Of a stretch of 41,540 nt of DNA, positions 1-41,540 are shown piece by piece. The DNA lies in assembly GCA_024279865.1 (NCBI GenBank), contig JAJRRC010000080.1, positions 1 through 41,540 on the forward strand, given 5' to 3'. The position numbers were made by a program, and so were the translations under genes. The DNA is from Planctomycetota bacterium (GTDB lineage Bacteria > Planctomycetota > Phycisphaerae > Phycisphaerales > Phycisphaeraceae). How positions within the stretch are numbered: the first letter of the stretch is position 1; every line of letters begins with the position of its first letter. Under the pieces are notes generated by a model. That model saw nothing but the letters and a program-made list of their open reading frames with translations. It was not told where the DNA came from and ran no database searches.

Positions 1-83
1 AACCACCCACATGGGCTACCGTGGCAACGCGGGATGCTCGGATAGAAGCATGGGAACCAGCCAAAACAGACGACTCAAAATAA
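1..83 (+). CDS. 3' end of an unidentified gene (partial)
   Basis: A frame open from the window edge ends with TAA at 81-83 and gives a 26-residue tail containing TWATVATRDARIEAWEP and a hydrophilic end (AKTDDSK). The charged end looks like a natural C-terminus. A second plus frame is also open over much of this stretch, so the frame choice is uncertain. No function can be assigned from so short a piece. Confidence 0.35.
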   Translation, partial: PPTWATVATRDARIEAWEPAKTDDSK

Positions 84-102
84 AAGAACCTTGACAAGCA
101 AC

Positions 103-142
103 GGTTTTTCATAGAAGCCGCACGCATACTGCGTGCGCGTCT
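103..142 (-). repeat. Palindromic intergenic repeat, copy 1
   Basis: The core GCACGCATACTGCGTGC forms a hairpin and is flanked by the family's GACGCGC side and its T-rich GGCTT...TTTTT side, here on the minus strand. It fills the gap between the partial gene at the window start and the lipoprotein gene. Other copies lie near 4.7, 7.05, 12.66, 13.85, 20.0, 36.93, 37.02 and 41.33 kb. Because a T-run follows the stem in the minus orientation it could also work as a terminator. Confidence 0.8.
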
Positions 143-211
143 TGAGGCAATCGTAAATAATGTAAAGCGACACATCAAGCACGCCATACGCTGGCAAACT
201 TGTTTGATCGC

Positions 212-820
212 TTACTGTAAACGCACCGCTTGTTGGGTGCTCAGCGCGTTCTTGCCTGCGAGATCGGTCCATTGAACCTTTACTGTAACTTGCTCAAGGG
301 CGCCAACCACCTCAGCAGGCAATGCAATCTCTAGCGTGTAATGCGTTCCCGTGAGGCCGCTACGGTAAGCCTTGTTCCACTGAGAACTGTTGTACTGCTT
401 TTGAGCGACCAACTTGACCGACGACTCGGCTGTCAGGCTTGCAACTTGCACGGTAGCGAGCCCTGTGGTGGGTACAAAGCGATCCTGAGCATCAAAGGTA
501 CGAACATACAGACGAATCAAGTCGTCGTGACCATCGTTGTTGGTATCAATGCCACCGCTGTAACGGTCCAGTGCAATGCGATGTGCAATCGCGCCCACCA
601 ATGGGCCGTCTGATGAGGCAAGCTGGTCGGCTTGTTCTTTAACAATTTGACGAAGTTTTTGAACTTCACGGTCAAGCTGAAGATTGTTTCTGCGTAGCTT
701 GTCGTTTTCTTTGCTGATACGGTTTGAAGAACCGCCACAAGCGTTTAACAGGCTGATCATAATGACGGCCGTCGTTAGACGGACCGCCAAGGATCGGGAA
801 TCAGTCAGAAAAAACATCAT
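212..820 (-). CDS. Putative lipoprotein with N-terminal coiled coil
   Basis: This 202-residue protein has a hydrophobic signal segment at about residues 13-28 ending in the lipobox LLNAC, so it is probably processed by signal peptidase II and anchored by Cys28. A heptad-rich stretch follows (about 37-66, with [11 protein letters not shown]-like spacing of Leu and charged residues), which looks like a coiled coil. The rest is a beta-rich domain with a DTNNDGHDD segment that could bind calcium. Its ATG overlaps the clpP stop codon (ATGA), so the two are translationally coupled downstream of clpP. I do not recognise the family. The ATGA overlap decides the start; a second Met directly follows. 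Confidence 0.75.
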
Positions 821-1452
821 TCTTTTTTATCGTCAGCCGAGGCTTCGTCTTCATCAGCATCTGGAATATGCACCAGGATCTTGTCCACCACGCCATAGGT
901 GACGGATTCTTCTGCATCAAGCCACTTGTCACGTTCGCAGTCATTGGCGATGATTTTGAGGTCTTGACCGGTGTGGTCACTCATAATCGCATAAAGACGA
1001 TCACGGGTTCGGATCATTTCCTTGGCCTGAATACCCAAGTCAGTGGCAGGCCCTTCGATCACGCCACCCATCAGAGGTTGATGCAGTGAAACACGGCTAT
1101 TGGGCAGGACAAATCGCTTGCCTGCTTCGCCGGCCATGAGCAAAACCGCACCCATGGATGCAGCCATCCCCACGCAGTAGGTCGCCACCTTCGGGCGGAT
1201 AAACTGCATGGTGTCATAAATACCCAGGCCCGCACTGACCGAGCCGCCTGGGGAGTTGATATAAAAATGGATGTCTGCCTTGGGGTCGTCCTGAGAAAGG
1301 AACAACAACTGAGCGACCACCAAGTTCGCAGAGGTGTCATCAACACCTCCGCCAAGGAAAATAATACGATCTTTGAGCAGACGCGAGTAGATATCAAAAG
1401 CGCGTTCGCCGCGGCCGGTTTTTTCGATCACCATTGGGACAAGTGAAGACAT
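817..1452 (-). CDS. clpP: ATP-dependent Clp protease proteolytic subunit
   Basis: ClpP is the serine peptidase that forms the double heptameric barrel of the Clp protease and degrades proteins unfolded by ClpX or ClpA/C in the cytoplasm. The 211-residue product has the usual length. The catalytic triad is visible: Ser99 in GMAASMGA, His124 in SRVSLHQP and Asp175 in the CERDKW segment. The FYINSPGGS oxyanion/handle region is intact. The start at 1452 is preceded by AAGGA about 10 nt upstream. Its stop overlaps the start of the lipoprotein gene. No clpX follows, so the ATPase must be encoded elsewhere. The C-terminal tail ([14 protein letters not shown]) is unusually acidic. Confidence 0.97.
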
Positions 1453-1531
1453 ATTCTAAGCTTCCTTAAACATGGACGTTGTGTCTGTAATTGCTTGGGA
1501 AGATTCTAACACCCCAATCGCAAACCCGCGA

Positions 1532-1610
1532 CCCCCCCCCCCGGAAGTTGGCCCTTGGTAAACATGACACCCTTGGGGAAACCCCCGGAAGTTGGCCCTT
1601 GGTAAACACA
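1532..1610. repeat. G-rich dispersed repeat, two copies (C-rich on plus strand)
   Basis: Two copies of the reverse complement of AAGGGCCAACTTCCGGGGG lie 44 bp apart between clpP and rsmD, each continuing into TTGGTAAACA. The same leader plus ACTTCCGGGGG is found at 27.99 kb and, slightly changed, at 39.26 kb. No gene is supported here; the overlapping open frames are by-products of the low-complexity sequence. Confidence 0.85.
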
Positions 1611-1721
1611 AAATCCTTGGGAATTTTCTTTTGGGAATTTTTTAAGCCGAATGCTGAGGTCTTCCGAAGCGTCGGATTCTTGTGAGGCAGTGACACCAAT
1701 CCCACAAAGAACTCGCGTGCA

Positions 1722-2309
1722 TCAATCCTCTGCATCCGTTTCGGGCCCTTGTCGTTCATATAGAAACAAACGCATGCTGCCATAGGCAAAGGCCACCGGT
1801 TTAAGCCAACCTTCGACCACAGACGGCACCGCCCGATCATCGGTCCGCAGAACCAAAATGCCTTCGGGGACCATCAAATCTGTGCATAGCTCAATAATCT
1901 GGGTCACCGTTTCCATGTCCGCCGCGGCCATTTCGTAAGGCGGGTCACAAAAAATCAGTTCCACCGGTGTATGCGTCAGCAAAGACGTCCATGTGCCACG
2001 CGAAAGGTCACTGCTCAAGACGGTTGCCTCGTCGGTGAGCCTTAAGGCTTCGATGTTTTGCTCGAGAATGCTTCGAGAGCCCCGATGCCGTTCGACAAAA
2101 GTGCAATGAGGCGCCCCGCGAGACAGAGCTTCAAGGCCCATACTTCCCGTGCCACTGAATAAATCCAGGCAAGGCCCACCAAAAACAGCCAAACTCATCA
2201 AGCGGTCAAAAAGACTCTGCTTCACCCGGTCCGTAATCGGACGGGTCGTCTGTGTGCCTTTGGGACCGAGCAAGGTACGATGTCGATGAATTCCACCAAT
2301 GATGCGCAT
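1722..2309 (-). CDS. rsmD: 16S rRNA (guanine(966)-N(2))-methyltransferase
   Basis: RsmD methylates G966 of 16S rRNA in the 30S subunit using S-adenosylmethionine. The N-terminus MRIIGG followed by RPITDRVKQSLFDRL is the typical family opening, the SAM-binding loop is LDLFSGTGSMGLEALSRGA (about residues 48-66), and the catalytic motif DPPY is at 122-125. The length of 195 residues fits the family. No Shine-Dalgarno is seen; a -10-like CATAAT lies 6 nt before the ATG, which suggests a leaderless transcript. The gene is divergent from the methyltransferase at 2357. Confidence 0.95.
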   Translation of the reverse strand: MRIIGGIHRHRTLLGPKGTQTTRPITDRVKQSLFDRLMSLAVFGGPCLDLFSGTGSMGLEALSRGAPHCTFVERHRGSRSILEQNIEALRLTDEATVLSSDLSRGTWTSLLTHTPVELIFCDPPYEMAAADMETVTQIIELCTDLMVPEGILVLRTDDRAVPSVVEGWLKPVAFAYGSMRLFLYERQGPETDAED

Positions 2310-2315
2310 ATCGGT

Positions 2316-2321
2316 ATTATG
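2316..2321 (-). promoter_or_regulatory. -10-like hexamer of rsmD (possible leaderless start)
   Basis: CATAAT on the minus strand ends 6 nt before the rsmD ATG. If used as a -10 box, transcription would begin at or next to the start codon. No good -35 box is visible. It is one of eight genes in the window with this arrangement. Confidence 0.4.
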
Positions 2322-2356
2322 GCATCTTTGAAATATTTTGTAGAAAGTAATCTCCC

Positions 2357-3199
2357 GTGAGTAAAAATCCTAAAAAACCGACCCAAGCCTCCAAAGCTGA
2401 TAAATATGCGTTGTACCAACGGGCTGTGCAAGAATCTGAGGTCGAGGTCAAATTTTTCAACCGCGTCTTCAAAAAACTCTTCAACACCAAGCCTACAACG
2501 CTCCGAGAAGATTTTTGTGGCACCTTTGCTATCTGCTGTGATTGGGTTGCCAGCCAAAAAGATCGCATCGCCATCGGCGTCGACCTCGACCCTGAACCCT
2601 TGGCCTGGGGACGTGAACACAACTTGTCCAAGCTCAAACCCAAAGCCCAAGAACGCGTCACCCTACTCGAAGACGATGTCCGCTCCGTAGGCAAGGTACG
2701 AGTGGATGTGCTGGCAGCCCAAAATTTTTCGTTTTGGATTTTCAAAACCCGTCCCCAACTCGTCGATTATTTCAAAGTGGCCTACCAAAATCTCGCAGAC
2801 CAAGGCATGATGGTGCTGGACATGATGGGCGGCAGCGAATGTTGGGACGAAGGACACGTCGATGTCCGTAAATACAAACGGTTTACCTATGAATGGGAGC
2901 AAGCCATGCTCGATCCCATTACCCATGACGCACGATTCCATATTCACTTTGCGTTTAAAGATGGTAGCCGTCTGGAGAAAGCCTTTACCTATGAGTGGCG
3001 GTTCTGGTCAATCCCCGAGGTGAAGGAAATGCTTCTAGAGGCGGGGTTCGATGACGTGCATGTCTATTGGGAAAATACGGATTCTGAGGGCGAAGGGACC
3101 GGCATCTACCGTCAACGTGAACATGCCCCGGCAGATCCTTGCTGGATTGCGTATATAGTAGGTGTCCGTGCCGGGGAAACGGCCACTTTGAAAAAGTGA
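2357..3199 (+). CDS. Class I SAM-dependent methyltransferase
   Basis: The 280-residue protein carries a Rossmann-type methyltransferase core: a glycine-containing SAM loop in REDFCGTFAICCDWV (about 49-63), the ribose-binding acidic strand in IAIGVDLDPEP, an acidic turn LLEDDVRS and a later strand MMVLDMMGGSE. The C-terminal half contains an inserted beta region with WEQ, FTYEWRFWS and VYWENTD. The best start is GTG at 2357, since there is no upstream ATG in frame. The substrate cannot be told; small molecules or proteins are both possible. It lies 70 bp before hisS on the same strand. Confidence 0.8.
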   Translation: MSKNPKKPTQASKADKYALYQRAVQESEVEVKFFNRVFKKLFNTKPTTLREDFCGTFAICCDWVASQKDRIAIGVDLDPEPLAWGREHNLSKLKPKAQERVTLLEDDVRSVGKVRVDVLAAQNFSFWIFKTRPQLVDYFKVAYQNLADQGMMVLDMMGGSECWDEGHVDVRKYKRFTYEWEQAMLDPITHDARFHIHFAFKDGSRLEKAFTYEWRFWSIPEVKEMLLEAGFDDVHVYWENTDSEGEGTGIYRQREHAPADPCWIAYIVGVRAGETATLKK

Positions 3200-3269
3200 T
3201 GCACGAACATAACCTGTTCGCCAATGTGGTAATTTGTTTTTTTTATGGTTGTATGTAAGGAACGCACTG

Positions 3270-4559
3270 ATGAAACTCCAAGGCCCCCGTGGAACACGTG
3301 ATTTTTACCCCAAGGAATGTGCTTGGCAGAACTTTCTACTCGAAGCCTGGCGAAAAGTTTCTGTCCGCAACGGCTTTGAAGAAGTCGACGGCCCGTTTTT
3401 CGAGTCACTGGACCTCTACAAAATTAAAAGTGGCGAAGGAATCGTCAACGAACTGTTCCACTTTGAAGATCGCGGCGGTCGAGAATTAGCGATTCGACCC
3501 GAATTTACGCCCACCCTTGCCCGCATGGTCGCTTCCAAAGCCAATAGCCTGCAAAAACCCATCAAATGGTTCTGTGTCCCCAATCTCTGTCGTGCTGAAC
3601 GCCCTCAACGCGGACGGCTCCGTGAATTCTTACAGTGGAACTGCGACCTCATCGGGGTCGATGGGGCCATGGCTGATGCAGAGTGCATTTTTACGCTTGT
3701 GGATCTGCTTCGAGAACTAGGACTTGAACCACAACATGTTCGCGTCAAAATCAGCCATCGCCAAACTGTGCGGACCATTCTGACCAAACTAGGCGTCGCA
3801 GAAGACAAACTGCTTACAGCATTTGATCTGCTGGATCGACGAGACAAAATGGACGCTGACGCTTTTACCAAAGCAGCCAGCGAACTAGGCATGGCCCCTG
3901 AACAAGTCGAACGATTCGAACAAATTTGCCGCTTCCGATATCCCTGTGGCAGCCTCGCTCAAATGTGCGAGCAGACGGGCCTAGATAGTCTACATGAACT
4001 CGAAGAACTTGATGCCCAACTGCAAGCCTTTGGCATTGCGGATTGGTGCGAATATGACTTGGGTATTGTGCGAGGCTTGGCCTATTACACAGGCACGGTG
4101 TTTGAACTGCACGAAACCAGCGGCGCGATGCGCGCCATGGCAGGTGGCGGACGTTATGACAAACTCATCGAATTGTTCGGCGGCCCATCAATGGGAGCCG
4201 TCGGCTTCGGCATGGGTGATGTGGTGCTGAGCGAAGTTTTGGCTGACAAAGGATTGATGCCTCAAGATGTCTCCCCCAGACCTGATGTGTTTATCGTTGC
4301 AACCTCGGATGCCAGTGCAACGCAGGTTCCCATGCTCACCGCCAGCTTGCGTGAGCAAGGCCTCCATGCACGATTCAGCTACAAAACCACACGCAACCTA
4401 GGCAAACTACTCAAGGATGCCGCCAACGCCCGTTCCCGTTTCGTGGTGATTTTGGACGATGACACGCCCAACGGACAAGTCCAAGTCAAAGACCTCCAAA
4501 CCAGCGAACAGCAAACGGTGGCAATCGAGTCCTTGGCTTCGCACGTTGCCTTGGCGTAG
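3270..4559 (+). CDS. hisS: Histidyl-tRNA synthetase
   Basis: This class II synthetase charges tRNA-His in the cytoplasm. From the chosen start the protein opens with MKLQGPRGTRDFYP, the usual HisRS N-terminus. Motif 2 is seen at about residues 108-129 (RAERPQRGRLREF), the histidine signatures around LGIVRGLAYYTGTVFE, motif 3 in GGGRYDKL, and an anticodon-binding domain in the last 90 residues. I chose ATG 3270 over an upstream Met at 3234 because conservation begins there and GTAAGGA sits about 8 nt before it. The length of 429 residues matches the family. There is no clear terminator after it. Confidence 0.96.
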   Translation: MKLQGPRGTRDFYPKECAWQNFLLEAWRKVSVRNGFEEVDGPFFESLDLYKIKSGEGIVNELFHFEDRGGRELAIRPEFTPTLARMVASKANSLQKPIKWFCVPNLCRAERPQRGRLREFLQWNCDLIGVDGAMADAECIFTLVDLLRELGLEPQHVRVKISHRQTVRTILTKLGVAEDKLLTAFDLLDRRDKMDADAFTKAASELGMAPEQVERFEQICRFRYPCGSLAQMCEQTGLDSLHELEELDAQLQAFGIADWCEYDLGIVRGLAYYTGTVFELHETSGAMRAMAGGGRYDKLIELFGGPSMGAVGFGMGDVVLSEVLADKGLMPQDVSPRPDVFIVATSDASATQVPMLTASLREQGLHARFSYKTTRNLGKLLKDAANARSRFVVILDDDTPNGQVQVKDLQTSEQQTVAIESLASHVALA

Positions 4560-4599
4560 AACCTCGTGCATCATTTCTTGCGCTGGTTCACTTGGTGAA

Positions 4600-4744
4600 T
4601 CGTTTGAAAACAGCCGGGTTTTCATAGCAGCCGCACACTTACAGCGCCCGGGGGGGTCTGGAAATATCTCTTTTTGATCAATGCGGATCGCTTTTTCACA
4701 TCCAGTCAGACGCGCCCCTGGGCGCAAGTATGCTTGCAGCTAAA
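4600..4744. repeat. Two degenerate palindromic repeat copies in a 346-bp gap
   Basis: The region between hisS and the DUF11 gene holds no credible gene. It has a decayed minus-orientation copy at 4600-4655 (CGTTTGAAAA, then AGCCGCACACTTACAGCGC and a G-run) and a plus-orientation copy at 4707-4744 whose hairpin is the GCAAG/CTTGC variant (CGCAAGTATGCTTGCAGCT). The remainder is AT-rich. Confidence 0.6.
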
Positions 4745-4840
4745 ACAACGCCAAACTCTGAAGATTCGGATTCTTTCTGAACGCTACAGATAACTATTAA
4801 ATACTCTATTTTTCTCCGAACCCACAAGAGCTATTTCTAT

Positions 4841-4878
4841 AAAAAAAAACGGCCCCGAGCATGATGCTCAGGGCCGTT
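4841..4878 (-). terminator. Rho-independent terminator of the DUF11 gene
   Basis: On the minus strand a GC-rich hairpin (ACGGCCCTGAGCAT pairing with ATGCTCGGGGCCGT) is followed directly by a run of nine T. It lies 28 bp after the DUF11 gene's stop and is the clearest terminator in the window. Confidence 0.93.
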
Positions 4879-4905
4879 GTGGGAATCTATGGAAGTCTGA
4901 CGAAC

Positions 4906-6507
4906 TTATTCATAGAAGTTCGTAGATTCGGTTTCTTCGACCGGACGACTGATCTGGTCGGAGTTCATACGCACCTGGAAGCGAACGTCGCCGCTCTTGA
5001 CTGCTTTGATGCGGACACGCCAGGAAACCTTCTGTTGAGGAGCAAGGCTTGGCAGTGGCGCGATACGGATGGTACGTCCAGCGATAGTGGCTTTGGTGGG
5101 GCCAGTGGTACCGACGTATGCCATCGTATCTTCAAGGGTCAAGACAAAGCTGATATTAGTTCCAGCCAGTGAACCCTGATTGGTGACGCTAATGACGTAA
5201 GTGGTTTCGCCGTTGATTTCAACGGGGTCTTGGAGGTCCACACATTCGAGCAGGATCGCGGGGATACCCTTGACCTGTGTTCGAGCGGTTGCGGTTACAG
5301 CGTTGGCACAATAAGCATTGGCACTGGCCGTGTTGACGATGGTTCCAAGCTGTGTGCCGGTGACTTTGACGGACACGGTTTTACTTTGCTTGGCTTTGAG
5401 GGTTCCGAGGTTCCAGGCAATCTTGCCGCCGACGATCTTGCCGCCGTTAGAAGCACTGACCCACTTGGCACCGGCGGGGATGACATCCTCGACGATGGTG
5501 TTGCGAGCTTCGCCGTTGCCGGTATTGGTGACGGTGATTTTGTAGTTGATGGGTCGACCGAGGAATCGCATCGCTGGGCCGGTCTTGGTGATTTTCAGGT
5601 TCGGCGAACGGACCACGGTGGTGGTGGAAGCTTTGGCTCCTAGGTTACCGAAGGCCGATGCGGTGGCGGTGTTGGTAAAGCGGCCGGTCTTGGTGGCCTT
5701 GGTGTTGATGGTGTAAACCTGGCTTTTGCCAGCAGGGAGAATGCCGACATTGATGTTGACTTTCTTTTTGCCATCGAGAGTCACGAGGCCATCGGGAAGG
5801 TTGTCCACGATGGTGACATTGCGGGCATCGCCGACACCGGTGTTGGTGACGGTGATTTTGACAGGAATGGGATCACACTTCAGGACATCAGCAGGAGCTT
5901 CTTTGGTGAGCTTGAGCTGAGGGGCGATGACATTGAGTGCCATGCAGGCTTCAAGTTCATGTGAAACGGTCAGGCAATTTTCCAGCCGTCCTGGAGCAGA
6001 GGAGACACCGGTGATGGTGATATCACGACTGGCTCGTGGAGCGAGATCGCCGAGTTGCCAGACCAGTTGGCTGCCAATGTTTTTGGCTGCGGGGGTGATT
6101 TTGCTGGCCTTGAAGTTCGCAGGCAGTTGATCTTTGACGATCACATTTTTCAATGCCAAGCCTGTGAGGTTCTGTACTTTAAGGGTAAAGGTGAAAGGCA
6201 TGCCGACTTGCACGGTGGCTGGGGCACATTTTTCGACCAAAATGGAGCTGCTGGAGATTTTACCGGTTGGCCAAATCAGACGACCGCAGACTTGTTTGTC
6301 TGTGGAGGTTGGCTTGTAAACCCTGGGGGCCGGGGCGGGGGCCTTGGGGGCAGGCTTGTTGGTGACCTTGTTTTGGGCACAAGCGACACAGGGAACACCT
6401 TGGTTGGCTCGTTCACCAGGGGTGCTACAACCTTGCAGTACCAACAGGAAAACAGCAACCAAAAGCGACAATTGTTTTGCCATGCCGACTGATCGCAAAC
6501 GGTTCAT
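4906..6507 (-). CDS. DUF11-repeat surface lipoprotein
   Basis: The 533-residue protein starts with a signal peptide ending in the lipobox LVLQGC, then a Cys-containing and Pro/Ala-rich linker (about 35-70), then four immunoglobulin-like repeats of roughly 100 residues of the DUF11/TIGR01451 type. Repeat hallmarks are the recurring TNTGxGxARNxxIxDxxPxG pattern, seen at about 220 and 325, and in diverged form in the first and last repeats. Similar repeats make up chlamydial OmcB, and about ten Cys residues here would allow disulfide linking, so a structural role in the cell envelope is a fair inference. A GGAG about 9 nt before Met1 supports the start at 6507; Met9 (6483) is an alternative. A strong terminator follows. 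Confidence 0.88.
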   Translation of the reverse strand: MNRLRSVGMAKQLSLLVAVFLLVLQGCSTPGERANQGVPCVACAQNKVTNKPAPKAPAPAPRVYKPTSTDKQVCGRLIWPTGKISSSSILVEKCAPATVQVGMPFTFTLKVQNLTGLALKNVIVKDQLPANFKASKITPAAKNIGSQLVWQLGDLAPRASRDITITGVSSAPGRLENCLTVSHELEACMALNVIAPQLKLTKEAPADVLKCDPIPVKITVTNTGVGDARNVTIVDNLPDGLVTLDGKKKVNINVGILPAGKSQVYTINTKATKTGRFTNTATASAFGNLGAKASTTTVVRSPNLKITKTGPAMRFLGRPINYKITVTNTGNGEARNTIVEDVIPAGAKWVSASNGGKIVGGKIAWNLGTLKAKQSKTVSVKVTGTQLGTIVNTASANAYCANAVTATARTQVKGIPAILLECVDLQDPVEINGETTYVISVTNQGSLAGTNISFVLTLEDTMAYVGTTGPTKATIAGRTIRIAPLPSLAPQQKVSWRVRIKAVKSGDVRFQVRMNSDQISRPVEETESTNFYE

Positions 6508-6815
6508 AAGAAAGGCTCCATTATTAATTAGACTTAAGCGAATCGACGAGAAGGTGACATTTCCCCCACGTCCTAATATTATCTACGCTGTAAATCCTTC
6601 GCTTTTAAAGCATGAAGGACCCATTAGTATACTCCACTGTTGCGTAAAAATACATCCCTGTCAAAAATCCCAACCTTTCTATTGGCCGTTTGTGAACAAC
6701 AGGTAAACTAGGCAAGCAAATTAATGTGCCACTGGGGGCAATAACTCGTAGCTTCAGACGTTATATAAGCATCGTATTCAACTTCGTGACCTCAATGATA
6801 CAAAAGGATTTTATC
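6508..6815. other. AT-rich divergent intergenic region
   Basis: This 308-bp gap separates the DUF11 gene (minus) and a small membrane protein gene (plus), so it should carry both promoters. It is AT-rich with several TAAT/TATA-like words (for example TTATATAA near 6760), but no spaced -35/-10 pair or convincing operator can be named. No gene is supported. Confidence 0.4.
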
Positions 6816-6962
6816 ATGATTCGACGCTACCTCTGGCGACCGCCAAGCAATGTTTTCTGGGCTGTTCTTAAAAGTCGCGGTCTTGCCACGGCAAGCATTC
6901 TCATGGTCATTGGACTCTTGGCATGGCTCTTGGCCAATGACAACGGCATGCTGTTCTACTGA
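6816..6962 (+). CDS. Small single-span membrane protein
   Basis: A 48-residue ORF starts at ATG 6816 with AAAGGA 8 nt upstream, a clear Shine-Dalgarno. It has a basic N-terminus (MIRRYLWRPP), a cytoplasmic-looking amphipathic part (VFWAVLKSRG) and one hydrophobic segment (ATASILMVIGLLAWLLA, about 24-40), then a short tail ending NGMLFY. An upstream Met at 6726 is in frame but lacks a ribosome site. The family is unknown. The positive N-terminus predicts an N-in orientation. Confidence 0.65.
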   Translation: MIRRYLWRPPSNVFWAVLKSRGLATASILMVIGLLAWLLANDNGMLFY

Positions 6963-7034
6963 ACAAAGGTCAATGAACAGAGTTCACTTTAAAATAAAAC
7001 ATTCAACATCTCGTTGCCGTGCAAGCAACCGCCC

Positions 7035-7074
7035 CGCGCACGCTCTAATGCGTGCGGCTGCTTTTCAAACGACC
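7035..7074 (+). repeat. Palindromic intergenic repeat, copy
   Basis: GCGCACGC and GCGTGCGGC arms surround a TCTAAT loop and are followed by TGCTTTTCAAACGAC, the family's downstream arm. It lies in the gap after the small membrane protein and just beyond the 3' end of aroDE (minus). Confidence 0.75.
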
Positions 7075-7111
7075 CACCTCGTCAGAGACGGTAAAAAACG
7101 ATGTGAAACGC

Positions 7112-8701
7112 TCAACCGAGTTCGCTTAACAGAATCTTTTCAAATTCCGCCAACGGGGCATCGGTCCCTGTCCACAGCTCAAATTGAGCCGCAGCTTGGC
7201 GAATGAACATCTGTGTACCATCAATCGTGACACAGCCAGCTTCCCGAGCATCTTTTATGAGCTTGGTAAACCGCGGGTTGTACACGGTGTCAAACACAAC
7301 CGTCCCAGGCCCCCAGTTTTTTCCAAAATGGGTGGGTTCAATCGGCGACTGGTCCACATGTGGGTGCATGCCCAGCGGGGTGCAGTTAATGAACACCTGG
7401 CTAACCGACTCGCAAAGCGTCTCCAGTGAAGCAGCAATAATCTTGCCATCACCACAACCAAGTTCATCGGCAAGCAATTGCGCCTTTTCACGGGTCCGGT
7501 TGTAAACGGTCACGGTCGCACCATAATGAGCAAAGCCCGCCACAATCGATCGAGCCGCCCCGCCCGCGCCAATCACTGCCACGCGAAAATCGGCCAATTC
7601 ATGGCGCTCGATTCCCAAGCTTTCCACCACCGCATCCAAAGCCCCCGCATAATCCGTGTTCGAAGCGAACAACGACCCATCATCTCGGACGGTGAGCGTA
7701 TTGGCGGCACCGATTTTTTGAGCCAACTCTTCAACTTCGCCGCCTTGCTCACGCACAAATTGAATTAAGTTTTGTTTATGGGGAATGGTCACCGAAGCAC
7801 CGCGAAAGTGCAGGTCTGTCATGTCCAGCCAAGCGCCGACGGTTGCTTTGAAGGCTTCATAGCTCGGCGCGATGGGCATGGGCAGATAAACGCCATCAAA
7901 ATCCGTGGCATCAAATCCACCGTTGTGGATCGCTGGGCTGGCAGAATGGGCCACTGGGTGGCCGATGACGCCGTAAACTTTGGTCTGGGCGTTAATGGCA
8001 TCCCAGCGATACAGTTTTTTCATCTGCGTAAGGGTGGGTTGTCCGGGCGCGGTGGCCTCGTCGCCGTCAATGGCGGCAAAGCTGAGCATGGCCCCGAATT
8101 TCTTCGCCAGCACACGACTGGGCAAACCCGCTTCACCCATGCACAACGCAATCGTCGGCTTGTACTGGCCTTGAAGAATCTCAAAAGCTTCCAAATTGTC
8201 CCGAAGGGATTTGGCCATCCAAACAATTTTAATCACACGGCAAGTCGTCGAGGCAGCCATCGCCTCAACCCGTTGAAGCAAATCCATCGGCCGTTGCTCA
8301 AAATCATGCGACGATAAAATCAAACCCGTTTCCACAGGCCTCACCTGAGCAGGATGATCCACCATCAACCCAACCTTCTGACGCAGGTTGAAAGACCGCT
8401 GAAAGGCCGCCAACTCAATATCCAGATACGTCGGTTGATGCTCACCCAGCACCGAGGCTTCAAGCATGCTAATACGGTCCCGGTCATCGCCATCATATTG
8501 GCCACCCTCCCAAGTGGGCCTGCATGTAATAATGCAAGGCAACGGCGAGCAGCCAATCAAATCCTCCACCGCACCAGGGTCATCAGCAAACAAATCAATC
8601 CGATATTCCACCAGATCAGCCCCTAGACTTGCAGCTCGACCTGCAGCCTCCAGTGCCTGATCAATCGAATGAACCAAAATAGCAGCAGCAAGTTTTGTCA
8701 T
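7112..8701 (-). CDS. aroDE: Bifunctional 3-dehydroquinate dehydratase / shikimate dehydrogenase
   Basis: Two shikimate-pathway enzymes are fused: type I dehydroquinase (AroD) in the first half and NADP-dependent shikimate dehydrogenase (AroE) in the second. AroD residues are visible: the Schiff-base Lys in RVIKIVWMA and His in LSSHDF. AroE shows GHPVAHSASPAIHN, the catalytic Lys in ASVTIPHKQ, the SNTDYAGA Asp and the nucleotide loop GAGGAAR. Such fusions are known in plants, Chlamydiae and Planctomycetes. I chose ATG 8701 (MTKLAAAIL) because AroD homology begins there; ATG 8713 and the far upstream Met at 8782 are less likely. A GAGGGG lies 13 nt before 8701. The product is about 529 residues. 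Confidence 0.93.
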   Translation of the reverse strand: MTKLAAAILVHSIDQALEAAGRAASLGADLVEYRIDLFADDPGAVEDLIGCSPLPCIITCRPTWEGGQYDGDDRDRISMLEASVLGEHQPTYLDIELAAFQRSFNLRQKVGLMVDHPAQVRPVETGLILSSHDFEQRPMDLLQRVEAMAASTTCRVIKIVWMAKSLRDNLEAFEILQGQYKPTIALCMGEAGLPSRVLAKKFGAMLSFAAIDGDEATAPGQPTLTQMKKLYRWDAINAQTKVYGVIGHPVAHSASPAIHNGGFDATDFDGVYLPMPIAPSYEAFKATVGAWLDMTDLHFRGASVTIPHKQNLIQFVREQGGEVEELAQKIGAANTLTVRDDGSLFASNTDYAGALDAVVESLGIERHELADFRVAVIGAGGAARSIVAGFAHYGATVTVYNRTREKAQLLADELGCGDGKIIAASLETLCESVSQVFINCTPLGMHPHVDQSPIEPTHFGKNWGPGTVVFDTVYNPRFTKLIKDAREAGCVTIDGTQMFIRQAAAQFELWTGTDAPLAEFEKILLSELG

Positions 8702-8892
8702 GGTAAACGTCATACCCCTCGCAAATGAAAACGCAAACCGCTGAAATCCTCGGCCGCATACAACACAGCCCAGTGAAATCAATCGTCATGGGTATAGCGT
8801 AACCAAACCAAAGCAGCAGGGCATCTTTGGGGTTGAACAAAAACTGAATTTTAGAAATTTTCTGGGAAAAATTTCAGATGCAAAGCAAGGGA

Positions 8893-9081
8893 TTATCTCA
8901 CAGTAAAGTGTAGGCGAGCTTGAATCGCTTGACGGACCTGACCCGCTTTTTTTGCATACTCTGCAGATTGCTCAATCTTCCCAGCCAAAGCCAGTTCTAA
9001 CTGACGATGCCTGAGATTGGCGAGCACTTTTTGTGTTTTTTCGACTGACAACACTGTCACATCGAACAAGAGGCTTTCCAC
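8893..9081 (-). CDS. Small protein of unknown function
   Basis: A 62-residue ORF begins at GTG 9081 with a perfect GAGGAG 7 nt upstream (9089-9094), which decides the start against the in-frame ATG at 9126. The protein is mainly helical and charged: VLSVEKTQKVLANLRHRQLE followed by IEQSAEYAKKAGQVRQAIQ. No signal peptide or membrane segment is visible. I do not recognise the family; a small DNA-binding or adaptor role cannot be told from sequence alone. Confidence 0.6.
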   Translation of the reverse strand: MESLLFDVTVLSVEKTQKVLANLRHRQLELALAGKIEQSAEYAKKAGQVRQAIQARLHFTVR

Positions 9082-9505
9082 GGCATATCTCCTCAAAAAT
9101 TGGACCTGTTGTGAAGCCTTATTCACAGGCGGAATTCTATCGACTATTTATAAAAATCCAAGTCATTTTTTTGTGTTTTTTTATACATTTTTAACCCGAC
9201 AGTACAAAATCTTCCAAAATCGGACCCAATCACGACCACAAAAGTCAACAGGCTTCCTGTTTAATGCTCTTGGCGAACACCACACGCTCTCACTTGGAGA
9301 CATTGAAGGTCCGATTTAAAGCATCCTCCTTGTACAACAGCCTTCTGACCTGTTTTATTGCATCTTTGAGGGGCGGAGAGCCTTGGACCTTCTGGGAATG
9401 ACGGAAAAACGGCCTCTTTTTGTCATATAGAGGTCAGGGGGGTACGCTGTGACGATAATATTTTCAAAATTGAACCCTTGAACCTTAAAATCCCCAGGAA
9501 ACACC
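9082..9505. other. 424-bp intergenic region with repeated CAAAATYGGACC-like motifs
   Basis: There is no gene here. CAAAAATTGGACC (9094), CAAAATCGGACCC (9215) and CAAAATTGAACCC (9466) recur in the same orientation, and AAATCGGACC (9217-9226) has a perfect inverted partner GGTCCGATTT at 9308-9317. The end of the region leads to the AGGAAA ribosome site of the DUF1015 gene. It may hold the divergent promoters of the flanking genes. Confidence 0.4.
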
Positions 9506-10819
9506 ATGCCACAGATTCATCCCATTCGAGCCATTGAATACTCTCTTGATGCAGGCAGTGATCTTTCGAGCTTGATTGCCCCGCCTTATGACGTGCTTGA
9601 TGAACGTTCCAAAGGGGCGTTGCTAGAGACCAATCCGCACAACGTGGTCAAAGTGGACTTGCCTCACCTGCCTCCCAAAACAGTAGGCCCTGATGAAGCC
9701 TATGAAGGTGCTGCGGCCACGTTTACACAATGGCTCCGTGAAGGTGTCCTTCAACAACGCCAAACCCCAGCCATCTATATCTATCAACAGACCTACGATG
9801 TGAACGGCCAAACCTTCGGCCGTCGGGGCGTGATCGCCAATGTCCAACTCCAAGCCTTCGGTGCCGGCTCCGATGGACTGGGCGGCATCTTCCCACACGA
9901 ACAAACCTTCAGCGCCCCCAAGGCTGACCGCCTCAAACTCATGAAAGCCACCAAAACCCAACTCTCCCCCATCTTCGGCCTCTATGCTGACAAACAAGGC
10001 AAAGTCGGCCCACTGATCAATTCAGTCGTCGAAAACACCGCCCTCAAACCCTCCATGACCGCCAAGACCACCAACGACGGCGTTTATCACGAAGTATGGA
10101 CCCTAGACGATCCGCAGCAAATTGCAGACTTTGCCGAGGCCATCGGCCCCTGCGATGCCTTCATCGCTGACGGCCATCACCGCTACGGCACAGCCTTGAA
10201 CTATCAAGAAGAACTCGGCCCGTTCCCCGAAGGTCACAGCGCCAATCAATGCCTGTTCGTCCTCGTGGCAATGGAAGACCCAGGCCTCGTCGTCCTGCCG
10301 ACGCATCGGGTTCTTGGCAGCATGAAAGATTTCAGTATTGAAAAGTTTAAGCAGGCTGCGGCTGGAAAAATTGCCGTAGCTGCGTTTGAAGGTGACCTTG
10401 CTGCACTCGAAGCTGCACTCCCTGCCGCAAGCGCCCATGCCATGGGCATCGTCGATTCAGCAGGCAATCGATTCCTCGCCACCCCCGCCAAAGCAGACCC
10501 GTTGGCGGACTCACATGGCCAAATGAGCCCCGCGTGGCGTGAGTTGGACGTCGCTATTTTGCAACATCTGATCGTCGAACAGATTTGCGAGCCTACCTTC
10601 TGCGATGCCGATGCGAAGGTCACTTGGAAATTTCCCCACAATCTCGATGAAGTGGAAGAGATTCTCAACGATGACGGTTATCAAGTCGGGTTCATCATGC
10701 AGCCCACGCCACTAGAAGCGATTGGCCAAGTTTGCTCCAGCGGTGAATTGATGCCACAAAAAAGCACCTTTTTCTATCCAAAGCTCGCCACTGGCTTGGT
10801 GGTCAACCCGCTATCTTAA
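9506..10819 (+). CDS. DUF1015 family protein (SerK/SbnI-like)
   Basis: The 437-residue protein matches the DUF1015 family by its N-terminus (IHPIRAIEY followed by LIAPPYDVLDE), the IFPHEQTFSAPKADRLKLMKA block near residue 135, and FIADGHHRYGTALNY near 225. Some family members, such as archaeal SerK and staphylococcal SbnI, are ADP- or ATP-dependent free-serine kinases, and the HEQTF and DGHHRY blocks are the family's most conserved parts. Serine phosphorylation is therefore plausible but inferred. AGGAAA stands 6 nt before the start. The ECF sigma gene follows after 33 bp on the same strand. Confidence 0.9.
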   Translation: MPQIHPIRAIEYSLDAGSDLSSLIAPPYDVLDERSKGALLETNPHNVVKVDLPHLPPKTVGPDEAYEGAAATFTQWLREGVLQQRQTPAIYIYQQTYDVNGQTFGRRGVIANVQLQAFGAGSDGLGGIFPHEQTFSAPKADRLKLMKATKTQLSPIFGLYADKQGKVGPLINSVVENTALKPSMTAKTTNDGVYHEVWTLDDPQQIADFAEAIGPCDAFIADGHHRYGTALNYQEELGPFPEGHSANQCLFVLVAMEDPGLVVLPTHRVLGSMKDFSIEKFKQAAAGKIAVAAFEGDLAALEAALPAASAHAMGIVDSAGNRFLATPAKADPLADSHGQMSPAWRELDVAILQHLIVEQICEPTFCDADAKVTWKFPHNLDEVEEILNDDGYQVGFIMQPTPLEAIGQVCSSGELMPQKSTFFYPKLATGLVVNPLS

Positions 10820-10834
10820 AAATCGGTATCTCGA

Positions 10835-10840
10835 TATAAT
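10835..10840 (+). promoter_or_regulatory. -10-like TATAAT before the sigma factor gene
   Basis: A perfect TATAAT ends 12 nt before the ATG of the sigma factor gene, in the 33-bp gap after DUF1015. There is no Shine-Dalgarno in between, so the transcript would have a leader of only a few nt. A -35 match is not evident. Confidence 0.45.
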
Positions 10841-10852
10841 AACAAAGTTTAT

Positions 10853-11497
10853 ATGGAAAAAATCGACGAGTCCAAGCCCTATAGCCAGCAGACCGACGAA
10901 CAGTTGGTAGCCTTGTATCGTCAAGGCCATCGTGATGCGTTCGTTGAGCTGATGGAGCGGTATCGCCAGGTGTTATTCCGGTTCCTGTATCGATTTACAG
11001 GAAATGCGGCAACGGCTGAAGATATTTTTCAGGACGCTTTTTTGCAAATCCATCTCTGGGCGAACCGTTTTGATGTGGAACGTCGATTAAAACCGTGGAT
11101 TTTTACGATTGCCGCGAACAAAGCACGGGACTACTTACGTAAGAATAAAAGAATGCCTGGCCTTTCCCTTGATGCCCCGATTGGCGGGGAAACTGGCGGG
11201 GGAGGCTCGGGAGAAAATTCCGGGGGCGGTTGTTTTGTGGATTTGTTGGAATCGGACTTTGATTCACCACATGACGTTCTGGCCAAGGCAGATCAGCGGC
11301 AATGGGTCATGACTGTCATTGACAGCTTGCCCGACCACCAACGGGAGGTTTTGTTGCTGTCTTATTTTGAGCAGATGGCCTACAAGGACATCGCTGAGGT
11401 ATTGGGTGTGCCGTTGGGCACGATTAAGAGTCGGCTGCATGCGGCCGTGGCTAATTTTGCGAAACAATGGAAAGGACGATTTCAAGCAACCAGTTAG
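10853..11497 (+). CDS. ECF-type RNA polymerase sigma factor
   Basis: The 214-residue protein has the two sigma domains of the extracytoplasmic-function class. Sigma-2 spans about 15-100, with AFVELMERYRQVLFRFLYR, the AEDIFQDAFLQ helix and LKPWIFTIAANKARDYLRK. Sigma-4 is at about 148-205, with LPDHQREVLLLSYFEQMAYKDIA and the helix-turn-helix LGVPLGTIKSRLHAA. The linker between them is expanded by a G-rich repeat that codes for GGETGGGGSGENSGGG. The downstream membrane protein (11593) could be its regulator. Its target promoters are unknown. Confidence 0.93.
   Translation: MEKIDESKPYSQQTDEQLVALYRQGHRDAFVELMERYRQVLFRFLYRFTGNAATAEDIFQDAFLQIHLWANRFDVERRLKPWIFTIAANKARDYLRKNKRMPGLSLDAPIGGETGGGGSGENSGGGCFVDLLESDFDSPHDVLAKADQRQWVMTVIDSLPDHQREVLLLSYFEQMAYKDIAEVLGVPLGTIKSRLHAAVANFAKQWKGRFQATS
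11181..11230 (+). repeat. G-rich repeat inside the sigma factor gene
   Basis: An in-frame G-rich tract ending in AAATTCCGGGGGCGG codes for a Gly/Ser linker between sigma-2 and sigma-4. It is placed in a tolerant linker rather than in a folded domain. Confidence 0.8.
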
Positions 11498-11592
11498 GTT
11501 TATCTTTTGACGGAGAGAGGGAAACACACCAATTTTAAGTGTTGACCTTATTTCTGAAAACAGACATCTGACTTGTTGAAAAGGATTTCCCG

Positions 11593-12531
11593 ATGATTGA
11601 GAACCAAGACAATCAACCTGATGAACGATTTGCTGAAGCAGTTGACCAGTGGGTTTCGGACCCAGCTTCTCAAGGCGACGCCCAAAAGGTGCAGTCGATG
11701 CTCGCGGCCATGGATGCCTATGAGGTTCCTGATGCGCCAGCGGATCTCGTGACCAATACGCTTGCTCGGATTGATCAATATGAACAGGACCAACGCTCTG
11801 CGATGCAGATTGAAAGTCGCCGTCGTTTGCCCGCCATTGGCCTGAGTTTTGCCGAAATTGCTGTCGTCGCAGCCATGATTGTCATGGGCTTTTCCCTGGC
11901 CTTGCCCATGCTGACCCAAACGCGTAGTGATGCGCGGCGGCTTGCTTGTGAAACCCATTTGGCCACCGCTGGTGCAGCCTTTGGTCACTATGCTTCAGAT
12001 TTCAACGGATCGATGCCTCGGGGCTCGATTGTCCCAGGCGACGCTTGGTGGAAAGTGGGCGACGAACCAGAACAATCCAACTCAGCGCACCTTTATCGCC
12101 TCGCTCGTGCGGGCTATATCGATCCCAATACTTTGGCTTGCCCGGAAAATAGCCATGCTCCCAGTGGACTCACCTCTCAAATGCAGGATTGGCCTGAGTA
12201 TGATGCTGTTTCTTATAGCTACCAGAACCAGTACACCGCTGAGCCAACCCGATTGAGCCAACATCCGATGCTCGCGGTCCTCGCTGACAAGAACCCGCTT
12301 TTCTATGTGCGTCAGGGCAAACAGCTTTACCATTTGGCTCAGCAAAACCCCGATCAGCCCAGCCATGCTCATCAGGGTCAAGGTCAAAATATTCTCCTCG
12401 CTTCAGGGTCCGTCCAATGGTCCCGCAGGCCCATCGTGCGTGGCGACAATATTTGGCTCGTCAGCGGCATCGGTCAATACACCGGCAACGAAGTCCCCAC
12501 CTTGCCAGGCGACTCTTTCTTGGTGCCGTGA
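11593..12531 (+). CDS. Membrane protein with prepilin-like helix, downstream of the ECF sigma gene
   Basis: The 312-residue protein has a hydrophilic, probably cytoplasmic N-terminus (1-80, acidic and helical), then RRRLPAIG followed by LSFAE and a long hydrophobic helix (about 89-110), and a large outer domain. The G83/LSFAE junction matches a type IV prepilin cleavage site with Glu at +5. The sequence after the helix (ARRLACETHLATAGAAFGHYASDFNGSMP) resembles planctomycete pseudopilins of the DUF1559-like group. The end contains LLASGSVQW, like the C-terminal motif of that group. The position after an ECF sigma gene and the N-terminal extension suggest an anti-sigma-like partner; this is inference. 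AAAGGA lies 7 nt before the start. Confidence 0.75.
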   Translation: MIENQDNQPDERFAEAVDQWVSDPASQGDAQKVQSMLAAMDAYEVPDAPADLVTNTLARIDQYEQDQRSAMQIESRRRLPAIGLSFAEIAVVAAMIVMGFSLALPMLTQTRSDARRLACETHLATAGAAFGHYASDFNGSMPRGSIVPGDAWWKVGDEPEQSNSAHLYRLARAGYIDPNTLACPENSHAPSGLTSQMQDWPEYDAVSYSYQNQYTAEPTRLSQHPMLAVLADKNPLFYVRQGKQLYHLAQQNPDQPSHAHQGQGQNILLASGSVQWSRRPIVRGDNIWLVSGIGQYTGNEVPTLPGDSFLVP

Positions 12532-12538
12532 TTGAAGA

Positions 12539-12858
12539 AGCTGTCAGTTATCAGTCTTCAGTCAGATGAAGATAAAAATGGTGGCTTAAGGGGTCTGGGG
12601 GCAATTGTTTATTTTGCGTTCATCCTTGCTATTTCTAATTGGGTGATTCGTTTAAAAAATAGTCGCACGCATACTGCGTGCGCGTCCGGGGGTAAGAAAT
12701 AATGCAAACGCTCTAACAGCATGCGCGGAAATCTTTGCGCACCAAGCCAAGAAAAAACACATCCCCTTAAAATATTCTAAAATTGCGAGATCGCATTTTG
12801 TCTCATGCGAATATTTTTTTGATCTCTTACTGAGAGCTGATAACTGATCACTGATCAC
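12539..12858. repeat. Element bounded by inverted TGATAACTGA-type ends
   Basis: This 372-bp gap before ddl has AGCTGTCAGTTATCAGTC at its left end and AGCTGATAACTGATCACTG at its right end, in inverted orientation. The right end runs directly into the ddl frame. A second element with better preserved ends is at 34803-34946. No gene lies inside, so this looks like a non-autonomous mobile element. Confidence 0.6.
12645..12687 (-). repeat. Palindromic intergenic repeat, copy
   Basis: GCACGCATACTGCGTGC is preceded by GATTCGTTTAAAAAATAG and followed by GCGTC and a G-run. It is nested inside the inverted-end element upstream of ddl and is in minus orientation. ATAATGCAAACGCTCT nearby resembles the family's tail. 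Confidence 0.8.
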
Positions 12859-12903
12859 TTCAAAATCTTAGTCCTTGGCGGTGGGCCGGATCGTGAACGG
12901 CCG

Positions 12904-13770
12904 GTGAGTCTGCTCAGTGGCCAACAAATTGCTCAAGCCCTCAAACAAGCCGGGCATGAAGTATGGCTGCGTGATTGCTTGCCCAACGATTTAACTGCGC
13001 TCGATGAATTTGAAACATGGGGGGGACATCTGATTTTTCCCATTCTTCATGGGTCATGGGGAGAAGGTGGACCGCTTCAACAAATTCTCGATGAACGCGA
13101 ACTAACCTATGTGGGATGCACGCATGACGCAGCAAGTTTGTGCATGGACAAATACCGCACGAAGCGAATGCTTCAACAACATGGCTTACCCACGCCTGTT
13201 TTTGAACGAATCAGTCGCCATCAACAGCCAACCCTCCCCACCCCCTTGGTCCTCAAAGCAATCGACGAAGGAAGTAGTTTTGACCTTCATATTTGTACCG
13301 ACCAAGACATGCTAGAGAGCGCGCTTACGGATCTGCATTCACGTCATGAACACCTCCTCGCTGAACAATACATCGCGGGGCCGGAGCTAACGGTCAGTAT
13401 TCTTGATGAGGTTGCGTTGCCTGTGATCCAGATTGCGCCTGCCACGGATTTTTATGACTACGAAGCCAAGTATCAACGCGACGACACCCAGTATCTCGTT
13501 GGCCCTGAACAAATTGATCTGCCCCCAGCTCTATTGCAACACATTCAATCCCTTGCACGCCAAGCCCACCAAGCGTTGGGGTGTCGGCATCTATCGCGGG
13601 TGGATTTCATGGTCGATGCCCAGCAACAACCCTACATTTTAGAAGTCAACACCTTGCCCGGGTTCACGTCCCATTCATTGTTGCCCATGGCCGCTGCCGC
13701 GCGGGGAATGGATTTGCCAACCCTGACCGACCGACTGGTCCGCTTGGCGTTACAACTGCCACATTCTTAA
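12904..13770 (+). CDS. ddl: D-alanine--D-alanine ligase, start codon displaced
   Basis: Ddl joins two D-Ala with ATP for peptidoglycan synthesis in the cytoplasm. The ATP-grasp fold is evident: FPILHGSWGEGGPLQQIL, SLCMDKYRTKRMLQQHGLPTP, VLKAIDEGSSF, LSRVDFMVD and the metal/substrate loop LEVNTLPGFTSHS. The first usual start codon is GTG 12904, but the conserved N-terminus FKILVLGGGPDRERPVSLLSG-type sequence, including the substrate-binding Glu of ERxVS, is encoded upstream in the same frame from about 12859. That frame is open from the TAA at 12841 and contains no ATG, GTG or TTG, so a non-standard start (CTG or ATC) or loss of function are both possible. The inverted-end repeat lies just at this point. 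Confidence 0.88.
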   Translation: MSLLSGQQIAQALKQAGHEVWLRDCLPNDLTALDEFETWGGHLIFPILHGSWGEGGPLQQILDERELTYVGCTHDAASLCMDKYRTKRMLQQHGLPTPVFERISRHQQPTLPTPLVLKAIDEGSSFDLHICTDQDMLESALTDLHSRHEHLLAEQYIAGPELTVSILDEVALPVIQIAPATDFYDYEAKYQRDDTQYLVGPEQIDLPPALLQHIQSLARQAHQALGCRHLSRVDFMVDAQQQPYILEVNTLPGFTSHSLLPMAAAARGMDLPTLTDRLVRLALQLPHS

Positions 13771-13796
13771 AGCATTTTGCGTCATTGTTTGCCGCC

Positions 13797-13913
13797 CCCG
13801 CCCCCGGACGCGCCCCCGGGCGCGCACCCGGACGCGCACGCAGTATGCGTGCGGCTGTTTTTCAAACGAATCATTCAAGCAAAGGCGGCAAGTATTGATG
13901 CAAAATACTCTCG
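13797..13913 (+). repeat. Palindromic intergenic repeat, full-length copy with C-rich lead
   Basis: A C-rich lead (13797-13830) is followed by GACGCGCACGCAGTATGCG and its pairing arm TGCGTGCGGCT, then TTTTTCAAACGAATC and, 25 nt on, TATTGATGCAAAATACTCT at 13892-13911. The same tail follows the hairpins at 20.0 and 41.3 kb, so the full element is about 85 bp. Confidence 0.85.
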
Positions 13914-13954
13914 TCCAAAACAATGGTTAAAAATACTTCGCGTGAGGGGTTTGG

Positions 13955-13960
13955 TATATT
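13955..13960 (+). promoter_or_regulatory. -10-like TATATT before the TPR gene
   Basis: TGGTATATT, an extended -10-like word, ends 6 nt before the ATG of the TPR gene and there is no Shine-Dalgarno. This fits a leaderless transcript. No -35 is apparent. Confidence 0.45.
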
Positions 13961-13966
13961 GCATTT

Positions 13967-15049
13967 ATGACATCACCTCGCCCGACATCTTTGCGTAACG
14001 GCCAATGGGCTGTCTTGGTTCTACTGGCCATGGGGATTGTGGCTGCATCTTGCGCGGTTCTCTATTGGCATCGAGACAACCCCAACTTCCTGTCACCAAG
14101 TGATTCAGCAACCCCGATCACCCTTGAACAAATTGCAGCCCAATTAGAGCCACTAAGCCAACGGTATGTCCAAGAACACAAAGAAGAAGACTTAACGCAA
14201 CTCATCGAAGGCATCGCCACGTTTCTAAAACAACATGCCACCTATCCCCCCGGTTATGTCCTCATGGGGCAGGTTCTCTTTGAACAGGGTCAAAAAGCAA
14301 AAGCCCTTGCCTACCTCGCAGAAGGCTTGCGACTCAAGCCCGATCAGCCCGAAGTGCTGCTCATGGCAGGAACTTTTGCATTGATGCTTGATAATCCCGC
14401 CAAAGCTCAAACGTATTTCCAACAAGCCATTGATCTAAAACCCACCCACGCTCCATATTATTTACATCTGGGACAGTCCTTGTTCGCTCAACAAAAATGG
14501 GACGCTTCGGCCAAAGCATTTGAACAAGCCGTCCATCTGGACTCGGCCCTGCACGTGGGCTACAACAGCCTCGCAGACATTCACGCCAAGAAAAAAGATT
14601 GGGCCACCGCTCTGCAATGGATCGGCAAAGCCATTGAACAAGTACCACTGGGCAAACGTCCACAACATGTGGTCTATCTACAAAAACAGGCTTCTTTGCT
14701 CCAGAAATCGGGGCAAACCAAACAAGCGCTCATGGTCCTGCAAAAATTGACCGATACCGAGCAAGCCCAAACAAATGTCATGACGCAAATGGCGCAATAC
14801 TGGGCTTCACTGGGCCAACCCCGCCAAGCAGCAATGCTCTACGAAAACTATTTGAAAATCACACCCAAAGTTTCAACCCTCGCAGCCAAAGCAGCTCATT
14901 GGCGAATCGCGGCCGGCGACCTCGCCAAAGCCCAACAACACCTCATGCACCTCAAACTGCTCGATAGCCGCCTGCCCATCATTCAAGAACTAGAACAAGC
15001 TCTGGCCAAGGCTACAAAAAATCCCCCAACGGCCCCGCCAACTCCCTAA
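13967..15049 (+). CDS. Membrane-anchored TPR protein
   Basis: The 360-residue protein has one N-terminal membrane helix (about 13-33, WAVLVLLAMGIVAASCAVLYW) and a periplasmic-facing array of tetratricopeptide repeats from about 85 on. Repeat signatures are visible in PPGYVLMGQVLFEQGQKAKAL, PEVLLMAGTFALMLDNPAKAQ, APYYLHLGQSLFAQQKWDASA and HVGYNSLADIHAKKKDWATAL. TPRs mediate protein-protein contact; the partner is unknown. The last 38 bp overlap the 3' end of the convergent HYExAFE gene. The start is fixed by a -10-like box just upstream. Confidence 0.88.
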   Translation: MTSPRPTSLRNGQWAVLVLLAMGIVAASCAVLYWHRDNPNFLSPSDSATPITLEQIAAQLEPLSQRYVQEHKEEDLTQLIEGIATFLKQHATYPPGYVLMGQVLFEQGQKAKALAYLAEGLRLKPDQPEVLLMAGTFALMLDNPAKAQTYFQQAIDLKPTHAPYYLHLGQSLFAQQKWDASAKAFEQAVHLDSALHVGYNSLADIHAKKKDWATALQWIGKAIEQVPLGKRPQHVVYLQKQASLLQKSGQTKQALMVLQKLTDTEQAQTNVMTQMAQYWASLGQPRQAAMLYENYLKITPKVSTLAAKAAHWRIAAGDLAKAQQHLMHLKLLDSRLPIIQELEQALAKATKNPPTAPPTP

Positions 15050-15689
15050 AAACCTTCGTCGGCAAATGAACCGTCTGCCACTTGGTGCTGCGTACCCGCA
15101 TGTGCTTCTGATAGTCCACCAACCGAATGGCCCGCATCACATACCACCGCTCATGGTATTCAAAAATCTCTTGGAACAACGCGTCCGGCGGCTGAGCTTC
15201 ACACCAGAATAAAAAAACAAACACTGCCTGGAAATTCGAACCAACAAGTGTTTCCCAACGCCTCAAACTATCAACGTCATCAGCCGTCACCCAATTCTGA
15301 AACCCCCCACCCACCCCGCCCCCGGAAGTTCCCCCGGAAGCTTTCCCCTGGGAAGACCCCAAGCCTCTGAAAGTTTTCTCGGATACGTCCCCGGTAATTC
15401 CGGGAGTAATTCCGGGGGCGGGGGTACTTCCGGGGGCGGGGGACTTTAAATGGGGGGTTGATTTTTTAGACGAACGTCGCGGCGAGATTTTACGACCCTT
15501 CACATCCACAAGCAAATTCATGCCCGATTGGGAATGAACCACAAAATCAAAGTTTTTAAGGTCCTTCTGCACCCCCAACGGCTGCAAAGCTCGCTTGGCT
15601 TCATCAACTGCAATGGCGGGAATTTGATTGGCACGCAAATAATATTCAAATGCCTGTTCGTAATGAAACCGTCGTTGGGCCATGCCCAT
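15012..15689 (-). CDS. HYExAFE family protein
   Basis: The 225-residue protein opens with RRFHYEQAFEYYLR, the motif that names the HYExAFE family, which I know mainly from Planctomycetes. Next comes NFDFVVHSQ and LLVDVKGRK (about 46-68), a pattern (D...DxK) that resembles the PD-(D/E)xK nuclease core, so a DNA-related role is possible but unproven. Residues about 70-130 are low-complexity linker coded by G-rich repeats in both orientations (PAPGSTPAPG and GKASGGTSGGG). The C-terminal part resumes with NWVTADDVDSLRRWETLVG and FVFLFWCE. Met1 or Met3 may be the start; TATCAT lies 7 nt before Met3. It overlaps the TPR gene end by 38 bp. Confidence 0.85.
   Translation of the reverse strand: MGMAQRRFHYEQAFEYYLRANQIPAIAVDEAKRALQPLGVQKDLKNFDFVVHSQSGMNLLVDVKGRKISPRRSSKKSTPHLKSPAPGSTPAPGITPGITGDVSEKTFRGLGSSQGKASGGTSGGGVGGGFQNWVTADDVDSLRRWETLVGSNFQAVFVFLFWCEAQPPDALFQEIFEYHERWYVMRAIRLVDYQKHMRVRSTKWQTVHLPTKVFRELAGPLGDFL
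15303..15448. repeat. G-rich repeats inside the HYExAFE gene, both orientations
   Basis: The left part (15303-15342) is C-rich on the plus strand and the right part (15391-15442) G-rich, so the tract is arranged as inverted G-repeats around about 50 bp of unique sequence. All units are in frame, coding for TSGGG in one and APGST in the other orientation. Confidence 0.85.
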
Positions 15690-15720
15690 GATGATACCAA
15701 CCGTTTGGCATCATCCGTAA

Positions 15721-16653
15721 TCAAGGCAAGGGAATATTCGACACCTTAAATGGAACCGTCACCGCAGTCTTGTCTGATTTAAGATGAATTTCCAACGTCG
15801 GCTCAGAAGGCTCACCTCGCAGGGATAAAAACAAGGTAATCGAAGCAAAACTAATTTTTCGCAATTTGCCCATCGCAGGGGACGGCTGACCTAAATTCGT
15901 CAACATCTGCATCTTAACGATCTGCTTGTCGGGGTCGTGAATCAAAATCGGAATCAAAGTAATGTCCTTGTTACTCCTATCAATCAACGGACGAATGGCA
16001 GCCAATTCTTCAGGCAAAATCGGAATCGCCAAAGTCTCGACCGTGGCATCTCGAAGCATTTGAGGGGTCAGGTAGCAGAGCTTGACCTGGCGGTTGACCA
16101 ATTCGTCATCAGCGAGCAACTTGCCGGGCGTGGCAGTGAAATTTTCCAATGAAACCAAACCCACCCCTGCTTCACTGGGCATGGCCAATCGGACGAGACC
16201 CTCAAGGTGCGCGATTTTTTTAGCATGACGGGCTGGGTTTTTTAGCCTCAGGGGCATCCGCATCGGACTGCCCGGATCATCATCACCGAGATTGGGATTT
16301 CGCACCAAGGGCTTATCAATCAGATTCACACCTGTGTCATCAATAACCTGAGTCAGAACGATTTCTTCGACTGCCATGGCATTTTGAGTGGCTGGCCCCC
16401 CAAAGATCAGGTCCACGGTACAACCACTTAGAATCGAAGATCGCTGGGACCGTCGATCTGTCACATTCGCCACGCGAGCGGTGATTGTCAAAGCCATTGG
16501 CTTCTTCGTTGCAGTTGTCACTGGGGGCTGCGTCTCTGGAGCGGGGGCGGTGGTACTTTGGGGGGAACGACTGGAAGCGCTGCCGGGGGCACTTCCGGGG
16601 GCGGGGGGGATTCCGGGGGCGGCAAGGGTTAGCAGGAGAAGGGTCAATAGCAT
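15721..16653 (-). CDS. Exported protein of unknown function
   Basis: The 310-residue protein has a signal peptide (LLTLLLLTLAAPG, about 2-14), then a linker of Ala/Pro/Gly/Ser coded by the G-rich repeat (APGSAPGS), then a beta-rich domain starting near MALTITARVANVTD. The domain reads as a series of strands with no catalytic motif I recognise. The signal peptide suggests export. The gene lies 31 bp upstream of the HYExAFE gene on the minus strand, so the two may be cotranscribed. Confidence 0.7.
   Translation of the reverse strand: MLLTLLLLTLAAPGIPPAPGSAPGSASSRSPQSTTAPAPETQPPVTTATKKPMALTITARVANVTDRRSQRSSILSGCTVDLIFGGPATQNAMAVEEIVLTQVIDDTGVNLIDKPLVRNPNLGDDDPGSPMRMPLRLKNPARHAKKIAHLEGLVRLAMPSEAGVGLVSLENFTATPGKLLADDELVNRQVKLCYLTPQMLRDATVETLAIPILPEELAAIRPLIDRSNKDITLIPILIHDPDKQIVKMQMLTNLGQPSPAMGKLRKISFASITLFLSLRGEPSEPTLEIHLKSDKTAVTVPFKVSNIPLP
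16541..16622. repeat. G-rich repeat in the exported-protein gene
   Basis: GCCGGGGGCACTTCCGGGGG and neighbouring tracts lie just after the signal peptide in the minus-strand gene, coding for APGIPPAPGSAPGS-like sequence. The G-rich strand is the template strand here, opposite to the sigma factor case. Confidence 0.8.
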
Positions 16654-16737
16654 AGAGGCATCAATCTTTAAGGATAGAAGAATATTTCGAAGATATCACA
16701 ATCTCAATCGAACCCACACCAATGGGTCAAAAACATT

Positions 16738-16769
16738 TTACCACGAAGGGCGTGAAGAACACGAAGAAG
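16738..16769 (+). repeat. ACCACGAAG-type intergenic repeat
   Basis: TTACCACGAAGGGCGTGAAG followed by AACACGAAGAAG has a roughly 10-bp period of (C)ACGAAG. A related copy is at 31422-31453 on the other strand. Similar ACCACAGAG/ACCACGAAG words occur between genes in many bacteria. Confidence 0.6.
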
Positions 16770-16849
16770 CAAAAAAGTTTGAATTTTAAGCAGTCTTGGC
16801 AAGCTGCATGTGGAGGGTGGCAGGCTCATAACAGATTGTTTAAATCGGC

Positions 16850-16855
16850 TATCAT
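16850..16855 (+). promoter_or_regulatory. -10-like TATCAT before the CbiX-like gene
   Basis: TATCAT ends 8 nt before the chosen ATG at 16864 without a Shine-Dalgarno. This fits the leaderless pattern of other genes here. Confidence 0.35.
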
Positions 16856-16863
16856 GTACCGTT

Positions 16864-17316
16864 ATGACAGATGGCCAAACCAAAACAGGGATTCTCATTG
16901 TGGACCACGGTTCGCGGCGAGCAGAGTCTAATAATATGTTGTTGCAAGTGGTCGGGTTGTATACCCAGACATGCGAGTACTCGATTGTGGAGCCGGCCCA
17001 TATGGAATTGGCGGAACCGACGATTGCGATGGCGTTTGATCGTTGTGTCGAGCGTGGGGCGAACCGGGTGGTGGTGATGCCTTACTTCTTGTTACCGGGC
17101 AAGCATTGGCATCAAGACATTCCGCAGCTCTCGCGTGACGCGGCAGCGAAGCATCCGGGGGTTCAATTTTTAGTCACCGCGCCTTTGGGACTTAGTTCAT
17201 TGATGCCCAAGGTAATCGACGCAAGGATTGATGAGTGCTTGTCGTGCGTGAATGGGTACTCACCTGATTGTGATGTTTGTCGGGGCTCTGAGCGATGCCT
17301 GCACTGGCAACACTAG
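16864..17316 (+). CDS. CbiX/SirB-like sirohydrochlorin chelatase
   Basis: The 150-residue protein resembles the short CbiX/SirB chelatases that insert cobalt or iron into sirohydrochlorin. It shows TGILIVDHGSRRAESN with the metal-binding His, VEPAHMELAEPTI, RVVVMPYFLLPGKHWHQDIP with a second His pair, and the LVTAPLGL strand. The C-terminus has CLSCVNGYSPDCDVCRGSE: four Cys in two CxxC pairs, as in SirB proteins that carry an iron-sulfur cluster. The metal used cannot be told. The start is ATG 16864, as homology begins there; the upstream Met at 16810 is not supported. Confidence 0.85.
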   Translation: MTDGQTKTGILIVDHGSRRAESNNMLLQVVGLYTQTCEYSIVEPAHMELAEPTIAMAFDRCVERGANRVVVMPYFLLPGKHWHQDIPQLSRDAAAKHPGVQFLVTAPLGLSSLMPKVIDARIDECLSCVNGYSPDCDVCRGSERCLHWQH

Positions 17317-17400
17317 AAAAAAGACAGCCTCTTGGGTCGCTCCTAAGAACTCAATGGAACGATCCCAAAAACGAAACCGGTTGGCTTCGTCGAGCCTCGA

Positions 17401-17628
17401 TCAGGGCTTGGGCTGATGATGCGCTAAAACCGCCAAGATCCGAGCCAAGTGGCCCAGCTCACTGTGCGGTTCAAGCTCCATGGATGAGAACCTGCTGGGA
17501 TTGGTTGATTCAAGCAAGGACCAACGATTGGCCCTGTCTTCATAATGAACCTCCGCAGCAGGTGTCATCGGTGCACCAAGCAACCGACCCGAAACGGGCT
17601 CTGAGGCTGATTTGGCATTGATTACCAT
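17401..17628 (-). CDS. Small protein with a strong ribosome-binding site
   Basis: A 75-residue ORF starts at ATG 17628 with AGGAGG exactly 6 nt upstream (17635-17640). The protein has a hydrophilic N-terminus (MVINAKSASEPVSG), a central HYEDRANRW and a C-terminal helical part (HSELGHLARILAVLAHH). There is no signal peptide. The family is unknown. It is convergent with the CbiX-like gene and divergent from the GNAT gene at 17772. Confidence 0.55.
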   Translation of the reverse strand: MVINAKSASEPVSGRLLGAPMTPAAEVHYEDRANRWSLLESTNPSRFSSMELEPHSELGHLARILAVLAHHQPKP

Positions 17629-17757
17629 CGCAAACCTCCTCGCGTGGAATACAATCCCACATTGAATCATAGGCACGTCAACTGCTACTTTACCAGTATT
17701 CAGCCCTCAAAAAAACAAAAAAAGCACCCCGCCCAAGCATGTTTTCCCGCACCTCTC

Positions 17758-17763
17758 TACAAT
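17758..17763 (+). promoter_or_regulatory. -10-like TACAAT before the GNAT gene
   Basis: TACAAT ends 8 nt before the ATG at 17772 and no Shine-Dalgarno is seen between. It fits the leaderless pattern and lies in the gap divergent from the small ORF at 17401-17628. Confidence 0.4.
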
Positions 17764-17771
17764 AACGCCCA

Positions 17772-18554
17772 ATGAAACTCCCGATCCTACCTCAGCATCA
17801 AACGGTGGACTCCCAAGCCTTGATCCGTGCGATCAAACAGACGGCCGTGGCCATGGGGCGTGTGGCCAGTGAAGAACAAAATCTTCAAGGCGCTACGGTC
17901 TTTACCCGTCCGGATTGCCCTGACATCCGCGTGGCCAACTTTGCAGCAGAGTTCGATGGCACAGAAGCTGCCTTGGACATGCTACGCCAGCGCAAGAATT
18001 GCCTGGTCATTGACCCAATCGAGGCAACGCTTGATCCTTCTTTGAAGTACGAAGGCTACGAAACCGTTACCAAAAAAGTCTTTTCCATGCGTCAGTACAT
18101 TGAGCCTGACAAGATTCATCGGTCGCTTCAGATTATCCCTGCGCGGGCAGCTTATCGGGAAGTTCGAGAACTCTACCAACAGATGGTCAGTGCAGACCTT
18201 GCCTCGGTGATGGTGGACCGCCTAGATGAACCTCGATTGGAATTGTTTATCGGCCGATTGAATCACAAACCCGTCGCACTGGCGGGATTTTTCTGCCAAG
18301 GGCAAGTTGGTGTCTTGGTCCCTGCGTATGTCATCCCCGAAGCACGCAAACAGTCATTGGGCGTCACGATGCTCGTCCATGCCCTTGAACACTGTCTACG
18401 AGCCCAATTGCCTCAGGTGATTCTGGATCGAACGGAAGGTTGCTCTTCCATTCCCCTCTATCAACGGGTTGGTTTTTGCGAAGTCGGCTCTTATCAAAAA
18501 CTGTATTTAAGTCATCCGCCCTCAACTGCCAATTTGCAACCGGAAGAGAAATAA
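17772..18554 (+). CDS. GNAT-family acetyltransferase
   Basis: The 260-residue protein has a C-terminal GNAT core: strands around LELFIGRLNHKPVALAGFF, then VGVLVPAYVIPEARKQSLGVTMLVHALEHC, with the acetyl-CoA loop region, and SSIPLYQRVGFCEVGSYQKLYL, the classic end of the fold. Residues 1-120 are not clearly assignable and may be a degenerate second GNAT half. The acceptor is unknown. The VKOR-DsbA gene starts 3 bp after its stop, so the two form an operon. Confidence 0.8.
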   Translation: MKLPILPQHQTVDSQALIRAIKQTAVAMGRVASEEQNLQGATVFTRPDCPDIRVANFAAEFDGTEAALDMLRQRKNCLVIDPIEATLDPSLKYEGYETVTKKVFSMRQYIEPDKIHRSLQIIPARAAYREVRELYQQMVSADLASVMVDRLDEPRLELFIGRLNHKPVALAGFFCQGQVGVLVPAYVIPEARKQSLGVTMLVHALEHCLRAQLPQVILDRTEGCSSIPLYQRVGFCEVGSYQKLYLSHPPSTANLQPEEK

Positions 18555-18557
18555 CCC

Positions 18558-19868
18558 ATGACCCATGACCCCAAGCCCTCCGATCCCGATCCCAATCCCA
18601 CCGCGTTATGGCGATGGAGTGTGCGTCTGTTTTTGTTGGTGGCTTTGGGTATCAGCGGTTTTTTACTGCAACATACCTTGGCCGGACAGGGCAGCTTACC
18701 TGGCTGTGGGGCAGATACCGGTTTTGATTGTGACAGCGTGCTCAATAGCCGTTGGTCCACCGTCGCAGGAATTCCGACCAGTGGCATGGCCATGGGTCTT
18801 TACATCATTTTGCTCGGCTCGCTGAACCTCGTCAATCGCCCTGCCAAAACACAAGCGTGGTTTATCTTGGCCACCGGCGCAGTGAGCGTCCTAAGTGTGG
18901 GCCTCTGGTTTGTCGTGGTCCAACTTTGGATCATCAAAGCAATCTGTCCATGGTGCATGGGAGCCCACGCAGCAGGCAGCATCGCGGCAATTTTAATTCT
19001 GCTGGCCAGTTCCCGATGTGCCCGAAACTGGGGCGTGGTTTTGGGCCTCCTCGGCGTGAGCATTTTTATCTGCCTGCAACTGATCATCATTCCACCGACC
19101 CACCGTGTTGAACAACTCACCACCGTGACAACACCCCTGCTCAATGGCGAAGAAAACAATCTCCCAAGCACACCAGACAAACCAACCGGGAGTCTTTCGG
19201 CAGGCGGGACAACCAAAGATTTAAGGCCAAGCCAACAGCCAACTTCCGGGGGAACTTCCGGGGGGGCTTCCGGGGGGAGTGTGAGGTTGATGGGGGGGCG
19301 TGTGGTGATGAGTCCGCACAAGCATCCGATTATGGGTTCGCCTGATGCGCCCCATATTTTACTTTATCTTTTTGACTATACCTGCCCACACTGTCGGGCA
19401 TTGCACAGCCATCTTGAAGAAGCTCTTGTGCGATACAAAGGCCAATTGGCGGTGGTCATTTTGCCCATGCCGCTGAACAGTGATTGCAATCCCACGGTCA
19501 ATCAAACCGAGCCTCGCCATCGTGACGCGTGCAGTTTTGCGATTCTCAGCTTGGCGGTTTGGCACATCAACCCATCACAGCACGCGATCTTTGATCGTTG
19601 GATGATTTATACCGATTTTGCAACAATTACGCCTGACACCGCTCGCGCCAAAGCCATTGAACTCGTTGGCAAAGAGGCATTGGACGCGGCGATTGCTTCA
19701 GCATGGGTTCGTGATGAACTCACCCGCAATATCAAGCTCTATCAATTCTCCGGCGGCGGGGTCATCCCCAAGCTCATCGGCAAAAACACGCTCATTGCCG
19801 GCCGACCAGGCTCAGCCCTGGACTTGTTTGAAGTCCTCGAAGAAGAACTCGGACTCCAAGCGAATTAA
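18558..19868 (+). CDS. VKOR-DsbA fusion, disulfide-forming membrane protein
   Basis: This 436-residue protein joins a vitamin K epoxide reductase domain and a thioredoxin-fold DsbA-like domain. The VKOR part (about 15-180) has five membrane segments, the outer Cys pair C50/C58 (FDCDSVLNSRWS) and the quinone-side CPWC at 130-133. The DsbA part (about 245-436) has CPHC at 276-279 and a conserved cis-Pro segment GGGVIPKL. In such fusions electrons pass from substrate Cys to DsbA, to VKOR and to quinone. The linker contains SGGTSGGASGG coded by G-rich repeats. The gene is 3 bp after the GNAT gene. Confidence 0.92.
   Translation: MTHDPKPSDPDPNPTALWRWSVRLFLLVALGISGFLLQHTLAGQGSLPGCGADTGFDCDSVLNSRWSTVAGIPTSGMAMGLYIILLGSLNLVNRPAKTQAWFILATGAVSVLSVGLWFVVVQLWIIKAICPWCMGAHAAGSIAAILILLASSRCARNWGVVLGLLGVSIFICLQLIIIPPTHRVEQLTTVTTPLLNGEENNLPSTPDKPTGSLSAGGTTKDLRPSQQPTSGGTSGGASGGSVRLMGGRVVMSPHKHPIMGSPDAPHILLYLFDYTCPHCRALHSHLEEALVRYKGQLAVVILPMPLNSDCNPTVNQTEPRHRDACSFAILSLAVWHINPSQHAIFDRWMIYTDFATITPDTARAKAIELVGKEALDAAIASAWVRDELTRNIKLYQFSGGGVIPKLIGKNTLIAGRPGSALDLFEVLEEELGLQAN
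19238..19278 (+). repeat. G-rich repeat (12-bp period) in the VKOR-DsbA linker
   Basis: GCCAACTTCCGGGGG starts a tract with CTTCC at 19243, 19255 and 19267, that is a strict 12-bp period, coding TSGG TSGG ASGG. It shares its GCCAACTTCC leader with the noncoding copies near 1.5, 28.0 and 39.3 kb. Confidence 0.9.
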
Positions 19869-19996
19869 AACGTTTCATCCGATTTTTTGCCGTCGTTGCG
19901 TTTTTTTTGAATGCGAACCAATCGCTACAAGCAAACGTGCGCCCCCGGGGGGGGGCGGAGCGCGCCTGAGTTAATGTAAAAAAACGATCCATTTTT

Positions 19997-20075
19997 CAGA
20001 CGCGCAGTATGCGTTCGGCTATTTTTCAATCGATCCGCTTAAGCATGATCGTTGTTTATTGATGCAAATTGCTCT
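19997..20075 (+). repeat. Palindromic intergenic repeat with tail
   Basis: GACGCGCAGTATGCGTTCGG is a shortened hairpin copy, followed by CTATTTTTCAATCGATCC and the tail TATTGATGCAAATTGCTCT. It ends at the 3' end of the minus-strand hydrolase gene. Just upstream (19939-19965) is a separate C-run/G-run tract. Confidence 0.75.
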
Positions 20076-22107
20076 ACCCGTGATGCAAGACGACCATCTG
20101 GTGACAAGTAAACTGGTCAAGCTCCACACAGACGCGACCTTCAACGACTTCAAAATCAACGGCTTGACCTTGAGGTTCAAGGGTGACTTTTGTCACAGGC
20201 TTCTCGGTTTTAACTTGTGCTTTGACGTCATGCAAAGGCATCAGTTCTTCAATGATTTCGATGGCCTTGGTGACAAACGCGTTGCCGCCGCTTAAAGATA
20301 TCGCCCCGCCACGGCTGACCGTGTTCGCGTACAACAAATGTAAAATCGTTCGATTTTCACTGGCCTGATGCGTCAGTGTCAACCTTCCCGTCGAAGGCAG
20401 GTTACCCGTGACGGTCGCTTCACCGAGTAGTTGTTTCAGGGCGTTGATGACATAGTCTTTGTAAATCACCGCGCCGTATGCTGCATACAACGTGAACACC
20501 GGGTGAGCCAAATAGAGGATTGACCCATTTTGCACACCGCCGTCATACCCACTGGCTTCGGTTCGATAAGGGGTGTGCTGATGGCTGCAAAAATGTTTGT
20601 AGTCACGATTGAAATAGGGATCGTAAACTTGGCCTAGGGATTGACCGGTCGTTGCTTTGATGCGTTGGCCTTGTTCATACATCACCATGGGCGATTCCAG
20701 AAAATCCGACTGTAACGCATCGGTGGCGAGAACATAGTCGGGCTTGTATTCACTTTCACCTTCCCAGGTGGCGCCAATATCAAACGCAAAACCGCTGCCA
20801 TCTTGATGCAGACCACTTTCACCGGTGAGGAATAGTTTGCCGCCTTGGTCAAGGTAGGCTTGGATTTTAGCTTGTAGCGTATCGTCCACCTGAATATCGT
20901 CAGGTAAAATCAGCATTTTGTAAGGCGAAAAATCCATCTCCGCATCAAGCACATCAAAAAGAAAATGGCCTTCAAGTAGAAGACGGCCCACGCCGACATC
21001 ACTTTTGGGCGAATTACCATGGCCATGACTTTGGACCATTGCCTCGGCAGACAGCACGCCGATGTCAGCAAAGTTTTTTGCCCCCACACACCAAGGCTCT
21101 TTTTGCTCGACCTCGGCATAAGCTGCACCAATGTTTTTGTAGGTCGTCATGTCCATTTGGCCTTGGGGATGAAGTTGATCGCCCACGCTGCACTTGGTTC
21201 CCAATGCAAGCATCGTGGCGCATTCATAACGCAACGCGTTGGGATGCTTGTAGCCGCCGAACTCGCCCCAAGTGGTGTGGAACTTGCCGGTCATTCCCAT
21301 GACATCATGGTCAGGCAACAGACGGCAATAACCCGCACTAAAGGGGAAATGGTCATAGCCCCAACCACCCGTGGGAAGTGATTCAAGTTCAAGATGGCTT
21401 TGATAGTCAAGTACCTTGCGATTGCCACGTTTGATATGCCCACCATTGTGAAAAATCGGCATGTCGCTGCGGTCCGCCTGAGCAGCTTCGGTGGCCAGAC
21501 GATAGTAGCGGTCCAATGCCAATTGAGCACAGGCAGCTTGACCCGCATCTTGGGTGGGATCCAGGTCATTCTTTTTCATCACATCCATACACCAATTACA
21601 ACAACAGGGCACAGGAGTAATAATGTCCAGAAAAATGCCGTCGGCATCGGGAAACATCTGGGCAGCTTCACGAATCTGCTCGCACAGATAATCAAGGTAT
21701 GGCCCATTGAAACACATTAAATGAAAACCCGCGTTCAAATTAGAAGCATTCCAACCGGCATATTTTCCAGTGTAATCAATCCGTCGCCATTGGGGGTTTT
21801 CTTGGGAGATCGCATTGTCCAACCCGGCCGAGAGATAAATCGGCACGTTGACATCAATTTCCTTGGCGGCATCAAACTGCTCACGCAACAAATTATTTTT
21901 CATGTGCGGATGAATCCGACCAGCCTTGGTGGGGTGATAGCTCCAGCCGTGATGACACTTCGAAAAACAGGTGATCGAATCCACATGCCCAATTTGAAGA
22001 GCCTCTTGCCACAGCTTTTTATCAAACTTCGACCCAATCCCTTCAATAGCCGGCGATGTATGAAAATCCAAATGAATCTGACGAAAACGCAAAGTCGGAT
22101 GATGCAT
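20074..22107 (-). CDS. GHL6-type glycoside hydrolase with beta-galactosidase trimerisation domain
   Basis: The 677-residue protein opens with RQIHLDFHTSPAIEGIG, typical of the hypothetical glycosyl hydrolase 6 (GHL6) family, followed by a TIM-barrel-like region with DGIFLDIITPVPCCCNWC and FHNGGH. The region from about 370 (MLILPDDIQVDDTLQAKIQAYLDQGGKLFLTGE) resembles the trimerisation domain of GH42 enzymes, and the end is beta-rich. No signal peptide is visible, so it likely acts in the cytoplasm. An acidic catalyst (FLDI) is likely; the substrate cannot be told. AAAAAAGG lies 8 nt before the start. The UroD-like gene is divergent. Confidence 0.82.
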   Translation of the reverse strand: MHHPTLRFRQIHLDFHTSPAIEGIGSKFDKKLWQEALQIGHVDSITCFSKCHHGWSYHPTKAGRIHPHMKNNLLREQFDAAKEIDVNVPIYLSAGLDNAISQENPQWRRIDYTGKYAGWNASNLNAGFHLMCFNGPYLDYLCEQIREAAQMFPDADGIFLDIITPVPCCCNWCMDVMKKNDLDPTQDAGQAACAQLALDRYYRLATEAAQADRSDMPIFHNGGHIKRGNRKVLDYQSHLELESLPTGGWGYDHFPFSAGYCRLLPDHDVMGMTGKFHTTWGEFGGYKHPNALRYECATMLALGTKCSVGDQLHPQGQMDMTTYKNIGAAYAEVEQKEPWCVGAKNFADIGVLSAEAMVQSHGHGNSPKSDVGVGRLLLEGHFLFDVLDAEMDFSPYKMLILPDDIQVDDTLQAKIQAYLDQGGKLFLTGESGLHQDGSGFAFDIGATWEGESEYKPDYVLATDALQSDFLESPMVMYEQGQRIKATTGQSLGQVYDPYFNRDYKHFCSHQHTPYRTEASGYDGGVQNGSILYLAHPVFTLYAAYGAVIYKDYVINALKQLLGEATVTGNLPSTGRLTLTHQASENRTILHLLYANTVSRGGAISLSGGNAFVTKAIEIIEELMPLHDVKAQVKTEKPVTKVTLEPQGQAVDFEVVEGRVCVELDQFTCHQMVVLHHG

Positions 22108-22196
22108 GGCTAAAAACCTTTTTTGAAATTTCTATCGAAAATAACGTAAAGTGCTAGGATGGCATCTTCCAAACACAATGCCATCACAATTCCGTT

Positions 22197-22214
22197 CAAA
22201 TTGTATCTCTTTCC
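22197..22214. promoter_or_regulatory. Inverted operator-like site, left half
   Basis: CAAATTGTATCTCTTTCC has an inverted partner at 22324-22341 (16 of 18 bases match). It lies about 90 bp upstream of the hydrolase start in a 316-bp divergent promoter region, and could be a regulator site. Confidence 0.4.
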
Positions 22215-22323
22215 GCACTTATTCGATTGAAATGCCACATAAACATAAAAATTATCGCCTCTCATCTGTATTTTAAAGAGATGGCAGGCTCAAAAAATAG
22301 ATTGAAGAGAATTCCTTCAAAAC

Positions 22324-22341
22324 GGGAATAGATACAAATTG
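22324..22341. promoter_or_regulatory. Inverted operator-like site, right half
   Basis: GGGAATAGATACAAATTG is the inverted partner of 22197-22214, 83 bp before the UroD-like start. The rest of this 316-bp gap (22108-22423) contains no gene and no other feature I can name. Confidence 0.4.
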
Positions 22342-22423
22342 GTCGTAAACAGCCATTGTCGAACTTAGCCATCTTATTACTGTCATACTTGGCGATTTGC
22401 CGATTTTTTTTGAAAGTATCACG

Positions 22424-23542
22424 ATGTCTACAAAATTGGGTTTGGCAGTTCTTCAAAAGGACTACAATGAATCGCGTATTCCTGTCATGGAGCACCTTGG
22501 CGGCCTCTCTCGAAAAGCCATCATTCATTTTACAGGCATTGATCTGTTGGCCACACCTGACCAATACGATCAAGCGTACCTGATGCTTAGCGATATCTTT
22601 GATGTCGATTTAAAATGGGGGCTTTCACTTCCCCACAATCAACCGGGCAGCCATCCACCTATCTATGACTGGGATGATCCTGCTCCCAAATTCGATGAAC
22701 AAGGCCATCGCCTGGTTCAATGGGGCGTGGGTCATGCGGGTGTTCAAGAGGATGGCCGTCACTTTTTACACATCCCTCAAATGAAATCCGCTGAAGAAGC
22801 TTTGAGCATCGAGCCCTTGGCCTATTTCCCTAAAACGGTCGAAGAATATCGCGTGGAATTCCAAACCGAATACGACCAAAGCATGCAACTCATGGGCGAT
22901 CACGCTTATACGATCCCACACCATTACACGACCTGTTTTCATTGGGCGCTGGCGATCTTTGGATTTGAGCTGCTCTGTGAAATCGGAATGCAGGAAGATC
23001 GCTTCGGCGAACTCATGACGAAATTTGCCGAAATTTCACTGCGAATCACCACCGCCTGGTCCCAGGTCCAAGGCCTCAAAATATTCATCCTGCATGACGA
23101 CCTGACCATGACCAGCGGCCCGATCTTTCACCCCGACTGGTATCGCCGACATATTTTTTGTCACTACCCCGCCATTTTCAAACCATTCCTAAACAAAAAT
23201 ATTCCAATCCTTTTCACCAGCGATGGCGACTGCTCGGTGTTTGCAGATGATATTTTTGAAGCAGGTGCCGACGGCCTGAACTTTGAATACTCCGTCGACC
23301 TCGCTCGCCTAGCGAAGGACTATCCCGACAAGCTGCTCATCGGCAACCTCAACAGCGCCACGCTCACCAACGGCCCCATTGAACTCATCAAGGCTCAAAC
23401 CCTTGCCTGTATCGAAGCGGGCAAACCTTGCCGTCGTTTTGTCATGAACGTCGGAGGCGGCATGACCCACAACATGAGCATCGAAAACTTGGAGGCTTAT
23501 CTGGCTTATCGAAAAAAACTTTGTCGTGAAGCTCGAAAGTAA
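22424..23542 (+). CDS. Uroporphyrinogen-decarboxylase-like (URO-D) family protein
   Basis: The 372-residue protein resembles URO-D-fold enzymes including corrinoid-dependent methyltransferases (MtaA/CmuA). Visible are ILHDDLTMTSGPIFHPDWYRRH, the LFTSDGDCSVFADDIFEAGADGLNFE strand-turn, DKLLIGNLNS and the closing FVMNVGGGMTHNMSIENLEAYL. It is not a typical HemE: the N-terminal NxRxPxWxMRQAG motif is absent. The context next to a glycoside hydrolase rather than heme genes points to a catabolic role. I chose ATG 22424 (MSTKLG), since the upstream ATG at 22397 begins in non-conserved sequence. Confidence 0.82.
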   Translation: MSTKLGLAVLQKDYNESRIPVMEHLGGLSRKAIIHFTGIDLLATPDQYDQAYLMLSDIFDVDLKWGLSLPHNQPGSHPPIYDWDDPAPKFDEQGHRLVQWGVGHAGVQEDGRHFLHIPQMKSAEEALSIEPLAYFPKTVEEYRVEFQTEYDQSMQLMGDHAYTIPHHYTTCFHWALAIFGFELLCEIGMQEDRFGELMTKFAEISLRITTAWSQVQGLKIFILHDDLTMTSGPIFHPDWYRRHIFCHYPAIFKPFLNKNIPILFTSDGDCSVFADDIFEAGADGLNFEYSVDLARLAKDYPDKLLIGNLNSATLTNGPIELIKAQTLACIEAGKPCRRFVMNVGGGMTHNMSIENLEAYLAYRKKLCREARK

Positions 23543-23785
23543 TCCCTCAAGCAAGCTCAAAAATACCCCAAGAAGAAAAAAATAACGAAAAAAGGCCCCT
23601 TCTTGATTCCCTCAATGAGCCTCACACATGGATCTAATTAACGGATAATACGAATTTTACGGGTAAAAAACACCAAATGACAGAAAAATCAAGAGATTTG
23701 CAGGCCCAGACCCCAACTGGACGATATAGATACAAGTATCGTAAGCAGTTGGATCAACCCACCCCGCTTCCCCGGGAGATCTCTC

Positions 23786-24106
23786 ATGAGCAGTATAGGT
23801 ACTTCCATCGCAGCAGGTGTCGCCCAGACCGCCTATCAGGCTGGCGAAGTGGCGACCCGAAAAAAGAAAAAAACGGCCGACCAAGACCGTAAATCCCAAC
23901 GCATTAGTGATGAATTTGAACAGCACATGCTCGCATTAGATGAAGGCGATCATTCTGAAACTTCCAATCAGTTGCGGGTGGGCGAACAGCTTCCAAAGCA
24001 TCAGGCCGAGCTACCCGAACCGGTACATGCCCCGTCAAACGAACCTGCTGTCGAAGCAATCATCCCAGATGAACCGGCGACCAAACATTTGGACGTGCAA
24101 GGCTAA
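23786..24106 (+). CDS. Small conserved-looking protein of unknown function
   Basis: A 106-residue ORF at ATG 23786 has GGGAG 7 nt upstream. It begins MSSIGTSIAAGVAQTAYQAGEVA, a small-residue helix, then a Lys-rich segment (TRKKKKTADQDRKSQR) and an acidic Pro-rich tail. No membrane segment is convincing. I do not know the family, though the start plus the basic stretch looks well formed. The gap before it (23543-23785) has no gene. Confidence 0.6.
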   Translation: MSSIGTSIAAGVAQTAYQAGEVATRKKKKTADQDRKSQRISDEFEQHMLALDEGDHSETSNQLRVGEQLPKHQAELPEPVHAPSNEPAVEAIIPDEPATKHLDVQG

Positions 24107-24191
24107 TTTTTCACATTCAATCATTTGCGATCATGACTGGGCTCACTGTTGATCAATCGCAAAGAGCCAAGAAACCCGAAAAGCATTCAAA

Positions 24192-24213
24192 GACTTCCGG
24201 GGGCTCCGGGGGT
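24192..24213 (+). repeat. Short G-rich repeat upstream of rmuC
   Basis: GACTTCCGGGGGCTCCGGGGG sits 14 bp before the rmuC ATG, between genes. It carries two G-runs 9 bp apart. An imperfect inverted pair TTTGCGAT/ATCGCAAA is found at 24124-24165 before it. Confidence 0.7.
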
Positions 24214-24226
24214 ATCATGACGCACT

Positions 24227-25687
24227 ATGACATCTATCACTATCATTGCGTTGTTGGTTTTACTTCTGGGGTGCGCTTTGGCGATTGGGCTGCTATGGCA
24301 TTGGCGGACAGACTGCCAACGTCTCAAACGTGAACGCGAGGAAGCAGTCAACCAAGAACAGGCTGCCCAGACCCAGCTCCATGAACTGCAAACCAAGCTG
24401 GAACTAAGCCAACAGGAAGTTCAACAAAAGCAATCTGACAACCAACGTCTTGAGGCTGAACGCGATGAAGCAGCTCGCCAGGGACAACTCGCTCAGACGC
24501 AGGCTCATGAACTACAAACCAAGCTGGAATTGAGCCAGCAAGAAGTCCTGCAAAAAGAAGAAGCCTTCACCCAGGCTCAAAAACAGTCCCAGGACAAGTT
24601 TGAAGCGTTGGCGAGCCAAACGCTCAAAAATGCCAATGAGCAATTTCTTCAATTGGCCAAGAAGACTTTTGAAGGTGACAAGAAAGATGCCACTGCCGCA
24701 CTGGAAGAACGCAAGGTTGCCATTGAAACGCTGATTAAGCCCATTCGTGAGCAGCTTGAGAAGCATAAAACACAAGCTGACCTGATGGAGAAAAACCGTG
24801 AAGGTGCTTACCGCGGCCTTCACCAACAAGTCACCTCACTTGTAGAAGCTCAACAATGCCTCAGCCAACACACCACCGCCCTGACCAGCGCCCTCAAAGG
24901 ATCTGCATCCACCCGAGGCCAATGGGGAGAATTAACACTCAAGCGAATTGTTGATTTGGCGGGCATGAATGAATATTGCGATTACGATCAACAGGTCAGC
25001 GTGATGGGCAATGATCAAGCCCAGCAGCGGCCGGACATGGTGGTCCACATGCCTTCGGACCGAACCATTGTGATTGATTCAAAGGCAGTGGGTAAAAATT
25101 ATTTTGAAGCCGTCGAAGCCCAAGACCCTGATCAACGTGAAGCCTTGTTCAAAAAACATGCCAATGATCTGGTGACGCAGGTCAAAGAGCTTTCAAAAAA
25201 ACAGTACACCCAGCAATTTAAAAATACGCCTGACTTTGTGGTGATGTTCGTGCCAGCGGATAGCTTTTTACAGCCAGCGATGCAGTACAACCCTGGCTTG
25301 TTAGAAAAAGCATTGGAAAACAATGTCGTCATTGCCACGCCTTCGACGTTGATTGCACTGCTTAAGGTGGTGGCGATGGGTTGGCGTGAACAGCAGATGG
25401 CACAAAACGCGCAAGAGATTTGTACCCTCGGCCGCGAGCTATGCGAACGACTGGTCATCATGACCAATCACATCGCGGGCATGGGCAAGGGGCTTGAAAA
25501 CAGCCTCAAGTCCTACAACAAGCTCGTCAAGAGTTTTGATTCACGGGTCATGGTCAGTGTTCGCCGATTTGAGGGCCTAGGCGTCAAGCTCGACAAACAG
25601 CTACCTCCTCCGGTGGCGGAAATTGAACAGGTGCTGCAAGAAATTAAAACGGTCCCTTCTGAAGCAGTCGACTCCGAAACAGCTTGA
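24227..25687 (+). CDS. rmuC: DNA recombination protein RmuC homolog
   Basis: RmuC is a membrane-associated coiled-coil protein with a nuclease-like domain that limits recombination between inverted repeats. This 486-residue protein has an N-terminal membrane helix (about 5-25), a long coiled coil to about 190 and a conserved C-terminal domain with RGQWGELTLKRIVDLAGM, RPDMVVHMPSDRTIVIDSKAV and ALLKVVAMGWREQQMAQNA. The coiled coil carries a 42-residue tandem duplication (HELQTKLELSQQEV occurs twice). Given the many inverted repeats nearby its role could be relevant, but that is inference. The length fits E. coli RmuC. Confidence 0.93.
   Translation: MTSITIIALLVLLLGCALAIGLLWHWRTDCQRLKREREEAVNQEQAAQTQLHELQTKLELSQQEVQQKQSDNQRLEAERDEAARQGQLAQTQAHELQTKLELSQQEVLQKEEAFTQAQKQSQDKFEALASQTLKNANEQFLQLAKKTFEGDKKDATAALEERKVAIETLIKPIREQLEKHKTQADLMEKNREGAYRGLHQQVTSLVEAQQCLSQHTTALTSALKGSASTRGQWGELTLKRIVDLAGMNEYCDYDQQVSVMGNDQAQQRPDMVVHMPSDRTIVIDSKAVGKNYFEAVEAQDPDQREALFKKHANDLVTQVKELSKKQYTQQFKNTPDFVVMFVPADSFLQPAMQYNPGLLEKALENNVVIATPSTLIALLKVVAMGWREQQMAQNAQEICTLGRELCERLVIMTNHIAGMGKGLENSLKSYNKLVKSFDSRVMVSVRRFEGLGVKLDKQLPPPVAEIEQVLQEIKTVPSEAVDSETA
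24332..24583 (+). repeat. 126-bp tandem duplication inside rmuC
   Basis: GAACGCGAGGAAGC at 24332 and GAACGCGATGAAGC at 24458 start two units exactly 126 bp (42 codons) apart. The copies differ at many silent and some replacement sites, so the duplication is not recent. 42 residues is six heptads, which keeps the coiled-coil phase. Confidence 0.75.
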
Positions 25688-25694
25688 TGATTGC

Positions 25695-25700
25695 TATAAT
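25695..25700 (+). promoter_or_regulatory. Extended -10 TTGCTATAAT before the PfkB gene
   Basis: TATAAT preceded by TGC ends 9 nt before the ATG at 25710. It overlaps the end of rmuC by no bases and has no -35. A short or absent leader is predicted. Confidence 0.5.
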
Positions 25701-25709
25701 CGGGGGAAT

Positions 25710-26627
25710 ATGAGTAATCCCAGATGGACTATCGTAGGGCTGGGTGAAGCCCTCTTTGATATTTTTGCCGAGTCACAAAAGCTCGGCGGCGCGCCGCTAA
25801 ACGTGGCTGTTCATGCCCATCAACTGCTTGGTGAAACTGGACGGGGAGTGATCCTTAGCCGCGTGGGTCAAGACCCCCTCGGACAGCTCGTTCGTGAGGA
25901 ACTAGCCAGCCGAGGCATGAGCGATCAATGGCTTCAATCGGACCCCGATCATGCGACCGGACAGGTCTTTGTCCAAGTCGATGCCGATGGCAGTCCATCA
26001 TATGACATCATGGCAAATTCTGCGTGGGATTGGCTTCAGTTTGACCCGGATTTAGAGTCGTTGGCACGCCAGTGTGATGCAGTTTGTTTTGGGTCTTTGG
26101 CTCAGCGTGACGCTCAGACACGTAATACGATTTATCGTTTTTTGGATGCTTGCCGTCCTTCTGCGTGTAAGTTGTTTGATGTGAATTTGAGGCTGGATTT
26201 TTATAGCCGTCAGATTATTGATCAAAGTTTGATTCATGCTTCTGCCCTGAAGCTCAATGAAGATGAATTGCCTGTAGTATGTGATTTACTGGGGGTTGGG
26301 TCCGCTGAGGATGATGTTGCCAAGCGTATTGCTCGCCTGATCAAACGCTATGAATTGGATTTTGTGATTTACACCCAAGGCGCTCGCGGGACGGCCATTT
26401 ATACAATGAACAGTGTTCATCAAGGTGCGCCCGTTGCGTATTCACCGGTGGAGGGGGCTGATTCGGTAGGCGCGGGTGATGCTTGTACCGCAGCGTGTTT
26501 GGTGGGGGTACTGTTGCGACGGCCGTGGGATCAGGTGGTAACCCTAGCCAATGAGGTGGGCGCGTTTGTCGCTTCACAGCCTGGGGCCACGCCACAACTG
26601 CCTGATTTGATCCTACAAATGAAATAA
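25710..26627 (+). CDS. PfkB-family carbohydrate kinase
   Basis: The 305-residue protein is a ribokinase-fold sugar kinase. It has the N-terminal GLGEALFDIFA and GGAPLNVAVHAHQLL (substrate lid and first PfkB signature region), RVGQDPLGQLVREELASRG and the second signature DSVGAGDACTAACLVGVLL, with the catalytic Asp in GAGD. Fructokinase-like members have similar motifs, but the sugar cannot be fixed. The start is ATG 25710; an in-frame Met at 25623 lies inside rmuC. A -10-like box lies directly before it. Confidence 0.88.
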   Translation: MSNPRWTIVGLGEALFDIFAESQKLGGAPLNVAVHAHQLLGETGRGVILSRVGQDPLGQLVREELASRGMSDQWLQSDPDHATGQVFVQVDADGSPSYDIMANSAWDWLQFDPDLESLARQCDAVCFGSLAQRDAQTRNTIYRFLDACRPSACKLFDVNLRLDFYSRQIIDQSLIHASALKLNEDELPVVCDLLGVGSAEDDVAKRIARLIKRYELDFVIYTQGARGTAIYTMNSVHQGAPVAYSPVEGADSVGAGDACTAACLVGVLLRRPWDQVVTLANEVGAFVASQPGATPQLPDLILQMK

Positions 26628-26710
26628 CCGTTACAATTAGACCTCTTGTGAGTCTCAAAAACGTTTAACCTCAAGCTTGATCACGATTTGGCAGATAGTG
26701 GTTAATAGCT

Positions 26711-26956
26711 ATGAAACACCAACGATACCTTATTGGCTTGGGAATTCTGACATGTGGTCTGTTTATGGGCTGCCAATCTCAGAAGAATCTAAGATGTTTG
26801 CCTTGCATTCCCTGTACGGACTGTGATGTCGTCGAGGCTGCACCGCCACCTGAACCCATTCCCGTGATTCCAGAAGAACCCCCTGTTCCCCCAGCCCCCC
26901 CGGTCCCTGTTGATGATTGTCAGCCTTGCCTGCCGTTCCCGGTCCCAACCCGCTGA
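26711..26956 (+). CDS. Small Cys- and Pro-rich lipoprotein
   Basis: The 81-residue protein has a signal peptide (LIGLGILTCGLFMGC) with the lipobox LFMGC, then a Cys-rich stretch (CLPCIPCTDCD) and a run of Pro/Glu/Val residues ending CQPCLPFPVP. Seven or eight Cys in so short a protein suggest metal binding or cross-linking in the envelope. The family is unknown. The start at 26711 gives the best signal peptide. Confidence 0.65.
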   Translation: MKHQRYLIGLGILTCGLFMGCQSQKNLRCLPCIPCTDCDVVEAAPPPEPIPVIPEEPPVPPAPPVPVDDCQPCLPFPVPTR

Positions 26957-27033
26957 ACAACGTTCATTGACCCGTGTTCACTAGCTCATCTTCGGTGACC
27001 TATACCCATTGACCCTTGTTCACTGAACGATGT

Positions 27034-27894
27034 TCACTTGTCTTTATTCATGATGCGTTGAATGGCATCTTCGGGCGCATGCTCGGTGAGCGACTTACCG
27101 GTCCCTTTGCGAATACCCACCAACACCAGCAGCCGTCGCCGTGTTTCACGGAACGGCGTGGCAATGCACCGCCAACCTCGAATCCACCAAGGTCGAAGCT
27201 GGTTGATGTCACGTTGATCTTCTGGTAACTGGTCTGCCCGATAGCGAATCCAATGCTTCATCAAGTGGTAAATATCCGAACGCTGAAGAATCTTTAGTAC
27301 CACCCGCACAGGCCAAGATCGCCCCGGCCACCAGCTTGGCAACACAAAGCTGATCTGAAAATCAATGAGGTGAGGCACACCATCTTCCCCCACAATGACG
27401 TTCTCTGCCTTGTTCATATCCACATACGCAATCCCCTTGGCGTGCAATTTCTCAAGAACACCCTTGAGCGTGGGAAAAAACGCATCATTGACCCGGTCAT
27501 CAGGGGTCAGTGGATGCCCTTCGATATAAACATGAGCTGCTGCATGAGTCAGGATTTGCCCATCAGCGGTCACACAATCAAAAGCCTTGGCCATGGTGGG
27601 TTCGTCAGCCATGTGTTGCATGATTAATTTTTCGCCGTTGGCAAGCCGTCTGCCTAACCATTTCATGGGGAAGCCGAAGATGGATTGCTGGCGGTTGAAT
27701 TTACAGATGATTTTGTCAGTCGGATCATCGGGATTGGCAAATAGTGCCGTCGCAGCCCATGAGTCATGTTTGTAGACCTGGGTCACATGATAAGTTTGGC
27801 CATCGACCTCAATGATCGAAGGCGGTTCGTTGTGTCCCAAGGCTCGAAATAACGCCGGGCGAGGTTTACCTTTGTCAGATGATGTGTCAGGCAT
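27034..27894 (-). CDS. Kdo/WaaP-like lipopolysaccharide kinase family protein
   Basis: The 286-residue protein has a protein-kinase-like fold. A nucleotide-binding Lys is likely in KIICKFNRQ, the catalytic loop is IAYVDMNKAENVIVGEDG (Asp and Asn present) and the metal Asp lies in PHLIDFQISF. This resembles WaaP/Kdo kinases that phosphorylate sugars of outer-membrane lipopolysaccharide, as well as RIO kinases. ATG 27894 (MPDTSSDKGK) is favoured over Met at 27981 because TATAAT ends 7 nt before it. The gene's 3' end is near a gap with repeated TTGACCC/TTCACT words (26957-27033). Confidence 0.75.
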   Translation of the reverse strand: MPDTSSDKGKPRPALFRALGHNEPPSIIEVDGQTYHVTQVYKHDSWAATALFANPDDPTDKIICKFNRQQSIFGFPMKWLGRRLANGEKLIMQHMADEPTMAKAFDCVTADGQILTHAAAHVYIEGHPLTPDDRVNDAFFPTLKGVLEKLHAKGIAYVDMNKAENVIVGEDGVPHLIDFQISFVLPSWWPGRSWPVRVVLKILQRSDIYHLMKHWIRYRADQLPEDQRDINQLRPWWIRGWRCIATPFRETRRRLLVLVGIRKGTGKSLTEHAPEDAIQRIMNKDK

Positions 27895-27901
27895 AGAGGG
27901 T

Positions 27902-27907
27902 ATTATA
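27902..27907 (-). promoter_or_regulatory. -10 TATAAT before the WaaP-like kinase gene
   Basis: On the minus strand TTATAATACCCTCTATG places TATAAT 7 nt before the start codon, with no Shine-Dalgarno. This is the clearest leaderless-type arrangement in the window. Confidence 0.5.
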
Positions 27908-27937
27908 AGCGGAGAGAAGGCCAAGGACTTCAAAGGC

Positions 27938-28010
27938 ACCCAAAAGCCAACTTCTAGGGGGGGGTTACCAAAAAACTCCAAGCATACCCAAGGGCCAACT
28001 TCCGGGGGGG
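27938..28010 (+). repeat. G-rich repeat, two copies next to the gatB stop
   Basis: A degenerate copy (CCCAAAAGCCAACTTCTAGGG) is followed by AAGGGCCAACTTCCGGGGGGG, whose last G directly abuts the TTA that is the gatB stop codon on the other strand. The leader CCCAAGGGCCAACTTCC matches the copies near 1.5 and 39.3 kb. Confidence 0.9.
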
Positions 28011-29528
28011 TTAGTTTTGGAGCTTTTGTTTGATTAGTTCGGTGACGCGTTTGGGATTGGCTTGTCCTTTGGATAACTGCATGATTTGTCCCATCAGAGC
28101 GCCGATGGCTTTGTCTTTGCCGTTGCGGATGTCTTCGATGGCCTTGGCGCTTTTGGGATTGGCTAAAACTTGATCGACAAATCCTTCTAGAGCGCCGTCA
28201 TCAGAGACTTGAAGCAATTTGTGCTTGTTGGCAAGGTCGGCGGCCGTCTGGTCGGGATGATCACAACAGAGGTTAAATAGATCTGCTGCTGCTGAGGAAC
28301 CAATCTTGTCAGCATCGGACAACGCTGCGATTTCATGGATATGCTTGGCAGTGATTCCTAATTGTTGCAGGGGGCAGCCGGTTTCGTTGGCCCGTTTGGA
28401 GCCGTAGTTGAGCAAAATAGAGACCGCTCGTTGCGGGGCGGTTCCCTCTGCGAGAACTGCTTCAAACATTTGAGTGATGCCTGGTTCAGCGATCAAGGCA
28501 TCAATTTGTCGTGTGTTGAGTCCGAGTTCATCACGATAGCGAACTCGCCGGGCCAGGGGTAACTCGGGCTGTTGGTGACGCAATGCTTCAACGAGTGCGG
28601 GGTCAACGTTCAGTGGCACGAGATCCGGATCGGGAAAATAGCGGTATTCGTCTTCATCTTCTTTGACGCGCTGAAGGGTGGTGACGTTTTTATTGTCATC
28701 CCAACCACGGGTGGACTTGGTGCGAGCGTCCATGACTTGGCCGGTTTTGAGCCACGCTTCGATTTGACGTTCATATTCATAGGCAATGGACCCATGCACA
28801 GCCCGAAAGGAGTTGAGGTTTTTAATTTCCGCGATGGGGGTGCGGTATTCCACGCCCTCTTTTTCGATGATGACGTTGATGTTGGGTTCAAAGCGGATGT
28901 GTCCTTTTTGCATGATGCCTTCGGAGACACCGACATGACGGCAAATATCTCGAAGCACCTGGCCGAACATGACAGCTTGCTGGGGGGTATCAAAGTCCGG
29001 CTCAGTCACAATTTCCAGCAATGGCGTTCCCGCTCGGTTGAGATCGACAATGGAGTGGTCGATTTTTCCGCCACCTGGTGCTTCGTGCATGAGTTTGCCT
29101 GCATCTTCTTCGAGATGGGCTCGAAGGATGCGAATTTTTTTCATGGGTGCGTCAGGTTCATCACTGACAGGGATTTCGATTTCACCCGGTCCACACAGGG
29201 GAAGATCGTACTGGCTGATCTGATAATTCTTAGGCAAATCAGGATAGTAATAACTCTTGCGGTCCCATTTGGTGAAGCTTGCGATTTTGCAGCCCAAGGC
29301 CAAGCCAATTTGGATGGACATGCGAACGGCTTCTTCGTTAATCACGGGCAACGTGCCTGGCATACCGATGACCACGGGATTGAGTAGTGTATTGGGCGAG
29401 GCATCATGGTAATCAGGGTGTGCCACATTGGGGGCCGAGGTGAACATTTTGGTTCGGGTGGAAAGTTCGACATGGATTTCCATGCCGACCATCAGTCGCG
29501 TTTTAAGATTTGGATAAGCAGCAGTCAT
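28011..29528 (-). CDS. gatB: Aspartyl/glutamyl-tRNA amidotransferase subunit B
   Basis: GatB, with GatA and GatC, amidates Glu-tRNA-Gln or Asp-tRNA-Asn. The 505-residue protein has the typical opening MVGMEIHVELSTRTKMF, the SFTKWDRKSYYYPDLPKNYQISQYD block, LEEDAGKLMH and DLNRAGTPLLEIVTEPD, and a C-terminal tRNA-binding tail (KGQANPKRVTELIKQKLQ). This is the full length of the family. gatA and gatC are not in the window. The G-rich repeat directly abuts its stop. Confidence 0.96.
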   Translation of the reverse strand: MTAAYPNLKTRLMVGMEIHVELSTRTKMFTSAPNVAHPDYHDASPNTLLNPVVIGMPGTLPVINEEAVRMSIQIGLALGCKIASFTKWDRKSYYYPDLPKNYQISQYDLPLCGPGEIEIPVSDEPDAPMKKIRILRAHLEEDAGKLMHEAPGGGKIDHSIVDLNRAGTPLLEIVTEPDFDTPQQAVMFGQVLRDICRHVGVSEGIMQKGHIRFEPNINVIIEKEGVEYRTPIAEIKNLNSFRAVHGSIAYEYERQIEAWLKTGQVMDARTKSTRGWDDNKNVTTLQRVKEDEDEYRYFPDPDLVPLNVDPALVEALRHQQPELPLARRVRYRDELGLNTRQIDALIAEPGITQMFEAVLAEGTAPQRAVSILLNYGSKRANETGCPLQQLGITAKHIHEIAALSDADKIGSSAAADLFNLCCDHPDQTAADLANKHKLLQVSDDGALEGFVDQVLANPKSAKAIEDIRNGKDKAIGALMGQIMQLSKGQANPKRVTELIKQKLQN

Positions 29529-29704
29529 GAGTTCGTGGCCCTTTGATCAGGTGAAGCAAAAGATTTTATCGTTTGTGGCGATGAAGGCATAACCGAGAGT
29601 CATTTCCGTGCTTGAAAAAACGTCTTTTTCTTGACAGTTGAACCCTGCGTCGAGACACTAAAGTGGATCATATCCTCTCCGCTCAGTTAGAAGGGACAAC
29701 CTCA

Positions 29705-31384
29705 ATGGCATCGGATGGTTCAGATAAAGTTCGCTGTAAAAGCTGTGACCGCAAATATACTTGGGTTGAAAAATACGCGGGCAAAAAAGTTCGGTGTAAA
29801 TGTGGCGAGGCCATTCGTTTTCCCACTGAACCACCCGTGGCCGAAGTTGAGTCTCTGGAACTGGAATTAAATTTGGATTCGGGGATTGATTTGAATCTCA
29901 ATGACCCACCACCCACAAAGGATCCTGCACCCAATGCAGGCGTGATGGACCTGTCCTTGGATTTGAACCTAGACGAAGGTTCAACCGGGGGAGCCGGGGG
30001 AACCGGGGGAACCGGGGGAGCCGGGGGAGCTGGAGCAGGGGGCGGGGGCGGGAAAACTTCCGGGGGCGGGGATGGGGCGTGTCCCAATTGCGGCGCCCAG
30101 GCGAGGCCGGGGGCTGTTTTGTGCGTGGCATGTGGTTATCACTTTCATGAAGGAACCCAGGCACAAACCCAGCTCGATACCGAAGATGAAGCCAGTGGCG
30201 TCTCTAGCCTCGCTGGAGCAAGCGTTCTAGGCAGCAGCGGGTCGGTTTATGATGGCCCGGTGGATGGGTTTTTCGGCCGCTTTGCTCGCAGTTGGCAATT
30301 CGCCAAGATCAGCTATGGCATGCTGTGGGACTTTAAGCAATTGCTCCTGTTTCCCATTTTCTCTGCCATTGCTGCGACACTGGTATTCTTAAGCTTTTTG
30401 TTACCCATGTGGGGCATGGGCTTGTTGGATATTGATTTGTCTTCCAGCAGTGAACCCGCCATTGCGGTGGTGGTTGAAGAAAACACCCAACCCCAAACCA
30501 GTGTCCAGACAACGCCCGAAATTGACGCCGCCGCCGCTGCAATCGCCAATGCCAAATCCGAAGAAGAAATTCTTGATGCCATGGAACAGATGAAGATCGC
30601 CATGGCAAAAAATGTGGCCGCCCAAGAAGCCGTTGCCAAAGAAAAAGAAGACGTTCAGGCAGCCGTAGTCGAACCTGAGCCTCAAGAAGTCTCAACCGAT
30701 TCCGGCCAAGAGGTTCTACCGTATTTTTTTGCGTTTTACTTTTGTAACTACTTCGTCATTGTCTTTTTCAACACTGCCTTGATTGCTTGTGCGATGAAAG
30801 TGGTGGTGGGCGAAGTGCCGACCATGGGCTATGGCCTCAAGATTGCGATGAAGCGTTTGCCCCAGATTTTGATGTGGGCTTTGTTGTCTGCGGTGGTGGG
30901 TGTGATTCTGAAAGCCATTGAAAATTCGAGTGAAAAACTGGGTTCGATCATTGCCGCCATTCTGGGATCTGGCTGGACGGTGCTGACGTATTTTGTCGTG
31001 CCTGTGATTGCAGTCGAGGGAACCGGTCCCATGAAGTCGATCAAGCAATCGGTCGCCACGCTCAAGGCAACTTGGGGCGAATCGATCATGGGCAATTTTT
31101 CGATGGGCTTGATGACGTTTATTGTGACGTTGCCGGTGTATTTGGTTTTGGGGGTGGGGTTTTACGTCGCCCTCTCGCTGGGAAGCATGATGTTGTTTGC
31201 GGTAATGGTTACGCTGACGATTTTCAGCCTGGTGGTCATTTCCGCCGCGAGCAGTGCCGCTGACATGGTGTTCAAAGCCTTGCTATACAACTACGCCTCA
31301 GGCAAAGCACTACCCGAGGGCATCGATGCGGACATGTTCGCTGCCGCCTTTACAGCCCCCCGGAAAAAGGGCTGGTTTAAGTAA
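29705..31384 (+). CDS. Zinc-ribbon membrane protein (DUF6159-like)
   Basis: The 559-residue protein has an N-terminal zinc-binding segment VRCKSCDRKYTW and VRCKCGEAIRF, an acidic Leu/Asp linker, a Gly-rich linker coded by 9-bp G-repeats, a second zinc ribbon CPNCGAQARPG...CVACGYHF, and a membrane domain with about six segments from 215 on (QLLLFPIFSAIAATLVFLSF, YFVIVFFNTALIACAM, ILMWALLSAVVGVIL and others). The FARSWQFAKISYGMLWDFKQLLLFP lead-in resembles DUF6159 membrane proteins. The start is ATG 29705, since AAGGG lies 9 nt upstream; GTG 29663 is an alternative. TTGACA at 29631 could be a -35 box. Confidence 0.75.
   Translation: MASDGSDKVRCKSCDRKYTWVEKYAGKKVRCKCGEAIRFPTEPPVAEVESLELELNLDSGIDLNLNDPPPTKDPAPNAGVMDLSLDLNLDEGSTGGAGGTGGTGGAGGAGAGGGGGKTSGGGDGACPNCGAQARPGAVLCVACGYHFHEGTQAQTQLDTEDEASGVSSLAGASVLGSSGSVYDGPVDGFFGRFARSWQFAKISYGMLWDFKQLLLFPIFSAIAATLVFLSFLLPMWGMGLLDIDLSSSSEPAIAVVVEENTQPQTSVQTTPEIDAAAAAIANAKSEEEILDAMEQMKIAMAKNVAAQEAVAKEKEDVQAAVVEPEPQEVSTDSGQEVLPYFFAFYFCNYFVIVFFNTALIACAMKVVVGEVPTMGYGLKIAMKRLPQILMWALLSAVVGVILKAIENSSEKLGSIIAAILGSGWTVLTYFVVPVIAVEGTGPMKSIKQSVATLKATWGESIMGNFSMGLMTFIVTLPVYLVLGVGFYVALSLGSMMLFAVMVTLTIFSLVVISAASSAADMVFKALLYNYASGKALPEGIDADMFAAAFTAPRKKGWFK
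29982..30077 (+). repeat. G-rich repeat, 9-bp units in the zinc-ribbon gene
   Basis: CCGGGGG occurs at 29985, 29994, 30003, 30012 and 30021, a strict 9-bp period of (A/G)CCGGGGGA, followed by AAAACTTCCGGGGGCGG. It codes for (GG[AT])n between two zinc-binding segments. Confidence 0.9.
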
Positions 31385-31421
31385 ACTGCAACGTAGGGTA
31401 AAGCCCACGCAAAATAACAAT

Positions 31422-31453
31422 CTCTCTTTGCGTTCTTTGCGCTCTTTGTGGTG
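31422..31453 (-). repeat. ACCACAAAG-type intergenic repeat
   Basis: On the minus strand CACCACAAAGAGCGCAAAG is followed by AACGCAAAGAGAGA, with a 10-bp period. It is related to the element at 16738-16769 and lies between the zinc-ribbon gene and the convergent transporter gene. Confidence 0.6.
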
Positions 31454-31501
31454 AATTCAAATCCGTCACCAAAGCAATTCCCCAGAGCAGAGGAATCACA
31501 C

Positions 31502-33082
31502 TTACGCAGTCACAGGCTCAGCAGGCTTACCCAACCATCGCAAGCTCAACGCCAACATGGCAGAGATAATGCACAAGACCGCTGCCACCGTGAAGGCCAC
31601 GCTGTAGCTGCCTGTCATGACCTTGGCGGTATTGCCCGCTGCAATGCCCACCACGCCGGCAATGCCATAAGACGTAAAGACCCATCCGTAGTTGGCGCCA
31701 AAGTTGCGTGCGCCAAACAGGTCTGCGGTGATCGAGGGGAACAGGGCAAAGTTGCCACCAAAGTTAAAGCCCACCAAAGAGGCTCCCACTGCCAAAGAGA
31801 ATTCCGTTTTCATTCCCGCCAAGGCAATCATGACCGCTGCCTGAAGCAAGAACATCGCAACCAAAGCTGGCGTGCGGCCGATTTTGTCCGAGATAAAGCC
31901 CCAAGCCACGCGACCCAAGGCATTGAAAATCGCCAACCAACCAATGGCTGCCGCCCCCTTGACGAGCAGTTCAGCTCGCAATTGATCTGAAACGAATCCT
32001 TGCTCACCTGCGGCTGCAATAAGTTGTTCACTGGCAAAATCCTTGGCAATGCCAATAACCATCAGGCCAGCCATCGCACCACTGAAAAACATCAGCCAGA
32101 TCACATAAAACGCTGGTGTACGCAGGGTTTTACGCCATGAATCATTGGATTGATTGATGACGGCTGCGGGGGTGTTGGGTGGGTTTTTCAAGAGCAACGC
32201 GCCCGTGGCCACGCCGACAAAACAAATCAGGCCATGGATCATAAAGAAGGGTGTAATATCGTATCGCTCGATAAACCCGAGGCCGCCGAAGTCTCGACCT
32301 TTGATCAAAAAAGCGCCAAAACCAAAGCCCGCCACCGCAATCCCCGAAACCAATCCCTTTTGATCGGGGAACCATTTGATCAACGCAGCAATGGGACACA
32401 CATACGCAAAACCCACCCCAGCCCCGGCTAAAAATCCAACCGTCCCCCAAAGCATGAACAGTCGGTCGAGCGTGCCTAGCTTGCCGACGTATTGCTGGCT
32501 AAGAGCCAGTCCGCCGACGATGACCCCCGCCATGATGGCAAAAGGAATGTATTGCAACATCGGGACCGCCTCTTTGTCCATCTTTTCCGTCAGAGCATGA
32601 AAAATCATCAAGAGAATCAAAGCAATCACACTGCAAAAAGCAGCATGCGCTAAGTAAAACACCACCGAATGATTCAATAAGCCGGCAACCATGAACCCCC
32701 CGCCCATGAGCACCGCGCCAAGCAAGGCTGTAAAACGCGGCCCCTTAATATCTTGCAAGCGGCCCGCCAGGACCATCGTGATCGCAAAGGACAACACGCA
32801 AATTGAAAACGCATATTTGAGATAACCCCGCTGGGTCTGTAAAACCGCCTTGAGAGCGGCTTCATCGGCAACCACTTCAAAACCTTCCGTTGAAGGCATC
32901 TCTTGAGCTTGAACGGCCGTGATAACTTGCGGGAAGAGTTCAGACTGGAGAGGAACCCAGAAAATGCTGTAGCCATAGATCGTCCCCAACACGAGCTGGA
33001 CAATAATCGCCCCAAGCAAAACCTTGTAGCGATCCATGGGATTGACAGAAAGACCAGACACGGCAGGAACAGAAGCAGACAT
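31502..33082 (-). CDS. OFA-family major facilitator transporter
   Basis: The 526-residue inner-membrane protein has 12 predicted membrane segments with the MFS pattern. The block WFPDQKGLVSGIAVAGFGFGAFL at about the fifth segment and the N-terminal VLLGAIIVQLVLGTIYGYSIFWVP are characteristic of the oxalate:formate antiporter (OFA) family. FNALGRVAWGFISDKIGRTPAL is the MFS signature loop between segments 8 and 9. A longer-than-usual periplasmic loop follows segment 1. The transported anion cannot be told. GGAG lies 9 nt before the start. Confidence 0.88.
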   Translation of the reverse strand: MSASVPAVSGLSVNPMDRYKVLLGAIIVQLVLGTIYGYSIFWVPLQSELFPQVITAVQAQEMPSTEGFEVVADEAALKAVLQTQRGYLKYAFSICVLSFAITMVLAGRLQDIKGPRFTALLGAVLMGGGFMVAGLLNHSVVFYLAHAAFCSVIALILLMIFHALTEKMDKEAVPMLQYIPFAIMAGVIVGGLALSQQYVGKLGTLDRLFMLWGTVGFLAGAGVGFAYVCPIAALIKWFPDQKGLVSGIAVAGFGFGAFLIKGRDFGGLGFIERYDITPFFMIHGLICFVGVATGALLLKNPPNTPAAVINQSNDSWRKTLRTPAFYVIWLMFFSGAMAGLMVIGIAKDFASEQLIAAAGEQGFVSDQLRAELLVKGAAAIGWLAIFNALGRVAWGFISDKIGRTPALVAMFLLQAAVMIALAGMKTEFSLAVGASLVGFNFGGNFALFPSITADLFGARNFGANYGWVFTSYGIAGVVGIAAGNTAKVMTGSYSVAFTVAAVLCIISAMLALSLRWLGKPAEPVTA

Positions 33083-33193
33083 GGTAAAACTCCATAAAAA
33101 GATTTAATTATCCTTTTACATCTTTATGGCTGTCAGGTCAACCCCGTTGGTTGGTTTTTGGTATCTTTTGTAAAAAACTGACGGTTAGAACTG

Positions 33194-34768
33194 TTATTTT
33201 GTGGAAAGTTCCGGGGGCGTGACCAGCATCTTCTGAGCGATTAAGACCATGTCCCGACTTTTGTCATCTTTGAAGATATCCATGGCAATGCCCAAGCCTG
33301 AGGCGGTTACCTGATTGACCAGTTCCATCCACTGGTACTGCCGCTGGGAGGTCATGAGGCGTTTGAACGTAGCGGGGTCTGAGGGATCAAGCCCCTCTTG
33401 AGACGTGCGATCCGAGACAATGACCACAAAATGGTTGGGCTTGAGGATTCGTTGCGCTTCATGCAACAGTGCCACGGGATTGGGATGGCGTTCGAGCATT
33501 CGGTCAATGAGCACCTGGTCGACCGAATTGTCTGGCAAATCAATTTTCTGCACATCTGCCATGTGGTTAAATTGTGGTTTTTGATTGGGATAGGCTTGGT
33601 TCAACACGCATTTTTGAGAAAACGAAACGCAAGCTTCACGTTCATCAAAAGCGATGCAGGGGCAACCTTGGTTGGCCAAGAGATGGGTCACGATGCCGTG
33701 GCTGCCGCCTAGAATCGCTAGGGTTCGCGGTTCACCTGAGACGTGGGGGGTTTGCTTCATCACATCAAAGGTCGCCACGACGCGTAAATGAATTTTCTTT
33801 TGATATATTTCGTCCGCTGCGTAGCGGGACCATTCGCTGGCAGCCAGATCAATGGGATCGGTGGGCGGTGGTTGCCAAGCGTCATCCCCGAAGTAGAGCT
33901 TGTTCCAGAGCAGGGGAGAATCTATGTATTGCTCTGCAACGACGGCCATGTCTGCTGCGAGGCGGTGGAACCCCCATTTTTCCTTAAAAACGTCGAGTGT
34001 TTGGGTCACACCCGCATCCGAGTCGGCCGTGGTGGCTCGGTTTTCGCGTTTGGTGTGATTGTGGACATATTCGATTTGTGGGATGGCAAAGCAACGCCAG
34101 CCCGCTTTTCGAGCGCGCAAACCGAAATCGATGGTCTGTCCTCGCAGGAAGTTTTCATCGTAGCCGTCGATGTCATCGAAGACTGTTTTTTTGCAGCAAT
34201 AGAAACAGCCCATGACATGGTCGACTTCCAAAGGCTTGGTCACACTGTTGCGTGGAAGGTTACTGGCGACATGGATGTAGCCGTGGGGATGCAGCACAAA
34301 GTCTCCATAGGCATGAATACGACCTGAAGGTTTGAGCTGTTTGGGACCGACGACACCTAGCTTGTCATCTCCCTGATCAAAAAAGCGAACCAGCTTGCTC
34401 ACCCAATGTTTCGTCAGGCAAACCACATCCCCATCAAGCCTTGCCAGAATATCGCCTTGAGCGCGGCGACTCATGATATTGGCGGTACGCGCCAGCACCC
34501 CACAATGTTCATCTTCAATCAATTCTAAAAACGGCGAGCCGTCAGCCCATGTTTTCCCAGACCACTTGCGAAGCGTCTCCAAACTATCATCCGAAGACCC
34601 ATCGTCATAAACAATGATTTCAAAAGGTGTCTTTTCGCCTGTAAGGGTTTGCTCTAGGCTCTCAAGCAAATGACCAATAAGGTCTTCGGTTCCGGTGCGT
34701 GAGCTTTGGGCCCCATTGTTATAATTGGGGATCAGAATCGACACGCGTGGGGGAAGTATCTTAGACAT
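33194..34768 (-). CDS. GT2 glycosyltransferase fused to a SAM methyltransferase
   Basis: The 524-residue protein begins with a family 2 glycosyltransferase (about 8-280): VSILIPNYNNG, the nucleotide-binding IIVYDDGSSDDS and the metal-binding ILARLDGDVVCL with DGD. A methyltransferase-like domain follows (about 345-500): TLAILGGSHGIVTHLL as a diverged SAM loop, DLPDNSVDQVLIDRMLERHPN and the post-core ILKPNHFVVIVSD. Together these suggest synthesis and methylation of a surface glycan. The last residues (TPPELSTK) are coded by a remnant of the G-rich repeat. The linker has no signal peptide, so it acts at the cytoplasmic side. Confidence 0.83.
   Translation of the reverse strand: MSKILPPRVSILIPNYNNGAQSSRTGTEDLIGHLLESLEQTLTGEKTPFEIIVYDDGSSDDSLETLRKWSGKTWADGSPFLELIEDEHCGVLARTANIMSRRAQGDILARLDGDVVCLTKHWVSKLVRFFDQGDDKLGVVGPKQLKPSGRIHAYGDFVLHPHGYIHVASNLPRNSVTKPLEVDHVMGCFYCCKKTVFDDIDGYDENFLRGQTIDFGLRARKAGWRCFAIPQIEYVHNHTKRENRATTADSDAGVTQTLDVFKEKWGFHRLAADMAVVAEQYIDSPLLWNKLYFGDDAWQPPPTDPIDLAASEWSRYAADEIYQKKIHLRVVATFDVMKQTPHVSGEPRTLAILGGSHGIVTHLLANQGCPCIAFDEREACVSFSQKCVLNQAYPNQKPQFNHMADVQKIDLPDNSVDQVLIDRMLERHPNPVALLHEAQRILKPNHFVVIVSDRTSQEGLDPSDPATFKRLMTSQRQYQWMELVNQVTASGLGIAMDIFKDDKSRDMVLIAQKMLVTPPELSTK
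33200..33220. repeat. Single G-rich unit at the 3' end of the GT2-methyltransferase gene
   Basis: GGAAAGTTCCGGGGGCGTG lies at the end of the gene and sets its last eight codons. It could have been inserted or extended near the old stop codon. Confidence 0.55.
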
Positions 34769-34802
34769 GGATTTTAAGCGATCCGGTTTTGAAAGTTATT
34801 CG

Positions 34803-34946
34803 TAGTCAGCCATCAGTTATCAGTCAGATTAAGAAAAAAACACTCCATTCAAAGCTGCGTTTTTTGTTTGACGCCAGCCTCTTTTCTTGCTGATGGCTGA
34901 TGACTTAATATAGTATCTTTTCTGACTGATAACTGATAGCTGACAG
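34803..34946. repeat. Small element with 25-bp inverted ends before the M16 gene
   Basis: The left end CATCAGTTATCAGTCAGAT and the right end CTGACTGATAACTGATAG are inverted copies that match at about 24 of 27 positions. The right side continues with further TGATAACT words up to 14 nt before the M16 ATG. The inside has no gene. A similar element lies upstream of ddl. Confidence 0.75.
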
Positions 34947-34960
34947 CTGATAACTTAAAA

Positions 34961-36187
34961 ATGAACAAAATAACGCATCATCAATTTTCCAACGGCCTGG
35001 TTCTCCTCGGCGAATTCATGCCCTCTGCCCAATCACTGGCCATGTCCTTCCTCTTGCCCGGCGGCGTGGTTCATGAACCCACAGGCCAACTCGGCGTGGC
35101 AACGGTCCTATCTGAAATGCTCTTTCGCGGTGCGGGAGATTTGGATGCCCGAGCCCATAGCGATGCCATGGACGATCTGGGCTTGCAACGAGATAGCAGT
35201 GTGGATGGCCTGTTTTTCCGCTTGAGCGCGACGATGATCGGCTCACACCGCGAAAAGGCACTCCCCTTGCTGATGGACATGATCCGTCGCCCGCTTTTAA
35301 CCGACGAAGCTTTCAAGCCCAGCCGTGACCTGGCGTTACAAACCCTGGACGCATTGGAAGATGAACCTCAGCAAAAGACTTTCATTGCCCTGCGTCAAAG
35401 ACATTACCAATCGCCGCTGAATCGTCCCACCATGGGCCAAAAAGCAGACCTTGAAGCCTTGACCGCCGAGCAGGTCCGTCAATACCAACAGCAGGTTTTT
35501 GTACCCCAAGGCGCGATCCTTTCCTTTGCAGGACAGTTTGACTGGGAAGCTCTCAAAGAGCAGGTCGGCCAACTACTTGGCGATTGGGATGGCCAAAGTT
35601 CCGATCTTCAACTCGTCGGCGAACCGTTGCGTGGCTATGAACACATCACCTCAGATTCCAATCAGGTGCACATCGGCCTAGCGTATGACGCGGTGAATGA
35701 AACACATGAAAATGCGATGCTCCAACGTGCCGCCGCGGCCGTGCTATCTGGCGGGATGAGCGGTCGTCTCTTTACTGAAGTACGTGAAAAACGGGGGCTA
35801 TGCTATGCTGTTTATGCAGCCTATGCCGCCAATCGGCACATGGGTGTGATGCTCAGCTACGCCGGGACCACCACCGCCCGCGCACAAGAAACCCTTGACG
35901 TTTTGGCAGCAGAACATCGTCGTCTCAGTGAAGGCATTGAGCCTGCGGAATTCTGCCGCGCGATGGTGGGGATGAAAACCCGCTTGGTCATGCAAGGTCA
36001 ATCCACCCATGCCCGCGCGTCAGCCATTGCCATGGACCAACACACGTTTGATGAACCTCGCACGCTAGACCAATGGATTGCTCAAGTGGACGCGATTACG
36101 TTTGAATCCTTAAATGACTATGTGAAGCTCAACGCTGCGGGTCCGATGACCACGGTGACCATCGGCCCAGGCCCCTTGAAAGTGTAG
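34961..36187 (+). CDS. M16-family protein without the zinc site (pseudopeptidase)
   Basis: The 408-residue protein is an insulinase-type (M16B) homolog by SNGLVLLGEFMP, LLPGGVVHEPTGQLGVATVLSEMLFRGA and the C-terminal half motif FTEVREKRGLCYAVYAAYA. In active members the first half has HxxEH. Here the equivalent positions are T48, S51 and E52 in VATVLSEM, so zinc cannot bind. It may be the non-catalytic partner of a second M16 subunit not in the window, or a substrate-binding protein. There is no signal peptide. coaB follows after 7 bp, so the two are cotranscribed. Confidence 0.85.
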   Translation: MNKITHHQFSNGLVLLGEFMPSAQSLAMSFLLPGGVVHEPTGQLGVATVLSEMLFRGAGDLDARAHSDAMDDLGLQRDSSVDGLFFRLSATMIGSHREKALPLLMDMIRRPLLTDEAFKPSRDLALQTLDALEDEPQQKTFIALRQRHYQSPLNRPTMGQKADLEALTAEQVRQYQQQVFVPQGAILSFAGQFDWEALKEQVGQLLGDWDGQSSDLQLVGEPLRGYEHITSDSNQVHIGLAYDAVNETHENAMLQRAAAAVLSGGMSGRLFTEVREKRGLCYAVYAAYAANRHMGVMLSYAGTTTARAQETLDVLAAEHRRLSEGIEPAEFCRAMVGMKTRLVMQGQSTHARASAIAMDQHTFDEPRTLDQWIAQVDAITFESLNDYVKLNAAGPMTTVTIGPGPLKV

Positions 36188-36194
36188 CCCCACC

Positions 36195-36878
36195 ATGCGT
36201 TTTCTTGTCACGGCTGGCCCGACACGTGAACCCATTGATGCGGTTCGGTTTATTTCCAACCGATCCAGCGGGAAAATGGGCTTGGCCATCGCCCAGGCAG
36301 GTCTTGCAGGGGGCCATGAGGTGACGCTATTGCATGGGCCGGGGGTGTTACCGGGGGAATTCGAACAGACGTTTGCGAAATTTCCGGGGGAGCTTCCGGG
36401 GGAACTTCCGGGGGCGGGGGTCCAATGTGCAGGCTTTGAGACGACGCGTCAATTGCATGCGCTATTGGAAAAATATTGGCCTAACCATGATTGTCTGGTC
36501 ATGGCCGCGGCCGTGGCGGATTATCAAATGCCATTGGGAAGTGTTGATGCGTCTTTAAAGAAATTGCCTCGTGGTAAAGGGTTGACTTTAACGCTTGAAC
36601 CGACCGAAGACCTTGTCGCAGCGATGGTGAAAATCAAACGTGCCGATCAGCGGATCGTGGCGTTTGCGTTAGAAGAAGCTAAAAATCTCCAAGGCCGCGC
36701 GTTGAAAAAACTTAAACGCAAAGACGTTGATGCCATCGTCGCCAACCCACTTCAAACCATGAATGCCGATATAATTGAAGCTCTGTGGCTCACCGCCGAT
36801 GGAGGATGCCAATCCTTTGCGTCCCAGAGCAAAGAAGATTTTGCCACGCAATTAATTGCGTGTTGTGAAAAGCTATAA
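36195..36878 (+). CDS. coaB: Phosphopantothenoylcysteine synthetase (stand-alone CoaB)
   Basis: CoaB joins phosphopantothenate and Cys, with CTP, in coenzyme A synthesis. In most bacteria it is fused to CoaC; here only the synthetase half is present. It has MRFLVTAGPTREPIDAVRFISNRSSGKMG, CLVMAAAVADYQMP, LEPTEDLV and IVAFALEEAKNL. Residues about 50-75 are a linker of PGVLPGEFEQTFAKFPGELP type, coded by a G-rich repeat inside a conserved fold. The 227-residue length fits the domain. The M16 gene ends 7 bp upstream. Confidence 0.92.
   Translation: MRFLVTAGPTREPIDAVRFISNRSSGKMGLAIAQAGLAGGHEVTLLHGPGVLPGEFEQTFAKFPGELPGELPGAGVQCAGFETTRQLHALLEKYWPNHDCLVMAAAVADYQMPLGSVDASLKKLPRGKGLTLTLEPTEDLVAAMVKIKRADQRIVAFALEEAKNLQGRALKKLKRKDVDAIVANPLQTMNADIIEALWLTADGGCQSFASQSKEDFATQLIACCEKL
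36338..36421 (+). repeat. G-rich repeat (12-bp period) in coaB
   Basis: TTCCGGGGGAGC and TTCCGGGGGAAC are exact 12-bp units, in a reading frame different from that in the VKOR gene (PGEL instead of TSGG). The left part holds ATTCGAACAGACGT at 36359-36372, which also occurs at 40020-40033 in the beta-helix gene. Confidence 0.9.
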
Positions 36879-36910
36879 GACTGTCGGACGCGCTTCGGAG
36901 GGGAACAAGG

Positions 36911-37040
36911 TTCGCTTAAAAATAGCCGCACGCATACTGCGTGCGCGTCTGTAAAACACCTGTTTTTACGGGTAACACAGGCACATTTCATATTCAACCG
37001 AAACGCGCAAGCAAGTATGCTTGCGGCTATTTTTTCAATC
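36911..37040. repeat. Pair of palindromic repeats in opposite orientation
   Basis: A minus-orientation copy (GCACGCATACTGCGTGC, 36911-36950) and a plus-orientation copy (GCAAGCAAGTATGCTTGC, 37001-37040) face each other between coaB and the convergent GT4 gene. The two hairpins differ by C-to-A and matching G-to-T changes. Each has its T-rich arm on the outside. Confidence 0.85.
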
Positions 37041-37081
37041 ACAAATAAAATCAAAGGCCACAACAATTAATGCCCGGGGGT

Positions 37082-38221
37082 TTACCCATTGACCGCTTCA
37101 AGACAAACCGCTTCATAGCGATCTAAAATCGTGGCCAAGGTAAAATCTTGACTTCGTTTTAACGATGCTTCCCGTTTGGCAGTTAGATCTTCTTGAAGCA
37201 TCGCTTTCATTTTGACAGTAAGATCATCCACGTCTGGATAGTTAAACAACACCCCGGCTCCACTATCAGCAAGGACTTCATGGTGCGGATCAATGTTGCT
37301 CCCAAGCACGGGCAACCCACTGGCCATCGCTTCGGTCATGACGACGGGGAACCCTTCCTCACGGCTGGTGGAGACGATCAGCTGGGCGTGGCCAAGCAAC
37401 CAATATTTTTCAAGACCTGTCCGAATCCCCGGAAGATAGACAATGTCTTCAATACCTGCTTGAGCGACCTGTTTTTGAATATTTTTCCAATCACTTCCCT
37501 CGCCGATGATCGCGTAACGCCAACCTTTTTCCCGAAACAAATCAGCGAGCCGCGTCACTGCCTCCACCGCCAGATGAATGCACTTCACCGGGCAGACGCG
37601 ACCGAGATGCAGCATAAACGGCGAGCTACCTAGCTCTGGGGGACTGGTCAATTCTGAAGCCTGTTCTTTGGCCCAAGCAAGTGATTGGTTGTGCTGTTCG
37701 ATATCCAACCCGTTATAAACAACATGAATGGGAGGCAATCGGTCGGTGGCCATCTGCTTTACGCGGTCGGCAAGGTATTGGCTCACCACGATAACGTGGT
37801 CCGCATGGCAGTAGCCGTCACGGATGGTGCTTGCAACGCGTGCTTTTTTGAGGCCGTGATAGTTGGGATAGAGGTCTGCGCCTTGGCCGACGGTGATTTG
37901 TTTGAACCCAAGTTCATTTTTCACACGGGCAGCGGCAAATCCGGTGGGATAACCATAAAACGCCATCATCAGATCAAAGGGCCACTTGCGGTGCATCTTC
38001 CGCACGGTCTTGCACAACGCGGTGGGGCGAAGATGTTGAGCCCAGGGTCGGTTGTAACGGGTGATTGGATAAGGGACATCCGGTTCGGGTTTGTGAACCT
38101 CGGTAGCGAGTACGTGAACATCATGTCCACGGTCGATGAGGCCTCGGATAATGATATCTGCCATGCGTTCAGCGCCGCCGACGTTGGGTAAAAAAGTCGG
38201 GGTAAAAAGACAAATACGCAT
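37082..38221 (-). CDS. GT4-family glycosyltransferase
   Basis: The 379-residue protein is a GT-B glycosyltransferase. The N-terminal FTPTFLPNVGGAERMADIIIRGLIDRGHDVHVLA is typical, as are the C-terminal FMLHLGRVCPVKCIHLAVEAV and the donor-binding VSTSREEGFPVVMTEAMASGLPVLGS with the EX7E motif. It probably adds a sugar to a surface polysaccharide. The start at 38221 (MRICLFTPTFLP) is well supported by homology; the upstream extension to 38380 is not. The WaaP-like kinase gene diverges from the same point. Confidence 0.9.
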   Translation of the reverse strand: MRICLFTPTFLPNVGGAERMADIIIRGLIDRGHDVHVLATEVHKPEPDVPYPITRYNRPWAQHLRPTALCKTVRKMHRKWPFDLMMAFYGYPTGFAAARVKNELGFKQITVGQGADLYPNYHGLKKARVASTIRDGYCHADHVIVVSQYLADRVKQMATDRLPPIHVVYNGLDIEQHNQSLAWAKEQASELTSPPELGSSPFMLHLGRVCPVKCIHLAVEAVTRLADLFREKGWRYAIIGEGSDWKNIQKQVAQAGIEDIVYLPGIRTGLEKYWLLGHAQLIVSTSREEGFPVVMTEAMASGLPVLGSNIDPHHEVLADSGAGVLFNYPDVDDLTVKMKAMLQEDLTAKREASLKRSQDFTLATILDRYEAVCLEAVNG

Positions 38222-38279
38222 GACAGAGCATCCATGGTTTACACAATGGCGTTGCCGCCAGGAATCAGGTACGGTAAGA

Positions 38280-39041
38280 ATGAATTGTACTGGTCTGACC
38301 TCAAGGGGCAAACGGCAATTGAAGCATGCCACGCTACCATCTGAACATCCATTAAACCAAACGCCCGCCTGCTTATTCAAAGCAGACGACCGAAGCCGGG
38401 TGTGGCTTGCGCATCGCTCAGACGGATCAGCGTGTGTGGTGAAGCTTTTTGTGTTTTCCCGCTGGCGTCAGCGACTGCTCAGTTGGCTTGGGCATCACCC
38501 CGGCCACAACGAAAAAATTCGCCACGCTCAACTTTACAAGCAAGGCATTGCAGCCATTCAAATCAATGAAACCGGACAAGCCCACGGCGAACATTGGCTC
38601 ATCACCCCCTATCGCGGCCTCTCTTTACACAACTGGCTCAAAACCCAAGCAGCCCACGCCCATCAACCCGTCCGCCGGGACTTGGCCTTTGAGTTTGGCG
38701 CGTTAACAGGCCAACTGTTAAACAAGCGTTATTTTTTTCGGGATCACAAAGTCAGCAACATGATTGTCGATGACGAGCATCAGCTTTGGCTCATCGATGC
38801 AGGAACCGTCCGACGCACTTGGGGGCGAGGACTTAACCGCGGTGCGGTGCGGATGATTCGCCAGGCCCACGAGACCGCCATCAAAGCATTTCAAAGTTGT
38901 GAAGACCCCTCACCCACGAGCCTCACACGCACGGATCAATTGCGATTTATCCGTGGCTTGCAACACGCATGGCCCACCTGTCCACCGGCCGTGCTGCGCG
39001 AGGTTGGATTTGAGCTGTCTACAAAATCACAGACAACGTAA
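38280..39041 (+). CDS. WaaP-like sugar kinase (lipopolysaccharide kinase family)
   Basis: The 253-residue protein has a kinase-like fold of the Kdo/WaaP family. An ATP-binding Lys is in SACVVKLFVFS, the catalytic loop is YFFRDHKVSNMIVDDEHQLW (HK-N) and the metal site is LIDAGTVRR. Next to a GT4 gene it likely phosphorylates a sugar of an outer-membrane glycolipid. The start is uncertain: ATG 38220 shares its CATG with the divergent GT4 start, so ATG 38280 is chosen; there is no clear Shine-Dalgarno at either. Confidence 0.75.
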   Translation: MNCTGLTSRGKRQLKHATLPSEHPLNQTPACLFKADDRSRVWLAHRSDGSACVVKLFVFSRWRQRLLSWLGHHPGHNEKIRHAQLYKQGIAAIQINETGQAHGEHWLITPYRGLSLHNWLKTQAAHAHQPVRRDLAFEFGALTGQLLNKRYFFRDHKVSNMIVDDEHQLWLIDAGTVRRTWGRGLNRGAVRMIRQAHETAIKAFQSCEDPSPTSLTRTDQLRFIRGLQHAWPTCPPAVLREVGFELSTKSQTT

Positions 39042-39059
39042 ATTTTCCCTTCTTCCAAC

Positions 39060-39199
39060 GTCGAACTCTAAGGTCCCCCGGGGCCGCAGAGTCGGACTCC
39101 CCTTGGTTTACAAGATTATCCTTCTCGAGCGTGATGAATTCATCGGTCGCATTTATAAAGAACCCGACTCTTCGGCCCCGGGGGACCTCAGAATTCGGC
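39060..39199. repeat. 140-bp element with 36-bp imperfect inverted ends
   Basis: The arms 39060-39095 and 39164-39199 match at 32 of 36 positions when inverted. Both contain a GGTCCCCCGGGGCCG-like core. The 68-bp centre is AT-richer and contains no gene. It could fold into a very stable cruciform or RNA hairpin, or be a miniature mobile element. It is the first half of the 345-bp gap before the LamG/beta-helix gene. Confidence 0.85.
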
Positions 39200-39273
39200 T
39201 TTGTTAAACCGCGTGCGCGTCTGCTAAAAACTTCTCAGAAACGACCCCAAGTGCAAGGTATACCCAAAGACCA

Positions 39274-39372
39274 ACTTCCGGGGGACTTCCGGGGGACTTC
39301 CGGGGGACTTCCGGGGGGCTTCCGGGGGGCTTCCGGGGGGCTTCCGGGGGGCTTCCGGGGGGCTTCCGGGGG
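39274..39372 (+). repeat. Tandem array of nine 11-bp G-rich units
   Basis: Four ACTTCCGGGGG and five GCTTCCGGGGG units follow each other without any change in length, 99 bp in all. The leader TACCCAAAGACCAACTTCC before it matches the copies near 28.0 kb. Runs of five G separated by six bases satisfy the usual G-quadruplex pattern. It ends about 39 bp before the LamG/beta-helix start. Confidence 0.97.
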
Positions 39373-39393
39373 GACTTTTAGCTTGCTTGCAGA

Positions 39394-39399
39394 TACAAT
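39394..39399 (+). promoter_or_regulatory. -10-like TACAAT before the LamG/beta-helix gene
   Basis: TACAAT lies 11 nt before ATG 39411 and directly downstream of the G-rich array, so the array may sit at the -35 region or upstream of it. No -35 box is seen. Confidence 0.4.
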
Positions 39400-39410
39400 G
39401 GTTGGTTCTT

Positions 39411-41228
39411 ATGCAACAACACCTTCTTGGCTTGTGGCACTTTGATCAATCCCATCGTCACGTGGCACTCAACGCGGTGGACGGGGGTGAGCCGTTTCAA
39501 ATTTTCGGGGCCATCCATGAACCACGCCGATTCGGATCGGCCCTGGTCTTACGATTGCCCGGTGACCGAGCTTGTGGCCCAGCACCCGGACGACTCATCA
39601 GCGGCAGCGTCTGCTTCTGGGCTCGTACCCAAGGCGGACAAGGCGAAGTTGAATTAATCAACGTTCAAGGCGAACTGCAAATCCTCATCGACTTCAACAA
39701 CAACCGCCAAATCGTAGCGACCCTAGACGACCAAGTTCTCGTCGGCAAAACCTCCATGGACGACAACCGTTGGCAACACCTGGCCATCACGTTCAATCCC
39801 GATGGCATTTGGCTTTATCTGGATGGCAACTGTATTGCAAGCGACGAACAAGCCCATCACGGATTGCCCCGCGGCCTGGCGCAACAAGCCTTCATTTCCA
39901 TCGGCCCCCTCCCCGCCCCCGCCCCCGGAAGTGCCCTCGGTTCCCCTCAAAACGCCTCGCCAAGTATGAAAAATGTTTCAGGGGAAACTGCTGAGGGATA
40001 CGAAAACACCACACCAGGGATTCGAACAGACGTCTCAAAAACTTCCGGGGGGGGGGGGGGGATTGATGAATTGGCGATTTTTAATACCGCGTTGGTGCGT
40101 CCGCAAATCAATGACCTGATGCACGGCGCTCTTGAGCCGACCGACCCACAAATCCAGGTTCCACCGCCTGGGGTCATTGACGCAACGCCTTTGATCAACC
40201 ACCACGATCCAACCTGTGGCATACAAAACGCCATCAATGCCTTGGGACCCACCGGCGGCATCGTACAACTGCCGCCAACGCGACTGATCCTCAGACAAGG
40301 ACTCGTCGTTCCCAGCCACACCACACTCTGCGGAACCGCTCACCATACCATCCTTGCAGCACCCCAACCCGCCGGATGCCCGATCATGCTCAATGTTCGA
40401 GCGGGTAGCGATTGTATCGAAGTTGAAGATGTCAGCTTGTTTGATGTCGGCGATGCCATCCTCATTCGAAGTATCCAACAACAAGGACCTGCCGCCACCA
40501 CTGCCATCATCGAACGAATCGATGGCCGTGCCCTTTGGCTCTCACAAGCATTGCTTCAAAACTATGATGCCAACGCCCCCACATGGGTTTGTCATACCTT
40601 CAACATGATCCAATCTCTAGGCCAACATCATGTGACCATCAGGGACCTGGACATCGAAGGAACCCTCAAAAACCTCGGCGAAATACCCTTTGGCACCGAT
40701 AGCGGCTGTGCAGCCATTGCCATGACCCATTGCCTAGAATCGAGCATTCAAAACTGCCATATCACCGATTGGCTTCACGATGGCATCGCTCTGTTTCATT
40801 GCCAGCGATCCAATGTCTTAAACTGCTCGGCCCGTCATTGCCAAGGACATGGACTGCTGTTGGGCGATGGGTCGATGTACACCCGGTGGAAACACAACAC
40901 GGCCATGCTCAACGGCCGCAGCGGCATGCACGTCCGCAACCACTCTAGGCTCTCCATCATTAGCCAAAATATCCTGTTGCAAAATCAAGCGACCAACCTC
41001 AGTGGCCACAGCATGGACCACCGAATCACCGATAACCTGACCCAAGAAGATTCCACGCCCCCCCCCGGAAGTGCCCCCGGAAGCCCCCCCAGAAATGCCC
41101 CCGAAAATTCCCCCGGCTCCCCCGGCTCCCCCGGTTCCCCCGCACCTTCTCCCACAGCACCTGACCGTGCTGCCGAACAAACCACCTCCGTCTCACAACG
41201 CATGCGCGGCCTTGATGCCTTTGATTAA
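39411..41228 (+). CDS. LamG-like domain plus parallel beta-helix protein
   Basis: The 605-residue protein has an N-terminal concanavalin/LamG-type domain (about 1-215: LLGLWHFDQSHRHVALNAVDGG, WQHLAITFNPDGIWLYLDGNCIAS, IDELAIFNTALVRPQINDLM), then a right-handed parallel beta-helix (about 230-560) like pectate-lyase-fold proteins, with repeated short turns (SSIQNCHITDWLHDGIALFHCQRSNVLNCSARHCQGHGLLLG). No signal peptide is visible. LamG parts often bind carbohydrate. ATG 39411 is favoured over 39387 by the -10-like box. G-rich repeats insert at three places. Confidence 0.85.
   Translation: MQQHLLGLWHFDQSHRHVALNAVDGGEPFQIFGAIHEPRRFGSALVLRLPGDRACGPAPGRLISGSVCFWARTQGGQGEVELINVQGELQILIDFNNNRQIVATLDDQVLVGKTSMDDNRWQHLAITFNPDGIWLYLDGNCIASDEQAHHGLPRGLAQQAFISIGPLPAPAPGSALGSPQNASPSMKNVSGETAEGYENTTPGIRTDVSKTSGGGGGIDELAIFNTALVRPQINDLMHGALEPTDPQIQVPPPGVIDATPLINHHDPTCGIQNAINALGPTGGIVQLPPTRLILRQGLVVPSHTTLCGTAHHTILAAPQPAGCPIMLNVRAGSDCIEVEDVSLFDVGDAILIRSIQQQGPAATTAIIERIDGRALWLSQALLQNYDANAPTWVCHTFNMIQSLGQHHVTIRDLDIEGTLKNLGEIPFGTDSGCAAIAMTHCLESSIQNCHITDWLHDGIALFHCQRSNVLNCSARHCQGHGLLLGDGSMYTRWKHNTAMLNGRSGMHVRNHSRLSIISQNILLQNQATNLSGHSMDHRITDNLTQEDSTPPPGSAPGSPPRNAPENSPGSPGSPGSPAPSPTAPDRAAEQTTSVSQRMRGLDAFD
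39905..39945. repeat. G-rich repeat in the LamG part
   Basis: CCCCGCCCCCGCCCCCGGAA gives a PAPAPGSALGS linker inside the LamG domain, G-rich on the minus strand. It ends near 39945. Confidence 0.8.
40020..40062 (+). repeat. G-rich repeat with ATTCGAACAGACGT flank
   Basis: ATTCGAACAGACGT and then ACTTCC plus a run of 14 G code for DVSKTSGGGGG. The 14-bp flank is identical to the sequence at 36359-36372 in coaB. A run this long is prone to slippage. Confidence 0.85.
41057..41152. repeat. G-rich repeat in the C-terminal tail, 12-bp then 9-bp units
   Basis: CGGAAGTGCCCC-type units repeat every 12 bp four times (two degenerate), then TCCCCCGGC-type units every 9 bp four times, coding PGSAPGS and PGSPGSPGSP. 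The G-rich strand is the template strand. Confidence 0.9.
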
Positions 41229-41318
41229 AGCGATTCAAACTTGACCTGTTGTGCTTGGGCAGGTGTCCAAGCTCTTAGAGCACTTTGCGTAAATAAATTC
41301 CACTTATATTCGGGGATC

Positions 41319-41400
41319 GGACGCGCAAGCACGTATGCTTGCGGCTATTTTTACACGATCAACAAAATGACCCATGAAGATTATTGACGCAAAATACTCT
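41319..41400 (+). repeat. Palindromic intergenic repeat with tail, last copy
   Basis: GACGCGCAAGCACGTATGC and TGCTTGCGGCT form the compensated hairpin, followed by ATTTTTACACGATC and the tail TATTGACGCAAAATACTCT. It lies in the gap before the final partial gene. Confidence 0.85.
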
Positions 41401-41487
41401 AGCACGACAGCGCTATATTTGCTCAAGCATTCTGTCTTGATTGTCCGATAAACTCTTCAAGAGCCTGTCATCTTGGAGGATTTTGCC

Positions 41488-41540
41488 ATGAACAACGAAC
41501 AATTGTCTTCGTTTGAACCTGCGTTGGCCCACTTTCTGGA
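41488..41540 (+). CDS. 5' end of an unidentified gene (partial)
   Basis: ATG 41488 is preceded by TTGGAGGA with 8 nt between, a strong ribosome-binding site. The visible part reads MNNEQLSSFEPALAHFL and runs off the window. It is too short to identify. Confidence 0.7.
   Translation, partial: MNNEQLSSFEPALAHFL

What the first reader, a model, noticed from the sequence alone, without database searches (positions are those of the whole stretch)
39274..39372. Unit length is 11 bp in the long noncoding array but 12 or 9 bp inside genes
Nine units of exactly 11 bp stand at 39274-39372. In genes the period is 12 bp (19243/19255/19267; two units in coaB; 41068-41104) or 9 bp (29985-30021; 41115-41142). 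Only 12 and 9 keep the frame. This is what is expected if units are gained freely and selection removes frame-breaking lengths. The short noncoding tract at 24192 has a 9-bp period, so the rule is not absolute.
Basis: seen in the sequence. Interest (0 to 1): 0.75.

Follow-up and report, generated by a model that had tools for sequence, protein, structure and literature searches.

The report
Frame-filtered G-rich repeats near genes
This uncultured bacterium has a short G-rich DNA word scattered through its genome by the hundreds; inside genes its tandem copies are almost always spaced by multiples of three bases while between genes they are not, the mark of natural selection removing copies that break genes, and the copies also point end-on at the ends of genes in a way we did not find described.

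Summary
Nine TTCCGGGGG cores stand 11 bp apart at 39274-39372 in non-coding DNA. The core is dispersed genome-wide (440 copies of ACTTCCGGGGG; 0 of the reversed word). In 829 kb of this genome, 45 of 49 multi-unit arrays in genes have only 3n spacings (mostly 12) and none has an 11-bp step; between genes 6 of 25 are 3n and 15 hold an 11-bp step (Fisher p = 5e-9). A second genus repeats it (41/43 vs 16/40, p = 3e-8). The principle is textbook, and 11 bp is a local mode, not a rule.

The less expected part lies around it. Arrays are polar: degenerate units sit on the TTCC side and the longest G-run ends the array. That G end faces gene borders: 18 of 71 intergenic arrays end within 2 bp of a coding region (random mean 1), 17 at a stop codon (TAA-CCCCCCC-GGAAG), none at the other end. 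This recurs in other genera, one a single 7.4-Mb contig. Closest known are GGGNATC repeats of Xanthomonas and Nostoc, with mirror-image polarity. How the word spreads, and why it abuts stops, is open.

The parts
39274..39372 (+). Intergenic array: nine TTCCGGGGG cores at exact 11-bp steps, four AC- then five GC- units; on its TTCC side follows a decayed unit (CCAAAGACCAAC), its G side faces the start region of the LamG-like gene
19242..19278 (+). Three cores, period 12, in frame (TSGGTSGGASGG) in the linker between the VKOR and thioredoxin domains of gene 18558-19868
36382..36414 (+). Three cores, period 12, in frame in coaB (DFP domain) 36195-36878; part of a surface-loop insertion about 15 residues longer than in most of 29 aligned relatives, none of which shows these units at that place
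41062..41106 (-). Four units, period 12 (two exact cores, two with one mismatch), in frame near the C-terminus of the LamG/beta-helix gene 39387-41228
41109..41142 (-). Related 9-bp units (TCCCCCGGC) in the same gene tail, in frame (GSPGSPGSP)
29985..30030 (+). Five CCGGGGGAG units, period 9, in frame (Gly-rich linker) in gene 29663-31384 (DUF6159)
15319..15339 (-). Two cores, period 12, in gene 15012-15689 (minus strand)
15401..15446 (+). Period-18 array in gene 15012-15689 (antisense to the gene)
16584..16622 (+). Period-18 array in the N-terminal part of gene 15721-16653 (antisense to the gene)
24195..24212 (+). Intergenic pair, 9-bp step (TTCCGGGGG-CTCCGGGGG), just upstream of the rmuC-like gene
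13799..13837 (-). Intergenic related array, period 12, an exception to the 11-bp statement
1538..1621 (-). Intergenic 44-bp direct repeat; each copy holds one core
28000..28010 (+). Single core whose G-run directly abuts the gatB stop codon (on the gatB strand TAA-CCCCCCC-GGAAG)

Best explanation
A short G-rich word (TTCCGGGGG plus a spacer of 0-3 bases) is scattered in hundreds of copies and multiplies locally into tandem arrays. New units arise with step lengths of roughly 9-13 bp, probably by slippage or template switching at the G-runs (inferred). Outside genes any step length survives. Inside genes, steps that are not a multiple of three shift the frame and are lost, which leaves 12, 9, 15 and 18 bp, in reading frames that mostly give flexible Ser-Gly-Gly, Pro-Gly or Pro-Glu linkers (the distribution is shown, the selection follows from it). 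Arrays are polar: the unit with the longest G-run ends the array and degenerate units lie on the TTCC side (shown), so growth is probably at the G end (inferred). The array at 39274-39372 is then a largely passive, mutation-driven repeat in DNA where no frame has to be kept. No function is shown.
For: Frame filter: per-step and per-array counts in two genera and for all TRF arrays; 12-bp steps equally dense in coding and non-coding DNA while 11-bp steps vanish from genes. Frames: TTC CGG GGG used by 0 of 80 sense copies in this genome (8 of 116 in G015). G-runs shorter in genes than between genes (mean 5.98 vs 6.66, p = 6e-7; G015 5.40 vs 5.70, p = 3e-4). Insertion into a core enzyme: coaB loop. 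Polarity: an imperfect unit lies only on the TTCC side of 109 arrays, only on the G side of 32 (p = 5e-11); last G-run 7.5 vs inner 5.4. G4-forming repeats are mutable in E. coli (PMC10530614).
Against: Slippage explains local growth but not how one 9-mer reaches hundreds of unlinked places and several genera, nor why arrays abut stop codons. No population data: copy-number change was not observed. Coding status comes from a home-made gene finder. Six of 25 intergenic arrays have only 3n steps; they may be missed genes or real exceptions. Typical units differ in make-up between genes and spacers.
Confidence: 0.75

Rival explanations
1. Functional signal: the C-rich strand right after stop codons (TAA-CCCCCCC-GGAAG) works at the mRNA 3' end, for example as a Rho loading site or as a G-quadruplex roadblock on the template strand, and selection keeps it there; copies elsewhere are by-products.
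For: C orientation after stops 36 vs 5 in own genome and 28 vs 6 in G015; exact abutment 17 against about 1 expected; recurs in 13 of 51 family genomes and in a single-contig genome, where 18 of 20 are true stops.
Against: Only about 4% of genes carry C4 or more right after the stop (27 of 664); most copies lie elsewhere, in genes and in both orientations; no Rfam match around the main array. No expression data.
Confidence: 0.2
2. Telomere-like addition: a template-carrying reverse transcriptase adds the repeats to broken 3' ends, which are then rejoined; the G end marks the junction.
For: The polarity along the G strand and the variable terminal G-run resemble telomere addition; bacterial RTs that make tandem repeats exist (DRT10, PMC12632851, abstract seen).
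Against: No RVT_1 match in the two array-rich genomes G000 (96% complete) and G015 (94%), while several repeat-poor relatives have one.
Confidence: 0.04
3. Different mutation in and outside genes: genes gain 12-bp units because transcription or local sequence favours that length, without selection on the frame.
For: The commonest units differ: G5 plus three spacer bases at 12-bp steps, C-TTCC-G6 at 11-bp steps.
Against: Genes also hold 9, 15, 18 and 24 and avoid the values in between; unrelated arrays follow the same 3n rule.
Confidence: 0.06
4. DNA uptake or other dispersed recognition word (DUS/USS-like), with tandem copies incidental.
For: Hundreds of copies, both strands about equal (229/211), shared in a family.
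Against: Copies are often tandem, polar and variable in G-run length; close opposite-strand pairs are rare; density is four times lower in genes than between them.
Confidence: 0.04
5. Assembly or gene-calling artefact.
For: The genome is a 122-contig draft, and genes were called with a simple script.
Against: The 12-bp pairs are in independent genomes of the order and in none sampled from other orders of the class; the word is in a 7.38-Mb single contig; strict coding calls give the same result (33/37 and 36/36).
Confidence: 0.03

Closest known systems
GGGNATC G-quadruplex heptamer repeats of Xanthomonas and Nostoc (Rehm et al. 2015, PMC4692102)
   Same: G-rich short tandem units spread over the genome, denser between genes than in them, one particular end of the array lying near an ORF whatever the gene's strand, no known mobile element
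   Different: Here the unit step is 9-13 bp not 7, most arrays have 1-3 units with no preference for four, many copies lie inside genes in frame, and the polarity is the mirror image: the 3' (G-run) end faces the ORF, so the G strand is antisense after stops
TAACTGA heptamer direct repeats of Beggiatoaceae, Cyanobacteria, Bacteroidetes (PMC4679880)
   Same: Short intergenic tandem unit, patchy across taxa, no known mechanism of spread, oriented relative to gene ends
   Different: Different sequence, placed mostly just before start codons; a rotation of this heptamer (ACTGATA) is also in this genome, as a separate repeat
Selection against frameshifts in coding tandem repeats (Metzgar et al. 2000 and Lin and Kussell 2012, as cited in PMC1273636 and PMC4692102)
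   Same: Units that are a multiple of three are retained in coding DNA, others depleted
   Different: Described mostly for microsatellites; here one 9-13 bp family in one genome can be compared in both settings
Rickettsia palindromic elements (from memory; mentioned in PMC10969869)
   Same: Dispersed short repeat inserted in frame in protein-coding genes
   Different: Those are much longer palindromes; this is a 9-bp non-palindromic word, often in tandem

Membership tests
Frame-filtered coding tandem repeats | Unit lengths in genes are multiples of three while non-coding arrays of the same genome are not so limited | tested here: met
   45/49 vs 6/25 and 41/43 vs 16/40 arrays; TRF tabulation
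Frame-filtered coding tandem repeats | Copy number varies among individuals or strains | not testable with these tools
   No second genome of the genus came up among the relatives searched and there are no reads
GGGNATC-type G4 repeats | Unit GGGNATC, 7 bp, preferably four units per array | tested here: not met
   Unit TTCCGGGGG plus 0-3 bp; mostly 1-3 units
GGGNATC-type G4 repeats | 5' end of the G-rich array close to the neighbouring ORF | tested here: not met
   The 3' (G-run) end is close: within 2 bp 18 vs 0; compare
GGGNATC-type G4 repeats | Forms a G-quadruplex | tested here: inconclusive
   39280-39373 fits the G3+N1-7 pattern; no biophysics possible
DNA uptake sequence | Dispersed, mostly single copies, often as inverted pairs | tested here: not met
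   Many tandem arrays; five close opposite-strand pairs in 441 kb
DNA uptake sequence | DNA bearing the word is preferentially taken up | not testable with these tools
   Needs cells
REP/RAYT element | Palindromic repeat tied to a Y1 transposase | tested here: not met
   The word is not palindromic; Y1_Tnp numbers do not follow repeat numbers across 41 genomes
RT-made telomere-like repeat | A reverse transcriptase in the genome | tested here: not met
   No RVT_1 match in G000 or G015

The most novel reading that the evidence does not exclude
The word spreads by a so far unknown process that adds new units at the G-run end and is steered to, or halted at, functional borders, above all the base right after a stop codon, giving TAA-CCCCCCC-GGAAG gene ends in several genera of this order.
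Probability: 0.25. Interest if true: 0.75.

Novelty: new variant of a known kind. Interest (0 to 1): 0.5.

Why it matters
One repeat family, amplified in both coding and non-coding DNA of the same genome, gives a clean natural experiment on how selection shapes tandem-repeat step length, and shows a core enzyme such as CoaB carrying a repeat-made loop. The polar arrays that abut stop codons give a sharp, testable clue to how short G-rich words spread in bacterial genomes, a question left open when the GGGNATC and TAACTGA repeats were described.

Tried and rejected
Reverse transcriptase model: no RVT_1 in both array-rich genomes. Loss of a DinG-like G4 helicase as cause: PF13307 is present in rich and poor genomes alike. 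Y1/RAYT transposase: no correlation. Uptake sequence: tandem, polar, few inverted pairs. Array advancing by eating its flank: spacers with an array abutting a stop are not short once the array is subtracted (median 195 bp against 136 bp for all spacers), so insertion next to the stop fits better than replacement. Stop codons created by truncation before a poly-proline run: gatB, whose stop is abutted at 28010, is full length by Pfam (matched to residue 503 of 505). A target preference for TTA in general: the TAA before the C-run is nearly always a real stop (100 or more open codons upstream in 7/7 own, 5/6 G015, 18/20 G168, against 6-14% of all TAA). Plasmid search with the flanking gene found nothing. 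Rfam found nothing at the array. A literature search for repeats in Phycisphaerales or Planctomycetes gave nothing relevant.

Full report
What is there. Nine TTCCGGGGG cores stand at exact 11-bp steps at 39274-39372, between a gene ending at 39041 and a LamG/beta-helix gene starting near 39410. The only long frame open through the array (39131-39445) scores negative for coding and has no Pfam match.

Not chance. The window holds 33 exact cores against 0.49 in shuffles. The whole genome (3.42 Mb, 122 contigs) holds 440 copies of ACTTCCGGGGG, 229 and 211 on the two strands, and none of the reversed word. Relatives in the same family hold from none to 642. Pairs at 12-bp steps occur in 15 of 298 genomes sampled from the class, all 15 in the same order. 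The nearest named relative of a window protein is a Phycisphaerales MAG at 46% identity, so the genome probably belongs to or near that order; the genome itself is unnamed.

Genes were called with a hexamer-based finder in 829 kb of this genome and 590 kb of a second genus, G015. Counting arrays of two or more exact cores: coding 45 of 49 with all steps 3n, non-coding 6 of 25 (p = 5e-9); G015 41 of 43 and 16 of 40 (p = 3e-8); strict coding and 36/36. An 11-bp step occurs in 0 of 49 coding and 15 of 25 non-coding arrays here, and in 1 of 43 and 7 of 40 in G015. Tandem Repeats Finder over all arrays gives the same contrast for the CCGGGG family and for unrelated repeats. Twelve-bp steps have about the same density in coding and non-coding DNA (59 in 717 kb, 10 in 112 kb), but 11-bp steps go from 25 to none (eight of the 25 are the window's own array). 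If coding DNA tolerated 11-bp steps per base as non-coding DNA does, about 160 would be expected; scaled to the number of cores, about 40 (arithmetic).

More signs of the filter. The frame TTC CGG GGG (Phe-Arg-Gly) is used by none of 80 sense copies here and by 8 of 116 in G015. G-runs are shorter in genes in both genomes, as expected if long homopolymers are costly there. In coaB the units are part of a loop about 15 residues longer than in most of 29 aligned relatives; three relatives have long loops of unrelated sequence. The principle is not new: depletion of frame-breaking repeat units in coding DNA is long established (PMC1273636 citing Metzgar 2000).

Beyond the finding. An imperfect unit lies only on the TTCC side of 109 arrays and only on the G side of 32 (p = 5e-11), and the last G-run is longer than inner ones (7.5 vs 5.4). 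So arrays seem to have an old and a new end. In 71 intergenic arrays of this genome the G end lies within 2 bp of a coding border 18 times, the other end never; random placement gives 1.05 on average and 6 at most in 5000 trials. Seventeen of the 18 are stop codons, read on the gene strand as TAA-CCCCCCC-GGAAG. G015 gives 7 against 1.2, equal to the highest of 5000 trials. The motif TAACCCCC..CCGGAAG is found in 13 of 51 genomes of the family. In G168, a 7.38-Mb single contig, 18 of 20 such TAA follow at least 100 open codons, several of them in what look like paralogous genes. Before starts, cores within 40 bp point the same way as the gene in this genome (12 vs 0) but not in G015 (7 vs 8), so that half of the rule is not general.

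How it may work. Shown: dispersal, the 3n contrast, polarity of unit quality, stop abutment. Inferred: growth by slippage or template switching at G-runs, at the G end; selection as the cause of the 3n contrast. Not explained: the spread of one word over the genome, and the exact abutment to stops. Intergenic spacers with abutting arrays are not short, so insertion next to the stop is likelier than replacement of flanking DNA. gatB shows a full-length protein with an abutting core, so truncation is not a general cause. A reverse transcriptase, a Y1 transposase and loss of a DinG-like helicase were tested as causes and found wanting.

Comparison. Closest are the GGGNATC repeats of Xanthomonas and Nostoc, whose arrays lie nearer to the ORF on their 5' side whatever the ORF's orientation (PMC4692102); here it is the 3' side. 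The TAACTGA heptamer of other phyla (PMC4679880) is also present in this genome as ACTGATA arrays. This is therefore rated a new variant of a known kind of G-rich dispersed tandem repeat, with a known selection rule acting on it.

Noticed in passing
window 12829-12859 and 34925-34955: ACTGATA heptamer arrays, a rotation of the TAACTGA repeat known from Beggiatoaceae, Cyanobacteria and Bacteroidetes; all period-7 arrays found in the sample of this genome lie outside genes. In a control scan 13 of 87 intergenic CTGATA places end within 10 bp of a gene on one side and 2 on the other.
   Followed up: partly
window 40047-40061: Run of 15 G directly after TTCC inside the LamG/beta-helix gene; a likely frameshift hot spot (possible phase variation) or a place of assembly doubt.
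   Followed up: no
window 39068-39195: Long inverted repeat (AAGGTCCCCCGGGGCCGCAGAGTCGG ... CCGACTCTTCGGCCCCGGGGGACCT) downstream of gene 38435-39041, terminator-like; no Rfam match.
   Followed up: no
window 28000-28013: C-run directly abutting the gatB stop codon (TAA-CCCCCCC-GGAAG), with a second related C-run farther down.
   Followed up: yes
L264, L266, L268 (G168): Three genes that end alike (GAAGCC-TAA-CCCCCG...), each followed by the C-run word; they look like paralogues, so the abutting word may travel with gene duplicates.
   Followed up: no
L222-L241 (G006): A relative with 575 dispersed copies of ACTTCCGGGGG but almost no tandem arrays, so dispersal and tandem growth can be separate.
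   Followed up: partly
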